Below are positions 1 to 64,000 of a DNA stretch of 64,000 nt, piece after piece. The first letter of the stretch is position 1; each line of letters starts with the position of its first letter. The position numbers and the translations under genes were made by a program. This stretch comes from Acuticoccus mangrovi (GTDB lineage Bacteria; Pseudomonadota; Alphaproteobacteria; Rhizobiales; Amorphaceae), in the NCBI RefSeq assembly GCF_016411865.1, contig NZ_JAEKJA010000001.1:62001-126000 (forward strand), given 5' to 3'. Below the pieces are notes generated by a model. The model made no database searches. It was not told the origin of the DNA and saw only the letters and a list, made by a program, of their open reading frames with translations.

Positions 1-788
1 GCCATCGATACCGTAGCTTGGCCGATCGTATCTCCGAGAGCCTCGCCTTCATGCGCGCCTGCGGCGTGGAGCCGTCGACGACGCCGCAGCTGCGCTCGAC
101 CGATCTCTACACGAGTCACGAAGCCCTGCTTCTCGGCTACGAGGAGGCGTTCACCCGCATCGATTCGCTCACCGGCGACTACTATTCGACGTCGGGCCAC
201 ATGATCTGGATCGGCGATCGCACCCGCCAGCCCGACCATGCGCACGTCGAATATTGCCGTGGCGTGCACAATCCGCTCGGCCTCAAGTGCGGCCCCTCGC
301 TGTCGACGGACGGCCTGCTGGAGCTGATCGACATCCTGAACCCCAAGAACGAGGCGGGCCGGCTGACGCTGATCTGCCGCTTCGGGGCCGACAAGGTGCT
401 CGACCATCTGCCGACGCTGATCCGCGCGGTGGAGCGGGAAGGCAGGAAGGTGGTGTGGTCGTGCGACCCGATGCACGGCAACACGGTGTCGCTCGCCGGC
501 TACAAGACGCGCCCGTTCGACCGGGTGCTGAAGGAGGTGCAGTCCTTCTTCGCCGTCCACCGTGCCGAGGGCACCCATGCCGGCGGCATCCACGTGGAGA
601 TGACCGGCACGGACGTGACCGAGTGCACCGGCGGTGCCCGCGCGGTGACGGCCGACACCCTGTCGGACCGCTACCACACCCACTGCGACCCGCGGCTCAA
701 CGCCGAGCAGGCGATCGAGCTCGCTTTCCTGCTCGCGGAGAACCTGCAGGCCGAAAAGCGCGACCGCACGTCCCGCGAAGCGGCCTGA
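1..788 (+). CDS. 3-deoxy-7-phosphoheptulonate synthase, class II (3' part only)
   Basis: The reading frame is open from the first bases, so the gene begins before the window; about 262 C-terminal residues are present. The enzyme condenses phosphoenolpyruvate with erythrose 4-phosphate, the first step of the shikimate pathway. Class II (plant/mycobacterial type) signatures are visible: [10 protein letters not shown], a [10 protein letters not shown] stretch and [18 protein letters not shown], which carry substrate- and metal-binding residues. The downstream gene nadE follows after about 140 bases. Family assignment is very secure; only the N-terminus is missing. Confidence 0.95.
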
Positions 789-796
789 TCCTCGCC

Positions 797-817
797 GGGG
801 CGGCCGCGCGCCGCCCC
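797..817 (+). terminator. GC-rich hairpin after the DAHP synthase gene
   Basis: A 7-bp perfect stem (GGGGCGG / CCGCCCC, 7-nt loop) lies 9 bases after the stop codon. There is no T-tract, so intrinsic termination is only possible, not shown. Confidence 0.35.
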
Positions 818-929
818 GTCCGGTCACCGTCGGAACGCCCGTCATGCGCGCGCGGGCGTTGACGCCGACGCATGCGGCGGCCAGTGTCCCGGAAACCGAC
901 AATCGGGTATCTCTCACCGCCAAGGGCCC

Positions 930-2579
930 ATGCGCGACCGCTTCACGATCCGTCTCGAGCAGCTGAACCCCACCATGGGCGACCTCGCCGGCAACCGCGA
1001 GATGGCCGAGGCCGCCGTGCGCGCGGCGGGCGACGTCGACCTCGTGCTCTTCACTGAGCTCTTCATCACCGGCTATCCGCCGGAGGATCTCGTTACCAAG
1101 CGCTCCTTCACCGAGCGTGCCATGGCCGAGGTGAAGCGTCTCGCCGCTGCCTTCCCGGACGGTCCCGCCATCGCCATCGGCACGCCGTGGCTGGAGGACG
1201 GGGTACTGACCAACGCCGTCGCCGTCCTGAAGGGCGGCAAGGTCGTCGCGACGCGCCACAAGGTGGACCTGCCGAACTACGACGAGTTCGACGAGAAGCG
1301 CGTCTTCACGCCCGGCCCGATGCCGGGCCCCGTCGACATCGACGGGGTGCGGGTGGGCCTGCCCGTCTGCGAGGACATCTGGACGCCCGACGTGGTGGAG
1401 TGCCTCGCCGAGACCGGGGCGGAGATGCTGCTCGTGCCGAACGGCTCGCCCTACACCCGCACCAAGCAGGACACCCGCATGCAGGTGGCGGTGGCGCGGG
1501 TGGTGGAAAGCGGGCTGCCGCTCGTCTACCTCAACCAGATCGGCGGGCAGGACGAGCTGATCTTCGACGGCGCCTCCTTCGTGCTCGCGGCCGACCGCAG
1601 CCTGACGGCGCAGCTTCCCGCCTTCAAGCCGGCGTCGGCCACCGTCAGCTTCGTGCGTGAGGGCGACGGGTGGGTTCCCGAGCCCGGTCCGATGGCGCAG
1701 CTTCCCGAGCTCCACGAGGCGGAGTGGACGGCGGCGATGCTCGGCCTGCGCGACTACGTCAACAAGAACCGCTTTCCGAGCGTCGTCATCGGCTTGTCGG
1801 GGGGGATCGATTCGGCGATCTGCGCGGCGCTCGCGGTGGATGCGCTGGGGGCCGAGCGCGTCCACTGCATCATGATGCCCTACCGCTACACCTCGAACGA
1901 GAGCCTCTCCGACGCGGCCGACGTCGCCGAGCGGCTCGGTGTGCGCTACGACATCGTGCCGATCGCGCCGGCGGTGGAGGGCTTCTCCGAGCAGCTCGCC
2001 CCCGTCTTCAACGGCCGCGCGCCCGACGTCACCGAGGAGAACATCCAAAGCCGCGTGCGCGGCACCACGCTGATGGCCGTCTCCAACAAGTTCGGCGGAA
2101 TGGTCGTCACCACCGGCAACAAGTCGGAGGTGTCGGTGGGCTACGCGACCCTCTACGGCGACATGAACGGCGGCTACAATCCCATCAAGGACCTTTATAA
2201 GACCGAGGTCTTCGCCCTCTGCCGCTGGCGTAACGGCGCCAAGCCGGAGGGGGCGCTGGGGCCCGACGGGGTGGTGATCCCCGAGCGCATCATCGACAAG
2301 CCGCCGACGGCGGAGCTGCGCGAGAACCAGAAGGACGAGGATTCCTTGCCGCCCTACGCGACGCTCGACGGCATCCTGCGCCGTCTCATCGAGGATCAGG
2401 CGAGCGTGTCCGACATCGTCGCCGAGGGCTTCGACGAGGCGACCGTGCGGCGGGTGGAGCATCTTCTTCATATTGCCGAGTACAAGCGGCGCCAGGCGGC
2501 GCCGGGGGTGAAATTCTCGCCCAAGGCGTTCGGCCGCGACCGGCGCTATCCCATCGTCAACCGCTTCCGCGATGTCTGA
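930..2579 (+). CDS. nadE: glutamine-dependent NAD+ synthetase
   Basis: It converts nicotinate adenine dinucleotide to NAD+ with ATP and glutamine-derived ammonia. The 549-residue protein has the two expected domains. An N-terminal nitrilase-type glutaminase (about residues 5-260) carries the triad E43-K111-C147. The C-terminal synthetase has the PP-loop SGGIDS at 290-295. Length matches glutamine-dependent enzymes rather than the short ammonia-dependent form. The ATG at 930 places the first beta strand at residue 5. The stop overlaps the start of the tRNA synthetase gene by 8 bases, so the two are probably co-transcribed. Confidence 0.96.
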   Translation: MRDRFTIRLEQLNPTMGDLAGNREMAEAAVRAAGDVDLVLFTELFITGYPPEDLVTKRSFTERAMAEVKRLAAAFPDGPAIAIGTPWLEDGVLTNAVAVLKGGKVVATRHKVDLPNYDEFDEKRVFTPGPMPGPVDIDGVRVGLPVCEDIWTPDVVECLAETGAEMLLVPNGSPYTRTKQDTRMQVAVARVVESGLPLVYLNQIGGQDELIFDGASFVLAADRSLTAQLPAFKPASATVSFVREGDGWVPEPGPMAQLPELHEAEWTAAMLGLRDYVNKNRFPSVVIGLSGGIDSAICAALAVDALGAERVHCIMMPYRYTSNESLSDAADVAERLGVRYDIVPIAPAVEGFSEQLAPVFNGRAPDVTEENIQSRVRGTTLMAVSNKFGGMVVTTGNKSEVSVGYATLYGDMNGGYNPIKDLYKTEVFALCRWRNGAKPEGALGPDGVVIPERIIDKPPTAELRENQKDEDSLPPYATLDGILRRLIEDQASVSDIVAEGFDEATVRRVEHLLHIAEYKRRQAAPGVKFSPKAFGRDRRYPIVNRFRDV

Positions 2580-3939
2580 GGTCGTCCGCTTCGCGCCGTC
2601 GCCCACCGGATATCTCCATCTCGGCAATGCACGGACGGCGCTCTACAACGCCTTTCTCGCCATGGACGGCGGCACGCTGGTGCTGCGCTACGACGACACC
2701 GACACCGAGCGCTCGCGTCCCGAATATGCCGAGGCGATCGCCGCCGATCTCGATTGGCTGGGCATCCGGCCCGATCGTGTCGCCCATCAGTCGGCCCGCC
2801 TCGCGCAGTACGACGCGGCGGCCGACGCCTTGCGCGAGGCGGGACGGCTCTACCCCTGCTACGAGACGCCGGAGGAGCTGGAGCGCAAGCGCATGCGCCA
2901 GCGCGCCCGCGGTCTGCCGCCGATCTACGATCGCGCCGCCCTGGCGCTGACGGCGCAGGAGCGGCAGCGCCTCGAGGCGGAGGGGCGCCGTCCCCACTGG
3001 CGCTTTCGCCTGCCCGACGGCTCGCGCTCCTGGGACGATCTCTGCCGCGGTCCGCAGACGGTGAACCTCCAATCCCTCTCCGACCCGGTGCTGGTGCGCG
3101 CCGACGGCACCTATCTCTACACGCTGACCTCGGTGGTGGACGACGCGGAGTTCGCCATCACCTCGGTGGTGCGCGGCGAGGACCACGTCACGAACTCCGG
3201 GGTGCAGATCGCGATTTTCGAGGCGTTGGGGGCGGTGCCGCCACGGCTCGGCCACCACAATCTTCTGATCCGCGCCGACGGGGAGCCGCTGTCGAAGCGG
3301 CACAACCCGCTCTCCCTCTCCCGGCTGCGGGAGGAGGGATACGAGGCGATGGCGGTGGCTTCGCTCGCGAGCCTCGTCGGCACCTCGCTGCCCGTCGCAC
3401 CGGTCGCGAGCCTTGCCGATCTCGCCGCGATGAAACCCCTCGGAGCGGTGTCGCGGGGGCCGGCGACCTTCGACCCCGCCGACCTCGACCGCCTCAACGC
3501 CGCTCTCCTCCACGCCACCCCGTTCGAGGCGGTCGAGGCGTGGCTCGGCGCCACCTACGGCGTCGCCGATCGTCGCTTCTGGGAGACGGTGCGGCCCAAT
3601 CTCGGCCGGCGTGCCGATGTGGGCCACTGGGTCGCGATCTGGCGGGAGGCGCCGGACCCCGCGGGGATCGGCGTGACCCTGGCGGACGCGCCGGTGCTCG
3701 AGGCCGCGCGCGCCGCGCTGCCGCCCGAGCCGTGGGACGAGGCGACGTTTCGCACCTGGACCGGCGCCGTGAAGGCGGCGACGGGCGCCAAGGGCAAGAC
3801 CCTCTTCATGCCGCTGCGGCGGGCGCTGACGGGGGAGGCGAGCGGCCCGGAGATGGCCGCCTTCCTGCTGCTCCTCGACCGTGCCGAGGTCGTGCGCCGG
3901 CTCGATGGCGCAATCGCCGCGGCGCGGGCCGCCGACTGA
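2572..3939 (+). CDS. gltX: glutamate--tRNA ligase (GluRS paralogue)
   Basis: This class I aminoacyl-tRNA synthetase charges tRNA with glutamate. The HIGH motif appears as HLGN at residues 16-19 and the KMSKS motif as LSKRH at 240-244. At 455 residues it is of normal length with a C-terminal anticodon-binding region. Alphaproteobacteria usually carry two GluRS genes, and without the other copy I cannot say whether this is the discriminating or the Gln-misacylating form. Translation is probably coupled to nadE through the 8-base overlap. Confidence 0.94.
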   Translation: MSEVVRFAPSPTGYLHLGNARTALYNAFLAMDGGTLVLRYDDTDTERSRPEYAEAIAADLDWLGIRPDRVAHQSARLAQYDAAADALREAGRLYPCYETPEELERKRMRQRARGLPPIYDRAALALTAQERQRLEAEGRRPHWRFRLPDGSRSWDDLCRGPQTVNLQSLSDPVLVRADGTYLYTLTSVVDDAEFAITSVVRGEDHVTNSGVQIAIFEALGAVPPRLGHHNLLIRADGEPLSKRHNPLSLSRLREEGYEAMAVASLASLVGTSLPVAPVASLADLAAMKPLGAVSRGPATFDPADLDRLNAALLHATPFEAVEAWLGATYGVADRRFWETVRPNLGRRADVGHWVAIWREAPDPAGIGVTLADAPVLEAARAALPPEPWDEATFRTWTGAVKAATGAKGKTLFMPLRRALTGEASGPEMAAFLLLLDRAEVVRRLDGAIAAARAAD

Positions 3940-3947
3940 GGAAGACC

Positions 3948-3966
3948 CGCGCGGTGCCGCCGCGCG
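3948..3966. terminator. hairpin between convergent genes
   Basis: A 7-bp perfect stem (CGCGCGG / CCGCGCG, 5-nt loop) sits between the GluRS stop and the convergent DUF2865 gene. It lacks a T-run on either strand, so a bidirectional terminator is only suggested by position. Confidence 0.4.
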
Positions 3967-3985
3967 CAGGCCGGACGGCGGCGAA

Positions 3986-5413
3986 TCAGCCGCCGGTCTG
4001 GTCGACGGTCTCGAGCTGCGAGGTGCGGGACTCGTCGCCCAACCTGATCTTGGCCGGGTCGTGCGCGGCCCTCGGCGCGCTCGGCTTGGCGAGATTGGTG
4101 AGCGGGACGATGGTGATCGCCGGTGACGTATAGGTCGGGCGCACCAGCGGGGCGTGGCTCGGCCGCGGCTCGTCGAGCCCGTAGCCGCGCGAGAAGAATT
4201 GCGGCCCGACCTCGCGCACCCTGAGCGGCGGGGTGCTCGCCGCCGCCACCGTCTCGATCGCTTCGCCGCCCTGCGGCAGCGGCTTGGCGCTCGGCAGATC
4301 GTCCAGCTTCGTGGTCTCGGAGGTCTCGAGCGCCGCCGTCTGCACCTCGTCGTCCTGCACGTCGTCGCGGGTGGAGGGCGGGGTGCGCAGCGTCAGCGAG
4401 GGAGCGAGCGGCTTGCCCGTCGCGTCGTAGACCGCCTTGTAGCGCACGTAGCCGCCGCTGGTGGTCGCCGCCCGCTCGGCGGCTTTGGAGGCGGCCATCT
4501 CGTCGGAGAGCCCCACGAAGCCGAGCGCCTTGTCGGCGGTCATGTCCGAGGCGATCACCGACTGGGTCTGGCAGCCGCAATCGGCGACGCGCTTCTTGCG
4601 GTAGAGGAAGGCGGTGGGTAGGCGCACATAGCGCTCGCTCGTCAGCGTGGAGCGCATCGTCTCGACCGGAGAATCGCGGTCGTGCGCATAGAGCGACACG
4701 TCGGCGCCGGGACAGCGGCCGACGCACATCGCGAGCTCTTCGTTGAAGTTCGAGCTATGCGACTGGCTGTTGATCGGGAAGTAGAAGCCGTCGCACAGGC
4801 GCACGCACACCGTGCGCGCGTTGCCGATGCGCAGCGCCCGGCCCGAGCCGTCGGAATCGTCGGACGGCGCGGCGCGGCGCAGCCGCTGCTCGTCGATGTC
4901 GACCCGTTCCACCGAACCCGACGACACCGCCTCCCGCGGATCGACGCTCACCGTCTCCACCTCGTTCGGGTGGCGGCGCCCGAAGATGTTGGAGAAGATG
5001 TTGAAGCCGCCGCGGCGCGCCTCGTCGTTGAGCTGATTGTCGGGACGGGTGCCGTGGATGATCACGCCGCTCGCGGGCGGGGCCACCGTCCGGCGGCGCT
5101 GCTGCTGACGGGATGCGGTGCGGGTGTCGTCGCACGCACGGGCGACCTGGCGCTGAAGCTCGCGAATCCGGCGCGGGTTGCCGCCGCCGGCGTTGCGCAT
5201 GCGCGCCTCGATGCCGGCGCACGCGCGATGGCGGCCCCATCCTGCGGACGCATTGCAACCATAAGCATCAGCCTGACGGCGCAGCCGCGCGAGTTCGGCT
5301 CCACCACCGCCCGAACGTGCCTGGGCCAGCTCGGCGCGCAACGCGCCACACGACTGCGCCCACGCGCTGCCGCCCATCAATCCGATGAAAATCAGAACAA
5401 TAAAAGCTCTCAT
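3986..5413 (-). CDS. DUF2865 domain-containing secreted protein
   Basis: The 475-residue protein starts with a clear Sec signal peptide (hydrophobic core at residues 4-17, cleavage after AWA). A Cys-rich DUF2865-like region follows in the middle and includes CVRLCDGFYFPI, CVGRCPGADVSLY and CGC. The C-terminal third is low-complexity. DUF2865 proteins are common in Hyphomicrobiales and have no known biochemical function; the paired cysteines suggest disulfides in the periplasm. It is monocistronic by spacing, convergent with gltX. Confidence 0.8.
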   Translation of the reverse strand: MRAFIVLIFIGLMGGSAWAQSCGALRAELAQARSGGGGAELARLRRQADAYGCNASAGWGRHRACAGIEARMRNAGGGNPRRIRELQRQVARACDDTRTASRQQQRRRTVAPPASGVIIHGTRPDNQLNDEARRGGFNIFSNIFGRRHPNEVETVSVDPREAVSSGSVERVDIDEQRLRRAAPSDDSDGSGRALRIGNARTVCVRLCDGFYFPINSQSHSSNFNEELAMCVGRCPGADVSLYAHDRDSPVETMRSTLTSERYVRLPTAFLYRKKRVADCGCQTQSVIASDMTADKALGFVGLSDEMAASKAAERAATTSGGYVRYKAVYDATGKPLAPSLTLRTPPSTRDDVQDDEVQTAALETSETTKLDDLPSAKPLPQGGEAIETVAAASTPPLRVREVGPQFFSRGYGLDEPRPSHAPLVRPTYTSPAITIVPLTNLAKPSAPRAAHDPAKIRLGDESRTSQLETVDQTGG

Positions 5414-5564
5414 CGTGGGTCACCCACTGAACGTTCATGGCAGAAGGGAGCACTGGACGGCTCCCGAGACGTAAGCGCACTCAACAAAATGGACAACGCA
5501 GAGGGATCGCATTTCTTCCGAAAACGTTAACACGCCTCGCTTGCCGCAACGATGGGCCACCGCG

Positions 5565-7049
5565 CTAGTGTTTCGGCGTCACAGTGGCGATCATTGTCCG
5601 CACAGCCGCGAGGTCATCCACAAAATGCCGGTATTCGGCCCGCTTTGCCTCCGCGTCGGCGAGGCGCAGCAGTGCCGAAGGGTGGACGGTCAGAAATCCC
5701 GCTGAACCGTCGGCCCAGGTGAGCGGCGTGCCACGGTTGCGCCCGACGGCGAGGGGATGGCCGGCGAGCGTCCGCGCCGCGCTCGCCCCGAGCGCCACCG
5801 TGACCTTCGGCCGCACCAGCCGCCGCTCGTGGTCGAGCCAGACCCGGCAATGCTCGATCTCGCCGGCGTTGGGCGACTTGTGGATCCGCCGCTTGCCGCG
5901 CACCTCGAACTTGAAGTGCTTCACCGCGTTGGTGACGAAGGTGTCGGCCCGCTCGATGCCGGCGTCCTGGAGCGCGCGGTTCAATAGTCGTCCGGCGGGG
6001 CCCACGAAGGGCCGGCCGGCGAGATCCTCTTGATCGCCGGGCTGCTCGCCCACGAACATGATGGCGGCGCCCGGCCGCCCTTCGCCCATCACCACCTGGG
6101 TGGCGTCGCGATAGAGCGGGCAGCGCGTGCAGCCGGCCGCGGCCTCGGCGATATCGTCGAGCGAGTTGATGTTGGCGGCGAGGGAGCGGCTGCGGCTCTC
6201 GGCCTCCCGGCGGGCACGGGCGGGGCGGGTGGAGCGCGCCGGGGCGGTGGCGGGCGCGGCCATCATCGCGCCGGCTCGGGCCGTCGCTTGGCGGATCAGG
6301 GGCTGGATCAGGGCGGCCTCCGGCAGGTTCGTCCAGTAGCGTTTGGGCATCTCGGATGTCATCGCCCTGACGTTCAAACGCGCCGGATTGAAAATCGCTC
6401 CGAAATAAGTGCGCCAAAGATCCTCGTGGATGTCGCCGTCGGGGGCGATCTCGCGGCTCGCGCCGCCGGCCACGATGAGCGTGGCGCCGTCCCAGTGAGC
6501 GGAGCGCTCCGGCGTGACGATCGACCACCGCATCGCGGCGAAGCGCCCGACGAAGAAATCGGCCACGAGGTCGAGAACGTGGTGCTCCGGCTCGAACCAG
6601 GCGACGAAGCGCTCCGCACCGTCCCGATCGCGGGTGGTGCGGAAGCGAACGAACGCCTTCATCTTGTGGGCGCACCGACGCACGTTCTGGGCGAGCGTCG
6701 TCGCCCGGGCGACGTCGGCGTCGGTGGCGATCGACAGGAGCCTCGGCTCCTTCTGAAAGCGCTCCAGCAGGCGGTGGAGGAGGATGTAGCGGTCGGCGGC
6801 GCTGTGGCAGGCGACGAGCCGGGCAAGCTCCACGAAACGGCGCGGGGCGCGGGGCGCGTCGGTGGCGCTCGGCTCGGGCAGCGTCTGCGCCGGCACCATC
6901 GTCGCGAGGACGCCTTGAGCGTCGTCGCGGGTCGTCCACAGCACCCGATGGGAGGATATGCCGGCCGCGACGAGGCGCCGGGCCATCCGGCGGAAGGTCT
7001 CGAAGTCCGCCGGGTGCTCCAGGCGTACGATGTGCCCGTATCGGTTCAT
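5565..7049 (-). CDS. DUF4130 - UdgX-type uracil-DNA glycosylase fusion
   Basis: The N-terminal half (about 1-250) resembles the DUF4130/TIGR03915 domain. The C-terminal half (about 295-494) is a family-4-like uracil-DNA glycosylase with motif A GEQPGDQED at 334-342. The UdgX signature KRRIH lies at 386-390; in studied UdgX its histidine (here H390) forms a covalent link to the DNA after uracil removal. The Fe-S cysteines C307, C310 and C401 are visible. The fourth position reads NAVKH (H378) rather than Cys, so the histidine may be the fourth ligand (inference). The start codon overlaps the upstream radical SAM stop as ATGA, implying coupled translation. Confidence 0.9.
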   Translation of the reverse strand: MNRYGHIVRLEHPADFETFRRMARRLVAAGISSHRVLWTTRDDAQGVLATMVPAQTLPEPSATDAPRAPRRFVELARLVACHSAADRYILLHRLLERFQKEPRLLSIATDADVARATTLAQNVRRCAHKMKAFVRFRTTRDRDGAERFVAWFEPEHHVLDLVADFFVGRFAAMRWSIVTPERSAHWDGATLIVAGGASREIAPDGDIHEDLWRTYFGAIFNPARLNVRAMTSEMPKRYWTNLPEAALIQPLIRQATARAGAMMAAPATAPARSTRPARARREAESRSRSLAANINSLDDIAEAAAGCTRCPLYRDATQVVMGEGRPGAAIMFVGEQPGDQEDLAGRPFVGPAGRLLNRALQDAGIERADTFVTNAVKHFKFEVRGKRRIHKSPNAGEIEHCRVWLDHERRLVRPKVTVALGASAARTLAGHPLAVGRNRGTPLTWADGSAGFLTVHPSALLRLADAEAKRAEYRHFVDDLAAVRTMIATVTPKH

Positions 7050-8305
7050 GCCGCGAAGAGGTCGAGCTGACGGTGAGGCTTGCGGACGAGATGGGCGAGG
7101 CGCTCCCCGTCGAGCCCCTTCGGCGACCAGCCCTCCGCCGCCACGAAGGCGAGGGCGCGCCGGGCGGTGGGGGTGATCTTGGCGAGATCCTCCGGCCGCA
7201 GACGGTGGTGGCGCCGGGTCGACACGATCGCGTCCACCGCCTTCACCCCGAGGCCCGGCACCCGCAGCAGCCGCTCGCGCGGCGCCCGGTTGAGATCGAC
7301 GGGAAACTCCGCCCGGTGCCGCAGCGCCCAGGCGAGCTTGGGGTCGATGTCGAGGTCGAGCATGCCCTCGGCCGTCGCCGCCGCGGCGATGTCGCCGACC
7401 TCGAAGCCATAGAAGCGGGTGAGCCAGTCGGCCTGGTAGAGCCGATGCTCGCGCTGGAGCGGGGGCGGGGTGAGGGGTAGGGCCGTGGAGGCCGCGGGGA
7501 TCGGGCTGAAGGCGCTGTAGTAGACGCGCCGCAGCCGATAGGCGGTGTAGAGGGTGCGACTGCGCGACAGGATCGCCACGTCGCTCGCCCCGTCGGCGCC
7601 GACGATCATCTGCGTCGACTGCCCGGCGGGGGCGAACCGCGGCGCCGGCGCGGCGCGCGGCGGCAGGCGGCGCGGCCGCTCGGCCGCCGCGTCGATCGCC
7701 GTCCGCACCTCCGCCATCTGCCGCTTGATGGTGCCGGCGGACTTTTCCGGCGCGAGAGCGGCGAGGCCCGCATCGGTGGGCAGCTCGATGTTGATCGACA
7801 GCCTGTCGGCGTAGCGCCCGGCCGCCTCGATCAATTCGGGCGCGGCCTCGGGGATCGTCTTCAGATGGATGTAGCCGTGGAACTGATGACCCTCGCGCAG
7901 CGTGCGCGCCACCCGCACGAGTTGCTCCATGGTGTGATCGGCCGACCGCACGATCCCGGAGGACAGGAACAGTCCCTCGATATAGTTACGCCGATAGAAG
8001 GAGAGGGTGAGGCTCACCACCTCCTCCGGGGTGAAGGCCGCCCGCTCCACGCCGGACGACACGCGGTTCACGCAATACGCGCAATCGAACATGCAGGCGT
8101 TGGTGAGCAGCACCTTCAGCAGCGAGATGCAGCGCCCGTCGGGGGCATAGGCGTGGCAGATGCCCGACCCTTCGGTGGAGCCGATGCCACCCTTGCGGGC
8201 ATCTCGCGCCTGGGTTCCCGACGACGCGCAGGAGGCGTCATATTTCGCCGCATCGGCGAGGATCGCCAGCCTCTGCTGGAGGCTTTTCGCTCGACTGGTC
8301 GCCAC
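7046..8305 (-). CDS. putative DNA modification/repair radical SAM protein
   Basis: The 419-residue protein carries the radical SAM cluster motif C71-x3-C75-x2-C78 (CMFDCAYC). Near the C-terminus (about 335-375) is a helix-hairpin-helix DNA-binding motif (LLRVPGLGVKAVDAI). This matches the family annotated as DNA modification/repair radical SAM protein (TIGR03916), which is regularly paired with TIGR03915/UdgX proteins; the reaction is unknown. The start is GTG at 8305 with AGGAAGG a few bases upstream. It is the first gene of a two-gene operon with UdgX, and a LexA-like box lies 23 bases upstream of the start. Confidence 0.88.
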   Translation of the reverse strand: MATSRAKSLQQRLAILADAAKYDASCASSGTQARDARKGGIGSTEGSGICHAYAPDGRCISLLKVLLTNACMFDCAYCVNRVSSGVERAAFTPEEVVSLTLSFYRRNYIEGLFLSSGIVRSADHTMEQLVRVARTLREGHQFHGYIHLKTIPEAAPELIEAAGRYADRLSINIELPTDAGLAALAPEKSAGTIKRQMAEVRTAIDAAAERPRRLPPRAAPAPRFAPAGQSTQMIVGADGASDVAILSRSRTLYTAYRLRRVYYSAFSPIPAASTALPLTPPPLQREHRLYQADWLTRFYGFEVGDIAAAATAEGMLDLDIDPKLAWALRHRAEFPVDLNRAPRERLLRVPGLGVKAVDAIVSTRRHHRLRPEDLAKITPTARRALAFVAAEGWSPKGLDGERLAHLVRKPHRQLDLFAA

Positions 8306-8327
8306 GCCCTTCCTGCCTTAATCCAAT

Positions 8328-8342
8328 GTTTCGTCTTTGTTC
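8328..8342. promoter_or_regulatory. candidate LexA box, GTTT-N7-GTTC
   Basis: The alphaproteobacterial LexA consensus is GTTC-N7-GTTC. Here the sequence is GTTT, seven bases, GTTC, one mismatch in eight defined positions. It lies in the 208-base region between the divergent radical SAM gene and the betaine-type binding protein, close to the radical SAM start, where a repressor would block transcription. Confidence 0.55.
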
Positions 8343-8513
8343 CATATAGGGTCGCGCGGCGTCCCCGGTAAAGGGCCGCATTCGCGTGTTGACGTTCGGC
8401 CACAGCCGTTGTGCAAGGGGCGAGCTTGCAACCCTACGGGTCGGAAACGTGCTTCCAACGTTCCCCGCTCCGTGCTTGGGTCGTGCGCAAAGGTGAGGGG
8501 GAGGCGAATCACG

Positions 8514-9455
8514 ATGTCGGCCTGGGTCCGATCGATTCTGACCGGAGCGTGTGCCCTCGCGGCGGGTCCGGCGCTCGCGGCGACGGTGGTGGTGGGCGTG
8601 CCGGCCTGGCCGTCGGCGGAGGTGACCGCCAGCATCATCGGCAAGGTGCTCGAGGAGCACTACGGCGTCGCGGTGCGACTGCGCCCGATCGGCAGCATGG
8701 AGCTCCTCGGCGCCATCGACCGGGGCGAGGTGGACATCCACCCCGAGATCTGGCTCCCCAACCTGCAGAGCTTCGTCGACGATTACGCGAAGAGCGTGGT
8801 GGTCGCCGACTACGGCGTGACCGCCATGCAGGGGCTCTGCACCACGCGCGACACGGTCGAGGCCACCGGCATCAAGTCGGTCGGCGACCTCGCCAAGCCC
8901 GAGATGGCCGCCTATTTCGACACCGACGAGGACGGCAAGGGCGAGATGTGGATCGGTCCTGCGAGCTGGTCGTCGGCGCGGATCGAGCGGGTGCGGGCGA
9001 AGAGCTACGGCTATGCCGATACGATGATGCTCCTCAACATGCCCGAGGACATGGCGATGGCCTCGATCGATGCCGCGGCGGCGCTCGGTCAGCCCGTCGT
9101 CTTCTACTGCTATTCGCCGCACTACGTGTTCGCCCTGCACGACATCGTGCGGCTCGAGGAGCCGCCCCACGATCCGGCCACCTGGACCATCGTGCAGGCC
9201 GAGGACGACCCGGCCTGGCTCGCCCACTCGACGGCGGCGAGCGCTTGGGAGCCGTCGCACTTTCACATCGGCTACGCTCGCGCGCTCGCCGACGATCAGC
9301 CCGCCATCGTCGCCTTCCTCCAGCATATCGCCCTGACCGAAGACGACGCGGCGATGATGAGCTATGCGGTGCATGTGGAAGGTCGCGCGCCGGACGCGGT
9401 GGCCGACGCATGGCTTGCGGACAACAAGGAGCGGATTGAGGAGTGGGTGAAATGA
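8514..9455 (+). CDS. glycine betaine/proline-type ABC transporter substrate-binding protein (orphan)
   Basis: The 313-residue OpuAC/ProX-like protein has a Sec signal peptide (cleavage near ALA-A at residues 21-23). The beginning of the mature domain (VVVGVPAWPSAEVTASIIG) and EIWLPN are typical of the family. The ATG at 8514 is preferred because AGGTGAGGGGGAGG precedes it and because it begins the signal peptide; the frame is open further upstream. No permease or ATPase gene is adjacent. The stop overlaps the start of the L,D-transpeptidase gene as ATGA. Ligand cannot be read from sequence. Confidence 0.85.
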   Translation: MSAWVRSILTGACALAAGPALAATVVVGVPAWPSAEVTASIIGKVLEEHYGVAVRLRPIGSMELLGAIDRGEVDIHPEIWLPNLQSFVDDYAKSVVVADYGVTAMQGLCTTRDTVEATGIKSVGDLAKPEMAAYFDTDEDGKGEMWIGPASWSSARIERVRAKSYGYADTMMLLNMPEDMAMASIDAAAALGQPVVFYCYSPHYVFALHDIVRLEEPPHDPATWTIVQAEDDPAWLAHSTAASAWEPSHFHIGYARALADDQPAIVAFLQHIALTEDDAAMMSYAVHVEGRAPDAVADAWLADNKERIEEWVK

Positions 9456-10105
9456 AGCGGATGTTGTCGCGCGCGGCGGCGGCCCTCGGGGTTGTGGCAC
9501 TCAGTGCCGGGATCGCCCACGCCACGCAGATCTTCGATCCGTCGACCCGGGCCTGGGTGAGCTACGATCCCAAGCGTGCGATCGACTACTATCGCGCCCA
9601 CGGCGGCGTGCCGGCCGACTTCCGCCGCCAGGTGGTCAAGTTCCGCACCGCCGAGAAGCCGGGCACCATCATCATCGACGGCAACCGGCACTTCCTCTAC
9701 CTGGTGCTGCCGAACTTCCAGGCGATCCGCTACGGCATCGGCGTCGGCCGCGACGGCTTCGGCTGGGCCGGCATCGTGCGCGTGGGCCGCAAGGCCGAAT
9801 GGCCGACCTGGACGCCGCCGGCGGAGATGGTGGCGCGCGATCCGAACTCCGCAAAGTATGCCAACGGCATGCCCGGCGGCCCGGATAACCCGCTCGGTGC
9901 CCGCGCCTTCTATCTCTACGAGGGCAACCGCGACACGATCTACCGCATCCACGGCACCACTGAGCCGTGGTCGATCGGCCTCGACATCTCGTCGGGCTGC
10001 ATCCGCATGAACAACGACGATGTGATCGACCTCTTCAACCGGGTCGAGGTGGGCGCGAAGGTGATTGTCCTGATGCAGGGCGCCGCGCTCTACAAGGGCG
10101 TTTGA
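9452..10105 (+). CDS. L,D-transpeptidase, YkuD family
   Basis: The 217-residue exported protein has a Sec signal (cleavage near AHA) and a YkuD catalytic domain. The conserved His is in IHGTTEPWSIG, and the nucleophile motif is SSGCIRM. Such enzymes form 3-3 peptidoglycan cross-links or attach proteins to the wall in the periplasm. The ATG at 9452 forms an ATGA overlap with the preceding binding-protein gene, so the two are probably translated together. The last 24 coding bases plus two more are tandemly duplicated right after the stop. Confidence 0.9.
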   Translation: MKRMLSRAAAALGVVALSAGIAHATQIFDPSTRAWVSYDPKRAIDYYRAHGGVPADFRRQVVKFRTAEKPGTIIIDGNRHFLYLVLPNFQAIRYGIGVGRDGFGWAGIVRVGRKAEWPTWTPPAEMVARDPNSAKYANGMPGGPDNPLGARAFYLYEGNRDTIYRIHGTTEPWSIGLDISSGCIRMNNDDVIDLFNRVEVGAKVIVLMQGAALYKGV

Positions 10106-10133
10106 AGGCCGCGCTCTACAGGGGCGTTTGAAG
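10082..10133 (+). repeat. 26-bp tandem duplication across a stop codon
   Basis: Bases 10082-10107 and 10108-10133 are identical except for one position (ctacaag versus ctacagg). Each copy encodes the ALYKGV/ALYRGV tail and a TGA. The second copy is non-coding and supplies part of the AAGAAGGAG ribosome-binding site of the next gene. Confidence 0.95.
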
Positions 10134-10145
10134 AAGGAGCGCGCA

Positions 10146-10472
10146 ATGGGCGTGATGCGGATGACGGGCGGGGCTCTCGCCGTGGCGATGGCAATGGCGG
10201 CGGCGGGCTGCGTGGGCGGGGGCTCCGGCGGGTCCGCGACGCCGAGCAGCACGGTGCGCTCGAGCGTGGTGACCGCGCCGGCCGACCTTCAGCTCCTGTG
10301 CGCCTCGGAGGCCGCGACCCGCTTCGGCGCGCCGGCCAACGAGGTGCTGCCGGTTTCCTCCAGCCAGACCGGCTCGGGGGTCTATTCGGTGAGCCTCACG
10401 ATGGGCAGCGCCGGCAGCGCCACCTGCGTGGTCGACGACAACGGCACCGTCCAGTCCGTCGAAAAGGCCTGA
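10146..10472 (+). CDS. small lipoprotein of unknown function
   Basis: The 108-residue protein has a lipoprotein signal peptide with lipobox AAGC (Cys at about residue 21), followed by a Gly/Ser linker and a small domain with two cysteines (about 57 and 96). The start is ATG 10146, preceded by a strong AAGAAGGAG site; a TTG 18 bases earlier is less likely. It probably forms an operon with the upstream L,D-transpeptidase. I do not recognise the domain. Confidence 0.75.
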   Translation: MGVMRMTGGALAVAMAMAAAGCVGGGSGGSATPSSTVRSSVVTAPADLQLLCASEAATRFGAPANEVLPVSSSQTGSGVYSVSLTMGSAGSATCVVDDNGTVQSVEKA

Positions 10473-10501
10473 GGCGCCACTTCCTCGCAACACCCGGACC
10501 C

Positions 10502-10536
10502 AGAGGCGCGACATGCCGGAGCGGCGCCGCGCCTCT
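10502..10536. terminator. inverted repeat between convergent genes
   Basis: A 9-bp perfect inverted repeat (AGAGGCGCG / CGCGCCTCT) has a 17-nt loop that itself can pair (GCC...GGC). It lies between the lipoprotein gene and the convergent O-antigen-ligase gene. No T-run is present. Confidence 0.45.
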
Positions 10537-10580
10537 GCCACCCCTCGTTCATCGTGTGCCACGCACCGCGCGTCGGCAGC

Positions 10581-11930
10581 CTAGTCACGTTCGCCCATTT
10601 GCCAAGAGGTGTGGGCGAGGGTGAGGAAGACGAGGAACTGGCCGAGGAACATGTCGGGATAGAACAGCGACGATTCCATCATGTTCGACACGAGCACCGA
10701 CACGAAATAGACCGCGAGCCAGGCGCTGCCGGCGAACTGCCAGCGGTCCGGCGAGCGGCGGACGATGGCCGACACGATCTTGCGCACCAGGTCGATGCCG
10801 TAGATCGCCACGATGACGGCGAAATAGACGCCGCCGTTGACCATGATGTCGAGGTAGCCGTTATGGAACTGGCGCAGGCTCAGATAGCGCGCCTCGATCC
10901 CCGTCCAGAAGCCGATATAGTTCCACAGCGGATGGTAGACCGGAAGCATCGACCACTGCGCCCCCCAGCCGTAGCCGAACCAGGGGTGCTTGCCGATGTG
11001 CTGCACCCCGGCGCCCCAGAGCTGGTCGCGCGCGGTGAAGGTCGGGTCGCCCGTCAGGATCTCCGCCCAGTCCGGCCCCGACAGATTGAAGGTGCCGGTG
11101 CTGAACACCACGAGCCCGGCGATGAGGGCGAGCCCCGCCACCGCGAGCATCGCGAGCACGCGGCTCGTCCAGATCAGCATATAGATCGGCAGCAGCACCA
11201 CCACGCACAGGAGGACGAGCGCCAACGCCGTCTTCGACAGGGTGAGGGCGAGAAACACCAGCGACAGGACGGTGAGGCCCACGAGGCTCCAGAAGCCCAA
11301 CGGATTGCGCACGGCGAGGAGGGCGCTCGCGAAGGTGATCGCCATGCCCTGCGTCACCATGCCGGCCACGTTCTTGGAGGTGTGCATCGCCTGAAGGCCG
11401 ATGTCGGACCACGCCTTGCCGGGCACCGCCGCCGTATAGAGGAAGTTCGCGAAGAGCACGAAGGCGAAGGCGGCGATGACCGGGGGAAAATATTGCCGCG
11501 GCGAGCGCAGCACCGACGCGACGCCGAGCCCGATCATCAGCACGATCACGTAGACGATGAAGCGACGCACCGTGATGCCGGGGAAGGCGGACCAGAACAC
11601 GGTGGAGATCATCCCCGCATAGACGAGGAGCAGCGCCCAGCAGCGCGCGAGGATCGCGAGGGCGCGCCGCCACGCCACGAGAATCAGCGGCAGCGACAGG
11701 CAGGCGAGGAGCATGAAGAACACCTGCCGCAGCGCACCGCCCTCGGCCGACTGACCGTCGCTCTTCACGAGCGGCCCGAAGCCCACCATCAGGTAGACCA
11801 TCGCCACCGTCAGCACGATGCGGGCGAGCCAGCGCACCAGAGCGTCGACCAGCGCCTCCTGGCTCGACTGGGCGACGACGTCGCGCGCCGACAGATAGTC
11901 GAGCCAATTGTCCTGACTGGTCATAGGCAA
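10581..11930 (-). CDS. O-antigen ligase / exopolysaccharide polymerase family membrane protein
   Basis: The 449-residue protein has about ten to twelve hydrophobic segments and the Wzy_C-type central region. The large periplasmic loop (about 285-345) includes FTARDQLWGAGVQHI and a HPWFGYGWG motif, as in ExoQ/WaaL-like proteins. It would polymerise or ligate surface polysaccharide in the inner membrane. Start could be 11930 or the second Met at 11924. It stands alone, with glycosyltransferase genes 5-8 kb away, so a polysaccharide role is plausible but the substrate is unknown. Confidence 0.82.
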   Translation of the reverse strand: MPMTSQDNWLDYLSARDVVAQSSQEALVDALVRWLARIVLTVAMVYLMVGFGPLVKSDGQSAEGGALRQVFFMLLACLSLPLILVAWRRALAILARCWALLLVYAGMISTVFWSAFPGITVRRFIVYVIVLMIGLGVASVLRSPRQYFPPVIAAFAFVLFANFLYTAAVPGKAWSDIGLQAMHTSKNVAGMVTQGMAITFASALLAVRNPLGFWSLVGLTVLSLVFLALTLSKTALALVLLCVVVLLPIYMLIWTSRVLAMLAVAGLALIAGLVVFSTGTFNLSGPDWAEILTGDPTFTARDQLWGAGVQHIGKHPWFGYGWGAQWSMLPVYHPLWNYIGFWTGIEARYLSLRQFHNGYLDIMVNGGVYFAVIVAIYGIDLVRKIVSAIVRRSPDRWQFAGSAWLAVYFVSVLVSNMMESSLFYPDMFLGQFLVFLTLAHTSWQMGERD

Positions 11931-12127
11931 AACCGCATCGCCGGAGTGTTTTGAATCCTTCTCAATTGTTGCTCCCTTCCGCGGGTCGCCTTAACCCTCT
12001 GATCTTGGGTGACGCGGACCACGCGCGAGCCGGCCGGATCAGGCTGCTCGCACGGGCTGAATTGCGCAAGTGTGTTGACGCTGCTCCGCCGTCGCGGCCG
12101 CGGCAGAACGAGGGAGGGCGAGGGACG

Positions 12128-12559
12128 ATGGTCGAGCTCGAAGGCGGCGCCGGGATGCGCCGGGTGGCGGGATGGCTGGTGCGCGGGGCGGCGCTCGGCG
12201 CCGCCGTGCTCGTCGCGGCGTGCAGCGGCGAAGAGGAGAAGACCGTCTCCCCCGAGGTGACGGCCGGCGAGGCGATCTACAAGGATCAGTGCGCCGTCTG
12301 CCACGATCAGACCGCCGCCGCGGCCGTCGCCCCCGATCTCACCGGCGTCGTCGGCCGCAAGGCCGGCACCTGGAAGGACTTCGTCTACTCCACCGCGATG
12401 GCGAATTCCGACATCGTCTGGAGCAAGGAGACGCTCGACGCCTTCCTGAAATCGCCCACGACCTATCTTCCGGGCACGAACATGGGTTATTTCGGCCTTG
12501 CCGACGATACCCAGCGGGCTGAACTCGTTGCCTATCTGGAGCATATCTCGCAGCCTTGA
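12128..12559 (+). CDS. c-type cytochrome lipoprotein
   Basis: The 143-residue protein has a lipoprotein-type signal with lipobox VAAC (Cys about 36), one haem site CAVCH and a likely Met ligand in GTNMGYFGL. It looks like a small class I cytochrome c anchored in the membrane. The ATG at 12128 is chosen because GGGAGGGCGAGGGA precedes it; ATG 12155 is the alternative. It is followed within 60 bases by a GMC flavoprotein gene and a Tat small-subunit gene, so it is probably the electron acceptor of that dehydrogenase (inference). Confidence 0.88.
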   Translation: MVELEGGAGMRRVAGWLVRGAALGAAVLVAACSGEEEKTVSPEVTAGEAIYKDQCAVCHDQTAAAAVAPDLTGVVGRKAGTWKDFVYSTAMANSDIVWSKETLDAFLKSPTTYLPGTNMGYFGLADDTQRAELVAYLEHISQP

Positions 12560-12619
12560 GGGCCGCGGCGAGGCGCCACCACGGCGCCGGCCACATGACA
12601 GGGGAGGCCTTGCCGACTG

Positions 12620-14188
12620 ATGGGTCCGTTCGATCGTTTCGCCGATGCGCGCACCATTGAGACCGGCACCACCATCGATGCCGACGTCTGCATCATCGGC
12701 ACCGGCGCGGCCGGCATCACCATCGCGCGGGCGCTCGCCAACGGCCCCCAGAAGGTCGTCATGCTGGAGACCGGCGGCCTAAACTACGACGCGGCCGTCG
12801 CCGCCTTGGGCGACATCGACGTCATCGGCCGCCCGTATCCGGGGGGCGCGTCGCGGCTGCGTTATCTCGGCGGCTCGACCAACCACTGGGGCGGCCAGTG
12901 CGCCCCGCTCGATCCCATCGTGTTCGGCCCGCGGCCGTGGATGGGGGACGCGGAGTGGCCCGTCGACTATGCCGATCTCGAACCCTACTACCGCGCCGCC
13001 CACAAGGTGATCGGCCTCGGCGAGTACGAGTACGAGCCCGCCGAGGTTCTCAAGAACACGCCGTTCGCGGTCATGGACTTCACCGACGGCGGACCGGTGC
13101 GCACCTCGATCTCGCGCTATCACCGCCAGCGTTTCGGCCTCGCCTACGCCGCCGATCTCAACGCCGCCCCCAACGTCTTCGTCTACCTCTACGCGACGGT
13201 GACCTCGTTCTACCGCGGCGACACCGGCGACGCGGCGACCCACGTCACCGTGGCGACGCTCGCCGGCAACAGCTTCACCGTGCGCGCGACCCGCTTCGTG
13301 CTCGCCACCGGCGGTATCGAGAACGCGCGCCTCCTCCTCGACAGCAACGGCCAGCAGGCGGCGGGCTTCGGCAATGGCTCCGGCCTCGTCGGCCGCTATT
13401 TCATGGAGCACGTCGCCTACGCCAACGGCGTCGTCGTCCCGAAGAACTTCAAGCCCGGCTTCGACGTCTATTTCGACGAGCAGCGCCTCGACGATCCGAC
13501 GGGCGACGATGTGCGCATCCGCGCCCACCTCACGCTGTCGCCGGAGGCGACGCGGGCGCTCGAGGTACCGCGCTTCCGGGCCGAGCTGCGGCGCTACTCG
13601 GAGCTGCGGCTGGCGCTGAAGCACGTGCGCGACTTCAATTTCGGCTTCGGCGACGTGTGGGACGTGATGCAGGAGCCCGGCGCGATCTGGGATGCGCTGG
13701 TGAACGGGGAGCCGCCGCCCGACGTCGGCGCGTTCATCCTCGCGAACTACGTGGAGCAGATTCCGAACCCCGCGAGCCGCATCACCCTGTCGAGCACGCG
13801 CAACGCGCTCGGTCAGCACATCGCGGCGATGGACTGGCGTCTGACCCGTGCCGACGAGGACGGTATCAAGCTCGCCCATCGCGTCATCGCCCACGAGATC
13901 GGCCGTTCGGACTTCGGCCGCTTTCGCTACGACATGCTGGAGGACGAGGACGCGATTCTCGACGGCGCCTATGGCGGCTTCCACCACATGGGCACCACGC
14001 GCATGGGAACCGACCCCAAGGCGTCGGTGGTCGACACCGACTGCCGTATGCACGAGGCCCCCAACGTCTACATCGCCGGCTCCTCGCTCTATCCGAGCGC
14101 GGGGTGGCCCAATCCGACGCTGACGCTGGTCGCGCTCGCGGCCCGGCTCGCCGATCATCTCAAGGAGGAGGTCGCCCGTGACGGCTAA
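12620..14188 (+). CDS. GMC-family FAD-dependent oxidoreductase
   Basis: The 522-residue flavoprotein has the N-terminal FAD-binding GTGAAG motif (about 27-32), a LGGSTNHWGGQ motif near 90 and the C-terminal GMC region (GGFHHMGTTRMG; SLYPSAGWPNPTLTL). It would oxidise an alcohol or sugar group and pass electrons to a partner. There is no signal peptide, so export would have to be together with the Tat-signal small subunit, as in membrane-bound gluconate or sorbitol dehydrogenases. The last 11 bases overlap the next gene. Substrate unknown. Confidence 0.88.
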   Translation: MGPFDRFADARTIETGTTIDADVCIIGTGAAGITIARALANGPQKVVMLETGGLNYDAAVAALGDIDVIGRPYPGGASRLRYLGGSTNHWGGQCAPLDPIVFGPRPWMGDAEWPVDYADLEPYYRAAHKVIGLGEYEYEPAEVLKNTPFAVMDFTDGGPVRTSISRYHRQRFGLAYAADLNAAPNVFVYLYATVTSFYRGDTGDAATHVTVATLAGNSFTVRATRFVLATGGIENARLLLDSNGQQAAGFGNGSGLVGRYFMEHVAYANGVVVPKNFKPGFDVYFDEQRLDDPTGDDVRIRAHLTLSPEATRALEVPRFRAELRRYSELRLALKHVRDFNFGFGDVWDVMQEPGAIWDALVNGEPPPDVGAFILANYVEQIPNPASRITLSSTRNALGQHIAAMDWRLTRADEDGIKLAHRVIAHEIGRSDFGRFRYDMLEDEDAILDGAYGGFHHMGTTRMGTDPKASVVDTDCRMHEAPNVYIAGSSLYPSAGWPNPTLTLVALAARLADHLKEEVARDG

Positions 14189-14570
14189 GCGCAAAGGTCC
14201 CACCCGCCGGGCGGCGCTCGGCTGGCTCGCGGCGGGGGCCTCGCTCCTCACCGGCCGCGTGGCGGCGGCTCCGGCTTCGCCCGAGCGGCGCCTCGCCCGT
14301 CTCGCGGGCTCACGGCGGGCCGCCGGTCGCATCGGCCGCGCCTATCTCGCCGACCGGGGCGGCGCCGACCTCTCGGCGCTGATGGCGGAGATCGAAGCCC
14401 GCACGGCGCTCTCGTCGGATGCGGTGATGCGGTTGTCGCCGGACGCGCTCGCCGCCCGCCTCGCCGTCGCCAAGCGCGAGGACTTCGAGCGCCGCGACAC
14501 CGTCGCGGTGGAGGGGTGGGTGCTTTCGGGCACCGAGGCGCGCCTCTGCGCCCTCGCCACGCTGGTCTGA
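14178..14570 (+). CDS. Tat-signal small subunit-like protein beside GMC dehydrogenase
   Basis: The 130-residue protein starts at a GTG overlapping the GMC gene. It has a twin-arginine signal (TRRAALGWLAAGASLL, RR at about 10-11) and a short helical domain ending in a VEGWVLSGTEARLCAL motif. In three-component FAD dehydrogenases a small Tat subunit escorts the flavoprotein across the membrane, and position suggests that role here. I do not recognise a named family with certainty. Confidence 0.72.
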   Translation: MTAKRKGPTRRAALGWLAAGASLLTGRVAAAPASPERRLARLAGSRRAAGRIGRAYLADRGGADLSALMAEIEARTALSSDAVMRLSPDALAARLAVAKREDFERRDTVAVEGWVLSGTEARLCALATLV

Positions 14571-14579
14571 GGCGCGGTC

Positions 14580-14601
14580 GAGCCGCCGCCGGCCGCGGCT
14601 C
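14580..14601. terminator. hairpin after the dehydrogenase operon
   Basis: A perfect 7-bp stem (GAGCCGC / GCGGCTC, 8-nt loop) begins 10 bases after the last stop codon, between convergent genes. There is no T-tract. Confidence 0.4.
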
Positions 14602-14615
14602 GGCCAAAGAGGACG

Positions 14616-14975
14616 TCAGTGGGCGGGGCTGTCGCCCAGCGCCTCGCGGGTCTTCTTGAGCTCGGCGATGCGCGCCTCGTAGAGCGCGGTGAGGCAGGGG
14701 TCGTCCGCACCGCAGGCCGCCCGTTTTTCGAGGAATTCGCGCTGGCCATCCCGCGTTTCACCCGAGACGCCCATCAGCGCGTGGGCGAGCACGTCCTCGT
14801 AGAGGCTCGCCATCTCGTCGTCGAGCGCGCAGAGGCGGCCGCTGCGGCAGACGGCCACCTCGTCCGCCGCCGAAGCCTTGGCGCAATCGAAGCTCTGCGC
14901 CATCGCCGGCGAGGTGCCGACGCCTGCCATAGCGAGGGCGAGGGTTGCGGCGCGTAGCCGGCTGTCGATGTACAT
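14616..14975 (-). CDS. secreted LprI/DUF1311-like protein
   Basis: The 119-residue protein has a Sec signal (cleavage after AMA). The mature Cys-containing helical domain (FDCAKA...VCRSGRLCALDDEMASLY) resembles lysozyme-inhibitor LprI N-terminal/DUF1311 domains, with four or five cysteines spaced for disulfides. GGAGAGGA precedes the ATG. Family members are periplasmic and some inhibit lysozyme; activity here is only inferred. Confidence 0.72.
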   Translation of the reverse strand: MYIDSRLRAATLALAMAGVGTSPAMAQSFDCAKASAADEVAVCRSGRLCALDDEMASLYEDVLAHALMGVSGETRDGQREFLEKRAACGADDPCLTALYEARIAELKKTREALGDSPAH

Positions 14976-15048
14976 GGGTCCTCTCCGGGCGTGTCGCGGG
15001 TGGAGCGGCCTCGATCGTGCGGCCTCGATGACGCGATGGCCCGCCCGA

Positions 15049-15798
15049 TCAGCCGCGCCCCACGAAGGGCATCTTCGTCGCCATCACCGTCAGGAACTGG
15101 GCGTTCGCCGACAGATCCATCGCCGACATGAAAAGGATCGAGTCGGCGACCACCTGAACGTCCATCAGCGGCTCCGGGCGGATCGACCCGTCGGCCTGCG
15201 GCACGCCGTCGGCCATGCGGGCAGCCATCTCGGTCCGCGCGTTGCCGATGTCGATTTGGCAGCAGGCGATGTCGTGCTTGCGGCCGTCGAGGCTGATCGT
15301 CTTGGTGAGGCCGGTGATCGCATGCTTGGAGGCGGTGTAGGCGGCCGACCCCGGGCGCGGCGCATAGGCGGAGATGGAGCCGTTGTTGATGATCCGCCCG
15401 CCCTTCGGCGACTGATCGCGCATCATCTTGTAGGCGCCACGGGCGACGAGGAAGCAGCCGTCGAGATTGAGCCCGATCACCCGGCGCCAGTCCTCGAAGG
15501 CGATGTCGCCGAAATCGGTGCCCGGCATGTTGTTGCCGGCGTTGTTGAACACCACGTCGAGCCGGCCGTGGCGCGCGGCGATAGCGGCGAACATCGCCTC
15601 GACGCTCGCCGGATCGCTGGCGTCGCAGGCGATGGGGGTCACGTCGCCGCCGGCTTCGCTGGCCACGGCCTCCAGCTTGTCGAGCCGGCGGGCGGCCGCC
15701 ACCACCTTGGCGCCTTTCTTGGCGAGGGTGACGACGCACGCCTTGCCGATGCCCTGGCTCGCTCCCGTGACCAGGATGATCTTGCCTTCAACCCCCAC
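15049..15798 (-). CDS. SDR-family oxidoreductase
   Basis: The 249-residue classical short-chain dehydrogenase has the cofactor motif TGASQGIG (about 12-19), NNAG, the catalytic Ser in GSIS and YTASK. The frame is open 51 bases further upstream, but GTG 15798 is chosen: AGAGGAGGAG lies 6 bases before it and it starts the protein just ahead of the first beta strand. Substrate is not evident. It stands between two small secreted-protein genes on the same strand. Confidence 0.87.
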   Translation of the reverse strand: MGVEGKIILVTGASQGIGKACVVTLAKKGAKVVAAARRLDKLEAVASEAGGDVTPIACDASDPASVEAMFAAIAARHGRLDVVFNNAGNNMPGTDFGDIAFEDWRRVIGLNLDGCFLVARGAYKMMRDQSPKGGRIINNGSISAYAPRPGSAAYTASKHAITGLTKTISLDGRKHDIACCQIDIGNARTEMAARMADGVPQADGSIRPEPLMDVQVVADSILFMSAMDLSANAQFLTVMATKMPFVGRG

Positions 15799-15901
15799 GG
15801 CCGCTCCTCCTCTTATTGGTGTTTCGGCCGTGGGTAGGCCGATCACCACCGCAAATCAACGCCTGATGCGGAGAAGGAGGAGGGGGTGCCGCGGTGGGCG
15901 G

Positions 15902-16213
15902 TCAGGCGGGCTCGCCCACCGGCGCCGGCTCTCCCTCGACCTCGTGCCAAGCTTCGCCGGCGGCCACCACGCAGGAGCGCCCCGACGGCAGCGTCACCAG
16001 CGCCGTCCACGTGCCGTTCTCCGAGGCGTAGAGCTCCAAGACCTTGCGGTCGTTCTGCAGTCCGAACGAGCGCTGCGTCTCGCCGAAGCGCCGCGACAGA
16101 AGGTCGACGATCTCCTTGCGATCCTTGCACAAGGTCTGGGCCGCATTGGCCACGTCGAACGGGGAGGCGACAGCAACGGTGGCAAAGAGGGCGAGTAGAG
16201 CGGTCTTCCGCAT
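15902..16213 (-). CDS. small secreted protein of unknown function
   Basis: The 103-residue protein has a Sec signal (hydrophobic core, cleavage near ANA) and a mature region with two cysteines. The sequence around RKEIVDLLSRRFGE and GRSCVVAAGEAWHEV is a pattern I have seen in short periplasmic hypothetical proteins of alphaproteobacteria. AAGGAAAA precedes the ATG. No function can be assigned. Confidence 0.7.
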   Translation of the reverse strand: MRKTALLALFATVAVASPFDVANAAQTLCKDRKEIVDLLSRRFGETQRSFGLQNDRKVLELYASENGTWTALVTLPSGRSCVVAAGEAWHEVEGEPAPVGEPA

Positions 16214-16440
16214 GGCGGTTTTCCTTTTGTCGCCGGCGGTCTACTCGTCGCGAGCGCCGCCCGGAGCGGGGGTGTACGTCATCGTCCTTGCTTGATCATG
16301 GTACGGAATGCGTCGGCGACGGGGATTAGTGTGCCGAGCCCGGCGCGCCGTGGGGCGGGGGCGGGAGGTTGTCCATCGCGATGCTCCGCCGGCGAGCCAT
16401 CCGCCAGCGGCAGCCTCCCTGCGTTTTCGAGCGACGGCTC

Positions 16441-17649
16441 TTAGGGCCGCTCGCCGCGCGCCACCCGCTGCATCAGCTCCCACTGGCGGGGAAGGATGCG
16501 GTCGAGAGCGTACTGGTCGACGATCGTGCCTCGTGCTGCTTGCCTCAGGCTGGCGTCGTCGAGCGCGCCGCGTAAGACCTCCTCGAGGCGATCCACGATC
16601 TCGCGCACGTCGAAGAAGTCCGTCAGCACGCCGTTCTCGCCGTCGGTGATCAGCTCCTCCACCGGCGCCGTGCGCGAGCCGACGATCAGCGCACCCGTCG
16701 CCATCGCCTCCAGCATCGACCACGACAGCACGAACGGTACCGTCAGATAGACGTGCGCCCGGGTGATGCGGAACATCGCCCGCAGCGTCGTGAGCGGGAC
16801 GAGGCCGAGGAAGTGGATGCGGCTCTCGTCGAGGTCGAGCGAGGCGAGGGCGTGCTCGCGATGGGTCTTCCCATCGCCGCGCCGCTTGCCGTAGGCGGTG
16901 CGGTCCTGCCCGGCGATCAGGACGTGGAGGTCCGGCCGCCGCTGCTGCAGCTCGGCCACCGCCGCCATGAACTGAGGAAAGCCGCGATAGGGCTCCATCC
17001 CCCGCGCCACGTAGGTGATGACCTCGTCGGCGGCGGTGAAGGTGCGCCCGTCGGCCTCCACGCTCGCCTCGCCGGGGGAGAAGAAGTCGCAATCCACCCC
17101 CTCGTGCAGCACCGACATGTTGTGGCGCAGGTGCTCGGGGAACTGGCTGAACTGCCACCGGGTCGGTGAGGTGCCCCAGTCCATCTCCGCAAGGTCGAGC
17201 AGGATCGGGATGTTCTTCATGTGTGCGCGGACGGCGCTGTCGTGGTTGATCGGCTCCAGAAAGTCCGCGTCGCTGCCGCGGGCGCGATAGTACCATTCGA
17301 AGAGCGCCAGAAGCTTCGCCTGTGGCCAGAGCTCCTTGACGAAGAGGGAGGGGCCCCAGCCGGAGTGGGAGCACACGAGGTCGGGCGCCCAGCCCTCGCT
17401 CTTCAGCGCATAGAGCGCCTTGAAGGCGGCCTGGGCGGTGAGCACGGCGCGCTCGGTGGCGACGAGGGTCGGGTGAATGTCCTTCGTCACTTCGCGGTGG
17501 AGCGCGTAGTCGACGCGGCGAACGCCATAGTCCTGCTTATTCGATGCGAGCGTGCCGGCGCGCATCTCCACCTCCGGCATGGACCGCAGATGGGCCGCGA
17601 TGCGCCGGTATTGGCCCGGAAAATTGTTGTGCAGAAACAGGATCTTCAT
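16441..17649 (-). CDS. glycosyltransferase family 4
   Basis: The 402-residue GT-B enzyme has an N-terminal Glyco_trans_4_3-like domain starting [15 protein letters not shown]. The C-terminal nucleotide-sugar domain has an E-x7-E type element around [22 protein letters not shown] 17649 starts directly at the first beta strand; upstream frame (to 17769) is a GC-rich extension. It would add a sugar to a lipid or polysaccharide acceptor in the cytoplasm. It is divergent from pdhC; neither donor nor acceptor is evident. Confidence 0.88.
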
Positions 17650-17834
17650 GGGGCGCGGCGCTCCGGTGGGGGCGAGAGGGCGATGCGACCCCCGCGCATG
17701 GCAGGGCCGTGCTGGAAACACAACACCGCTGCCGCACCATCTTGCAATCCATGCCGCCTTCGCGGACATTCCGACGGGCGCGCGGCCTCATCAGCGTAGG
17801 CCATGCGCCACGAGATAACGTTGTGAGGACCTTC

Positions 17835-19205
17835 ATGCCCACCCCCATCCTGATGCCGGCGCTATCGCCCACCATGGAGGCCGGCACGCTGGCCAAGTGG
17901 CTCGTGAAGGAAGGCGATACCATTTCCTCCGGCGACGTCGTGGCCGAGATCGAAACCGACAAGGCGACGATGGAGGTGGAGGCGGTCGACGAAGGCGTCG
18001 TCGGCAAGATCCTCGTTGCCGAAGGCACGGCCGACGTGCCGGTGAACGAGCCCATCGCGATGCTCCTCGGCGAGGGCGAGAGCGCTGCCGATCTCGACGC
18101 CGCGCCGGCACCGAAGCCCGCGCCCGCGCCGAAGGCCGAAGCGGTGGAGACGGCCCCGGGCGGCGCCGCCGACGCGACGCGCACCGGCAACGGCGCCGCA
18201 GCGCCGGCCCCCGCCGCGGCGCCCGCGCCGACGTCCGGTGGCGAGCGCATCTTCGCCTCGCCGCTCGCCCGCCGCCTCGCCGAGAAGGACGGCATCGACC
18301 TCTCCGCCGTCACCGGGTCCGGCCCGCACGGCCGCATCGTCCAGCGCGACATCGAGGAGGCGAAGGCCGCCGGCACCGGCAAAGCGGCCGCCCCCGCCGC
18401 GGCCGAAGCGCCCGCCACCGCCCCCAAGGCGGCCGCCCCCGCCGCAGCCGCTCCCGCGCTCGGCATGAGCGACGATCAGATCCGCGCGATGTTCGAGGCG
18501 GGGACCTACAAGGAGATCCCGCACGACGGCATGCGCAAGACGATCGCGCGTCGCCTCACCGAATCGAAGCAGACCGTCCCCCACTTCTACCTGTCGGTCG
18601 ACACCGAGCTCGACGCCCTCCTCAAGCTGCGGGCCGACATCAACGCCGCCGCTCCGACCGACAAGGAGGGCAAGCCCGCCTACAAGGTCTCGGTCAACGA
18701 CTTCGTCATCAAGGCGATGGCGCTCTCCCTGAAGCAGGTGCCGATGGCCAACGCCACCTACACCTCCACCGCCCGCCTGATCCACGACAGCGTCGACGTG
18801 GGCGTCGCCGTCGCCATTCCCGACGGCCTCATCACCCCGGTGGTGCGCAAGGCCGACATGAAGCCGCTCTCCGTCATCTCCAACGAAATGAAGGACCTCG
18901 CCAAGCGCGCCCGCGACAAGAAGCTTCAGCCGCAGGAATATCAGGGCGGCTCCACCGCGGTCTCCAATCTCGGCATGTTCGGCATTCGCGACTTCGCCGC
19001 CGTCATCAACCCGCCGCACGGCTCGATCCTCGCGGTGGGCGAGGGCTCGCAGCGCCCGGTGGTGAAGGACGGTGCGCTCGCCATCGCCACGGTGATGACG
19101 GTGACGCTGTCCGTCGACCACCGCGTCGTCGACGGGGCGCTCGGCGCCGAAGTGCTGCAGGCCTTCAAGGGGCTCATCGAGAGCCCGATGCGCCTCCTCG
19201 TCTAA
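17835..19205 (+). CDS. pdhC: pyruvate dehydrogenase complex E2, dihydrolipoamide acetyltransferase
   Basis: The 456-residue protein contains one lipoyl domain (about 1-80, lipoylated K43 in [11 protein letters not shown]) and an Ala/Pro linker. A peripheral-subunit-binding domain (about 138-176) and the acyltransferase core follow, ending with the catalytic DHRVVDG motif (H429, D433). It transfers acetyl groups to CoA in the pyruvate dehydrogenase complex. The lipoyl start motif [15 protein letters not shown] is the pyruvate type. No E1 gene is in the window; E3 (lpdA) lies about 4.7 kb downstream. Confidence 0.94.
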
Positions 19206-19282
19206 GGCGCTCCGCCTCTCTCGGGCGCTGCCCGCTGCTTGGGTGGTGCCCGTTCAGGGCGCCAGGTCATCGCCGTGCGGGC

Positions 19283-20479
19283 TCAGCGCGCGGCGATCTC
19301 CTCGAGCTGCATCGTCAGCTTCGTGAAGTGGGTCTCCCAGTCCGCGGGCGGCGCGATCTGCGCAACGCGCGTCGCGCGGATCGCGTCGTTCTCGGCGAGC
19401 GCCATGATGGCGTGGCGCCAACCCGGCCCGTCGGTGGGACCGACGAAGATCGTCGAGATGCCGCCGATCTCGCGGTGGGCGGGGATGTCGGAGGCGATCA
19501 CCGGCACTCCCATCGCGTGCGCCTCCACGATCGGCAGCCCATAACCCTCCACGAAGGACGGCGTCACCAGCGCCCGCGCCCCGGCGAGATAACCGGCGAC
19601 CATATCGTCGCCGAGCCCGCCCGTCGCGCGCACCAGACCGTGCAGCTTGGGGCTGCGATCGATGAGGTCGAGCGCCGTCTGGTCGCTGCCGCGCCGGCCG
19701 ATGACGAGGAGGTGGGGGGCGCCGTCGTGCTCGGCGAGTTCGCGCCAGACGTGGAGCAGGAAGGCGAGATTCTTGCGCCGGTCGATGCTCGACAGATGAA
19801 CGAAGGTCGGATGGGCGAAGCGCGTCGGCTGCGTCGGCGGGGTGAGGGCGGGGCCGAGGTGGAGCACCGAGGTGGTGAAGGGCGCGCCGCTCACATAGTC
19901 GAGGAGCTCCGCCCGCGTCGTCTCCGAGATGGTGAACACGTGATCGGCGTGCTCCACCAGCGTGGCGATGCGGCGCTGATGGAGGCGCGTCGCCCGCTCC
20001 GTCTCGTATTCGGGGTGGGTGATCGGGATGAGATCGTTGATCATCGCGACGAAGCGGCCGGGCAGGCGGGCGAAGCGCTCCGGCTCGTCGAGCCCGTCGT
20101 GGCCGACATTCAGCGTTACGCTGGGCGCGCCGCCGGCATCGAGCGGCCGGCCGAGCGCGGTCAGGGCGAGGCGTCGCACGCGCTGCTCCACCCGATCGGC
20201 GGCATAGGCGAGGCGCGAGGTGCCGAGGCGGCCGAACTGGCGCGGCGCAGTGTCCGACCAGCGCGTCTCGAGGGTCGTCACCACCTGGTCGAGGGCGCGG
20301 CGCGGCAGCATCACGAGCCCGCGCCCGCTGCGCGTGGCCGCGCGCGGCACGAAGGCGCGCTGACGCGTCAGCCATCGCGCATACATCAATTCGATGCGAT
20401 CAATGCCCGTCGGTCCACCGAAATGCTCATATCGGCGTACCAGACGACTGATATCGAGGAAGAGGACGGGGCGTAGCAT
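19283..20479 (-). CDS. glycosyltransferase family 4 (capsule/LPS mannosyltransferase-like)
   Basis: The 398-residue GT-B glycosyltransferase has an early FLDISRLVRR..GGPTGIDRIE stretch typical of capsule/LPS mannosyltransferase-like enzymes. Its C-terminal domain has PSFVEGYGLPIVEAHAMGVPVIAS (positions about 310-333), the classic GT4 donor-binding element. It lies antisense between pdhC and a small secreted-protein gene. Together with the other GT4 and the O-antigen-ligase-like gene it hints at surface polysaccharide synthesis. Confidence 0.9.
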   Translation of the reverse strand: MLRPVLFLDISRLVRRYEHFGGPTGIDRIELMYARWLTRQRAFVPRAATRSGRGLVMLPRRALDQVVTTLETRWSDTAPRQFGRLGTSRLAYAADRVEQRVRRLALTALGRPLDAGGAPSVTLNVGHDGLDEPERFARLPGRFVAMINDLIPITHPEYETERATRLHQRRIATLVEHADHVFTISETTRAELLDYVSGAPFTTSVLHLGPALTPPTQPTRFAHPTFVHLSSIDRRKNLAFLLHVWRELAEHDGAPHLLVIGRRGSDQTALDLIDRSPKLHGLVRATGGLGDDMVAGYLAGARALVTPSFVEGYGLPIVEAHAMGVPVIASDIPAHREIGGISTIFVGPTDGPGWRHAIMALAENDAIRATRVAQIAPPADWETHFTKLTMQLEEIAAR

Positions 20480-20569
20480 GGAGGCGGCAGAATGCTGAAC
20501 CTGGCCGTCCCGTCAAGTGACGGTCCGCCGCAAGCGCGCATCGCTGCGTCGGGGGAGGGAGAGAAGAGG

Positions 20570-20905
20570 ATGAGCCGATTGGATCCTTTGCCGAGAGGCC
20601 GACGCCGCGGGGCGCTCGCCGGCCTCGCCGTGGCCGTGACGGTCGGCGCCCTGACCGCGACGGCGGCGCCCGCGGCCGCCCGGCCCGACACGCGGACGAT
20701 GACGTGTGCCGAGGCCAACGCCCTCGTCCGCCGGGAGGGCCAGGTGGTGATGACCACGGGCACCTACACCTACCGCCGCTTCGTGGCGAATGTCGGCTAT
20801 TGCGACCGCTGGCAGGGCATCAAGCCCGAGTACGCGCCCTCGCGCGACAATCCCAAGTGCGTGATGCACAGCGTCTGCTACCAACCGATGATCCCCTTCG
20901 ACTGA
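20570..20905 (+). CDS. small secreted Cys-containing protein
   Basis: The 111-residue protein has a long signal peptide (basic n-region PRGRRRG, cleavage near AAA at about 35-38) and a short mature domain with four cysteines (TCAEA, YCDRW, CVMHSVC). The ATG at 20570 is favoured by GGGAGGGAGAGAAGAGG directly upstream; the frame stays open for 78 bases more. I recognise no named family. It is followed 87 bases later by a trypsin-like protease gene on the same strand. Confidence 0.68.
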   Translation: MSRLDPLPRGRRRGALAGLAVAVTVGALTATAAPAAARPDTRTMTCAEANALVRREGQVVMTTGTYTYRRFVANVGYCDRWQGIKPEYAPSRDNPKCVMHSVCYQPMIPFD

Positions 20906-20991
20906 CGCCCGCCGCCGGACGCTTGGGAAGGGCGGTGCCCCTGGCGCCATCGCGGGGCGAGCCGCCGACGGAGGCCAACCAGGGAAGGGCC

Positions 20992-21654
20992 GTGGATAGA
21001 GACGGAAGAGCCGAGCGTGCGGGCGGCGCGGCGTGTGCCTTCGGCGCGCCGACCCGCTGCGTCGCGGCCCTTTCGGCGGGCCTCGTCGCGCTCGCCGTCC
21101 TGACTGGCGGCACGGCGCGGGCCGGGGAGGCGAAGCCAGAGCCCGCCATCGCCCGGGCGAATCATGCCGGCTACGCGCGCCGGCGCCACTGCACCGCCTT
21201 CGCCGTCGCGCCCCGCGTGGTGGTCACCGCCGCCCACTGCCTCGCCGACGTCGACCCCGCCGCGACCGATCTTCTCTTCGGCTATGCCCGCATGGCATGG
21301 GTGGCGCACGTCTCGCCCATCGAAGGCCGCGATCTCGGCGACGACGTCGCCGTGCTCTGCCTCGGCGAGGATGCGCCCGCCGTTCTCCCCGTCGGCCCGG
21401 TCCCCAAGCGCAATGCCGAGGTCAGCGTGACGGGCTACGGCGCGCCGCGCGTCCACGTGCCGACGACGCACGTCTGCACCGTCCTCGCCCGGGTCGACGG
21501 CGACCTCCTTCTCGACTGCCCCGCCACCCACGGCGCGTCGGGCGGACCGGTGCGTGATGCCGACGGTCGTGCCATCGCCGTCATGGTGGCGACCGCCCGA
21601 GCCTCCTCGCTCGCCGCCCCGCTGCCGCAGGACATTGCCGAGGCCTGCCGCTGA
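20992..21654 (+). CDS. secreted trypsin-like serine protease
   Basis: The 220-residue protein starts at GTG 20992 after GGGAAGGG. It has a hydrophobic export segment (about 25-47) and a compact chymotrypsin-fold domain with all three catalytic motifs: VTAAHC, GDDVAVL and GASGGP. It is short and has no PDZ domain, so it is not a DegP-type protease. It probably acts in the periplasm or outside the cell; its substrate is unknown. Confidence 0.83.
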   Translation: MDRDGRAERAGGAACAFGAPTRCVAALSAGLVALAVLTGGTARAGEAKPEPAIARANHAGYARRRHCTAFAVAPRVVVTAAHCLADVDPAATDLLFGYARMAWVAHVSPIEGRDLGDDVAVLCLGEDAPAVLPVGPVPKRNAEVSVTGYGAPRVHVPTTHVCTVLARVDGDLLLDCPATHGASGGPVRDADGRAIAVMVATARASSLAAPLPQDIAEACR

Positions 21655-21752
21655 TCTTGCCCCCCGCGCAGAGGTGATGCCCGCGCAAGAGGGCTTTCAC
21701 CCGTCCCCTGCCGGTGCTACCTCGCCCCGACGTGCACCCAAACGGCCGGACG

Positions 21753-23864
21753 ATGCCCGAACTCTTCCTGGAACTCCGCAGCGAGGAAATCCCCGCCCGC
21801 ATGCAACGCCGTGCGGCGGGCGACCTGCAGCGCCTCATCACCAACCACCTCGTCGACGCCGGCCTCACCTATGAGGGCGTCTGGGCGAGCGTGACGCCGC
21901 GACGCCTGGTGCTCGCGGTCACGGGCCTGCCCGCCCGCTCCGCCGATCGCCGCGAGGAGCGCCGCGGCCCCCGCGTCGGCGCGCCGGAGAAGGCGGTGGA
22001 AGGCTTCCTCCGCTCCGCGGGCCTTACCTCCGTCGACGAGGCGGAGATCCTGTCGGACCCCAAGAAGGGCGACCTCTACGTGGCCCGCACCGTGGTGCCC
22101 GGCCGCCCCACCATCGAGATCGCCGCCGAAGCCATCGAGGAGACGGTGCGCCGCTTCCCCTGGCCGGTCTCGATGCGCTGGGGGGAGACCTCCATCGACC
22201 CCGGTTCGCTGCGCTGGGTGCGCCCGCTCTCCTCCATCGTCGCCACCTTCGGCGCGGAGAACGAAGACCCCGAGATCGTCCCCGTGAAGCTGCCGGGCGT
22301 GCCGGTGGGCGACACCACCGTCGGCCACCGCTTCCACGCGCCTGGGTCCATCCGCATCCGCCGGCTCGACGACTACAAGACCTCGCTCGAGAAGGCGAAG
22401 GTGATCGTCGACCTCGACCGCCGGCGCGACCAGATCATCCACGACGCGCGCGACAAGGTGTTCGCGCTCGGCCTGGAGCTCGTGGAGGACGAAGGGCTGC
22501 TGGAGGAGGTCGCCGGCCTCGTCGAATGGCCGGTGGTGCTCGTCGGGCGCTTCGAGGAAAGCGCGCTCAGCCTGCCGGAGGAGGTGATTCGCCTCACCAT
22601 CCGCGAAAACCAGAAGTGCTTCGTTACCCGCGAGGCGGCGACCGGCCGGCTCGCCAACGCCTTCGTGCTCACCGCCAACATCGAGGCGAGCGACGGCGGC
22701 AAGGCGATCGTCGCGGGCAACGAGCGCGTGGTACGCGCCCGCCTCGCCGACGCCCGCTTCTTCTGGGAGCAGGACCTCAAGCTCACCCTCGCCGAGCATG
22801 CGAAGAAGCTCGCCAGCGTGACCTTCCACGAAAAGCTCGGCAGCCAGGCCGAGCGGGTGGAGCGCATTGCCTCGCTCGCCCGCCACCTCGCGCCCGCCGT
22901 CGGCGCCGACCCCGACACGGCGGAGACGGCGGCGCGCCTCGCGAAGGCCGATCTCGTCACCGGCATGGTGGGCGAGTTCCCGGAGCTCCAGGGTTACATG
23001 GGCCGCCGCTACGCCGAGGTGGAGGGCCTTGACGCCGAGGTCGCCGCCGCCATCGAGGAGCACTACCAGCCGCTCGGCCCCGCCGACGAGGTGCCGCAGG
23101 GCGCCGTGTCGGTGGCCGTGGCGCTCGCCGACAAGCTCGATTCCCTCGTGTCGCTCTGGGCTGCGGGCGAGAAGCCCACCGGCTCCGGCGACGCCTTCGG
23201 CCTGCGCCGCGCCGCGCTCGGCATCATCCGCCTGATCCTCACCCACGGCGCGCGGCTCAAGCTGAAGGGCGGGGCGGAGGCGATGCTTCCCCGCGCGGCC
23301 GCCCCCTGGGCCGGCAGCGCGGTGGCGGAGACCGCCGACACCGACGCCATCGCCGATTTCCTCCTCGACCGCTTCGTGGTGCAACAGCGCGAGGCGGGCG
23401 TCTCCGCCGACACGGTGCGGGCGATCATTCCGGTGCTCGCCGTCATCGACCTCGTCGACATCGTCAACCGCATCGAGGCGCTGACCGCCTTCCTCGCCAC
23501 CGACGACGGCGCCAACCTGATGGCCGGCTACCGCCGCGCCACCAACATCCTGCGCGCCGAGGAGAAGAAGGACGGCCCGGTGACGGGCGAGGTGGAGGAG
23601 GCGGCGCTCGTCGAGGCCGAGGAGATCGCCCTCGTGAAGGCCGTCGCCGCGGCCCGCGCCGCGGTGACCGACGCCGTCGCCGCGGAGGACTATGCGAGTG
23701 CGATGGCCGCCCTCGCGGCCCTGCGCGCGCCCGTCGACGCCTTCTTCGACAAGGTGCTCGTCAACGCCGAGGAGCCGGCGCTCCGCCTCAATCGCCTGCG
23801 TCTCCTCAAGGCGCTGAGCGACGTCACCCGCGAGGTGGCGGACTTTTCTGCCATCTCAGGTTAA
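21753..23864 (+). CDS. glyS: glycine--tRNA ligase beta subunit
   Basis: The 703-residue protein begins with the typical [17 protein letters not shown]. It contains the conserved ENQKCFV and the HD-like region of the beta subunit of heterotetrameric GlyRS, with a C-terminal anticodon-binding domain. It works with the alpha subunit GlyQ, whose gene is not in the window. ATG 21753 is chosen by homology to the family start. It is followed 29 bases later by lpdA, so co-transcription is possible. Confidence 0.95.
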
Positions 23865-23893
23865 CCTACCGCCAAAATGATCGAGGACTGACC

Positions 23894-25312
23894 ATGGCTC
23901 AGAACGGCGCCGACTACGACGTCATCATCATCGGCGCAGGCCCCGGCGGCTACGTGACCGCGATCCGCTCGGCCCAGCTCGGCTTCAAGACGGCGGTGGT
24001 GGAGCGCAAGCATCTCGGCGGCATCTGCCTCAACTGGGGCTGCATCCCGACGAAGGCGCTGCTGCGCTCGGCCGAGATCTTCGGCCACATGCAGCACGCC
24101 AAGGATTTCGGCCTCTCGGCCAAGGACGTCTCCTTCGACATCGGCAAGGTGGTGACGCGCTCGCGCGGCGTCGCGAGCCAGCTCAGCAACGGCGTCGCCT
24201 TCCTGATGAAGAAGAACAAGATCGACGTCCTCTGGGGCACCGCCACCCTCGAGGCTCCGGGCAAGCTCACCGTGACGGAGGCGCCGGACGCGCCGAAGGG
24301 GGCCAAGGGCGGCGGCACCTACACGGCGAAGAACATCATCGTCGCGACCGGCGCCCGGCCGCGCGCGCTGCCGGGCCTCGAACCCGACAAGGACGCGATC
24401 TGGACCTATTTCGAGGCGATGGTGCCCAAGGAGATGCCGAAGTCGCTGCTCGTTGTCGGCTCCGGCGCCATCGGTATCGAGTTCGCGAGCTTCTACGACT
24501 CGATGGGCGCCAAGGTCACCGTGGTGGAGGTGCTGGACCAGATCCTTCCCGTGGAGGACGCCGAGATCGCCGCCCACGTGAGGAAGCGCCTGGAGAAGCA
24601 GGGCATCGAGATCATCACCGGCGCCAAGGTGACGAAGGTGGACAAGGGCAAGACCCAGAAGGCCACCATCGAGAAGGGCGGCAAGAGCGAGACGCGCGAG
24701 GTCGACAAGATCATCTCCGCCGTCGGGGTGGTCGGCAACATCGACAATCTCGGGCTCGAAAAGCTCGGCGTGAAGACCGACCGCGGCTGCATCGTCGCCG
24801 ACGGCTATGGCCGCACCAGCGTGCCGGGTATCTTCGCCATCGGCGACGTCGCCGGTCCGCCGATGCTCGCCCACAAGGCCGAGCACGAGGGCGTCGTGTG
24901 CGTGGAGGCGATCGCCGGCCTCCACCCCCATCCGCTCGACAAGCTGATGATCCCGGGCTGCACCTACTGCCAGCCGCAGGTTGCCTCCGTGGGCCTCACC
25001 GAGGCGAAGGCCAAGGAAGGCGGCCGCAAGATCAAGGTCGGTCGCTTCCCCTTCATCGGCAACGGCAAGGCCATCGCCCTCGGCGAGCCGGAAGGCATCG
25101 TGAAGACCATCTTCGACGCCGAGACCGGTCAGCTCCTGGGGGCCCACATGGCGGGCGCCGAGGTGACCGAGCTCATCCAGGGCTTCGTGGTGGCGATGAA
25201 CCTCGAGACCACCGAGGAAGAGCTGATGCACACGGTGTTCCCGCACCCCACGCTGTCGGAGATGATGCACGAGTCCGTGCTCGACGCCTACGGCCGGGTG
25301 ATCCACACCTGA
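23894..25312 (+). CDS. lpdA: dihydrolipoyl dehydrogenase (E3)
   Basis: The 472-residue flavoenzyme has the FAD motif GAGPGG (14-19) and the redox-active disulfide C45-x4-C50 (GGICLNWGCIPTK). The NAD motif GSGAIG is near 194 and the C-terminal His-Glu dyad element is HPHPTLSE-like (FPHPTLSEMMHE). It reoxidises dihydrolipoamide in the 2-oxoacid dehydrogenase complexes. GAGGA precedes the ATG. It is likely to serve pdhC, although four unrelated genes lie between. Confidence 0.95.
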   Translation: MAQNGADYDVIIIGAGPGGYVTAIRSAQLGFKTAVVERKHLGGICLNWGCIPTKALLRSAEIFGHMQHAKDFGLSAKDVSFDIGKVVTRSRGVASQLSNGVAFLMKKNKIDVLWGTATLEAPGKLTVTEAPDAPKGAKGGGTYTAKNIIVATGARPRALPGLEPDKDAIWTYFEAMVPKEMPKSLLVVGSGAIGIEFASFYDSMGAKVTVVEVLDQILPVEDAEIAAHVRKRLEKQGIEIITGAKVTKVDKGKTQKATIEKGGKSETREVDKIISAVGVVGNIDNLGLEKLGVKTDRGCIVADGYGRTSVPGIFAIGDVAGPPMLAHKAEHEGVVCVEAIAGLHPHPLDKLMIPGCTYCQPQVASVGLTEAKAKEGGRKIKVGRFPFIGNGKAIALGEPEGIVKTIFDAETGQLLGAHMAGAEVTELIQGFVVAMNLETTEEELMHTVFPHPTLSEMMHESVLDAYGRVIHT

Positions 25313-25339
25313 GCACCCTTCGCCGAAATGTGGCGCAAA

Positions 25340-25358
25340 ACTGAACACACTGTTCAGT
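25340..25358. promoter_or_regulatory. perfect inverted repeat, candidate TetR-type operator
   Basis: ACTGAACA-CAC-TGTTCAGT is a perfect 8-bp inverted repeat with a 3-base centre. It sits 28 bases after lpdA and 56 bases before the OmpA-domain gene. TGAACA-N3-TGTTCA patterns are common for TetR-family repressors. No such regulator gene is nearby. Confidence 0.5.
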
Positions 25359-25413
25359 GAACGTACAGTGCCGTCCGGGCATTGACGCATCAAACGACCC
25401 ACCAGGGACGGAT

Positions 25414-27756
25414 ATGATGCGACAGATGACTAAGCGAGCGGCGGCAACCATGGTGGCCGTGGCCGTGAGCCTTCCAACGGCCGCCACGGCCCTGCCGCGG
25501 CTTGACGGGACGACGGTTGAGCGGCAGGTGATCGTGGTCCAGAACCAGGACGACGAGCGTCGCCGCATCCGCGAGCAGCGGGAGCGGGAACGCCAGCAGA
25601 TCCGCGAGCAACGCCAGCGCGATCGCCAGCAGTCGCGACAGGCCAACGAGCCGAAGCAACGCCAGCCGAACCAGCAGCAGCAACGCCAGGCGGATCAGCA
25701 GCGCCAGCGCCAACAGCAGCAGCAGGCTGACCAGCAGCGCCAGCGCCAGCAGCAGAATCAGGCGGATCAGCAGCGCCAGCGCCAACAGCAGCAGCAGGCG
25801 GACCAGCAGCGCCCACGCCAGCAGCAGAATCCGGCGGATCAGCAGCGTCAGCGCCAGCAGCAGCAACAGGCGGACGACCAGCGGCAGCGCCAGCAGCAGC
25901 AGCAGGCGGACCAGCAGCGCCAGCGCCAGCAGCAGAATCAGGCGGAACAGCAGCGGCAGCGCCACCAGCAGCAGCAGGCGGACCAGCAGCGCCAGCGCCA
26001 GCAGCAGAATCAGGCGGAGCAGCAGCGCCAGCGCCAACAGCAGCAGCAGGCGGACCAGCAGCGCCAACGCCAGCAGCAGAATCAGGCGGATCAGCAGCGT
26101 CAGCGCCAGCAGCAGCAACAGGCGGACGAACAGCGGCAGCGCCAGCAGCAGCAGCAGGCGGACCAGCAGCGGCAGCGCCAGCAGCAGAATCAGGCGGACC
26201 AGCAGCGTCAGCGCCAGCAGCAGCAACAGGCGGACGAGCAGCGGCAGCGGCAGCAGCAACGTCAGGTGGATGAGCAGCGTCGGCGCCAGCAGCAGCAGGC
26301 CGATGGCGACAGGAGCCGCACCGAGCGAGCGCTGGAGGAGCGGCGGCGCGAGCGTCTCGACGTCCAGCCCGACCCCAAACTCACCGAGCAGGAGCGGCGG
26401 CAGCAGCGCCAGGCCCAACGCGATCGCGAGCTTCGCGAGATGCGCCAGCGCCAGCAGGCCGAAGAGCGTCAGCGGGACGAAGAGCGCCGCCGCCGCGAAG
26501 ACGAGCAGCGGACCACGCGCGACGATGAGCGTCGGGACGATCGCCGCGACGCCCGTGACGACGACCGGCGCGACGAGCGTCGCGATGCGCGCCAGGAGGA
26601 GCGCCGAGACGAGATGCGGCGCGACCGCCGCCTCGACCGTCGCCGCGAGATCCAGCGCGAGCGCGCCGAGGATCTGCGCCGGGAAAACCGCCGGGCGGAG
26701 CAGCGCGCCGATGCGATGCGCGAGCGCCGCCGCGAGCTGCGCCAGCAGATCCGCCGCGACGATCGGGCCCGCGAGCAGGAGGAGATGCGCCAGCGTCAGC
26801 GCCACGAGCGGGTGCGCGAGTGGGAGCGCCGCGAGACCGTGCACCGCCGCCGCGACGCCGCCGATCTGCGCTTCTTCGGCGATCGCGACGTGATCGACCG
26901 CCGCCGCGACCGCGTCATCTACGGCACGCCGCGCCGTCCCTTCGTCGTCAACCCCGCGCCGCAGCGCTTCTGGTGGCGCGCCAACGCCTACGACACCTAC
27001 GAGCTCGACAATGGCTGGCGCGAAACCACCATCGTCCGCGACGGCAACGTGCGCGTCGTCACCATCGTCGACGCGTCGGGTGTGCCGATCCGCCGCTATC
27101 GGGAATATCCCGATGGACGCACCGTCACCCTCTTCAACAATCTGCCGACCTGGTGGGAGGGCGACCGTGATCTCTACGTCGACCTGCCGCCGGTGCGGGT
27201 GGGGATGCCGCGCGACGAGTACATCGTGGAGCCCTCGCGCGCATCGGTGGACCGCGTCTACCGCACGGTGGTCGCCGATCCGGTGCAGGAGGTCGACCGC
27301 AGCTACACGCTCAACCAGATCCTCTACAACGAGAATGTGCGGGATCTGATGCCGCGCGTCGACATCGACACCGTCACCTTCGCGACGGGCTCGGCCGAGG
27401 TGCCGGTCGACCAGGTGGCGGCTCTCGAGACCATCGGCGTCGCCATCGAGGAGGCGGTGGCCGACGACCCGCAGGAGGTGTTCCTCATCGAGGGCCACAC
27501 CGACGCGGTGGGTTCCGACATCGCCAACCTGGAGCTCAGCGACCGCCGCGCCGAATCGGTGGCGACCCTCCTCACCGAGTATTTCGAGATCCCGCCCGAG
27601 AACCTCGTCTCCCAAGGCTTCGGCGAGCAGTATCTCAAGGTGCAAACCTCGGGTGCGAGCCAGGAGAACCGCCGCGTCACGGTTCGCCGCCTGACCCCGC
27701 TCCTGTCCACCGAGGATCAGATCGCGGGCTTCGACGAGAGCCAGATCGTGGAGTAG
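25414..27756 (+). CDS. exported OmpA-domain protein with Gln-rich repeat array
   Basis: The 780-residue protein has an N-terminal signal peptide (about 1-27) and a basic Arg/Gln coil. A tandem 12-residue Gln-rich repeat (about 93-295) is followed by a long charged Arg/Glu/Asp helical region (to about 500). A conserved globular segment (FWWRANAYDTYELDNGW...) precedes a C-terminal OmpA/MotB domain (about 650-770). That domain binds peptidoglycan in known members; the motif is GHTDAVGSD..LSDRRAESV. Such proteins tie the envelope to the wall. ATG 25414 begins the signal peptide and has AGGGA upstream. An inverted repeat upstream may regulate it. Confidence 0.85.
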   Translation: MMRQMTKRAAATMVAVAVSLPTAATALPRLDGTTVERQVIVVQNQDDERRRIREQRERERQQIREQRQRDRQQSRQANEPKQRQPNQQQQRQADQQRQRQQQQQADQQRQRQQQNQADQQRQRQQQQQADQQRPRQQQNPADQQRQRQQQQQADDQRQRQQQQQADQQRQRQQQNQAEQQRQRHQQQQADQQRQRQQQNQAEQQRQRQQQQQADQQRQRQQQNQADQQRQRQQQQQADEQRQRQQQQQADQQRQRQQQNQADQQRQRQQQQQADEQRQRQQQRQVDEQRRRQQQQADGDRSRTERALEERRRERLDVQPDPKLTEQERRQQRQAQRDRELREMRQRQQAEERQRDEERRRREDEQRTTRDDERRDDRRDARDDDRRDERRDARQEERRDEMRRDRRLDRRREIQRERAEDLRRENRRAEQRADAMRERRRELRQQIRRDDRAREQEEMRQRQRHERVREWERRETVHRRRDAADLRFFGDRDVIDRRRDRVIYGTPRRPFVVNPAPQRFWWRANAYDTYELDNGWRETTIVRDGNVRVVTIVDASGVPIRRYREYPDGRTVTLFNNLPTWWEGDRDLYVDLPPVRVGMPRDEYIVEPSRASVDRVYRTVVADPVQEVDRSYTLNQILYNENVRDLMPRVDIDTVTFATGSAEVPVDQVAALETIGVAIEEAVADDPQEVFLIEGHTDAVGSDIANLELSDRRAESVATLLTEYFEIPPENLVSQGFGEQYLKVQTSGASQENRRVTVRRLTPLLSTEDQIAGFDESQIVE
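25690..26298 (+). repeat. 17-unit 36-bp in-frame tandem repeat
   Basis: Sixteen full 36-bp units and one partial unit encode variants of ADQQRQRQQQQQ. Units ending QQ and NQ often alternate, giving a partial 72-bp higher-order period, especially in units 7-12. Differences are mostly single codons (D/E at position 2, Q/E/D at 3, N/Q at 11), so the array grew by duplication inside the coding frame. Confidence 0.92.
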
Positions 27757-27776
27757 GCTCGCTCCGCAAGAGCCGA

Positions 27777-27806
27777 CGGCGGCGGATCGGACGGCGTCCG
27801 CCGCCG
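27777..27806 (+). terminator. strong hairpin after the OmpA-domain gene
   Basis: A perfect 10-bp stem (CGGCGGCGGA / TCCGCCGCCG, 10-nt loop) starts 20 bases after the stop. It has no T-run. It may end transcription or stabilise the mRNA. Confidence 0.45.
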
Positions 27807-27865
27807 CGGCGACGAGGGAGAGGCGCGGGGTCCTGAGGTGTGCGAGTTGTCGCCGTGCGGGCGCC

Positions 27866-28399
27866 GTGGCTGAGGGCGGCGCGGTCCGCCCCTGCCTCGT
27901 CGTGATGTCCGGCCTCCCGGGTACGGGCAAGACCACCATCGCGCGCCGGGTCGCGACCTCCGTCGCGGGCGTTCATCTGCGCATCGATACGATCGAGGCC
28001 GCGTTGAAGCGGTCGGTGCTCGGCATCGATCCGGCCGAGGATGCCGGCTATTGCGTCGGATACGCCGTGGCGGCGGACAATCTCGTCGGCACGGCGATGG
28101 TCGTCGCCGACAGCGTCAACCCGATCGCCCTCACGCGCGACGCCTGGGCTGCGGTTGCCCGAGCCAAGCGGGCCGGCCTCGTCGAGGTGGAGGTGATCTG
28201 CTCGGACCCGAGCGTGCACCGCCGGCGCGTCGAGGGCCGGGCGTCGGACGTCGACGGGCTCACGCTGCCGACCTGGCGCGACGTGCTGGAACGGACCTAC
28301 GAGCCCTGGAGCCGCGCGCGGCTCGTCGTCGACAGCGCGACGACGAGTGCGCAGGACGCGGCGTCACGCATCGTGGCGGCGGCGCGGGCCGCCGCTTGA
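27866..28399 (+). CDS. AAA_33-type P-loop kinase/ATPase
   Basis: The protein of about 177 residues has an N-terminal Walker A GLPGTGKTT and a DSVNP strand resembling a Walker B-like region of small-molecule kinases (gluconate kinase/zeta-toxin-like fold). A lid-like RRRVEGR stretch follows. It probably phosphorylates a small molecule or nucleotide; the substrate is unknown. The start is uncertain: GTG 27866 or ATG 27905 (directly before SGLPGTGKTT). It is convergent with the amidase gene. Confidence 0.75.
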   Translation: MAEGGAVRPCLVVMSGLPGTGKTTIARRVATSVAGVHLRIDTIEAALKRSVLGIDPAEDAGYCVGYAVAADNLVGTAMVVADSVNPIALTRDAWAAVARAKRAGLVEVEVICSDPSVHRRRVEGRASDVDGLTLPTWRDVLERTYEPWSRARLVVDSATTSAQDAASRIVAAARAAA

Positions 28400-28415
28400 T
28401 CGGGGCCTCGCCCTC

Positions 28416-29786
28416 TCAGTCGCCCCGCAGGATGCGCTCCACCGCGAGGGCGGCCGACATCACCTGTTCGTCGCTGCCGCCGGGGCCGGCGAGGAGGAAG
28501 CCCACCGGCATCGGGGAGGTGGTGGCCGCCGGCAGCGACACGCCGGGCATATTGAGGAAATTGCCGATCGAGGTGTTGCGCAGCGTCTTCATGTTGACGG
28601 CGTTGAAGAGCTCCCAATCGGCGTCGAGCGGGGCGATCTCGGGCGCCACGTGGGCGACCGACGGGCACACCATGAAGGCTCCGTCGAGCCGCTTGGCGAT
28701 GGCGCCCGGGAGCGCGGCGCGGGCGCGGGTGAGCGTCAGGTGCTCGAGTCCCGTCATCGCCTTGCCCCGCAGGATGCGCGCCACGACGCGCCCGTCCATC
28801 TCCTCCACCTCGGGGCCCTCGATCCGCTCGCGGTGGTAGTCGTAGGCCTCCACCGACACGATCGTGCCGCATTCGGCGGTGAGGCGCGCGACCTCCTCGA
28901 CTTCCGGGATGGTGCGGCGGGTGATCTTCGCGCCGGCGCGCTCGAGCCGCGTCAGCGCCCCGTCGAAGGCGGCGACGACGGCGTCCTCGCAGCCGTCGAG
29001 CATCACCGACTCGCACACCACGAGCTCCATGCCCTTGACGTCGCCCCGCCGCGCCGTGGGCATCGCCCCCCTCAGGGCGGCGTCGACGAGCACGCAGTCC
29101 TCCACCGTGCGGGCGAGGGGGCCGACGGTGTCGAGGGAGGGGGAGAGGGGGATCACGCCCTCGGTCGGCACCCGCCCTTCCGAGACCTTGAGGCCGACGA
29201 TGCCATTGAAGGCGGCGGGCACGCGGATCGACCCGCCGGTGTCGGAGCCGATCGCGACGGTCGCGAGCCCCGTCGCGACGGCCACCGCGGAACCGGACGA
29301 CGAGCCCCCCGGTGCCCGCGGCGTCTCCGGATCGTGCGGGTTCACCGGCGTGCCGTAGTGCGGGTTGAGGCCGAGGCCGGAATAGGCGAACTCGGTGAGG
29401 TTCACCTTGCCGAGCGCCACGGCGCCCGCCGCCGTCAGCCGGGCGACGGCGGGAGCGTCGGCCTCGGCGGGGGCGGCGTGGCGGAACACGGCCGAGCCGC
29501 CCGTCGTCACGACGCCCTTTATGTCGAAGAGGTCCTTCCAGGCGACCGGCACGCCGTCGATGGGGGAGGCGGGCGTTCCGGCGGCGTAGCGCGCCTTGGC
29601 GGCGGCGGCCTCGCGCCGCGCCCGATCGGCGGTCACCGCCAGATAGACGGCGGACCCCTCGGCCGCGGCGATGCGCTCCAGGAACACCTCGGTCACCGCG
29701 ACGGGATCGGCATCGCCCGCGAGATAGGCGCGCGCAAGCGGCGCGGCGGCAAGATCGGCGGCACGTTCGGGGGAGAGTTCGGTCAC
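28416..29786 (-). CDS. amidase (amidase signature family)
   Basis: The 456-residue hydrolase has the Ser-cisSer-Lys triad of the family: K84 (VAWKDLF), S162 in GGSSSGS and S186 in SDTGGSIR. It hydrolyses a carboxamide to acid plus ammonia. The start is GTG 29786 with AAAGGTG upstream. It is upstream-adjacent on the same strand to an N-carbamoyl-amino-acid hydrolase-type gene (132 bases apart), which suggests use of an amide or ureido compound as nitrogen source. It could also be a GatA paralogue, but the gene context argues against that. Confidence 0.88.
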   Translation of the reverse strand: MTELSPERAADLAAAPLARAYLAGDADPVAVTEVFLERIAAAEGSAVYLAVTADRARREAAAAKARYAAGTPASPIDGVPVAWKDLFDIKGVVTTGGSAVFRHAAPAEADAPAVARLTAAGAVALGKVNLTEFAYSGLGLNPHYGTPVNPHDPETPRAPGGSSSGSAVAVATGLATVAIGSDTGGSIRVPAAFNGIVGLKVSEGRVPTEGVIPLSPSLDTVGPLARTVEDCVLVDAALRGAMPTARRGDVKGMELVVCESVMLDGCEDAVVAAFDGALTRLERAGAKITRRTIPEVEEVARLTAECGTIVSVEAYDYHRERIEGPEVEEMDGRVVARILRGKAMTGLEHLTLTRARAALPGAIAKRLDGAFMVCPSVAHVAPEIAPLDADWELFNAVNMKTLRNTSIGNFLNMPGVSLPAATTSPMPVGFLLAGPGGSDEQVMSAALAVERILRGD

Positions 29787-29918
29787 GCTGGCACCTTTCC
29801 CGTGAGGCTACCCCCTTCCTCTAGAGCGAGAGCGCCACCCATGGAAGCCGCCTCGCACCGCCTCCCACGCACCGGCTCGCACGCGCCGTCCCGCGGATCG
29901 ATGTCGGCGGCGCGGCGT

Positions 29919-31163
29919 TCAGCTCGGCGGGTTGGCGTCGAGGCGCAGCAGGGCGTCGAGGAGGACCTGGGCGCCGGCGCCGCAGTCGGCCTCGGTGGCG
30001 CTCTCCTCCTCGTTGTGGCTCACCCCCTCCCAGCAGGGCACGAAGATCATCCCCGTGGGGCAGGTTCCCGAAATATAGAAGGCGTCGTGGCCGGCGCCGG
30101 AGATCATCCGCCGGGCGGGCAGCGCGTTCGCGGCCGCGGCGGCCTCCACCGCCTCCACGATGGTGGAGTTGAAGGCGATCGGGTCCTTTCGCCAGATGCG
30201 CGTGACGTCGATCTCCACCTTGCGCCCGTCGGCGATCTCGCGGCAGCGCGCCGTGAAGGCGGCTTCCATCGCCGTGAGCGCCTCGGCATCGGGGTGGCGG
30301 AAGTCGGCCTTGAACGTGGTGGTGCCGGGAATGGTGTTGCGCGAGCCCGGCAGCACCAGCGCCTCGCCGAGGGTGCCGACGCCGGCGGGTCCGAACTCCA
30401 GCGCCACCGCTTCGATCGCGAGCGCCACCTCGGCGAGCGCGTTCATCGCGTCGCGCCGCATGGGCATCGGCGTGGTGCCGGCGTGGCTGTCGCGCCCGGT
30501 GATCACCCCGTCGAGCCACACGATGCCCTGGCCGCCGGTGACGACGCCGATGGTCTTCTCCTCGGCCTCGAGGATCGGCCCCTGCTCGATGTGAAGCTCC
30601 ACGAACGCCTTGAAGCGGCGCTCGCCCACCGTCTCCGGCCCCTTGTAGCCGATCCGCTCCAGCTCCTCGCCGAACGACTTGCCGTCCCGGTCCGTCCCCG
30701 CGAGCATCGTCGCCATGTCGAGGTCGCCGGCATAGACGCCCGAGCACATCATCGCCGGGGCGAAGCGGGCGCCTTCCTCGTTGGTCCAGTTGACGAGGGT
30801 GAGGGGATGGGTCGTCTCGTAGCCGGCCTCGTTGAGGGTGCGCATCGCCTCGAGCCCCGCGAGCACGCCGAGGATGCCGTCGAACTTGCCGCCGGCAGGC
30901 TGGGTATCGAGGTGCGAGCCGAAGGCGATCGCCGGCGCGCTCGGATCGGTGCCGGGGCGGGTGGCGAACATGTTGCCGATGGCGTCGACGGAAACGGCGA
31001 GCCCCGCCGCCTCGCACGTCGTCTTGAACCAGTCGCGCACCATCTTGTCCTCGTCGGACAGGGTCAGGCGGCGCACGCCCCCCTTCGGGGTCGCCCCGTA
31101 TTGGGCGGTCTCCATCAAGGTCGACCACAGGCGCTCTGGATTGATCTTCAGGTTGGTGCTCAT
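29919..31163 (-). CDS. M20-family Zn hydrolase, N-carbamoyl-L-amino-acid hydrolase / beta-ureidopropionase type
   Basis: The 414-residue metallohydrolase has metal ligands visible as H84 (GSHLDTQPAGG), D95 and E129/E130 (TNEEGARF), plus HIEQGP typical of the HyuC/AllC branch. Such enzymes split N-carbamoyl amino acids, beta-ureidopropionate or allantoate. ATG 31163 has GAGG upstream; the open frame to 31328 is not needed. It is divergent from an isochorismatase-like gene. Close relatives differ in substrate, so the exact compound cannot be called. Confidence 0.88.
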   Translation of the reverse strand: MSTNLKINPERLWSTLMETAQYGATPKGGVRRLTLSDEDKMVRDWFKTTCEAAGLAVSVDAIGNMFATRPGTDPSAPAIAFGSHLDTQPAGGKFDGILGVLAGLEAMRTLNEAGYETTHPLTLVNWTNEEGARFAPAMMCSGVYAGDLDMATMLAGTDRDGKSFGEELERIGYKGPETVGERRFKAFVELHIEQGPILEAEEKTIGVVTGGQGIVWLDGVITGRDSHAGTTPMPMRRDAMNALAEVALAIEAVALEFGPAGVGTLGEALVLPGSRNTIPGTTTFKADFRHPDAEALTAMEAAFTARCREIADGRKVEIDVTRIWRKDPIAFNSTIVEAVEAAAAANALPARRMISGAGHDAFYISGTCPTGMIFVPCWEGVSHNEEESATEADCGAGAQVLLDALLRLDANPPS

Positions 31164-31342
31164 AACGTCCTCGGCAGGGCTCGTCCGCGGTGGCGAGTTA
31201 GGCGTGGCGAGCCGGGAGTGGCGTGCCGGAAATGGCGTGCAAGGATCGGACCGGCGCGGCGGGTGCGAAGTGGCCCGATAGTTGCCGCGCCCGCCGCTGG
31301 AAAGCAACCATACGGCGCGATGGCGCATGGAGGATGGGACGA

Positions 31343-32032
31343 ATGGGTACGGAACGGGTTTCCGACGAGGAATTGAAGGCGGCGCTGGAGGTGGTGTTCC
31401 GCGCCAACCGCGAGGTTTACGCCGGGCGGGGCTTTCAGCGCCGCATCGGCTTCGGCGAGCGGCCGGCGCTCGTCCTCATCGACCTCGCCAACGGTTGGAC
31501 GCGGCCGGGCCACGCCTTCTCCTGCGCCGGCATGGACGAGGTGATCGCCGCCAACCAGAGCCTTCTCGAAGCCTTCCGCGCCAAGGGGCTTCCCATCGTC
31601 TACACGACCACCGCCTATCAGGTTCCCGAGGGGCCGGGGGCGGACACCGCCGCGTGGGGCGCCAAGATCCCGCTCAGCGAGCTGCGGGTGGGCTCGGAGG
31701 CGGCCGAGATCGATTCCCGCATCGCCCCGCGCGAGGGCGAGCTCGTCATCACCAAGAAGATGGCGTCCGGCTTCCACGGCACCAATCTCGCCTCCTGGCT
31801 GACGGCGCAGAAGGTGGACACCATCGTCGTCACCGGCGTCACCGCGTCGGCCTGCGTGCGCCACACGCTGGAGGACGGCATCGCCAACGGCTTCCGCACC
31901 ATCTGCCCGCGCGAGGCGGTGGGCGACCGCATCGCCGGCGCGGTGGAGTGGAACCTTTTCGATATCGACGCGAAGTTTGGCGACGTGATGCCCGTCGAGG
32001 AGGTGCTCGACCACATGCGCCGCAACGACTGA
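31343..32032 (+). CDS. isochorismatase-family amidohydrolase (N-carbamoylsarcosine amidase-like)
   Basis: The 229-residue cysteine hydrolase has the triad D47 (LIDLAN), K138 (ITKKMASGF) and C171 (TASACVRHT). The extended N-terminus and the AFSC element resemble N-carbamoylsarcosine amidohydrolases, which release ammonia and CO2 from carbamoylated amines. The start is ATG 31343, with GGAGG 10 bases upstream. The gene is followed 82 bases later by mmsA on the same strand. Confidence 0.87.
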   Translation: MGTERVSDEELKAALEVVFRANREVYAGRGFQRRIGFGERPALVLIDLANGWTRPGHAFSCAGMDEVIAANQSLLEAFRAKGLPIVYTTTAYQVPEGPGADTAAWGAKIPLSELRVGSEAAEIDSRIAPREGELVITKKMASGFHGTNLASWLTAQKVDTIVVTGVTASACVRHTLEDGIANGFRTICPREAVGDRIAGAVEWNLFDIDAKFGDVMPVEEVLDHMRRND

Positions 32033-32114
32033 GGTTCTCGCGCCGCCCCCTTCCGCTCGCCCGCCTTTCCCCTGTAGAGGTGGGAACAATGCCAAGGGTT
32101 CTGGAGCGATAGCG

Positions 32115-33611
32115 ATGCGTGAGGTGGGTCATTTCGTGGGCGGGCGCCATGTGGCGGGCGCCTCGGGGCGGACGGCGGACGTGTTCCGCCCTGCGACCGG
32201 CGAGGTCCAGGCGAAGGTCGCACTCGCCTCTGCCGACGAGGTGCGGGCGGCGATCCGCAACGCCGCCGAGGCGCAGCCGGCCTGGGCGGCCGTCAACCCG
32301 CAGCGGCGGGCGCGCGTGATGATGCGCTTCGTCGACCTCCTCAACCAGAACATGAACGAGCTCGCCGAGCTCCTCGCCGCCGAGCACGGCAAGACCGTGC
32401 CCGATGCCAAGGGCGACGTGCAGCGCGGGCTCGAGGTCGCCGAGTTCGCGATCGGCATTCCGCACCTCATGAAGGGCGAGTTCTCCACCGACGCCGGACC
32501 CAGCATCGACATGTACTCGATGCGCCAGCCCCTCGGTGTCGTCGCCGGCATCACGCCGTTCAACTTCCCGGCGATGATCCCGATGTGGAAGTTCGCCCCG
32601 GCGATCGCCTGCGGCAACGCCTTCGTGCTGAAGCCCTCCGAGCGCGACCCGTCCGTCCCGGTCCGCCTCGCCGAGCTGATGATCGAGGCGGGCCTTCCCG
32701 CCGGCATCCTCAACGTGGTGCAGGGCGACAAGGTGGCGGTCGACACCCTCCTCACCGATCCGGCGGTGATGGCGGTGGGCTTCGTCGGCTCGTCCGACAT
32801 CGCCCAATATGTCTACGCGACGGGCGCGGCCCACGGGAAGCGCGTCCAGTGCTTCGGCGGCGCCAAGAACCACATGATCGTGATGCCCGATGCCGACATG
32901 GAGCAGGCCGCGAACGCGCTCATCGGCGCCGGCTACGGCTCGGCGGGCGAGCGCTGCATGGCGGTTTCGGTGGCGGTGCCGGTGGGCGACAAGGCCGCCG
33001 ACGCTCTGATGGAGGTGCTGAAGCCCAAGGTGGAGGCGCTGCGCATCGGACCCTCCGACGATCCGGACGCCGACTTCGGCCCCCTCGTGACCCGCGCCGC
33101 GGTAGACCGGGTGCGCTCCTACGTCGATCGCGGCGTGGAGGACGGCGCCGAGCTGGTGGTCGACGGCCGCGGCTTCACCCTGCAGGGCTACGAGAACGGC
33201 TTCTACATGGGGGCGTGCCTGTTCGACCACGTGACGGCCGACATGGCGATCTACAAGGACGAGATCTTCGGCCCCGTCCTGTCGGTGGTCCGCGCCAAGG
33301 ATTACGAAGAGGCCGTGCGTCTGCCGACAGAGCACGAATACGGCAACGGCGTCGCGATCTTCACCCGGGACGGCGACACCGCGCGCGACTTCGTCAACCG
33401 CGTGGAAGTGGGCATGGTCGGCGTCAACGTGCCGATCCCGGTGCCGCTCGCCTATCACACCTTCGGCGGCTGGAAGCGCTCCGGCTTCGGCGACCTCAAC
33501 CAGCACGGCCCCGACTCCATCCGCTTCTACACCCGCACCAAGACGGTGACCTCCCGCTGGCCCGGCGGCGTCAAGGAAGGCGCCGAGTTCGTCATGCCGG
33601 TGATGCGCTAG
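32115..33611 (+). CDS. mmsA: CoA-acylating methylmalonate-semialdehyde dehydrogenase
   Basis: The 498-residue aldehyde dehydrogenase has the catalytic C281 in GERCMAVS and TPFNFPAMIPMW typical of the MmsA branch. It converts (methyl)malonate semialdehyde to propionyl- or acetyl-CoA with NAD+. This step occurs in valine, inositol and reductive pyrimidine/beta-alanine breakdown. Neighbouring ureido hydrolases make the beta-alanine/beta-aminoisobutyrate route a reasonable inference, but no transaminase or dihydropyrimidinase is adjacent. Confidence 0.93.
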   Translation: MREVGHFVGGRHVAGASGRTADVFRPATGEVQAKVALASADEVRAAIRNAAEAQPAWAAVNPQRRARVMMRFVDLLNQNMNELAELLAAEHGKTVPDAKGDVQRGLEVAEFAIGIPHLMKGEFSTDAGPSIDMYSMRQPLGVVAGITPFNFPAMIPMWKFAPAIACGNAFVLKPSERDPSVPVRLAELMIEAGLPAGILNVVQGDKVAVDTLLTDPAVMAVGFVGSSDIAQYVYATGAAHGKRVQCFGGAKNHMIVMPDADMEQAANALIGAGYGSAGERCMAVSVAVPVGDKAADALMEVLKPKVEALRIGPSDDPDADFGPLVTRAAVDRVRSYVDRGVEDGAELVVDGRGFTLQGYENGFYMGACLFDHVTADMAIYKDEIFGPVLSVVRAKDYEEAVRLPTEHEYGNGVAIFTRDGDTARDFVNRVEVGMVGVNVPIPVPLAYHTFGGWKRSGFGDLNQHGPDSIRFYTRTKTVTSRWPGGVKEGAEFVMPVMR

Positions 33612-33620
33612 GAACGACCC

Positions 33621-33647
33621 CCGCCACCGGCACGCGCGCCGGTGGCG
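33621..33647. terminator. bidirectional hairpin between mmsA and the aldolase gene
   Basis: A perfect 11-bp stem (CCGCCACCGGC / GCCGGTGGCGG, 6-nt loop) begins 10 bases after mmsA and ends 18 bases before the convergent aldolase stop. It has no T-run, but the stem strength and position fit a shared terminator. Confidence 0.55.
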
Positions 33648-33664
33648 GATGTCGTGAGCGGTGC

Positions 33665-34426
33665 TCAGAGGGCGAATTCGTCTAGGGCGGCCTTGGCGGC
33701 GGCGAGGAAGAGGCCGATGTCGGACGGGCCGGCGATGAGGCGCACGCCGTGCTCGTGCAGCTCGCGGGGCGTGCGGCCGGGGCGGACGATCGAACCGAGC
33801 CACTTGCCGGTCGCGAGCACGTCCTTCTCCACCCGCTCGCACATCGCGAGCACCCGCTCGTCGCCGAGCTGCTCCAGGAGGCCGAGCGAGCCGGCGAGGT
33901 CGTTGGGGCCGAGGAACAGCCCGTCGATCCCATCGACCGCCGCGATCGCGGCGATGTTCTCCACCGCCGCGGTGTGCTCGATCTGGGCGATCAGAAGAAG
34001 CTCCTCGTGCGCGGTCTTCACATAGTCGGGCTCGGTGCCGTAACCGGACGCGCGGATGATCGGTGCCGCATAGCCGCGCTTGCCGAGCGGAGGATAGCGG
34101 CAGGCCTCGGCGAACACGCGGGCCTCCTCCACGGTGTCGACCATGGGCGCCATGATCGACCGGAAGCCCCGGTCGAGGACGAGCTTCAGCAGCGTGGGAT
34201 CGGCCGCCGGAACGCGCAACAGCACGTCGCCCCCTGCCGACAGCACCGCCCGATGGATGGCGACCGCCGTGTCGAGATCGGCGACGCCGTGCTCGTTGTC
34301 GAGAACGATCGTCTTCCAGCCGAGCCGCACCGCCGCCTCGGCGATTTCCGGAGAGCCGGTCGAACTCCACATCCCGACGACGGTCTCGCCACGCTTCAGG
34401 GCGGCTTTGATGGGATTGGGCGCCAT
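33665..34426 (-). CDS. HpcH/HpaI aldolase family protein
   Basis: The 253-residue class II (metal-dependent) aldolase has the conserved VGMWSSTGSPEIAE start, LDNEHGV (catalytic region), IAQIEHTAAVENI (metal-binding Glu) and FLGPNDLAGSLG. It cleaves or forms 2-keto-hydroxy acids, releasing pyruvate and an aldehyde. The start lies 4 bases after the tctA stop, so it is the last gene of the tctCBA operon. The transported carboxylate, or a product of it, may be its substrate. Confidence 0.9.
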   Translation of the reverse strand: MAPNPIKAALKRGETVVGMWSSTGSPEIAEAAVRLGWKTIVLDNEHGVADLDTAVAIHRAVLSAGGDVLLRVPAADPTLLKLVLDRGFRSIMAPMVDTVEEARVFAEACRYPPLGKRGYAAPIIRASGYGTEPDYVKTAHEELLLIAQIEHTAAVENIAAIAAVDGIDGLFLGPNDLAGSLGLLEQLGDERVLAMCERVEKDVLATGKWLGSIVRPGRTPRELHEHGVRLIAGPSDIGLFLAAAKAALDEFAL

Positions 34427-34430
34427 AGTG

Positions 34431-35948
34431 TCAGGTTTCCTCAGGGGTGAGATGGGCGGACGTACGGCCGCGTGTGAGCTGTAGACCCGCCCGAATCAAG
34501 AGCAAGGCCCACAGGAAGAGGGTGAGGGCGCCGAGCACGGCCGCCACCGGCCGCTCGAAGAAGGCGACGAGATCGCCTTGGGATTTCATCATGGACACCA
34601 TGAAGTTGTCCTCGAGCACGCGCCCGAGGACGATGCCGAGGATCGCCGGCGCCATCGGAATGCCGTTCTCCTCCATGAAGAAGCCGGCGATGCCGAGGAC
34701 GAGCACGATCCAGATGGCGAGGGTGGAGCCGGTGATGGCGTAGGCGCCCACCAGCGAGGAGAGGAGCACCATCGGCATCAGCACGGTGCGTGGGACCTTG
34801 AGGATCATCGTCGCCGCGAGGATCGCGAGGCCGCCGGTGAACACCATCACGATGTTGGCGACGAAGAAGGAGCCGAAGAGGGCACCGACGAGCGTCGGAT
34901 CGTTGGTGAAGATCTGCGGCCCCGGCGTCAGCCCCTTCATGAAGAGGACGCCGATGGCGATCGCCGTCACCGAATCGCCGGGGATGCCGAACACCAGCGC
35001 CGGCGTCCACGCCCCGGCGACGCCGGCATTGTTGGCCGAGCCGCCGGCGGCGATCCCCTCGATGGAGCCTTTGCCGAAGCGCTCGGGCGTCTTGGAACCG
35101 CGCTTGGCGAGGGCGTAGGCGATCCAGGCGGCAATGTCGGCGCCCGCCCCCGGCAGCGCCCCGATGAGCGTGCCTAGGATGCTCGACTGGGCGATCACCC
35201 GCTTCAGCCGGCCGATCGCACCGACGGCGCCCGACAGCGCCGCGGCGACGCTTTCGAGCGACAGCGTGAGCCGCTCCACGTTGGCGCCGGCCCGCGCGTT
35301 GCGCAGCACCTCCGACATCGCGAAGAGGCCGATCATCGCCGGAATGAACGAGACGCCGTCGTAGAGCTCGACGTTGCCGAAGGTGAAGCGGGGATGGCCG
35401 ACGGCGACGTCGATGCCGATGGAGGCGACGAACAGGCCGAGGAAGAGGGAGGCGAAGTTCTTCGCCACGGTGCCGGAGCCGGCGAGGATGGCGCAGGTGA
35501 TGCCGAGCGTCGCCAGCCAGAAATTCTCGAAGCTCGAGAAGCCGATGGCGAAGCGGGCGAGCTGCGGGGCGGCGAGCGCCAGGATTGCGACGCCGACGAT
35601 CCCGCCGATCGCCGCCGTCAGCAGCGAGACAAAGAGGATCTTGCGCGCCGACCCCTCCTGCGAGAGGCGAAAGGAATCGTCCACATAGGCCGCGGAAGCC
35701 GGCGTGCCGGGCATTCGGAGCAGCGCGCCCGCGATGTCGCCGGCGAAGATCGCCGTGGTGGTGGTCGCGGTGATCGCCGAGATCGCCGGCACCGGGTCCA
35801 TGAAGTAGGTGAAGGGCACCAGCAGCGCCACGGCCATCGTCGCCGTCAGCCCGGGCATCGCCCCGACGAAGGTGCCGTAGAGCGTGGCGATGACGATGAC
35901 GGTGAGATTGTCGGCGGTGAAGACGGCCGCGAGAGCGTCGGTGGGCAT
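34431..35948 (-). CDS. tctA: tripartite tricarboxylate transporter large permease TctA
   Basis: The 505-residue membrane protein has about 12 hydrophobic segments and the TctA signature near the N-terminus (GAMPGLTATMAVALLVPFTY), plus GIPGDSVTAIAIGVLFMKGL-like repeats. It forms the sodium- or proton-coupled import channel together with TctB, fed by the periplasmic TctC. The ATG at 35948 follows tctB by 27 bases on the minus strand. Confidence 0.94.
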   Translation of the reverse strand: MPTDALAAVFTADNLTVIVIATLYGTFVGAMPGLTATMAVALLVPFTYFMDPVPAISAITATTTTAIFAGDIAGALLRMPGTPASAAYVDDSFRLSQEGSARKILFVSLLTAAIGGIVGVAILALAAPQLARFAIGFSSFENFWLATLGITCAILAGSGTVAKNFASLFLGLFVASIGIDVAVGHPRFTFGNVELYDGVSFIPAMIGLFAMSEVLRNARAGANVERLTLSLESVAAALSGAVGAIGRLKRVIAQSSILGTLIGALPGAGADIAAWIAYALAKRGSKTPERFGKGSIEGIAAGGSANNAGVAGAWTPALVFGIPGDSVTAIAIGVLFMKGLTPGPQIFTNDPTLVGALFGSFFVANIVMVFTGGLAILAATMILKVPRTVLMPMVLLSSLVGAYAITGSTLAIWIVLVLGIAGFFMEENGIPMAPAILGIVLGRVLEDNFMVSMMKSQGDLVAFFERPVAAVLGALTLFLWALLLIRAGLQLTRGRTSAHLTPEET

Positions 35949-35975
35949 GGTCGCAGGGATCCCGGGCGCGGAGGG

Positions 35976-36458
35976 CTACCAGGCGTAGGGCGTCAGGACG
36001 CCCCACGGCAGCGGCACTCTCAGAAGCGAGTAGAACACGGCGTGGACGGCGATGGAGGCGACCACCGCAAGGGTCGCGGCGGTCAGGGGATGGGCGCCGA
36101 AGGTGAGGGCGGCCGCCCCGACCGCGAGGAGCGCGGCGATGTGAAAGCCGAGTGGCCCGAGGAGGACGGCGAAGGCGATCACGACGAGGCACAGGATCGC
36201 CGGCCGCGCGAGCCCCGCGCCGAAGCGGGCGGCCGGCGGCGGGGCCGCGGCGGCGGGCGGGGTCACGGCCCTCGCCCGCACTACGCCCGAAACGGCGATG
36301 AGCGCGCCGCACACGATCATCCCCACCGCGGCGATGGAGGGGAAGAAGTCCGGCCCGTAGGCGAGGCCCGCCATCATCGGGAAGGTCTGCGCGACGAGGA
36401 ATACCGCCACGCCGAAGGCGACGAGGAGAAGGCCGAGGAGGCGATCGTCTATCTGCAT
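35976..36458 (-). CDS. tctB: tripartite tricarboxylate transporter small subunit TctB
   Basis: The 160-residue protein has four predicted membrane helices, with an Ala/Pro-rich cytoplasmic link in the middle (about 65-80). It is of typical length for TctB and lies in the expected order between tctC and tctA. Confidence 0.88.
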   Translation of the reverse strand: MQIDDRLLGLLLVAFGVAVFLVAQTFPMMAGLAYGPDFFPSIAAVGMIVCGALIAVSGVVRARAVTPPAAAAPPPAARFGAGLARPAILCLVVIAFAVLLGPLGFHIAALLAVGAAALTFGAHPLTAATLAVVASIAVHAVFYSLLRVPLPWGVLTPYAW

Positions 36459-36503
36459 CGTATCGAAGGGGAGGCGGGAGGCGGAGCGCCTCCCGCCGCC
36501 GTC

Positions 36504-37475
36504 CTACTTCGCGAGGCCGATCGCCTGGATCGTCGAGCCGAGGGCCGCGTCGCTCTTTTCCATGTAGGCGGCGAGCTCGTCGGAGCCCATCTTCACGACG
36601 TCCGCGCCGCGGCTCGCCTTGAACTCGGCCCACTCGGGCGTGTCGACGATCTCGAGCACCGCCTTCTCGTAGGAGCAGGTGATGTCGTCCGGCAGGCCGC
36701 CGGGGCCGGAGATCGTGATCCACGCCGCCAGCGTCCAGCCCGAATCGAGGACCTCGGCGGTGGTCGGCACATCGGGCAGCGCCTTCATGCGGTCGGTGTG
36801 CATGTAGGCGAGCGCCTTCAGTTCGCCCTGCTCCACCAGCGCCTTACCTTCCGAAAGGGCGGGCGTGGCGACGTCGACGCCGCCCGCCATCAACTCCTGC
36901 ATCGCCGGCGCGGCGCCCTTCGAGGGGATCCAGCGGATCGCCGCGGGGTCCATCCCCTCCGCGTTGAGGAGGCCGGCGAGGGCAAGGTGCCAGATGCCGC
37001 CCTGCGAGGTGCCCGAGGCGGTCAGCGAGCCGGGATTGGCCTTCGCCGCGGCCAACAGGTCCTCCAGCGTCTCGTATTCGGAATCGGCCTTCACGAGCAC
37101 GGAGGCGGGCACGATGTCCACCAGCGCGATGGGCGTGATATCCTCCCGCGTCATGTCGGTGAGGCCGACATGGTGCATGGTGTTGATCTCCACCGTCACG
37201 GCGCCGACGGTGTAGCCGTCGGGCGCGGCGTGGGCGATGGCGGAGTGGCCGGTCACGCCGTTGCCGCCGGTGCGGTTCACCACGTTGAAGGGCACGCCGA
37301 ACTTCTTTTCGAGCAGGCTGGCGAGCATGCGCGAGTTGGCGTCGGTGCCGCCGCCGGCGCCCCAGGGCACCACGTAGGTCACGGCGCGTTCGGGGGTCCA
37401 GTCGCAATCCTGGGCGAGCGCCGGGGTCGCCGCGAGAGCGACGGCCGCCGCAACCAAGCTGACGAGTGACCGCAT
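36504..37475 (-). CDS. tctC: tripartite tricarboxylate transporter substrate-binding protein TctC
   Basis: The 323-residue periplasmic binding protein has a Sec signal (cleavage after ALA) and the Bug-family opening VTYVVPWGAGGGTDANSRM. The GG-T-D loop is where Bug proteins grip carboxylates. ATG 37475 is preferred: GGAGGAACTATC stands immediately upstream. It is the first gene of the tctCBA-aldolase operon. Ligand unknown; a dicarboxylate or amino-acid-derived acid would fit the neighbours. Confidence 0.92.
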   Translation of the reverse strand: MRSLVSLVAAAVALAATPALAQDCDWTPERAVTYVVPWGAGGGTDANSRMLASLLEKKFGVPFNVVNRTGGNGVTGHSAIAHAAPDGYTVGAVTVEINTMHHVGLTDMTREDITPIALVDIVPASVLVKADSEYETLEDLLAAAKANPGSLTASGTSQGGIWHLALAGLLNAEGMDPAAIRWIPSKGAAPAMQELMAGGVDVATPALSEGKALVEQGELKALAYMHTDRMKALPDVPTTAEVLDSGWTLAAWITISGPGGLPDDITCSYEKAVLEIVDTPEWAEFKASRGADVVKMGSDELAAYMEKSDAALGSTIQAIGLAK

Positions 37476-37759
37476 GATAGTTCCTCCCATCTATTATTGT
37501 TTCAGGAAGGGATAGCGGACGCCTTCGAGCGAGGCAATTCACCGATTGGTTGGCCGACGATCGCCGCACTATTTGCTGCAGTGCGGTATCGATGGCGGAC
37601 GATACGGGACAATCGGCGGACTATGTGCGGCGAAAGCCCGGCTCGTCGCCGGTGTGCGCGAGTCGCGTGAGCGTTTACTTGTCCGTTCTTATGCGGCGCC
37701 GATATCGCCAACGAGCGGGTCGGCACGCCTTAGGTCGCAGGCGCCTTCGGCGGAGCCGC

Positions 37760-38302
37760 TCAGATTCCGCTCGGGAGCTTGGAGCGCATCATCTCGCGCC
37801 GGTCGATCGTGTCCCCGTCGACGATGAAGGTGCCGTCGCCGACGGCGTGGAGCAGGCGCTTTTCCGCGCGGGCGGGGTCGTGATAGGCGGCGAGGCCTTC
37901 GAGCACCACGATGCTGTGCCGCTCGATGATATCCGCCACGCGGCACTCGATGTTGGCGAGGCATTCACCGATCAGCGGGGCGCGGACATGCTTGCCCGCC
38001 ACTCGGGTGAGGGCGAACTTCTCGAACTTGTCGACGTCCTCGCCGGAGCAGGTTCCGATGCCCACGGCGGTGTCGATCATGTCCACCGTCGGAATGGAAA
38101 GAACGCACTCCCGCGTGTCGCGCAGCGCGGCATAGGAGTAATTCCAGAGGCCCGTAGTGATGGCGAAATCGGCGGAGAAGCTCATCGCCATCGTCCACGT
38201 GATCGTCATCACGTTGTCCCTGCGGCCGTTGTGGGTCGTGACGAGGACGACGGGTCCGGGCTCGATCAAGGTGAAGGCTCTGCCGAGATCGAGGGGTTCC
38301 AT
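37760..38302 (-). CDS. flavin reductase family protein
   Basis: The 180-residue protein resembles FMN-binding flavin reductase-like proteins (PF01613). It has an N-terminal PGPVVLVTTHNGRRDNVMTI strand pair and the central SFSADFAITTGLWNYSY segment near the flavin site. It may supply reduced flavin or act directly as a reductase. ATG 38302 is chosen; upstream frame has no ribosome-binding site. It stands alone downstream of the chemoreceptor gene. Confidence 0.8.
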   Translation of the reverse strand: MEPLDLGRAFTLIEPGPVVLVTTHNGRRDNVMTITWTMAMSFSADFAITTGLWNYSYAALRDTRECVLSIPTVDMIDTAVGIGTCSGEDVDKFEKFALTRVAGKHVRAPLIGECLANIECRVADIIERHSIVVLEGLAAYHDPARAEKRLLHAVGDGTFIVDGDTIDRREMMRSKLPSGI

Positions 38303-38458
38303 GCGCGCCTCCGTCCGTCGTTGGATGAGGCCGACCATAAGCCAACGGGGCGGGGCTTGTGCAGACCTTTGGGCCACGACCCACATACGGTGGGCCGCCG
38401 GGTGGCGGCGCCTCGGAGGCCGGGCGCGCGGTGGCCCGGCGGCTCGTCCTCGCGGCCG

Positions 38459-40405
38459 TCAGGCGGCGTTCAGGCGTGTGAGGAAGCCGTCGACTTCGTC
38501 GTGCATCGTCGTCGCCTGCCGGGCGAGGTCGTTGGCGGCCTCGAGGAGCTGCCCGGCGGCCATTCCCGTGTTCGCGGAAATCTGGCTCACCGAGGTGATG
38601 CCCGACACCGCCTCTTCGGTGCGCACGGCGACGTCCTGAATGCTGCGGGCGATCTCGCGCGTGGCGGAGCCTTGCTGGTCCACCGCGGCGGAGATGGTCG
38701 CCACCACCTTGGCGATGCGGTCGATCACCCCGCTCACCTCGTCGATGGTGCCGACGGTCTCGCCGGTGGCGCCTTGGATGTCGGCGATCTGGACGGAGAT
38801 CTCTTCGGTCGCCTTGGCGGTCTTGTCGGCGAGCTGCTTCACCTCCGCGGCCACCACGGCGAAGCCCTTGCCGGCGTCCCCGGCGCGCGCGGCCTCGATG
38901 GTCGCGTTGAGGGCGAGAAGGTTCGTCCGGCTCGCGATGTCGCTGATGAGGCTGACCACGGCGCCGATCTTCTCGGCCGACTCCGAGAGGGTGGTGACGA
39001 GGCGCCCCGAATGGCGGGCCCGCTCCACGGCCTCCTGGGAGATCCGGCTCGTCTCGGTGATCTGGCGGGTGATTTCCTCGATCGAGGCGGACAGCTCCTC
39101 CGTCGCGCTCGCCACGGTCTGGACGTTGGCGGAGGTGATCGAGGATGCGGTCGACACCGCGGACGTCTGCTCCGTGGCGTCTTCCGCCGCGTCGGCCATG
39201 GACTGGGCGGTGTGCTGCATGCCGGAGGCCGCGTTCGACACCGCGCCGACGATGACGGCGGCGTTGTCGCCGAAGACGCGCGTCATCGAGGCGATCGCTT
39301 CGGCGCGCGCGCTGCGCTGGCGCTCCGCCTCGCGCTCTTCCAGCGCGTGGGCCTCCGCCTCCGCGAGATTGGCGCGGAAGATCTGGAAGGCCCGACCCAT
39401 GTCGGCGACCTCGTCGCGGCCGACGACGGTGACGGTCGCGGTGCGGTCCCCGGTGGAAAGGCGCGTCATCGCCTCGGCGAGGTGGGTTATGGGGCGGGCG
39501 ATCTTCCGCCCGACCAGAAACGCGATCCCTGTCGTCCCCACCGCGATGAGGAGGACGCTCGCGAAGAGGATCTTGCTGCTCTGCCCGTCGATCGTCGTCA
39601 GCTCCGCGCGCGCTTCGGCCTCGCGCGCTTCGCTGGCACGCACGATGTCGGCAAGGATCGGCTCGGTGGCGGCGTAGGCCTCGTTCAGCGTCTCGAGCTT
39701 GGCGCTGAGCCCCTGCTGAAGCGTCGCGAGCTCGTTGAAGGCGGCGGCATAGCTGCGCGAGAGGGCGGCGAGGCGGTCGGCGTCCTCCGCCGCGATCGGC
39801 GAGGCGCGCAGAAGCGTTTCGAACGCGTCGCGCTCGTCGTTGAGGCGCTTGACGTATTTCGGGTCCTTGCGGGCGAGGAAGTCCTTCTCGTGCCGGCGCA
39901 TCATCAGCATCGACACCGAAAGGCGCGGCAGGTCGTGGGCTTTCAGCGCCTGTTCCACGGTGTGGACGGCCTGGCGCAGGCGGCCGAGAAGGCCGTCCTC
40001 GGGATCGAGCCCCATCGCCACGGTGTCGCTCACGACGTCGGCGAAGCGCGCCTTGTAGAGGTCGAACGCCCGGCTGAGCTCGCCGAGGCGAGCGGTGTCG
40101 GTGCCCGCACGAGCGGCGAGGGCGTCGATCCTCTGGTTGATGCGCTCGGCGAGGGCGGCGTGCTTCTCGACATAGTCGATGTTCTTGAGAAGCAGGAAGT
40201 CCTTCTCGTCGCGGCGGGCGTGGAGGAAGTCGTCGCTGATCGCCTGGGCGAGCGCACGATCCTCGATGGCCGCCTCTCGCTTCGCCCGCACGCGATCCTG
40301 CATCGCGTCGGTGAATACCATCACGGCGAGCATGATGGCGAAGCCCACGAAGGCCACCAGCGCGATGAGCATGACCTTCGTACCGATCCGCAGTTGCGCA
40401 AGCAT
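38459..40405 (-). CDS. methyl-accepting chemotaxis protein with HBM sensor
   Basis: The 648-residue chemoreceptor has TM1 (about 10-28) and a periplasmic helical bimodular sensor with two EKDFL motifs ([10 protein letters not shown] and [10 protein letters not shown]). TM2 (about 283-303), a HAMP domain and the cytoplasmic hairpin follow, with the conserved tip [27 protein letters not shown] receptors sense small organic acids in studied cases. There is no C-terminal CheR/CheB pentapeptide. ATG 40405 starts just before TM1. Confidence 0.92.
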
Positions 40406-40585
40406 TCCGGATGTCTCCACTCTCCAAACACAGACCTGATGGCACGAGCGGCTGTGATGGGGCTGAACCGCTCGGCTCCCCGGAACAGGGTTGGGACCGG
40501 GGTCAGTGCGCCGCAAGATCGGTCGTGCGGGGATTCGGAAACCGGAGGAGAGTGCGCGGTAGCGGCGGGTGGGGTCAGCCGCCCG

Positions 40586-41368
40586 TCACAGCGTCATGAA
40601 GCCACCGTCGGTGCACAGGACATGGCCGACGACGAAGGACGCCGCGTCGGAGGCGAGCCAGGCGACGGCCTCCGCCACCTCCTCGGGCCGGCCGAGGCGG
40701 CGGATCGGCAGCCCGGCCGCGACGGCCTCCATGTCCATGATCTTCGAGCCCAGCATCATCTCGGTGGCAACGCGGCCCGGCGCGACGATGTTGATGCGCA
40801 CGCCCGTTTCCGCCGCCTCCATCGCCGCAGATTTCGCGAGCGAGATCACCGCCGCCTTGGACGCGGAATAGAGCGAGAGCCCCGGATTGGGGTTCCTGAG
40901 CCCGCTCACCGAGGCGTTGACGACGATGGCGCCGCCGCCCGCCGCGGCCATCAGCGGGATCTGCAGCCGGAGACAGTGGAACACCGCCCGCAAGTTGGTG
41001 TCGAAGACGCGATCGAAGACGGCGTCGCTCTGCTGCGGCAGCGGGGCGCGGGGCTCCTGGTAGCCGGCGTTGTCGAACGCGATGTCGAGCCGGCCGTGGT
41101 CGGCGACGATGCCGCGGTGCAGCGCCTCCAGGGCGCCGAGGTCGGTGACGTCGGTGCGGCGGAACTCGGCCGTGCCGCCGAGCGCGCGGATCTCCTCGAC
41201 GACGGCCTTGCCCGCCTCGGTGCGCCGCCCGGCGATCGTCACCGTCGCGCCGCGCGCCGCGAGGGCGAGCGAGGCGGCCCTGCCGATCCCCGTCGCCCCA
41301 CCGGTGACGAGGGCGATCTTGCCGGAAAATTCCTGTGGAGCCACCACGCTTGTATCGACCTCTCGCAT
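40586..41368 (-). CDS. SDR-family oxidoreductase
   Basis: The 260-residue classical short-chain dehydrogenase has TGGATGIG, DNAG, a Ser in NASVSG, YSASK and a C-terminal TDGG. ATG 41368 is used; the upstream Met at 41392 lies inside the palindrome and is unlikely. The gene diverges from a MarR-GNAT fusion gene with a perfect inverted repeat at its 5' edge, so the regulator probably represses it. Substrate unknown. Confidence 0.88.
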   Translation of the reverse strand: MREVDTSVVAPQEFSGKIALVTGGATGIGRAASLALAARGATVTIAGRRTEAGKAVVEEIRALGGTAEFRRTDVTDLGALEALHRGIVADHGRLDIAFDNAGYQEPRAPLPQQSDAVFDRVFDTNLRAVFHCLRLQIPLMAAAGGGAIVVNASVSGLRNPNPGLSLYSASKAAVISLAKSAAMEAAETGVRINIVAPGRVATEMMLGSKIMDMEAVAAGLPIRRLGRPEEVAEAVAWLASDAASFVVGHVLCTDGGFMTL

Positions 41369-41371
41369 CGG

Positions 41372-41400
41372 GCATATAGTTGTATAAAGCAACTATATGC
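41372..41400. promoter_or_regulatory. perfect inverted repeat operator between SDR and MarR-GNAT genes
   Basis: GCATATAGTTG-TATAAAG-CAACTATATGC is an 11-bp perfect inverted repeat with a 7-base spacer. It lies between two divergent starts (3 bases from the SDR start, 10 bases from the MarR-GNAT start). It also carries A/T-rich promoter-like sequence. It is the natural binding site for the adjacent MarR-type domain. Confidence 0.75.
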
Positions 41401-41410
41401 TCGGCCTACG

Positions 41411-42382
41411 ATGCCCGCAACGGACCTGTCGACGATCGAACGAATCCGCGACGCCTCGCGTCGGCTGGTCCGCGAGCTGGGCTTCATGGAGGCGACGCTC
41501 GCCGGGGCCGACCTGTCGCCGTCGGCCGTCCACGCGGTGATCGAGATCGGGTCCGGGCGGGCGGCGAACGCGCGGGCGCTCGCCGAGGCGCTGCGCCTCG
41601 AAAAGTCGACCATCAGCCGTCTTCTCAGAACGCTGGTGGCCGACGGCTATCTCACCGAACGGCGCGACGCGGGCGACACGCGCGTCAAGCGTCTCGCGCT
41701 GACCGATCGCGGCCATGGCTGCCTCGCCGGCATCACCGACTACGCCGTCGACCAGGTCGCCGCGGCGATCGCACCGCTGTCGGCGAAGGAGGTGGCGACG
41801 ATCGCGGGCGGCCTCGAAACCTACGCGGCGGCGCTCGGCCGTCCGGCGGACGCGGCCGCCGGCGCGCCGACGGCGACGGTCACGCAAGGCTACCGACCCG
41901 GGATCATCGGCACGACGGTAGAGCTCCACGCCGAATATTATGCGCGCACGGTCGGCTTCGGCCTGCCGTTCGAGACGAAACTCGCGGCGGAGATGGCGGA
42001 GTTCTTCTCACGGCTCGAGGGTGGGCCGAACGGCTTCTGGGTCGCCTCGATCGACGGGCGGGCGGTCGGCACCATCGCGATCGACGGCGAAGACCTCGGC
42101 GGGGGCGCCGCCCATCTGCGCTGGTTCATCATGGCGGAGCGGTTGCGGGGGCGGGGGCGGGGGATCGGCAAGGCCCTCATCGACGCCGCGTTGCGCTTCG
42201 TCGACGGCGAGGGCATGCCGCTGACGCGGCTATGGACCTTCCGCAGCCTCGACGTCGCCCGGCGCCTCTACGAGCGCGCCGGGTTCGAGCTGGTGGAGGA
42301 GCGGCCCGGCCGGCAGTGGGGGGCGGAGGTGATGGAACAGGAGTTCCGCCGACCGACGCCCCCGCGCCCAAGTGGCCGATAG
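41411..42382 (+). CDS. MarR-type regulator fused to GNAT acetyltransferase
   Basis: The 323-residue protein has an N-terminal winged-helix MarR domain (about 20-145, with LEKSTISRLLRTLVADGYL as the recognition helix and wing). The C-terminal GNAT domain (about 170-315) has RLRGRGRGIGKAL as the acetyl-CoA loop. Such fusions are common in alphaproteobacteria; the acetylated partner is generally unknown. It probably autoregulates and controls the divergent SDR through the inverted repeat directly upstream. Confidence 0.9.
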   Translation: MPATDLSTIERIRDASRRLVRELGFMEATLAGADLSPSAVHAVIEIGSGRAANARALAEALRLEKSTISRLLRTLVADGYLTERRDAGDTRVKRLALTDRGHGCLAGITDYAVDQVAAAIAPLSAKEVATIAGGLETYAAALGRPADAAAGAPTATVTQGYRPGIIGTTVELHAEYYARTVGFGLPFETKLAAEMAEFFSRLEGGPNGFWVASIDGRAVGTIAIDGEDLGGGAAHLRWFIMAERLRGRGRGIGKALIDAALRFVDGEGMPLTRLWTFRSLDVARRLYERAGFELVEERPGRQWGAEVMEQEFRRPTPPRPSGR

Positions 42383-42395
42383 AAGCGGCTAAGCC

Positions 42396-43079
42396 TCAGG
42401 CGAAGCGGGCTTCGATCGCCTCGAGCACGGCGCGGTTGCTGGTCACCACCGGCACGCCGAAGGCCGCTTCGAGCGCCGGGACCGCCTCGAGAGAGCGGAA
42501 GTTGGTGCAGGAGACGAAGATGCCGTCGAACATCTCGCCGGCGAGGCGGTCCTTGGCGAAGGCGAGGATGTCCTCCGGGGTCGGGTCGGCGAGGGCGACG
42601 TTCACGTGAATGCCCATGCCGTGGGCGGCGACCACCTCGCGCCCCGGCGCCGTCGCGGCGTCCGCCACCGCCTGGGTGAGGTCGTCGATATAGGGGGTGA
42701 TGACCGCGATCCGCGCGAAGGCCCGGCGGTCGAGCGCCTCGCTGACGGCCGAGATCGTGCCGAGCACCGGCGCCTTCGCCCGCTCGCCGAGCCCGGCGCA
42801 GACCTTGCGGTCGTAGTCGAGGCCGAACAGCGAGCCGGCGGAGGTGCAGCCGAACACCAAGAGGTCGAGATCGGCGGTGCCCACGTCCTCCGCCGCCTTG
42901 GGGGCGTAGGCCTCGATCATCTCGATCTCCGCCTCGCGCGTGGTGGTGACGAGATACATGCGGCTCGTATGGACGGTGAAGCGCTCCTTCGGCAGCGAGC
43001 GGTGGAGGTCGTTCTCCATCACCGTGTTCGACGAGGGAACGATGAGGCCGATGCGGTGCGGGCGGGTCGGTGCGCTCAT
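42396..43079 (-). CDS. Asp/Glu racemase superfamily protein, maleate isomerase-like
   Basis: The 227-residue protein begins with IGLIVPSSNTVMEND, as in maleate cis-trans isomerases and arylmalonate decarboxylases. It has two candidate catalytic cysteines, in FGCTSAG (about 78) and VSCTNFRSL (about 192). Two cysteines favour an isomerase or racemase over the one-Cys decarboxylase. ATG 43079 overlaps the hyuB stop as ATGA, so it is co-translated with the hydantoinase subunits and may be a hydantoin/amino acid racemase or handle a cis-diacid product. Confidence 0.82.
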   Translation of the reverse strand: MSAPTRPHRIGLIVPSSNTVMENDLHRSLPKERFTVHTSRMYLVTTTREAEIEMIEAYAPKAAEDVGTADLDLLVFGCTSAGSLFGLDYDRKVCAGLGERAKAPVLGTISAVSEALDRRAFARIAVITPYIDDLTQAVADAATAPGREVVAAHGMGIHVNVALADPTPEDILAFAKDRLAGEMFDGIFVSCTNFRSLEAVPALEAAFGVPVVTSNRAVLEAIEARFA

Positions 43080-44731
43080 GGCGCGTCTCCTTGGTGGGTG
43101 GGGGCGGCGGCGGTTTCGGACGTCGGCTCGCCCCAGCCGCCACCGCCGGCGGTCACCATTTCGAGGCGATCGCCGCGCGACAGCGAATGGGGGCCGCTCT
43201 TGGCGCCGAGCGTTTCGGAGGCGACGCCCCGCCGATGGACGACGAAACGGGCGAGACCACCGGGGCGGCCGCCGGCAACGCCTGCGGCCGCGCTCGCGGT
43301 GCGCTCGCCGAGCACCGAGGCGGCGACCCCGTCGGCGAGCATCTCCACCACCTTGCGCACCCCGCCGCCGCCGCGCCAGCGGCCCGCGCCGCCCGCCTCG
43401 CGCACCACCTCGTAGGCGTGGAAGCGCAAGGGAAGCTGAGCTTCCATCGCCTCGATCGGCAGGTTCATGGTGTTGCCCATGTGGACGCGCATGCCGGCGA
43501 CCCCGGCCGCCCCGCGGCGCGCCCCCATGCCGCCGCCGATCGTCTCGTAGTGCACGAAGCGGCGGCCGCTGCGGGGATCGTCTCCGCCGAGGGTGTAGAC
43601 GCAGGCCGAGCCATAGCTGCCGGCGGGCACCCGGTCGGGGTAGGCCTTGGCGAGCGCGGCGAGCAGCGTGTCGACGATGCGGTTCGACGTCTCCGTGTTC
43701 GCCGCCACCACCGGCCGCGGATAGGCGGCGTTCACGAGGCTGCCTTCCGGCGCCGTCACCTCGGCCGCGGCGTAGGCGCCCGAGTTGGGCAGGATGTCGC
43801 CGCCGGCGAGCCCCATCAGCACGTAGTAGACGGACGAGGCGGTGACGGGGAGGGGCGCGTTGATCGGACCGCGCACCGCCGGCGACGTGGCGGAAAAGTC
43901 CACGCGGAAGTCGGCGCCGCGCTTTTCGATGCGCACCCGCACGGTGGTGTCGGTGGTGCCGAAGCCGTCGCCGTCGAGCGTTTCGGCCGCCTCGACGGTG
44001 GCGTCGGGGAGGGCGGCGAGGCGATGGCGGACCTTGAGGTGGGAGTGGGCCTGCGATTCCGACAGCACCGCCTCGGTGACCGCCCGCCCGTAGCGTCGGC
44101 CGAGCCCGGCGAGGCGCTGCACGCCGCGCAGGTTCGCCGCATGTTGGGCGCGGAAGTCGCCGAGCCGGTCGCCCGGCACTCGCACGTTGGCGAGGATCAG
44201 GTTCAACACGTCCTGCCGCACCGTGCCGCCCTCGATGAGCTTCAGCGGCGGGATGCGCAGCCCCTCCTTGATGATCTCGTCGGCGATCGAGGAGGAGCCG
44301 GCGGCAATGCCGCCGACGTCCGGCCAGTGCACCCGCGTCGCCGTGAAGCCGATCAGCGCGCCGTCGACGAAGACCGGCAACAAGAGCGACATGTCGGGCA
44401 GGTGAGTGCCGCCGAGATAGGGGTCGTTGAGGAGCACCCCGTCGCCCTCGCGCCAGGTCTCGCGGGGGAAGGCCTCGAGCACGGCGCGGCCGGTGAAGGG
44501 CATCGCGCCGAGATGGACGGGGATGTCGTTGCCCTGCGCGGCCACCTCGCCGCACGCGTCGAGGATCGCGCAGGAAAGGTCCGCCGAGAGGCTGAGGAGC
44601 GGCGAGAAGGAGGTGCGCATCAGGACGTCGCGCATCTCCTCGCAGATCGCGTAGAGGCTGTTGCGGACGATCTCGAACGTGACGGGATCGCGGCGCATCA
44701 GAGCGTCGGGCGGCAGGATGTCCTCGCTCAT
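43076..44731 (-). CDS. hyuB: hydantoinase B/oxoprolinase family subunit
   Basis: The 551-residue protein has the conserved DPVTFEIVRNSLYAICEEM opening and the family elements GNDIPVHLGAM, NDPYLGGTHLPDM and YETIGGGMGARRGAAG. With the A subunit it forms an ATP-dependent hydrolase of cyclic amides such as 5-oxoproline, N-methylhydantoin or hydantoins; acetone carboxylase subunits are related. ATG 44731 overlaps the hyuA stop as ATGA. The substrate within the family cannot be told from sequence. Confidence 0.92.
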   Translation of the reverse strand: MSEDILPPDALMRRDPVTFEIVRNSLYAICEEMRDVLMRTSFSPLLSLSADLSCAILDACGEVAAQGNDIPVHLGAMPFTGRAVLEAFPRETWREGDGVLLNDPYLGGTHLPDMSLLLPVFVDGALIGFTATRVHWPDVGGIAAGSSSIADEIIKEGLRIPPLKLIEGGTVRQDVLNLILANVRVPGDRLGDFRAQHAANLRGVQRLAGLGRRYGRAVTEAVLSESQAHSHLKVRHRLAALPDATVEAAETLDGDGFGTTDTTVRVRIEKRGADFRVDFSATSPAVRGPINAPLPVTASSVYYVLMGLAGGDILPNSGAYAAAEVTAPEGSLVNAAYPRPVVAANTETSNRIVDTLLAALAKAYPDRVPAGSYGSACVYTLGGDDPRSGRRFVHYETIGGGMGARRGAAGVAGMRVHMGNTMNLPIEAMEAQLPLRFHAYEVVREAGGAGRWRGGGGVRKVVEMLADGVAASVLGERTASAAAGVAGGRPGGLARFVVHRRGVASETLGAKSGPHSLSRGDRLEMVTAGGGGWGEPTSETAAAPTHQGDAP

Positions 44732-46839
44732 GCGGCCTCCTGATCGGCGCGGGGGGTGAGGGCGATGCGCACCCCGCCGTCCGCCCCGCGGGTGATCTCG
44801 GCCGGACCGTCGATCCACACCGTGGCGCCGCCGACGGCGACGACGGCGGGTCCGGCGAGGGTGTGGCCGGCGCCGAGCGCGGCGGCGTCGAGAAAGCGGG
44901 TGGGGATCGCCGCTCCGTCCCGTCCGAGGACGGCGCCGTCCTCGACGAGGCTCGCCGCGTCGGGGGCGAGGGTCGCGGTGGTCGCTCCACCCTCGCGCTC
45001 GGCGGTGGCGACGAGACGCAGACTGACGAGCTCGACCTCGGACCCCGGCAGATCGAAGCCGTACTCGGCGACATAGGCGTCGCGGAAGGCCCGATCGATC
45101 GCCGCCGGCTCCGGGACGGGCTCGCCGCCCGCCCCGAGCGGGATCGACAGCTCGAAGAGCTGGCCGCGGAAGCGGATGTCGGCGAGGCGGGCCGTGGTGG
45201 CTGGCCGCAGCGGGATCGTCTCGGCGGCGAAGAGGGCGTCCATCTTCTCGATGAGCGGCACGAAGGCGGCGGCGAGGGCGTCGGCCGTCAGCGTGGCGAG
45301 GGTGGTGACGAGGGAGCGGCTCACGTCGTGGCGGACCGGGGCGAGGGTGGCGCCGAGGGCGCTGAACATGCCCGGCAGCGGCGGCACCGCGATCCGCTCG
45401 ATCCCCACCTCGCGGGCGATCGCGCTCGCATGGAGGGGGCCGGCGCCGCCGGAAGGCACCATGGTGAAGTCGCGCACGTCGAGCCCGCGGCGCACGGTGG
45501 CGAGGCGCACCATCTCCGCCATGTTGGCGGTGGCGATCTCGAGGATCGCGTGGGCCGCCTGGGCGACGTCCCAGCCGAGGGGGCGGGCGAGGTGGGTGTC
45601 GATGGCGATGCGCGCGAGGTCGGGCCGCAGCGTGATGCCGGCCTGCGCGAGCGGGCCCGGCCGCAGCGTGCCGATGACGGCGTGCGCGTCCGTGACGGTG
45701 GGGCGCGTGCCGCCCTTACCGTAGCATGCAGGGCCGGGCGAGGCGCCGGCGCTCTCCGGGCCGACCTTGAGGACGCCGGCCTCGTCGAGATAGGCGATGG
45801 AGCCGCCGCCGGCGCCGATCTCCACCACGTCGATGACGGGCGACAGGATGGGGTATCCCCCTGTGCGGCGGCCTTCGACGAGGCTGTCGGCGTAGAATTC
45901 GGTGATGATGCGCGGCTCGCCGTCCACCACCACTCCGGCCTTGGCGGTGGTGCCGCCCATGTCGAAGGCGAGGACGTTGGGCTCGCCGATGGTGGCGCCG
46001 AAGCGGGCGCTGGCGGTGAGGCCGGCGGCGGGGCCCGACTCCACGAGGTGGGCCGGATAGCGGGCGGCGTTCTGCGGCGTCGTCAGCCCGCCGCTCGACT
46101 TCACGATCGCGAGCCCGCCGGCACCGCGCTCCGCGAGACCCTTGTGGAGGCGCTCCAGATAGCCGCGCACGCGCGGGCCGATATAGGCGTTCACCACGGT
46201 GGTGGAGGTGCGCTCGAACTCGCCGATCTCCGGCGCGACGTCGCTGGAGAGGGAGACGAACGCCTCGGGCAGCGCGGCATCGAGGGCGGCCCCGACGGCG
46301 TGCTCGTGCTCGGGCGCGGCGTAGGCGTGGAGGAGGCAGACGGCGACGGCTTCGAAGCCCGCCGCACGCAGCTTCTCGACGAGCGGGCCGAGGTCGGGGA
46401 GCGGGGCGATCTCGCGCCCCTCGGCGTCGGTGCGGGCGGCGAGGCCGAAGCGGTCGCCCGGGGCGACCAGCGGCTCGGAGATCCGCACGTCGAAGGTGTA
46501 GAGCTCCGGCCGCGCCTGGCGGCGCAGCTCGATGACGTCGGTGAAGCCTTCCGTCGCGACGAGGGCGGTGCGCACCCCGCGCCGCTCGATGAGCGCGTTG
46601 GTGCCGACCGTCGTGCCGTGGCAGATGATGACGCCGTCGAGCGGGTGGCTCTCCTTGATGCGGTCGACGGCGTGCAGCACCGCGATCGCCGGATCCTGCG
46701 GTGTCGAGGGCAGCTTGAAGGCGTCGAGGCAGGCGCCCGTCGCAAGGTCGGCGACGATCGCGTCGGTGAAGGTGCCGCCCACGTCGATCCCGACGGCGAT
46801 GGACGGCAGCGCTCTCGATCCGTTGGGGCGGTCGGCCAT
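44728..46839 (-). CDS. hyuA: hydantoinase A/oxoprolinase family subunit
   Basis: The 703-residue protein has the N-terminal ATPase-like motif GIDVGGTFTDAIV (about 17-29). The central FDMGGTTAK and GAGGGS motifs of the actin-like fold follow (about 300-345). It supplies the ATP-driven half of the HyuAB complex. ATG 46839 follows AAGGTG. It lies 15 bases after the aminotransferase gene, so aminotransferase-hyuA-hyuB-racemase form one operon. Confidence 0.92.
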   Translation of the reverse strand: MADRPNGSRALPSIAVGIDVGGTFTDAIVADLATGACLDAFKLPSTPQDPAIAVLHAVDRIKESHPLDGVIICHGTTVGTNALIERRGVRTALVATEGFTDVIELRRQARPELYTFDVRISEPLVAPGDRFGLAARTDAEGREIAPLPDLGPLVEKLRAAGFEAVAVCLLHAYAAPEHEHAVGAALDAALPEAFVSLSSDVAPEIGEFERTSTTVVNAYIGPRVRGYLERLHKGLAERGAGGLAIVKSSGGLTTPQNAARYPAHLVESGPAAGLTASARFGATIGEPNVLAFDMGGTTAKAGVVVDGEPRIITEFYADSLVEGRRTGGYPILSPVIDVVEIGAGGGSIAYLDEAGVLKVGPESAGASPGPACYGKGGTRPTVTDAHAVIGTLRPGPLAQAGITLRPDLARIAIDTHLARPLGWDVAQAAHAILEIATANMAEMVRLATVRRGLDVRDFTMVPSGGAGPLHASAIAREVGIERIAVPPLPGMFSALGATLAPVRHDVSRSLVTTLATLTADALAAAFVPLIEKMDALFAAETIPLRPATTARLADIRFRGQLFELSIPLGAGGEPVPEPAAIDRAFRDAYVAEYGFDLPGSEVELVSLRLVATAEREGGATTATLAPDAASLVEDGAVLGRDGAAIPTRFLDAAALGAGHTLAGPAVVAVGGATVWIDGPAEITRGADGGVRIALTPRADQEAA

Positions 46840-46854
46840 GGGCACCTTGCCCGC

Positions 46855-47973
46855 CTAGAGGCTTTGCTCGATGGCGGCGAGCGCGTCGGCGAGGCGGTCC
46901 ATGTTGACTTTGCTGCCGACGTCGGAGCGCAGGAAGCGCTTGTCGAGGCCGCGGAAGGACACCGAGCCGTCCTTGATGATCACGCCCCGCTCCAGCAGTT
47001 TCTCGAAGACGATGGTGGAGTCGAGCCGGTCGTCCATCACCTCGATGAGGAAGAAGTTGGAGCGCGAGCCGGGCACCATGCGGAACGCCGTGAGACCGGA
47101 CATGCGCTGGGCGATGTAGCCGCGCATCTCCACGATGAGGTCGACGGTGCGGCGGATGTGCTCGTGATCGGTGAGGGCGGCGGCGGCGCCGGCCATCTGC
47201 ATGTGGCCCATGTTCCAGGTGGGCTTGATGTTCCAGAGCGGCCGGATGATCTCCGGCGCCGCGATGCCGAAGCCCGCCCGCAGCCCGGCGAGGCCGAACG
47301 CCTTGGAGAAGGTGCGCAGCACGATGAGGTTGGGGAACTCCTTCACGAGGTGGAGGCTGCCCTCGGTCTCGGTGAAGTGGATATAGGCCTCGTCCATCAC
47401 GACGAGGGCGTCGCCGGCGGCCTCGCAGATGCGGCGGATATCGGCCTCCGCCATCAGCTTGCCGGAGGGGCTGTGCGGGTTGGTGAGGAAGGCGATGCGG
47501 ATGGGCTCGCTCTTCAGCGCCTCGACGTAGGCGTCGACGCGGAAGTCCATCTCCCGGCCCATGTCGACATAGACCGGCACGCGCCCCTCGTTCTCGGCGA
47601 AGAGGTGGTAGATCGGGAAGCAGGGGCGGTACATCAGGATCTTGTCGCCCACCCCCGCGTAGGCGCGGATGATGAACGAGATCACCTCGGTCTCGCCCGT
47701 GCCGCAGACGACCTCGTCGGGCGCGACGTCGTAGCGGGCGGCGATCGCCTTGCGCAGCGGCTCGGCCGTCCAGCTCGGATACTGCTCGGTGAGGCCCATC
47801 GCGGCGGCGATCGCGATCAGCGCCTTGGGCGACGGGCCGAGCGGGTTTTCCGCCGAGCCGAGCTTGGCGATCTCGTCGACCAGCACGCCGTAGGTTTCGC
47901 AGACCGCCTCGCGCGTCAGTCCGGGCGTATAGGGTTCGCCCGTCACCAGGATGGGGTTGCTGACGCTTGCCAT
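46855..47973 (-). CDS. fold type I aminotransferase, histidinol-phosphate aminotransferase-like
   Basis: The 372-residue PLP enzyme has the Schiff-base lysine in RTFSKAFGLAGLR, NPHSPSGK and DEAYIHF. Sequence type is HisC-like, but its place at the head of the hydantoinase operon argues for a catabolic transaminase acting on the amino acid released from the ring (inference). ATG 47973 is preceded by a GGAG. An A/T-rich region directly upstream is the probable operon promoter. Confidence 0.87.
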   Translation of the reverse strand: MASVSNPILVTGEPYTPGLTREAVCETYGVLVDEIAKLGSAENPLGPSPKALIAIAAAMGLTEQYPSWTAEPLRKAIAARYDVAPDEVVCGTGETEVISFIIRAYAGVGDKILMYRPCFPIYHLFAENEGRVPVYVDMGREMDFRVDAYVEALKSEPIRIAFLTNPHSPSGKLMAEADIRRICEAAGDALVVMDEAYIHFTETEGSLHLVKEFPNLIVLRTFSKAFGLAGLRAGFGIAAPEIIRPLWNIKPTWNMGHMQMAGAAAALTDHEHIRRTVDLIVEMRGYIAQRMSGLTAFRMVPGSRSNFFLIEVMDDRLDSTIVFEKLLERGVIIKDGSVSFRGLDKRFLRSDVGSKVNMDRLADALAAIEQSL

Positions 47974-48023
47974 GGATCCGTCTCCGCTACGAGGGTCGCC
48001 GTCCACCAATTCCGGACGCGAGC

Positions 48024-48083
48024 AATGGGATAATGTGATCGTACAATTATGTAAATAATACTAGGTCAATTTTGTTTGATTGT
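48024..48083 (-). promoter_or_regulatory. A/T-rich promoter/operator region of the hydantoinase operon
   Basis: This is about 60 bases of unusually A/T-rich DNA in a GC-rich window. Two direct repeats, CAATTATGTAAAT (from 48044) and CAATTTTGTTTGA (from 48067), lie 23 bases apart, about two helical turns. On the minus strand -10-like TATTAT and TTGACC elements are present but not ideally spaced. The MocR gene ends 2 bases away, so this is a likely MocR target. Confidence 0.5.
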
Positions 48084-48084
48084 C

Positions 48085-49458
48085 CTACGCAATGGCGCCG
48101 ATGGCGGTTCGCGCGCCGGCGAGGCGCCGGGCGACGCGCTCCAGCGCGGTGCGGAGCTCGGCCCGCTCCTTTACCGCGCCGAGCGACAGGCGCAGCGCGT
48201 TCGGCGGCACGGCCTCGCCGATCACGAAGTGATGGGCCGGCGACACCGCGATGCCCTCGCGCAGCAGCTCGGTGTGGATCGCATCCGCCCGCTCGGTCGG
48301 ATCGAGCCGCAGCCACACGTGGTAGGAGGGCGAGTCCATCGGGTCGATCAGGTCGCCGAAGAGATTGAGCGCAAGTGTCCTGCGCCACTCGGCCTCCTCG
48401 CGATGGCGAGCGATGATCTCGCGGTGGGCGCCGGCGGCGATCAGCCGCCCGGCGACGGCCGCGGGCAGCGCCGGCGCGGTCCACTCGGTACCGTAGAGGG
48501 CGTCGCGCACCGCGCTCGCGAGCGCGTCCGGCACCGCGAGCCAGCCGACGCGCAGGCCCGAGCTGATGCTCTTCGATAGGCTCGTGACGTGCAGCGTCCG
48601 GCTCGGCAGCCGCGCGTAGAAGGTGTCCGCGTCCGCCGCGGCGAGGTGGCCGTAGATGTCGTCCTCGACCATCAGGAGATCGGCGCGCGTCACGACCTCG
48701 GCGATGGCGGATCGGCGCGCTCCGTCCATCGAGACGCCGGTCGGATTGTGGGTGACCGGGGTAGCGAGCACGACGCGGGCGCCGGACGCCGCTGCGGCCG
48801 CCTCGAGGGCTTCGGGCACCATGCCCTTGCCATCGGTCACCACCGGCATGAGCTCGATGCCGAGGAGATGGGCCATGCGGCGGATGCCCGTGTAGTTCAC
48901 CGCCTCGGTGACGACGCGCTCGCCCGGCCGGCACAGCGCGCTCAGCGCCGCCATCAGTCCCTGATTGCCGCCGGCGGTGAGGAACACGCTGTCGGGCGCC
49001 GCCTCGATGCCGCGCTCGGCGAGCCAGGCGCAGCCCGTCGCCCGCGCCGCGGCGGCGCCGCCCACGGCCTCGTAGCCGAAGACGTCCACCATGTCGCCCT
49101 CGGCCACCTCCTGCAGCGCCTCCTTCAGGAAAGGGGCGGCGATGGTGGAAGGGGGGCGGTTCACCGCGAGGTCGACGGGTCCGCTCGCCGTCGCCTGCGC
49201 GCCCGCGGCGACCACCGCGGGACGCGTCACATAGGTGCCGGAGCCGCGCCGGGTGACGACGTAGCCCTGACGTGCGAGCTCGGCGAAGGCCTTGGTCACG
49301 GTGGCGACGGTCACGCCGAGCTTCTGGGCGAGCTCGCGGTGGGCCGGCAGCCGCTCGCCCATCGGCAGGCGCCCGGCGAGGATCGCCTCGGCCAGCGAGT
49401 CGACGATGGCGACATATTTCGCGCCCGGCCGCGTCGCCACGCTGTCGAGCCACGCCAT
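48085..49458 (-). CDS. MocR-type regulator (GntR HTH fused to aminotransferase domain)
   Basis: The 457-residue protein has an N-terminal GntR winged helix (about 10-80: LPAHRELAQKLGVTVATVTKAFAEL). An aminotransferase-fold effector domain follows, with the PLP-lysine in SLSKSISSGLRVGW. MocR proteins sense PLP adducts of amino compounds. ATG 49458 aligns best with the family start. TTG 49494 (GGAGGGAG upstream) and GTG 49524 (overlapping the dctM stop as GTGA) are in frame and possible. It lies between the TRAP genes and the hydantoinase operon and probably controls one or both. Confidence 0.9.
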   Translation of the reverse strand: MAWLDSVATRPGAKYVAIVDSLAEAILAGRLPMGERLPAHRELAQKLGVTVATVTKAFAELARQGYVVTRRGSGTYVTRPAVVAAGAQATASGPVDLAVNRPPSTIAAPFLKEALQEVAEGDMVDVFGYEAVGGAAAARATGCAWLAERGIEAAPDSVFLTAGGNQGLMAALSALCRPGERVVTEAVNYTGIRRMAHLLGIELMPVVTDGKGMVPEALEAAAAASGARVVLATPVTHNPTGVSMDGARRSAIAEVVTRADLLMVEDDIYGHLAAADADTFYARLPSRTLHVTSLSKSISSGLRVGWLAVPDALASAVRDALYGTEWTAPALPAAVAGRLIAAGAHREIIARHREEAEWRRTLALNLFGDLIDPMDSPSYHVWLRLDPTERADAIHTELLREGIAVSPAHHFVIGEAVPPNALRLSLGAVKERAELRTALERVARRLAGARTAIGAIA

Positions 49459-49520
49459 GTCCGTCCCGTTCGCGTCGGTCTGCGTCGTCGCCAAGAGCTC
49501 CCTCCGGTGCGTGCGCGCGT

Positions 49521-50780
49521 TCACCAGCTCAATACCAGTCTTTCCACGCCCGGCAGGTACATGAGCGCCAGCAGGAACACCACGATTACCGCCACGAAGG
49601 GAACCGCGCCGCGGATCACCTCCGTCACCGGCACCCCGCTCACCGCGCTGATGACGAAGAGGTTGAGCCCGATCGGCGGGGTGATGACGGCGAGCTCCAT
49701 GTTCACCACCAGGAGCACGGCGAAGTAGATCGGGTCGATCCCCGACGCGGCGAGCACCGGCAGCAGGATCGGCATGGTGATGAGGATGATCGAGATCACC
49801 TCCAGGAACATGCCGGCGAGGACGAAGAAGAGCATCAGCCCGAGGAGGAGCTGCCAGCGATCCAGCTCCAGCGCCATCAGCCACTCGAACACGGCGTGGG
49901 GCACGCGCTCGGCGGTGAGGCCGTAGCTGAAGAGGTTGGCGGCGGCGAGGATCAGCATGACCATCGAGGCGGTGGCCGCCGCCGTCGTCAGCATCCGCGG
50001 CAACGCCGTCAGCGACACCCGGTGCACGGTGACGGCGAGGAGGAGGGCGTAGATGCAGGCGATCGCCGCGCTCTCCGTCGGGGTGAAGATGCCGCTGTAG
50101 ATGCCGCCCAGAATGATGACGGGCAGGAAGAGGATGCCGAGCGACCGGCGCGTCGCTGTGACCCGCTCCGCCCACGAGCGCCGGGGCGAGCGGGCGGTTT
50201 CGGTGCGCCGGCCCACGACGTAGGCGATGGCGCACAAAATGGCGGCGAGGGCGATGCCCGGCAGCGTGGCGGCGCTGAAGAGGGCGGCGATCGAGGTCTC
50301 CGCGACCATGCCGTAGACGATGAGCGGGATCGACGGCGGGATGAGGATGCCGATCCCGCCCGCGGCGGCGATAAGACCGATCGAGAAGCGCCGGCCGTAG
50401 CCGCGCTCGATCATCTCCGGGATCATGATGGAGCCGATCGCGGCGGCCGTCGCGGCCGAGGACCCGCAGATCGCCGAGAAGAAGGCGACCGCCACCACCG
50501 CGACCACCGGCAGGCCGCCGCTGTTGTGGCCGATCCAGGCGTCGATCATCTTGACCAGGCTGCGCGTGGCCCCGCTCTGGTTCAGGATCTCCGCCGCCAG
50601 GATGAAGAAGGGGATCGACAGCAGCGTGCTCGAATTGAGCGTGGCGAAGAGGTAGGCGGAGACGCTGCTCGGATAGTCGCCCGCGACGAGCATGTAGCCG
50701 AAGCCGGCGAGGACGAGGGCGAAGGCGATCGGCGCGCCGAGCAGGGCGCCGCCGGCGAAGAGGCCGAGGCTCAACCACAT
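49521..50780 (-). CDS. dctM: TRAP transporter large permease (DctM)
   Basis: The 419-residue integral membrane protein has about 12 helices and DctM-type motifs such as GSSAATAAAIGSIMIPEM and IPPSIPLIVYG. It is the ion-coupled transport subunit of the TRAP system and works with DctQ, whose stop lies 4 bases before this start. Substrate is set by DctP. Confidence 0.93.
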   Translation of the reverse strand: MWLSLGLFAGGALLGAPIAFALVLAGFGYMLVAGDYPSSVSAYLFATLNSSTLLSIPFFILAAEILNQSGATRSLVKMIDAWIGHNSGGLPVVAVVAVAFFSAICGSSAATAAAIGSIMIPEMIERGYGRRFSIGLIAAAGGIGILIPPSIPLIVYGMVAETSIAALFSAATLPGIALAAILCAIAYVVGRRTETARSPRRSWAERVTATRRSLGILFLPVIILGGIYSGIFTPTESAAIACIYALLLAVTVHRVSLTALPRMLTTAAATASMVMLILAAANLFSYGLTAERVPHAVFEWLMALELDRWQLLLGLMLFFVLAGMFLEVISIILITMPILLPVLAASGIDPIYFAVLLVVNMELAVITPPIGLNLFVISAVSGVPVTEVIRGAVPFVAVIVVFLLALMYLPGVERLVLSW

Positions 50781-50784
50781 CGGC

Positions 50785-51294
50785 TCAGTCCACCGCGCCC
50801 GGCGTCGGCGATTGCAGCACGGCGTCCGGCGTGCGGATCAGCGAGAGGATCCGCTGGAGTGTGCGCAGAGTGAGGAGGGCGCCGGCGATCGGCATGATGA
50901 GTTGCGGGGCCCACATGGGAATCTCGATCGTTCCGGTGGTGTGGTCGCCGAAGAGGAGGCTTTCGTCGACGAGCAGCCAGCCGGAATAAAGAAGCGCGAG
51001 CGACACGGTGAGCATCAGCACCTGCACCACGGTTTCGAGGACGAGGGCGCCGCGCCGGCTCAGGAGATTACGCAGGATGTCGACGCGCACATGGGTGTTG
51101 CGCTTCACCCCGAGGCTCGCCGTCAGCAGCACGCTGAACGTCGCCGAGAAGGTGGCGAGCTCGTAGACGCCGCTGATCCCGATATTGAACACCACGCGCA
51201 GGACGATCTGGGCGAACACCAGCGCGACGGCAACGAAGAGGAACAGGCCGCCGGCCTGTTCCTCCAAGGCATCCCAGAAGCGGAGGGCTCGCAT
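50785..51294 (-). CDS. dctQ: TRAP transporter small permease (DctQ)
   Basis: The 169-residue protein has four hydrophobic segments and the family pattern GVKRNTHVRVDIL after the second helix. ATG 51294 starts 11 bases after the dctP stop; an open frame extends to 51360 but would overlap dctP. It is part of the dctPQM operon. Confidence 0.87.
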   Translation of the reverse strand: MRALRFWDALEEQAGGLFLFVAVALVFAQIVLRVVFNIGISGVYELATFSATFSVLLTASLGVKRNTHVRVDILRNLLSRRGALVLETVVQVLMLTVSLALLYSGWLLVDESLLFGDHTTGTIEIPMWAPQLIMPIAGALLTLRTLQRILSLIRTPDAVLQSPTPGAVD

Positions 51295-51305
51295 TGCGCG
51301 CGGGA

Positions 51306-52301
51306 CTATTGGCGGATGGTGTCGATCATCGCCTTGATGTCGTCGCTCTGCTCGGCCCACACCGCCTCGGCGAGGGGCATCCAGGCGGCCTTCTGCTCGT
51401 CCGTCAGGTCGACGATGGTCATGCCGCTCTCCTTGAGCATCGATTCGGACTTCGCGATGTTCTCAAGAGTCTGCGCCTGATTCCACTCCGTCGCTTCCTT
51501 CATGGCGCGCAGGAAGCCTTCCTGCTGCTCGGCCGACATCGAGGCGAAGCTCTTGGCGTTCATCGCGACGCCGTAGCCGCCGACGCCCCAGAGCGCGCGC
51601 GTCATGGTCTTCAAGACCTCGCCCCAGCGCGCGGGGGCGGCATAGGTCGGGGTGGTGACGACGCCGTCGACGGTGCCCTGCTGCAGCGCCAGATAGACCT
51701 CGGTGGCGGGCATCGAGATCGGTGCGGCGCCGGCCTTGGAGAGCATCGATTCCAGCGGCTTGGAGGGGGCGACGCGGACCTTCATGCCGCTCAGGACGTC
51801 GGGCGTCGTGGCCGGCTTGTCGGTGGTGAAGGTGTAGACCGGTCCGTCGTGCCAGATGGCGAGGCCCTTGAGGCGTCGCGACTCGAGGTTTGCGAGGAGC
51901 TTCTGTCCGATCTCGCCGGAGAACACCTCCATCGCCTGCTTGGGCGAGGAGAACAGCATCGGCTGATAGAAGATGTCCCACAGCGGGTCGATGGAGGAAT
52001 AGTAGCTCGTGTAGGGGGCGATGATGTCCACCTGCCCGCGGGCGGCGGCGCGGATCTCCTCCACGGTCGGGACGAGCTGGCCGCCGGGATAGACTTCGAT
52101 CTTGACCGAGCCGTCGGTGTACTTCGCGACGAGCTCGGCGAAGAGGTCCGCCGTGCGGCCCTTGATGGCGGTGGCGGGGGCTTCATGCGCCAGCTTGAAG
52201 ACGATCTCTTGCGCCTCTGCGGGGGCGAGTGCGGCCGAGCCGGCCATCGCGGCGATGACGGCCGCGGATCGAATGCCCTTGAGGAAGGTGCGTCGCTGCA
52301 T
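51306..52301 (-). CDS. dctP: TRAP transporter substrate-binding protein (DctP)
   Basis: The 331-residue periplasmic protein has an export signal with a twin-arginine-like RRTFLKG and cleavage near AEA. The DctP fold motifs include the family-typical ALQQGTVDGVVT (about 210-221). GGAGGAGTAGATCA precedes the ATG. It captures an organic acid for DctQM. As the first gene of the operon it shares a 257-base divergent promoter region with the DUF1185-enamidase pair, suggesting a shared substrate. Confidence 0.93.
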   Translation of the reverse strand: MQRRTFLKGIRSAAVIAAMAGSAALAPAEAQEIVFKLAHEAPATAIKGRTADLFAELVAKYTDGSVKIEVYPGGQLVPTVEEIRAAARGQVDIIAPYTSYYSSIDPLWDIFYQPMLFSSPKQAMEVFSGEIGQKLLANLESRRLKGLAIWHDGPVYTFTTDKPATTPDVLSGMKVRVAPSKPLESMLSKAGAAPISMPATEVYLALQQGTVDGVVTTPTYAAPARWGEVLKTMTRALWGVGGYGVAMNAKSFASMSAEQQEGFLRAMKEATEWNQAQTLENIAKSESMLKESGMTIVDLTDEQKAAWMPLAEAVWAEQSDDIKAMIDTIRQ

Positions 52302-52346
52302 TGATCTACTCCTCCATTTTCACCAAAGCATCCTACCTCGGCCGAT

Positions 52347-52385
52347 AATTGCAATGACTTTTTTGTGGCATTGATTGCAGCAATT
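52347..52385. promoter_or_regulatory. A/T-rich repeat elements upstream of dctP
   Basis: AATTGCAATG (52347) is followed by CATTGATTGCAGCAATT (52369-52385). The outer parts are inverted copies interrupted by 7 bases, and ATTGC-type words recur further on (about 52480 and 52530) in the same divergent region. They could be operators for MocR or another regulator. A TTGACT-N16-TAATGT pair (52503-52530) might drive the DUF1185 gene. Confidence 0.35.
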
Positions 52386-52558
52386 TTCGCCGGATGCCTA
52401 TTTCGTGTTCGCCCTCGCTGGCGAGTGGATGGGGTCGAAAGCCCAGGGGCGGCGCCGTTCTCGCGGTTTCGGTATGCGTCAATTGCGGCCTGTTGACACA
52501 AATTGACTCGCCACTCGGGCGGTCTAATGTCGCAATGTCCCGTGGGTGGAGCATGACA

Positions 52559-53140
52559 ATGGCGCTGAGTATCCGACGAACATACACGTTCGAGACCATC
52601 AAACGGGAGGAGGCGGGCATCGCCGCGGCGACGCCGCTGCGCAAGCTCGCCGTCGCCGTGGTGGTGGAGAATGCGTGGCTCGGCGAATATGTCGCCGACC
52701 TCGGCCCCGCCATCGCCGCTTCGGTGGAACTCGGCGAGATGATCGGCGACACCGCCCGCCGCCACTTCGCCCCCGGCGAGGTGCAGAGCTACGGCAAGGG
52801 CGGCATCGTCGGCCTCGCCGGCGAGCAGGAGCACGCCAACGCGCTGCTGACCACGCGCTTCGCCGACCCCGTGCGCGAGGCGATCGGCGGCGGCAAGGCG
52901 TGGATCTCGTCGATGACGAAGGTCGCCGCGCCGGGCACGCTGATCGACATTCCGATGAACCACAAGGACGACGTCTACGTCCGCTCCCACTATGACGGCA
53001 TGTCGCTGGTGCTGCCCGACGCGCCGATGCCGGACGAGATCGCCGTCATCGTGTGCTTTGCCACCGGCGGGCGGCTCAACGCGCGCGTCGGCGGCCTCAC
53101 CCACGACGAGGTGATGGCCCGCGAGGCGGCCGGCAAATGA
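52559..53140 (+). CDS. amino acid synthesis family protein (DUF1185)
   Basis: The 193-residue protein matches the DUF1185/PF06684 pattern. It starts IRRTYTFETIKREEAG and continues with KLAVAVVVENAWLGEYV, SYGKGGIVGLAGEQEHANALL, IDIPMNHKDDVYVRSHYD and a hydrophobic DEIAVIVCFATGGRLNAR. Biochemical function is not known to me; genes of this family often sit in catabolic clusters. ATG 52559 has GGAG 7 bases upstream. The stop overlaps the enamidase-like gene as ATGA. Confidence 0.82.
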   Translation: MALSIRRTYTFETIKREEAGIAAATPLRKLAVAVVVENAWLGEYVADLGPAIAASVELGEMIGDTARRHFAPGEVQSYGKGGIVGLAGEQEHANALLTTRFADPVREAIGGGKAWISSMTKVAAPGTLIDIPMNHKDDVYVRSHYDGMSLVLPDAPMPDEIAVIVCFATGGRLNARVGGLTHDEVMAREAAGK

Positions 53141-54324
53141 AAGTCGCCGTCGTCAACATCGGCAGCATCCTGACGGGCGATCTCGCGGCACCGTTCGCCG
53201 CGGGCGACGTCATCGTCATGAACGAGGGTAGGATCGAGACGATCGGCACCGATTGCCCGCCCGACTGCGACGTGGTGATCGACGCCGCCGGAACGGTCGC
53301 GATGCCGGGGCTGATCGACAGCCACGTTCACATCACCTTCGGGGACTACACTCCACGCCAGCGCACCGTGGGGTTTCTGGAAAGCTACGTGCACGGCGGC
53401 GTGACCACCGCGATCTCCGCCTCGGAGGTCCACGTGCCCGGACGGCCGCGCGACCCCGCCGGTGTCAAGGCGCTCGCCGTCGCGGCGATGAAGTCGTTCG
53501 CCGAGTACCGCCCCGGCGGCATGCGGGTCCACGCCGGCTCGCTCATCCTGGAGCCGGGCTTGACCGAGGCCGACTTCGCCGAGCTCGCCGCCCTCGGCGT
53601 CTGGATGGTGAAGGCGGGCTTCGGCGACTTCACCGATCCCGACGAGTACGCCCCCTTCGTCGCCATGGCGCGGGCGCACGGCATGGTCTCCATGGTCCAC
53701 ACCGGCGGCTCGTCGATCCCCGGCTCGAGCGGGATCTGGGCGGAGAACCTCCTCGCGATCCGGCCGGACGTCTCCTACCACGTCAACGGCGGGCCGACGG
53801 CGATGCCGGAGGCGGGGTTTGCCCGCCTCGTCGAGGAGTCCGAGATCGCCTTGCAGGTCTGTACCGCCGGCAATCTGCGCACCACGCTGCTCACGGCAGA
53901 GCTCCTCACCGGGGCCGGGGCGCTGGAACGCCTCCTGATCGCCACCGACACGCCGACGGGCAGCGGCATCATGCCCCTCGGCATCTTCTACACCATCAGC
54001 CACCTCGTCTCCCTGGGCGGCATGGCGCCCGAGATCGCGGTCGCTGCGGCGACCGGCAACAACGCCCGCGTCTATCGGCTGAACAGCGGCATCCTGGCGC
54101 CGGGGCGCGATGCCGACCTGGTGCTGATCGACGCCTGTGCCGGCGGCTCGCAGGACGACGCGCTGTCGGGGCTGCGCAACGGCGACATTCCGGCCGTCGG
54201 CGCCGTCGTCACCGCGGGCGTCCCGCGCTTCGTGGGCCGCAGCCGCAACACCCCGCAGACCCAGCGCACGGTCCGCGTCGCCCACAGCAATGTGGTGGAG
54301 AGGTTCGACGGCGCGGCGCACTAG
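53137..54324 (+). CDS. amidohydrolase, enamidase-like
   Basis: The 395-residue amidohydrolase-superfamily protein has H63-x-H65 (DSHVHI), K159, H188 (MVHTGG), H215 (YHVNGGP) and D271 (ATDTPTG) as probable metal and catalytic residues. The order and spacing recall enamidase of anaerobic nicotinate breakdown, which hydrolyses a cyclic enamide (6-oxotetrahydronicotinate), including GDYTPRQ, FPGRP-like HVPGRPRD and SRNTP near the C-terminus. The start overlaps the DUF1185 stop as ATGA. It is divergent from the TRAP operon. Confidence 0.84.
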   Translation: MKVAVVNIGSILTGDLAAPFAAGDVIVMNEGRIETIGTDCPPDCDVVIDAAGTVAMPGLIDSHVHITFGDYTPRQRTVGFLESYVHGGVTTAISASEVHVPGRPRDPAGVKALAVAAMKSFAEYRPGGMRVHAGSLILEPGLTEADFAELAALGVWMVKAGFGDFTDPDEYAPFVAMARAHGMVSMVHTGGSSIPGSSGIWAENLLAIRPDVSYHVNGGPTAMPEAGFARLVEESEIALQVCTAGNLRTTLLTAELLTGAGALERLLIATDTPTGSGIMPLGIFYTISHLVSLGGMAPEIAVAAATGNNARVYRLNSGILAPGRDADLVLIDACAGGSQDDALSGLRNGDIPAVGAVVTAGVPRFVGRSRNTPQTQRTVRVAHSNVVERFDGAAH

Positions 54325-54363
54325 GTCCGCGGCGTCGGCGGGTGGGCGCGGTCGCCGGCCGGC

Positions 54364-55737
54364 TCAGGGGCCGGTCAGCGCGGCGATGGTCCACAGGATG
54401 AGGACGCCGCCGCCGAGGGACACGGCGAGGAAGGGGCCGTTGAGGCCGTAGACGAGCGCGAAGGGCGAGCGGCGCGAGTAGCGCGACACCACCAGCGACA
54501 GCAGCGTGTAGGGGCTGCTGCCGAACGACAGCGCCGAGGCGAGCAGCACGGTGGCGAAGTGGGGGAGCGGGGCGAGCCCGAGCATCTGCGGCGGCAGCGT
54601 GTGCGCGAGGAACACGGCGGCGAGGAAAGGGTGGACGCCGGTCGCCGAGAAGGCGAGCGCGAGCCCCAGGAGGGTGAGGATCGACAACGGCGCCGAGCCC
54701 GACACCCATCCCCCGATGGTGGCGACGGCGGCGGGCGGGATGGCGCCGGAGAGAACCATCATCATCGTTCCGCCGGCGGCGAAGAACAGCGCCTCGGGCG
54801 CGACGCTCGGCAGGATGCGCCGCGCGTCGCCCACGAGCTCGGTCGCGGCGGTGCGGATGTCGCCGGCGAGGAGGCGGTGACAGATGAAGGCGTAGACCGG
54901 TGTCTGGACGACGATGACGATCGCCGTCGGCATCCCCGTCACGGCGTGGAGGAGGAGGCTGGAGGCGAGGAACACCGCCATCAGCCCGATGAGCGGCAGG
55001 AGGGCGCGAATGAGCGCGCCGGCGCCGCCCCGCTTCGCCGTCGTCTTGCTCGCGACGGACGGGCCGACGGCGAGCGATACGAGCGAGGCGAAGAGGCCGA
55101 GGCCGAGCCCGTAGGGCGCGACGTCCGGCCACTCGAGCTCGGGATAGACGAGCAGGATCAGCGCCATGTTGCCGAAGATCGGGCTCCAGCAGCAGGCCGC
55201 CAGGAAGCCGCGATGGATCACCGCGAGCACCGCCATGGGCGGCTCCTCGTCGACCTTTCGCGTGGCGCTCGTCATCTCGCACAAGAGCACCGAGCCGCCG
55301 ATGTTGAGGAGGGCGGGGAAGAGGTGGGCGACGCCGGTGACGAACACGTTGGGTGCCACGAGGTCGGGCCGGAAGAGAGCCGCGGAGATCGAGGAGAAGA
55401 GGCGGCTGCGGCGCGCCACCGCGACGAGGAGCGACACGCTCGACATCAGCGAGATGAACACCCCGCCGATCGCGAGGCCCTGGCCGACGGAGGCGCGGGG
55501 CGCGGGCGTGACCGGGAGGAGGACGATCGCCGCCGTCGCCATGCCGATCGTCATCAGCGCGAGGCGGCGCGGCATGCGTCGGCCGGCGAGCACGACGAGC
55601 ACCACCACCGCGAGCGCCGAGACGATCGCGAGCGAGCGCGGGGCGCCGGACGTCATCGCCGACGCGCACACGATCAGCGTCAGCACCCCGAGGGCGACGA
55701 CGTCGTCGCGGCGTCGGGTGGGGACCCCCGGCCGCAT
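54364..55737 (-). CDS. polytopic membrane protein, transporter-like
   Basis: The 457-residue protein has about 12 hydrophobic segments. It resembles ion-transporter-superfamily carriers in its paired half structure: VFVTGVAHLFPALLNIGGS in the first half and ATGVHPFLAAVFLAHTLPP plus SFGSSPYTLLSL in the second. No substrate can be assigned. ATG 55737 is the first Met before the first helix; the frame is open for 174 more codons but these are Arg/Pro-rich without similarity. It is convergent with the enamidase-like gene. Confidence 0.72.
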   Translation of the reverse strand: MRPGVPTRRRDDVVALGVLTLIVCASAMTSGAPRSLAIVSALAVVVLVVLAGRRMPRRLALMTIGMATAAIVLLPVTPAPRASVGQGLAIGGVFISLMSSVSLLVAVARRSRLFSSISAALFRPDLVAPNVFVTGVAHLFPALLNIGGSVLLCEMTSATRKVDEEPPMAVLAVIHRGFLAACCWSPIFGNMALILLVYPELEWPDVAPYGLGLGLFASLVSLAVGPSVASKTTAKRGGAGALIRALLPLIGLMAVFLASSLLLHAVTGMPTAIVIVVQTPVYAFICHRLLAGDIRTAATELVGDARRILPSVAPEALFFAAGGTMMMVLSGAIPPAAVATIGGWVSGSAPLSILTLLGLALAFSATGVHPFLAAVFLAHTLPPQMLGLAPLPHFATVLLASALSFGSSPYTLLSLVVSRYSRRSPFALVYGLNGPFLAVSLGGGVLILWTIAALTGP

Positions 55738-56057
55738 CAGGCGCGGCCGACGCGCGGGTGAGGCGCCGGCCGGCGTGCGCGACCGCGGCGGTCGGAGGCG
55801 ACGGCCCTCGTCCCGTCCCGGTCTCGCCGGGGAAGGCGCGGGCGGACGCGCGGACGATGTCCGAACCTGTGAGCGTCGTCGGGGACGGGGGCGATCATGA
55901 TCATGGGATAGCCGATCCGTTCGGCGACCGCTACTGCTGCACCTGCGAGATCGGTGGAGAGGGCGGGCGCCGCCACGGCGGTGTGGCTGCCGAATCCCGC
56001 GCTGCGGTGCGCCATCGCGGACGCGAGGGATGGCCCCTCCGCCGGCCACCCGCCGCG
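55738..56057. other. 320-base stretch without a convincing gene
   Basis: No good ribosome-binding site or family match is found. On the minus strand a short segment (about 55870-56015) reads VAVAERIGYPMIMIAP, faintly reminiscent of ATP-grasp enzymes, and might be a gene remnant. The rest is GC-rich and looks non-coding. Confidence 0.3.
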
Positions 56058-56393
56058 TCAGTGGCCGACGGTGGAGGAGAAGAGGTTGATGACGACGACG
56101 CCCGCGATGATGAGACCGATGCCCATCATCGCCGGCGCGTCGAGCGCCTCGCCGTAGCGGAACCAGCCGATCGCCGTGACGAGGACCACCCCGAGGCCGC
56201 CCCAGATGGCGTAGACGACGCCCGTCGGCATCGTGCGCATGGGAAAGGTGAGGAGCCACAGGGCGAGGGCGTAGCCGAGGATGGTGATGAGGCTCGGCAC
56301 CAGGCGCGTGAAGCCCGCCGAGCGCGACAGCGCCATCGTGGCGATGACCTCGAGCACGATCGCGGTGCCGAGGAGAAGGTGCGTGGCGTTCAC
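56058..56393 (-). CDS. SMR-family multidrug/cation efflux protein
   Basis: The 111-residue protein has four membrane helices. The essential glutamate is in the first helix (VLEVIAT, E15, equivalent to EmrE E14), and AIWGGLG is in the third. It exchanges protons for cationic compounds or guanidinium in the inner membrane. The start is GTG 56393, as the family begins 14 residues before this Glu; an open frame upstream to 56510 is not used. It lies 49 bases from the ABC exporter stop on the same strand. Confidence 0.9.
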   Translation of the reverse strand: MNATHLLLGTAIVLEVIATMALSRSAGFTRLVPSLITILGYALALWLLTFPMRTMPTGVVYAIWGGLGVVLVTAIGWFRYGEALDAPAMMGIGLIIAGVVVINLFSSTVGH

Positions 56394-56442
56394 GGCGGGT
56401 CTCTCGCTGGGGCCGATTTGTCCGCAGGGAGCGGCGGCCGCG

Positions 56443-58275
56443 CTACACGGCGTCGATGGTCTCGCGCTGATGTTCGCCGAACTGGAGGGTGGCGAGGCGG
56501 GCGTAGACACCGTCGCGGCGCGTCAGCTCGGCGTGGGTGCCGGTCTCCACGATGCGCCCTTCGTCGAGGACCACGATGCGGTCGGCGTTCACCACCGTGG
56601 CGAGGCGGTGGGCGATGACGAGGGTGGTGCGGTCGACCATCAGCCGCTCCAGCGCCTCCTGGATCAGCGCTTCGCTCTCGGCGTCGAGGCTGGAGGTCGC
56701 CTCGTCGAGAAGCAGGATCGGCTCGTCCTTGAGGAGCGCGCGGGCGATGGCGATGCGCTGCCGCTGTCCGCCCGAGAGGGTGACGCCCCGCTCGCCCACG
56801 ATCGTGTCGTAGCCGTCCGGAAGCTTCGCGACGAAGGGGGCGACGCGGGCGGCCTCGGCGGCGGCCTTCACCTCCGCGTCGGTGGCGCTCGGGCGGCCGA
56901 TGCGGATGTTCTCGGCGATCGAGGCGGCGAGGACCATCGTATCCTGGGGCACCACCGCGACGCGCGAGCGCAGCGCCGTGAGGTCGGCCTCGCGCACGTC
57001 GACACCGTCGACGCGGACGCGCCCGCCCGCGACGTCGTAGCTGCGCGCGATGAGCTGGAAGAGGGTGGTCTTGCCGGCGCCGGAGGGACCGACGAGCGCC
57101 ACCGTCTCGCCCGGCGCGACCTTGAGGTCGATGCCGTTGAGGATGGGGCGGGTCGGGTCGGCGGGATAGGCGAAGCGCACATTCTCGAAGGTGACGGCGC
57201 CCTGGGCCGGTTCGGGAAGCGCCACCGGATGCGTCGGGCTCTCGATGTCGGGCACTTCGGCGGCGAGATGGGCGAGACGCTCGGCGGCGCCGGCCGTCTG
57301 CTCCACTTCGCCCCACACCTGGCTGAGTTCCGACAGGGCCCCCGCCGCGAACACCGCATAGAGCACGAACTGGCCGAGCGCGCCGGCCGTCAACTCGCCC
57401 GACAACACGTGCTGCGCGCCGAGCCACAGCACGCCGACGATGGCGGAGAACACGATGAAGATGACGATGGCGGTGAGCGCGGCGCGCGCCGCCGTGGCTC
57501 CGCGCGCGCTCTCGAACGCCTCGAGCGCCCCGGCTCGATAGCGCTCGGCGACGCGCCCTTCGGCGACGAAGGACTGGAGCGTGCGCACCGCGCCGATCGC
57601 CTCCGTGGCGTAGGCGGAGATGCCGGCGAGCGTATCCTGTGCGGCGCGCGACTTGCGGCGCACCATGCGGCCGAGCGCCACGAGGGGCAGCACCAGGAGC
57701 GGGATCGCGAGCAGCGCCACGCCCGACAGGGTGGGGCTCGTGATCACCATCATGGCGATGGCGCCGACGAACATCAGGAAGTTGCGCAGCGCCACCGAGG
57801 CGCTCGCCCCCACGGCCGCCTTGATCTGGGTGGTGTCGGCGGTGAGGCGCGAGACGATCTCGCCGGAGAGGGTGCGGTCGAAGAAGGCCGGGGAGAGCGA
57901 CATCACACGCGCGAACACGTCGGACCGCAGGTCGGCGACGACGCGCTCGCCGAGCGTGGTCACGAGGTAGTAGCGCATGGAGGAAGCCACCGCGAGTGCC
58001 GCCGCCACCACGATGAGCATGCCGAAATAGGCGTCGACGAAATCCGCGTTGTCGGTGCCGAAGCCGAAGTCGATGACCCGGCGCACGGCGAGCGGGACGG
58101 CGAGGGTGGCGATGGTCGCCGCGAGCATGGCGAGCACCGCGAGGGTGAGGCGGCCCCGATAGCGCAGCGCGTAGGGGGCGAGGAAGCCGAGCGGCTTCAG
58201 CGGCACGCGCTCGCGCCGTCCGCCGCGGGATGAGGGGTCGGCGGCGGGCGCCACTTTCTTTCGACCAAATCGCAT
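56443..58275 (-). CDS. ABC exporter half-transporter (TM domain fused to ATPase)
   Basis: The 610-residue protein has six helices (about 30-320) and an ATP-binding domain. Walker A is GPSGAGKTT (about 392-400), the signature is LSGGQRQRIAIARA and Walker B is ILLLDEATSSLD with the H-loop IAHRLAT. It dimerises to export lipids, polysaccharides or drugs (MsbA/multidrug type). Its partner SMR gene follows. Substrate is not readable. It diverges from rpmE. Confidence 0.92.
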   Translation of the reverse strand: MRFGRKKVAPAADPSSRGGRRERVPLKPLGFLAPYALRYRGRLTLAVLAMLAATIATLAVPLAVRRVIDFGFGTDNADFVDAYFGMLIVVAAALAVASSMRYYLVTTLGERVVADLRSDVFARVMSLSPAFFDRTLSGEIVSRLTADTTQIKAAVGASASVALRNFLMFVGAIAMMVITSPTLSGVALLAIPLLVLPLVALGRMVRRKSRAAQDTLAGISAYATEAIGAVRTLQSFVAEGRVAERYRAGALEAFESARGATAARAALTAIVIFIVFSAIVGVLWLGAQHVLSGELTAGALGQFVLYAVFAAGALSELSQVWGEVEQTAGAAERLAHLAAEVPDIESPTHPVALPEPAQGAVTFENVRFAYPADPTRPILNGIDLKVAPGETVALVGPSGAGKTTLFQLIARSYDVAGGRVRVDGVDVREADLTALRSRVAVVPQDTMVLAASIAENIRIGRPSATDAEVKAAAEAARVAPFVAKLPDGYDTIVGERGVTLSGGQRQRIAIARALLKDEPILLLDEATSSLDAESEALIQEALERLMVDRTTLVIAHRLATVVNADRIVVLDEGRIVETGTHAELTRRDGVYARLATLQFGEHQRETIDAV

Positions 58276-58327
58276 GCCTCTCCCAACTCCCGCACGCGAC
58301 TAATGTCAATGTGCAACATTCTGCAAC

Positions 58328-58356
58328 TTGCGCCCGGCCTCGCGAAGGGCTAGATG
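58328..58356 (+). promoter_or_regulatory. candidate promoter upstream of rpmE
   Basis: TTGCGC and TAGATG are separated by exactly 17 bases, about 90 bases before the rpmE start, a sigma-70-like arrangement with imperfect hexamers. Confidence 0.4.
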
Positions 58357-58446
58357 CCACGGGTTCCCATATCGCATGGCCTTCGATACTGCGGTTTTTT
58401 CGCCGGCGAGGCCTGCCGACACCGACGAAGGCTCTGAGGATCCGCC

Positions 58447-58671
58447 ATGAAGAAGGACATCCACCCGGACTATCACGCGGTCACCGTCGTGATGACCGAC
58501 GGCACCGAGTATATGACCCGCTCCTGCTCCGGCCAGGCGGGCGACACCATCCGCCTCGACATCGACCCGCGCACCCATCCGGCGTGGACGGGCGGTCAGC
58601 AGACGCTGCTCGACCGTGGCGGCCGCATTTCGCGCTTCAACAACAAGTTCAAGGGCATCCCCGGCATGTGA
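58447..58671 (+). CDS. rpmE: 50S ribosomal protein L31
   Basis: The 74-residue protein of the bL31 family starts [10 protein letters not shown] and ends [10 protein letters not shown], with the conserved [13 protein letters not shown]. There is only one cysteine, so it is the zinc-free form without CxxC. It binds the large ribosomal subunit near the bridge to the small subunit. A strong terminator follows 44 bases downstream. Confidence 0.97.
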
Positions 58672-58714
58672 TGCCGGCGCGACGTCGCGTCGCGCCACTG
58701 TTTTGCGGATCCCG

Positions 58715-58744
58715 AAACGCCGTCGCACCCTGCGGCGGCGTTTT
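58715..58744 (+). terminator. rho-independent terminator after rpmE
   Basis: A 13-bp stem (AAACGCCGTCGCA / TGCGGCGGCGTTT, one U-G pair, 3-base loop CCC) ends in a TTTT run. This is the best intrinsic terminator in the window. Confidence 0.88.
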
Positions 58745-58773
58745 CGCGCGTCCGGCGTGCGGCCGGTGCGGGC

Positions 58774-58968
58774 TCAGCCCTTCGGTCGCCGGGCCGCCGC
58801 GAACGCGGCCTCGACGCGCGAGCGCTCGCCCACCGCGTTGACGAGGAGGAGCACCAGGCGCGCGTTGAGCGCCGCGCTCTCCGCCTCGGACAGGCCCTCG
58901 TGGAGGGCGAGGAGCTCGGCGTAGATCTCGTCGCCGTCGAGGCCGAGACGGTAGGTGGCGCTGTCCAT
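58774..58968 (-). CDS. DUF2783 small protein
   Basis: The 64-residue acidic, helical protein (YRLGLDGDEIYAELLALHEGLS) matches the DUF2783 pattern. This family is typically encoded beside FAD monooxygenases of aromatic catabolism. The ATG overlaps the monooxygenase stop as ATGA, so they are co-translated. It might be a partner subunit of the hydroxylase, as small proteins accompany some hydroxyphenylacetate hydroxylases; this is inference. Confidence 0.8.
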   Translation of the reverse strand: MDSATYRLGLDGDEIYAELLALHEGLSEAESAALNARLVLLLVNAVGERSRVEAAFAAARRPKG

Positions 58969-60533
58969 CAGGCGAGCTCCTTGGTGCGGGCCGAGGCGGC
59001 CTCCACGGCGGCGTCGATCTCGGCGGTGCCGGCCTCGCCCGGCGCCCAGCTCGCGGCGATATGCTGGTCGGGCCGCACCAGGAAGAGGCCGCGTCCGTAG
59101 CGTTCGGCGGCAAGGCTCTCGGAACCGAGCGTCAGCACGGGGAGTAAGGTCGCCGGCGCCGCCGTGCCGATCGCGAGCAGCGAAAAGCGCCCGCCGAGAC
59201 GCTCGAGCAGGAAGCCGCCGTCGAGCGGGGCGTCGGGGCACGGGTCACCGGGATGAACCGGTCCGCCGCCACCGTCGGGGGCGGCGGCAACGTGCCCGCG
59301 CAGTGATGCGGGGCGGGAGAGGCGGCCGGAGTTGATCATCGGCCGGGCGAAGGGATGGTCCTCCGCGAGCGCCAGGAGCTGGTCGCGGAAGAGGCGCTCC
59401 ATCGGCGTGCGCGGCGACATGAAGTTGGTGGAGCGGGACGAGTTCGTGATGTTCTCGTCCGTCGCGTGGACGCGCTCGCGATCGTAGGTCTCGAGCAGCG
59501 CCGCATCGGCCTCGCCCTTCACCACGGCGGCGAGCTTCCAGGCGAGATTGTCGACGTCCTGGATGCCGCCGTTGCCGCCGCGGGCACCGAACGGGCTCAC
59601 CACGTGGGCGCTGTCGCCGGCGAAAATCACCCGCCCGTGGACGAAGCGGGCGAGGCGGACGCAGCGGAACGTGTAGAGCGAGACCCAGTCGAGGGTGAAG
59701 GGGCGGCCGCCGACGGCCTTCTCGATGCGGGGAATCACGTTCTCGGGCCGCTTCTCCACCTCCGGGTCGGCGCTCGCGTCGAGCTGCAGGTCGATGCGGT
59801 AGATGTCGTCCGGCTGCTTGTGGAGGAGGGCGGTCTGGCCGGGGTGGAAGGGCGGCTCGAACCAGAACCAGCGCTCGGAGGGGAAGTCGGCCGTCATCTC
59901 CACGTCGGCGATGAGGAAGCGGTCCTCGAAGGTGGTCCCCTCGAACTCCAGCCCCATCAGGTGCCGAATGGTGGAGCGCGAGCCATCGGCGGCGATCAGG
60001 TAGCGGCCGGCGAGATCGTAGCGCCCGTCCGGCGTCTCGATGGTGGCGGTGACGCCCGCTTCGGTTTGCGCCAGGCCGACGAGGCGGCTCTTCCAGCGCA
60101 GGTCGATCAGCTCGGGAAAGTCGCGGGCGCGATCGACGAGATACTCTTCGACATAATATTGCTGGAGGTTGATGAAGGCGGGCATTTTGTGCCCGTCCTC
60201 CGGCAGGAGGTCGAAGGAATAGACCTCGCGCTCGCCGTGGAAGAGGCGGCCGACCTTCCACGTCACCCCCTTTTCCACCATGCGCTCGCCGACGCCGAGG
60301 CGGTCGAAGATCTCGAGCGTCCGCTTGGCCCAGCAGATCGCGCGCGAGCCGACGGAGACGACGTCGCTCTCGTCGACGACGACGCTCGCGACCCCGTGGA
60401 GCGCGAGATCGATGGCGGCGGCGAGGCCGATGGGGCCGGCGCCGACGATGACGACGGGCGCGTCCCGCACCGGGCCTCCCGTCAGCTCCGGCGGCGCGAC
60501 GTAGTCGAACGGCCGATACGTGTAGCGCGGCAT
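58968..60533 (-). CDS. FAD-dependent aromatic monooxygenase
   Basis: The 521-residue group A flavin hydroxylase (PheA/MhpA type) has GAGPIGLAAA (31-40), the DG motif AADGSRSTIRHLMG and FAGDSAHVVSPFGARGGNGG. It hydroxylates a phenolic ring using NAD(P)H and oxygen. In an operon with hmgA and fahA, the product is most simply homogentisate, from 3- or 4-hydroxyphenylacetate (inference). ATG 60533 is used. Confidence 0.88.
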   Translation of the reverse strand: MPRYTYRPFDYVAPPELTGGPVRDAPVVIVGAGPIGLAAAIDLALHGVASVVVDESDVVSVGSRAICWAKRTLEIFDRLGVGERMVEKGVTWKVGRLFHGEREVYSFDLLPEDGHKMPAFINLQQYYVEEYLVDRARDFPELIDLRWKSRLVGLAQTEAGVTATIETPDGRYDLAGRYLIAADGSRSTIRHLMGLEFEGTTFEDRFLIADVEMTADFPSERWFWFEPPFHPGQTALLHKQPDDIYRIDLQLDASADPEVEKRPENVIPRIEKAVGGRPFTLDWVSLYTFRCVRLARFVHGRVIFAGDSAHVVSPFGARGGNGGIQDVDNLAWKLAAVVKGEADAALLETYDRERVHATDENITNSSRSTNFMSPRTPMERLFRDQLLALAEDHPFARPMINSGRLSRPASLRGHVAAAPDGGGGPVHPGDPCPDAPLDGGFLLERLGGRFSLLAIGTAAPATLLPVLTLGSESLAAERYGRGLFLVRPDQHIAASWAPGEAGTAEIDAAVEAASARTKELA

Positions 60534-60601
60534 GGCGTTCTCCCTGATGTCAGCGTCCCGCCGCTCCATCGGCGGCGGGATCGGTTCGTTCGGGGCGGGG
60601 A

Positions 60602-61552
60602 TCAGCCCTGGAGCGCGGCCCAGATCTCCCGGTCCCGCTCGGCGGTCCACACCCGCGGCGTGTCGATGCCGAGCGCCTCGTCGTAGGCGCGGGCGACGTT
60701 GAAGGGGAAGCAGTGCTCGTAGATGGCGTAGTCGCCGAACTTCGGGTCGCACACGGCGCGCACCGCCTCGCCCGCCTCCTTCAGCGAGCCGCCGCGGGCG
60801 GCGACCTGCGAGACCGCGCGATAGTGGCTGTCGACGAAGTCGCGCGTGTTCTCGATCGCCTCCTCGACAACCGCGTCGCCGACGAGGGCGTCGCCGCGGC
60901 CGGGGGCGATGGCCGCCGGGCGGAACGCCTTCACGTTGTCGAGCGTGCCGCCCCAGTCGCGGAAGTGGGCGTCGCCGCAATAGCAGGCGGACTTGTACTC
61001 CACGATGTCGCCGGTGAAGAGCACGCCGGCATCCGGCACCCAGGCGACGATGTCGCCCGCCGTGTGCGCCCGGCCGACGTGCATCAGGTCGACGCGGCGC
61101 TTGCCGAGATAGACGCTCATCGCAGTGGCGAAGGTCATGGTGGGCCAGGTGAGGCCGGGAATGCTCTCGTGCCCCTCGAAGAGGCGCGGGAAGCGGCCGA
61201 ACTCGGAGTCCCAGTCCTCCTTGCCGCGCTCGGCGACCATCGAGCGGCAGACGTCGGAGGCGATGATCTCGGACGCGCCGTAGGCCGAGGCGCCGAGCAC
61301 GCGCACGGCGTGATAGTGCGACAGCGTCACGTACTTGATCGGCTTGTCCGTCACCGTGCGGATCTTCTCCACCACCATGTTGGCGAGGCGCGGTGTCGCC
61401 TGCGCATCCATCACCATCACGCTGTCGTCGCCGATGATGACGCCGGTGTTGGGATCGCCCTCGGCGGTGAAGGCCCACAGATCCGGGCCGATCTCGGTGA
61501 AACTGACCTTCTTTTCCGTCAGGTCGCCCGCCGATGCGAAGGACTTCGCCAT
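60602..61552 (-). CDS. MBL-fold protein with altered metal-binding motifs
   Basis: The 316-residue protein has the metallo-beta-lactamase fold outline (WAFTAEGDPNTGVIIGDDSVMVMD; HTAGDIVAW; FTGDIV). The usual H-x-H-x-D-H appears as HYHAVR (about 79-84), and the later GHG motif as PGRGD. It may therefore bind one metal or none. It lies between fahA and the monooxygenase gene, and MBL members recur in such aromatic operons, but the reaction is unknown. Confidence 0.82.
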   Translation of the reverse strand: MAKSFASAGDLTEKKVSFTEIGPDLWAFTAEGDPNTGVIIGDDSVMVMDAQATPRLANMVVEKIRTVTDKPIKYVTLSHYHAVRVLGASAYGASEIIASDVCRSMVAERGKEDWDSEFGRFPRLFEGHESIPGLTWPTMTFATAMSVYLGKRRVDLMHVGRAHTAGDIVAWVPDAGVLFTGDIVEYKSACYCGDAHFRDWGGTLDNVKAFRPAAIAPGRGDALVGDAVVEEAIENTRDFVDSHYRAVSQVAARGGSLKEAGEAVRAVCDPKFGDYAIYEHCFPFNVARAYDEALGIDTPRVWTAERDREIWAALQG

Positions 61553-61601
61553 TGTCTTCTCCCTAAGGTGTCGCCGCGGCGGAGGCGCCGCGGCGGAGGT
61601 G

Positions 61602-62855
61602 TCAGGCCCAGCGGTTGGCCACCGCGGGCAGAATGCGGCCGGTCGCCTCGCCGAAGCCGATGCGGTAGCCCTCGCCCTCGCAGTGGCCGCGCAGGGTCAG
61701 GCGGTCGCCGTCCTCGATGAAGGAGCGCGTCTCGCCGGTGTCGAGGGCGAAGGGCTCCTTGCCGCCCCACGAGATCTCGAGGAGCGAGCCGTGCTCGCCG
61801 CGCGTCGGGCCGGAGATGGTGCCGGAGCCGAGGAGATCGCCCACGCGCATGCCGCATCCGCCGACCGCGTGGTGGGCGAGCTGCTGGGCGGACGAATAGT
61901 ACATCTCGCGATAGTTGGTGCGGCTGATGATGGTCTCGCGATCGGCGCCGGGAGGCTCCATCGCCACTTCGAGGTGGATGTCGTAGAGGCCGGGTGCCGC
62001 CTGGTGGAGATAAGGCAGCTCCGGCACCTCGCGCGGCGGCAGCGGGGCGCGGAACGGCTCGAGCGCCGCCCGCGTCACCACCCACGGGCTGATGGTGGTG
62101 CCGAACGCCTTGCCCTGGAAGGGGCCGAGCGGCACGTACTCCCAGGCTTGGATGTCCCGGCTCGACCAGTCGTTGAGGAGGACGTAGCCGAAGATCATCG
62201 CGTCGGCCTCTTCGACGGTGATCGGCGCGCCCCAGGGCGAGGCGACGCCCACCACGGCGCCGAGCTCCAGTTCGATGTCCATCCGCAGCGACGGGCCGAA
62301 GGTGGGCGCGGCCGCGTCGGGTGGCTTGCGCTGGCCGAGCGGGCGATGGATGTCGGTGCCCGACACCACCACCGAGGAGGCGCGCCCGTTGTAGCCGATC
62401 GGAATGTGCAGCCAGTTGGGCGGAAGCGCGTTCTCCGGCCCGCGAAACATCGTGCCGACGTTGGAGGCGTGCATCTTGGAGGCGTAGAAGTCGGTGTATT
62501 CGCTCACCGCGAAGGGGAGGTGGTGGGTGACCGCGTCGAGCGGCACCAGGGCGTCGTCGATGGGCGTCTCGGCGCCCTCGGCGAGGAGGGTGGTGAGCTG
62601 CTCGCGCACCCGTGCCCAGGCCGCTGGCCCGAGCGCCATGAACGGGTTGAGGCGGTCGGCCGCGAACACCGGCGCGCCCGCGTCGAGCCGGCCGTCGGCC
62701 TCGAGCGCGGCGAGGTCGAGCGCGAAATCACCGATCGCCACCGCGCAGCGCGGCGGCGATCCGGCGGTGGAGATCACCCCGAAGGGCAGGTTGTTGAGCG
62801 GGAAGTCGCTGGTGGCGCTGTTGGCGCTCGCGATGCGGCTCGCGATCAAAGGCAT
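61602..62855 (-). CDS. fahA: fumarylacetoacetase
   Basis: The 417-residue enzyme has the metal-binding residues in YTDFYASKMHASN, the ELELG motif (Glu pair) and LLNDWSSRDIQAWEYVPLGPF. It hydrolyses fumarylacetoacetate to fumarate and acetoacetate, the last step of tyrosine/homogentisate breakdown. ATG 62855 begins the family-typical N-terminus. It lies 64 bases downstream of hmgA on the same strand. Confidence 0.94.
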   Translation of the reverse strand: MPLIASRIASANSATSDFPLNNLPFGVISTAGSPPRCAVAIGDFALDLAALEADGRLDAGAPVFAADRLNPFMALGPAAWARVREQLTTLLAEGAETPIDDALVPLDAVTHHLPFAVSEYTDFYASKMHASNVGTMFRGPENALPPNWLHIPIGYNGRASSVVVSGTDIHRPLGQRKPPDAAAPTFGPSLRMDIELELGAVVGVASPWGAPITVEEADAMIFGYVLLNDWSSRDIQAWEYVPLGPFQGKAFGTTISPWVVTRAALEPFRAPLPPREVPELPYLHQAAPGLYDIHLEVAMEPPGADRETIISRTNYREMYYSSAQQLAHHAVGGCGMRVGDLLGSGTISGPTRGEHGSLLEISWGGKEPFALDTGETRSFIEDGDRLTLRGHCEGEGYRIGFGEATGRILPAVANRWA

Positions 62856-62883
62856 GGGCAGGCTCGATGTGCGTCGGAAGGGG

Positions 62884-62903
62884 CGGCGCGCCGGAGCGCG
62901 CCG
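62884..62903 (-). other. hairpin between hmgA and fahA
   Basis: A perfect 8-bp stem (CGGCGCGC / GCGCGCCG) closed by a 4-base loop lies in the 64-base gap between hmgA and fahA. It could cause mRNA processing or attenuation within the operon. Confidence 0.4.
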
Positions 62904-62919
62904 GGGGAGCGATCCATGC

Positions 62920-64000
62920 TCACTTGATGCCGGGGGTGCCGTCGAACTTCTTCTCAAGCCCTTCCCAGCAGTCGACATAGTTGTCCTGGAGCGGGGCCTC
63001 CTCCGCGGCGAAGCGGGTGAGGTGCTGGGGAAAGCGCGTCTCGAACATGAACGACATGGTGTCCTTCAGCTTCACCGGCACCATCGGCTCGTTGGACGCC
63101 TTCTCGAAGGCGTCGTGATCGGGCCCGTGGGGCAGCATCATGTTGTGCAGGCTCATGCCGCCGGGCACGAACCCTTCGGGCTTCGCGTCGTAGACGCCGT
63201 AGATGTTGCCCATGAGCTCCGACATGATGTTCTTGTGGTACCAAGGCGGGCGGAAGGTGTGCTCGGCCGGCAGCCAGCGTTCGGGGAAGATCACGAAGTC
63301 GATGTTGGCGGTGCCCTCCACGCCCGAGGGCGCCGTCAGCACGGTGAAGATCGACGGGTCGGGGTGATCGAAGAGGATCGCGCCGACGGGGGAGAAGGCG
63401 CGCAGGTCGTACTTCGCCGGCGCGTAGTTGCCGTGCCAGGCAACGACGTCGAGCGGCGAGTGGCCGATCGGTGTCTCGTGGAACTGGCCGCACCACTTGA
63501 TGATCACGCGACCCTCGCAGGCGCGGTCCTCGAAGGCGGCGACGGGGGTCTTGAAGTCGCGCGAGTTGGCGAGGCAGTTGGCGCCGATGGGGCCGCGGCC
63601 GGGCAGGGCGAACTTCGCCCCGTAGTTCTCGCACACGAAGCCGCGGGCGGGACCGCCGGCGAGCTTCACCGCGAACAGCATGCCGCGCGGCAGGATGGCG
63701 ATCTCGAGCGGCTCCACCGCCATCACGCCGAGCTCGGTCTCGATGATCAGCGCCCCGTCCTGCGGCACGATCAGGAGCTCCGAATCGGCGGAGTAGAACC
63801 ACTCGTCCTCCATGTCCGCCGTCGCGAGGTAGATGTGGGCGGCCATACCCACCTGGGTGTTCACGTCGCCGGCGGTGGTCATCGTGCGCATGCCGGTGAC
63901 GAAGGTCAGCCGCTCCGACGTCATCGGCACCGGGTCCCAGCGATACTGGCCGAGGCTGATGATGGCGTCGTCGACGTGCGGCGCCGACTTCCAGTACGGA
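62920..64000 (-). CDS. hmgA: homogentisate 1,2-dioxygenase (N-terminus beyond window)
   Basis: The frame runs open through base 64000, so about 360 C-terminal residues are present and the start lies outside. It opens the homogentisate ring to maleylacetoacetate. The iron ligands H and E are in [13 protein letters not shown], the third His in [10 protein letters not shown], and the active-site base His in [12 protein letters not shown]. It is the first gene seen of the operon with fahA, the MBL protein, the monooxygenase and DUF2783. No maleylacetoacetate isomerase gene is in the window. Confidence 0.96.

Follow-up and report, generated by a model that had tools for sequence, protein, structure and literature searches.

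SOS control of a gene pair with a UDG-family protein is already partly in print: a passage of PMC8565304 reports the COG1573-COG4277 "UDG base-excision" operon as SOS regulated, citing work on Verrucomicrobia (2016) and Caulobacter (2008), and gives GTTC-N7-GTTC as the alphaproteobacterial LexA operator motif. In Caulobacter, the imuA-imuB-dnaE2 mutagenesis cassette is described as SOS regulated in parts of PMC1839093 and PMC6120978, of which the former, in that part, lists four UDG-family genes and makes no tie to SOS, and the latter mentions neither uracil nor radical SAM. None of the literature searched joined UdgX with DnaE2, UdgX with the SOS response, or UdgX with both a radical SAM protein and LexA. 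At the level of protein families, TIGR03916, TIGR03915, and TIGR03914 form a linked gene set in NCBIfam.

The window, a stretch of 64,000 nucleotides from Acuticoccus mangrovi, carries a pair of minus-strand genes whose two products match all three models, every score being above the curated cut-off. The upstream gene (7046..8305, GTG start) encodes a radical SAM/helix-hairpin-helix protein of 419 amino acids that reaches 548.2 bits against TIGR03916, "putative DNA modification/repair radical SAM protein" (cut-off, 343.5), and that we take to be COG4277. The downstream gene (5565..7049) encodes a fusion protein of 494 amino acids, in which a DUF4130 domain (TIGR03915, residues 12 to 245, 6315..7016, minus strand, 204.6 bits) is followed by a UdgX domain (TIGR03914, residues 247 to 483, 5601..6311, minus strand, 304.8 bits; cut-off, 189.95). 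Stop and start codons overlap as ATGA at 7046..7049 (7049 to 7046 on the minus strand), as the original prediction had claimed. The anatomy of the pair does not differ from that of the NCBIfam set, the added point here being the operator and its class-wise switch. With the COG1573-COG4277 operon the pair shares the two-gene layout, a UDG-family protein, and the SOS regulatory logic, but here the second gene has DUF4130, UdgX is optional, and the operator is imperfect.

The original prediction also placed a near-consensus LexA box in the core of the promoter. A candidate operator does lie before the first start, at 8328..8342: the plus-strand sequence GTTTCGTCTTTGTTC reads GAACAAAGACGAAAC in the direction of the genes (GAAC-N7-AAAC) and ends 22 nt before the start codon. 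Its second half-site, AAAC, lacks one conserved base and leaves one mismatch to GAAC-N7-GAAC. Judging this box from the window by itself was dropped, as one-mismatch boxes are equally frequent in shuffled sequence: GAAC-N7-GAAC with up to one mismatch was found 32 times in the window versus 36.9 expected from shuffles, GTTY-N7-GTTY once versus 2.03 expected, and a one-mismatch box occupies about 1% of one-strand 40-base slots (17/1599). What raises the box above chance is its position, since four of the five congeners with the radical SAM gene have an exact box whose distance from the cluster motif is almost that seen in the window. The promoter-core location holds only approximately. No sigma-70-type promoter came out of a consensus scan over 8250-8600, and two elements picked out by eye, a possible -35-like TTTACC (8367..8372, minus strand) and, 18 nt away, a possible -10-like TATATG (8343..8348, minus strand; absent from the consensus-scan results), would place the box at about the start of transcription. 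By eye, this TTTACC-N18-TATATG pair has a counterpart with the same spacing in three congeners.

Conservation of the box in orthologous promoters had been set in advance as the refutation test, and the box was found to be conserved. Among 80 named homologous loci, the start of the radical SAM gene had an exact GAAC/GTTC-N7 box in 73 and a box with a single mismatch in 4 (77/80), and exact boxes were present in 22/23 loci of an alphaproteobacterial class sample and in all 42 further alphaproteobacterial loci; the loci within each sample are related, and these counts are hence non-independent. For the named loci the background was 16/8745 overlapping windows, and a reversed control pattern occurred in 0/80 of them, in 2/12 promoters of relatives, and in 1/42 of the further alphaproteobacterial loci. 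Three of the seven named loci without an exact box are gammaproteobacterial by title, and genome G257 (locus L155) has kept the gene pair with the box absent. In the eight genomes of the window's genus that were searched, the exact motif was found in 8/8 lexA promoters and in all seven recA promoters found, the window genome being included in both sets. A scan of the window's own genome for exact boxes was uninformative, because it gave 57 matches versus 53 for the reversed pattern, and the loci derived from it (L082 to L111) were left out of later counts.

These data bear on whether the operator in the window still works. The operon family could be LexA controlled while this particular operator has decayed, leaving the two genes weakly regulated or constitutive. 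Such decay would fit the mismatched half-site of the window, given that the boxes of lexA and recA in this genome are still exact, and it would fit the fifth congener (G001), whose box likewise has one mismatch and lies farther upstream. However, the other seven half-site bases are intact at the position corresponding to that of the congeners, and one-mismatch boxes near the start are also seen in the named loci L030, L064, L067, and L070. We regard decay as rather unlikely. With one conserved base lost, the candidate operator is of uncertain strength.

Outside the Alphaproteobacteria, the type of box was different. The 29 loci that represent other classes of the phylum never showed the exact GAAC/GTTC-N7 box, whereas an exact CTGT-N8-ACAG was present in 19 and a one-mismatch version in 5 (24/29); both Caballeronia loci examined had the CTGT-N8-ACAG box, and the remaining five loci (L217 to L221) had neither motif. 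The LexA motifs tried had no exact counterpart in the named gammaproteobacterial loci L051, L060, and L078 or in the loci of Bacteroides and Gemmatirosa, save for one very short GGA-N5-TCC in L060. Across loci, the box thus tracks the class-specific LexA motif, which makes LexA control of the operon well supported. Together, the conservation of the box, its class-wise replacement, and the lexA and recA motifs of the genus speak for the DNA-damage (SOS) control that had been proposed, strongly for the operon family; for the window genome we infer it. As a whole, the best explanation is very probably that of a LexA-repressed SOS operon from which the radical SAM protein and DUF4130-UdgX are made upon DNA damage. 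LexA bound to a GAAC-N7-GAAC-type operator at the promoter would repress both genes, and damaged DNA, by way of RecA filaments and LexA self-cleavage, would lead to both proteins being made together. That the operator type changes with the class suggests that selection keeps the pair under damage control, and its role should therefore be sought under DNA-damage conditions.

The pairing of a radical SAM protein with UdgX, on which the original prediction centered, is real as a gene pair, but what constantly accompanies the radical SAM gene is DUF4130. UdgX was present in 36/42 of the further alphaproteobacterial radical SAM loci and in 66/80 of the named ones, while radical SAM genes accompanied by DUF4130 and lacking UdgX made up 11/80 named loci, 7/22 class-sample loci, and 18/29 loci of other classes, and were found in Bacteroides too. 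The conserved unit is thus radical SAM plus DUF4130, with UdgX as an optional fused domain. This distribution weighs on the idea that the radical SAM enzyme is a dedicated release factor undoing the UdgX-DNA cross-link, for which the tight pairing and the promoter shared with UdgX in most alphaproteobacterial loci would be a natural setting. Because pairs with DUF4130 only are common, we consider a release factor improbable. Moreover, five class-sample genomes with UdgX-less pairs (G311, G257, G234, G221, and G330) had no UdgX above the cut-off among the candidates scored genome-wide (at most seven per genome), and in G428, G146, G206, and G074, which are without the radical SAM family, UdgX adjoins DnaE2. 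With DUF4130 as the constant partner, the biochemistry of interest shifts from cross-link reversal to a reaction of radical SAM with DUF4130.

The radical SAM protein itself has a CX3CX2C cluster motif (C71, C75, and C78) that is invariant across 48 aligned radical SAM sequences, within a radical SAM core at residues 66 to 195 (7721..8110, minus strand; PF04055, E 5e-8). A helix-hairpin-helix region at residues 335 to 367 (7205..7303, minus strand) scored 20.1 bits with PF12836, under the Pfam cut-off of 27, and gave profile matches to ComEA-type and RuvA chains at E 0.01 to 0.12; we propose that this region brings the enzyme to DNA. The predicted model has a mean pLDDT of 83, falling below 50 at residues 27 to 49, between two of the extra invariant cysteines. 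Its best structural match was HydE (E 1e-7, TM about 0.4), and the best 50 of 83 matches (E <=0.001) were headed by HydE, biotin synthase (BioB-type), and others, with no photoproduct lyase among these 50. This tends to argue against the protein being a photoproduct repair enzyme like spore photoproduct lyase (SplB), as does the separate listing of SplB (COG1533) and the UDG pair (COG1573-COG4277) as SOS members in a passage of PMC8565304. An SplB-like enzyme would be in keeping with excerpts of two other papers, one associating DUF4130 with SplB-like radical SAM photolyases (PMC3765255) and one predicting SOS control of splB in alpha- and betaproteobacteria (PMC3323433), but on balance we hold it to be as improbable as a release factor. 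In the SOS operon that we favor, the radical SAM protein and DUF4130 would jointly act by radical chemistry on a base that is damaged or modified.

As for DUF4130, its predicted model has a mean pLDDT of 88, and a Foldseek search with it gave no match at E <=0.001. VIA-align returned mainly RecJ/Cdc45/DHH-type chains at Z <=7.6, under the tool's caution level of Z 8, and no sequence support for such kinship came from profile searches of Pfam and the PDB, so that a fold shared with RecJ/DHH proteins is a weak hint. The DUF4130 alignment used comprised 44 rows, L157 and L159 of a first attempt having been left out.

The UdgX domain matched crystal structures of UdgX (E about 1e-50). Its GEQPG (residues 334 to 338), KRRIH (386 to 390), and HPSALLR (456 to 462) agree with the published definitions of motif A (GEQPG), R-loop (KRRIH), and motif B, HPS(S/A)(L/V)(L/V)R (PMC10359453). 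The same three regions align with Mycobacterium smegmatis UdgX (6AJO, 6AIL, 8IIE, and others), with which the window protein also has three cysteines and a VTNAVKHFKF stretch in common. The crystallized proteins, of about 210 amino acids, cover only residues 296 to 482 of the window protein, in which UdgX, unlike in them, is fused behind DUF4130 and encoded downstream of a radical SAM gene. By analogy with other UdgX proteins in the literature, and since the KRRIH motif is present, the fused domain would excise uracil and stay covalently bonded to the abasic site via the histidine of the KRRIH loop.

The DnaE2 gene lies directly after UdgX in 8/80 named loci and in G204 and G384, and 23/25 radical SAM genomes of the class sample have DnaE2 at a best E of 0, a raw count uncorrected for genome size and relatedness. 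The imuA-imuB-dnaE2 cassette resembles the proposed operon in its SOS regulation and at some loci has its DnaE2 directly behind UdgX, but the window genome, unlike these loci, keeps DnaE2 on a separate contig (C14), and its 9-kb dnaE2 region gave no exact GAAC/GTTC-N7 match. While DnaE2 carries out error-prone synthesis, UdgX would probably keep the abasic site capped.

A repair role accords better with the LexA-type boxes of the various classes and with the DnaE2 linkage than does an anti-phage or mobile-element defense module directed against uracil-containing or modified-base DNA. The gene does move between replicons, a radical SAM relative being found on 158/72,556 plasmid records, but a search of both proteins against the PADLOC models gave no match at E 0.01, and we judge a defense module very improbable. 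Our tentative proposal, which we put at somewhat less than even, is that radical SAM plus DUF4130 is an uncharacterized LexA-controlled lesion-processing enzyme widespread in Pseudomonadota, to which UdgX was added by fusion in part of its range, mainly in Alphaproteobacteria, so that the uracil or abasic product would be capped covalently, the set working with DnaE2 and in some genomes forming one cluster with it. Given its linkage with DnaE2, the set might best be assayed through damage-induced mutagenesis.

Phage records with a match to the radical SAM protein numbered 10/50,697, all below 60% identity, and eight of them were entries named "Bacteriophage sp." from fecal samples.

The two genes, both read in the sequence, lie on the minus strand, the radical SAM gene at 8305-7046 with a GTG start and the DUF4130-UdgX gene at 7049-5565, and they overlap as ATGA, as originally noted. 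The candidate LexA box is also present just upstream of the radical SAM start, namely, GTTTCGTCTTTGTTC at 8328-8342 (GAACAAAGACGAAAC in gene direction), 22 nt 5' of the start codon. Taken alone, this box is no better than chance, since motif counts in the window were at or below expectation: GTTY-N7-GTTY was observed once (2.03 expected) and GAAC-N7-GAAC with one mismatch allowed 32 times (36.9 expected). On one strand, 17 of 1599 forty-base slots held a GAAC-N7-GAAC with at most one mismatch, and a consensus scan detected no promoter in 8250-8600. A second one-mismatch box, GACCCTATATGGAAC at 8339-8353 (minus strand), shares one half-site with the first, the overlapping boxes forming three half-sites at 11-bp spacing.

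Seven congeners were examined, five of which harbored the radical SAM gene. Four of these promoters contained an exact box, GAACAAAGATGGAAC (G002), GAACAAATTGTGAAC (G005), GAACAAATGATGAAC (G007), and GAACAAAGAATGAAC (G003), starting at -241 to -248 relative to the cluster motif (-247 in the window), while that of G001 had a one-mismatch box, GAACAAATGCTGACC, placed further upstream; in the promoter alignment, G001 was out of register at its box. By eye, G002, G003, and G005 displayed, as did the window, a TTTAC element, 18 nt, and then a hexamer abutting the box. Exact boxes were found at 8 of 8 lexA promoters of the genus and at all 7 recA promoters found in the 8 genomes searched, the window's genome (G000) included, and the motif is therefore that of the resident LexA.

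The original prediction of a LexA-controlled, DNA-damage-induced operon called for conservation of the box in orthologous promoters, and this was borne out. In the interval from -100 to +20 around the start of the radical SAM gene, the box was exact in 73 of the 80 named homologous loci (the best 80 of at least 584 confirmed relatives), carried one mismatch in four (L030, L064, L067, and L070), and was absent in either form from L051, L060, and L078, which, judging from their titles, we take to be gammaproteobacteria. The exact box occurred in 16 of 8745 overlapping background windows of the same size drawn from these loci, and the reversed pattern in none of the 80 loci. Twelve relatives gave 11 exact boxes and one with one mismatch (background, 0/772), with the reversed pattern in two of the 12 promoters. 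In an even sample of 385 alphaproteobacterial genomes, 25 scored above the cut-off, adding 23 loci to the tally (L152-L174); 22 had the exact box, none had the reversed pattern, and only L155 (genome G257) had no exact box. Across 70 boxes from the named set that match exactly in gene direction, positions 5 to 7 were almost fixed as ATA (66, 67, and 65 boxes, respectively), 58 boxes contained a TATAAT-like hexamer (at least 4/6 matches), and 34 ended 2 nt 5' of the earliest start codon in frame. This arrangement suggests that, in many alphaproteobacteria, bound LexA would mask the -10 element and transcripts would have almost no leader.

Operator types were compared between classes in an even sample of Pseudomonadota (398 genomes, 84 above the cut-off), using all 29 loci outside Alphaproteobacteria and 42 untallied alphaproteobacterial loci; L193, the same place as L217, was excluded from group counts. 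Counts within a sample are not independent, since its genomes are related, and some named-set species may recur among the other sets. The exact GAAC/GTTC-N7 box was present in 42/42 alphaproteobacterial loci and exact CTGT-N8-ACAG in 0/42. One alphaproteobacterial locus (L201) had CTGT-N8-ACAG with one mismatch, and one had the reversed alpha pattern. In the other classes, the alpha box was never exact (0/29) and had one mismatch in L235 and L238; CTGT-N8-ACAG was exact in 19/29 loci, had one mismatch in five more (L230 and L242-L245, one genus giving four), and was not found with up to one mismatch in L217-L221, the reversed gamma pattern occurring in 0/29. Both Caballeronia loci examined, two of seven Caballeronia plasmid records, also had exact CTGT-N8-ACAG. 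In gamma- and betaproteobacteria, LexA recognises CTGT-N8-ACAG. The LexA motif of Alphaproteobacteria is GTTC-N7-GTTC, according to PMC8565304. Because the site switches by class with the known specificity of the repressor, LexA is the likely ligand of the operator, and the switch is hard to explain otherwise. From these sequence comparisons, we consider LexA control of the operon family nearly certain and that of the window genome's own copy quite probable; there, LexA would repress the operon and induction would be RecA dependent.

The second gene varied in composition. It encoded DUF4130 only in 11 of the 80 named loci and a UdgX motif in 66, with one cut by a contig end and two without a match. 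DUF4130 without UdgX was found in 7 of 22 class-sample loci (counting L159, cut off, and leaving out L174, without a match), and in five of these seven genomes no UdgX scored above the cut-off among the at most seven candidates scored per genome. The 42 further alphaproteobacterial loci comprised one DUF4130-only, 36 fused, three open, and two without a match, and the 29 loci of other classes comprised 18, 10, and one of the first three kinds. Bacteroides also has a DUF4130-only pair (TIGR03915, 273 bits). The box was kept in all 11 named DUF4130-only loci (eight exact, three with one mismatch). Since such pairs are common and still boxed, the LexA-box-bearing core is radical SAM plus DUF4130, which is constant, and UdgX is an added module.

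DnaE2 lay directly 3' of UdgX in eight of the 80 named loci (L026, L058, L062, L065, L069, L072, L075, and L076), as searched within 3-kb flanks, several of them shorter, and a divergent DnaE2 piece lay near the pair at L018. In G204 (L182, L156) and G384 (L181, L154), radical SAM, DUF4130-UdgX, and DnaE2 stand behind one exact LexA-type box, the G204 DnaE2 scoring 1375 bits versus a cut-off of 939. At least 8 of 36 class-sample UdgX places above the cut-off were less than 15 kb from DnaE2 (G384, G204, G043, G264, G428, G146, G206, and G074; simple binomial, 3e-10, assuming 30 kb per 4 Mb). DnaE2 (best E = 0) occurred in 23 of the 25 radical SAM genomes, the exceptions being G123 and G257, and above the cut-off in 172/385 genomes overall (Fisher, 6e-7, which ignores genome size and kinship, the two criteria differing slightly). 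The window's genome has DnaE2 on another contig (C14), and unlike for lexA and recA, no exact GAAC/GTTC-N7 box was found in the 9 kb around it (L180, C14:86000-95000). At L184, L185, L186, and L187, whose genomes lack the radical SAM family, a UdgX without a DUF4130 match adjoins DnaE2.

The radical SAM protein matched TIGR03916 and the DUF4130-UdgX protein TIGR03915 and TIGR03914, all above the cut-off. The UdgX part contains the class motifs GEQPG, KRRIH, and HPSALLR, as defined in PMC10359453, and matched solved UdgX structures (E about 1e-50). Residues 1-82 of the radical SAM protein (8060-8305, minus strand) include the CX3CX2C motif (C71, C75, and C78). C26, C50, C59, and H51 are, like the motif, conserved without exception across the 48 sequences aligned, and these four residues could ligate an auxiliary iron-sulphur cluster; the segment 27-49 was poorly predicted in the model. 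The predicted DUF4130 model (6309-7049) gave weak alignments (Z of 7.6 at most), chiefly with chains of the RecJ/Cdc45/DHH type, a similarity for which sequence searches gave no support. Beyond the observed gene order, domains, and operator conservation, the helix-hairpin-helix region of the radical SAM protein might bind DNA, radical SAM and DUF4130 might perform a radical reaction on a base, and UdgX might trap uracil-derived abasic sites while DnaE2 synthesises, a putative chemical role that we regard as rather doubtful.

This kind of operon is already known, since such a set is described in PMC8565304 and PMC3765255. The former places a two-gene UDG operon, COG1573-COG4277, within SOS networks inferred in Bacteroidetes and cites its SOS regulation as already reported in Verrucomicrobia and Alphaproteobacteria; the latter predicts that DUF4130 is an enzyme related to mutagenesis and links it to SplB-like radical SAM proteins and uracil-DNA glycosylases. 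Neither the class-wise operator switch for this operon, nor the optional presence of UdgX, nor the gene order with DnaE2 was met in a limited literature search, with subscription papers mostly outside it, which is weak evidence that they are new.

The neighbours, a DUF2865 protein (3986-5413, minus strand), a glycine-betaine-type substrate-binding protein (8337-9455, plus strand), and an L,D-transpeptidase (9443-10105, plus strand), have no obvious link to repair. Radical SAM relatives were found on 158 plasmid records, e.g., 58 from Phaeobacter and 15 from Paracoccus, 142 of the 158 being typed as non-mobilizable.
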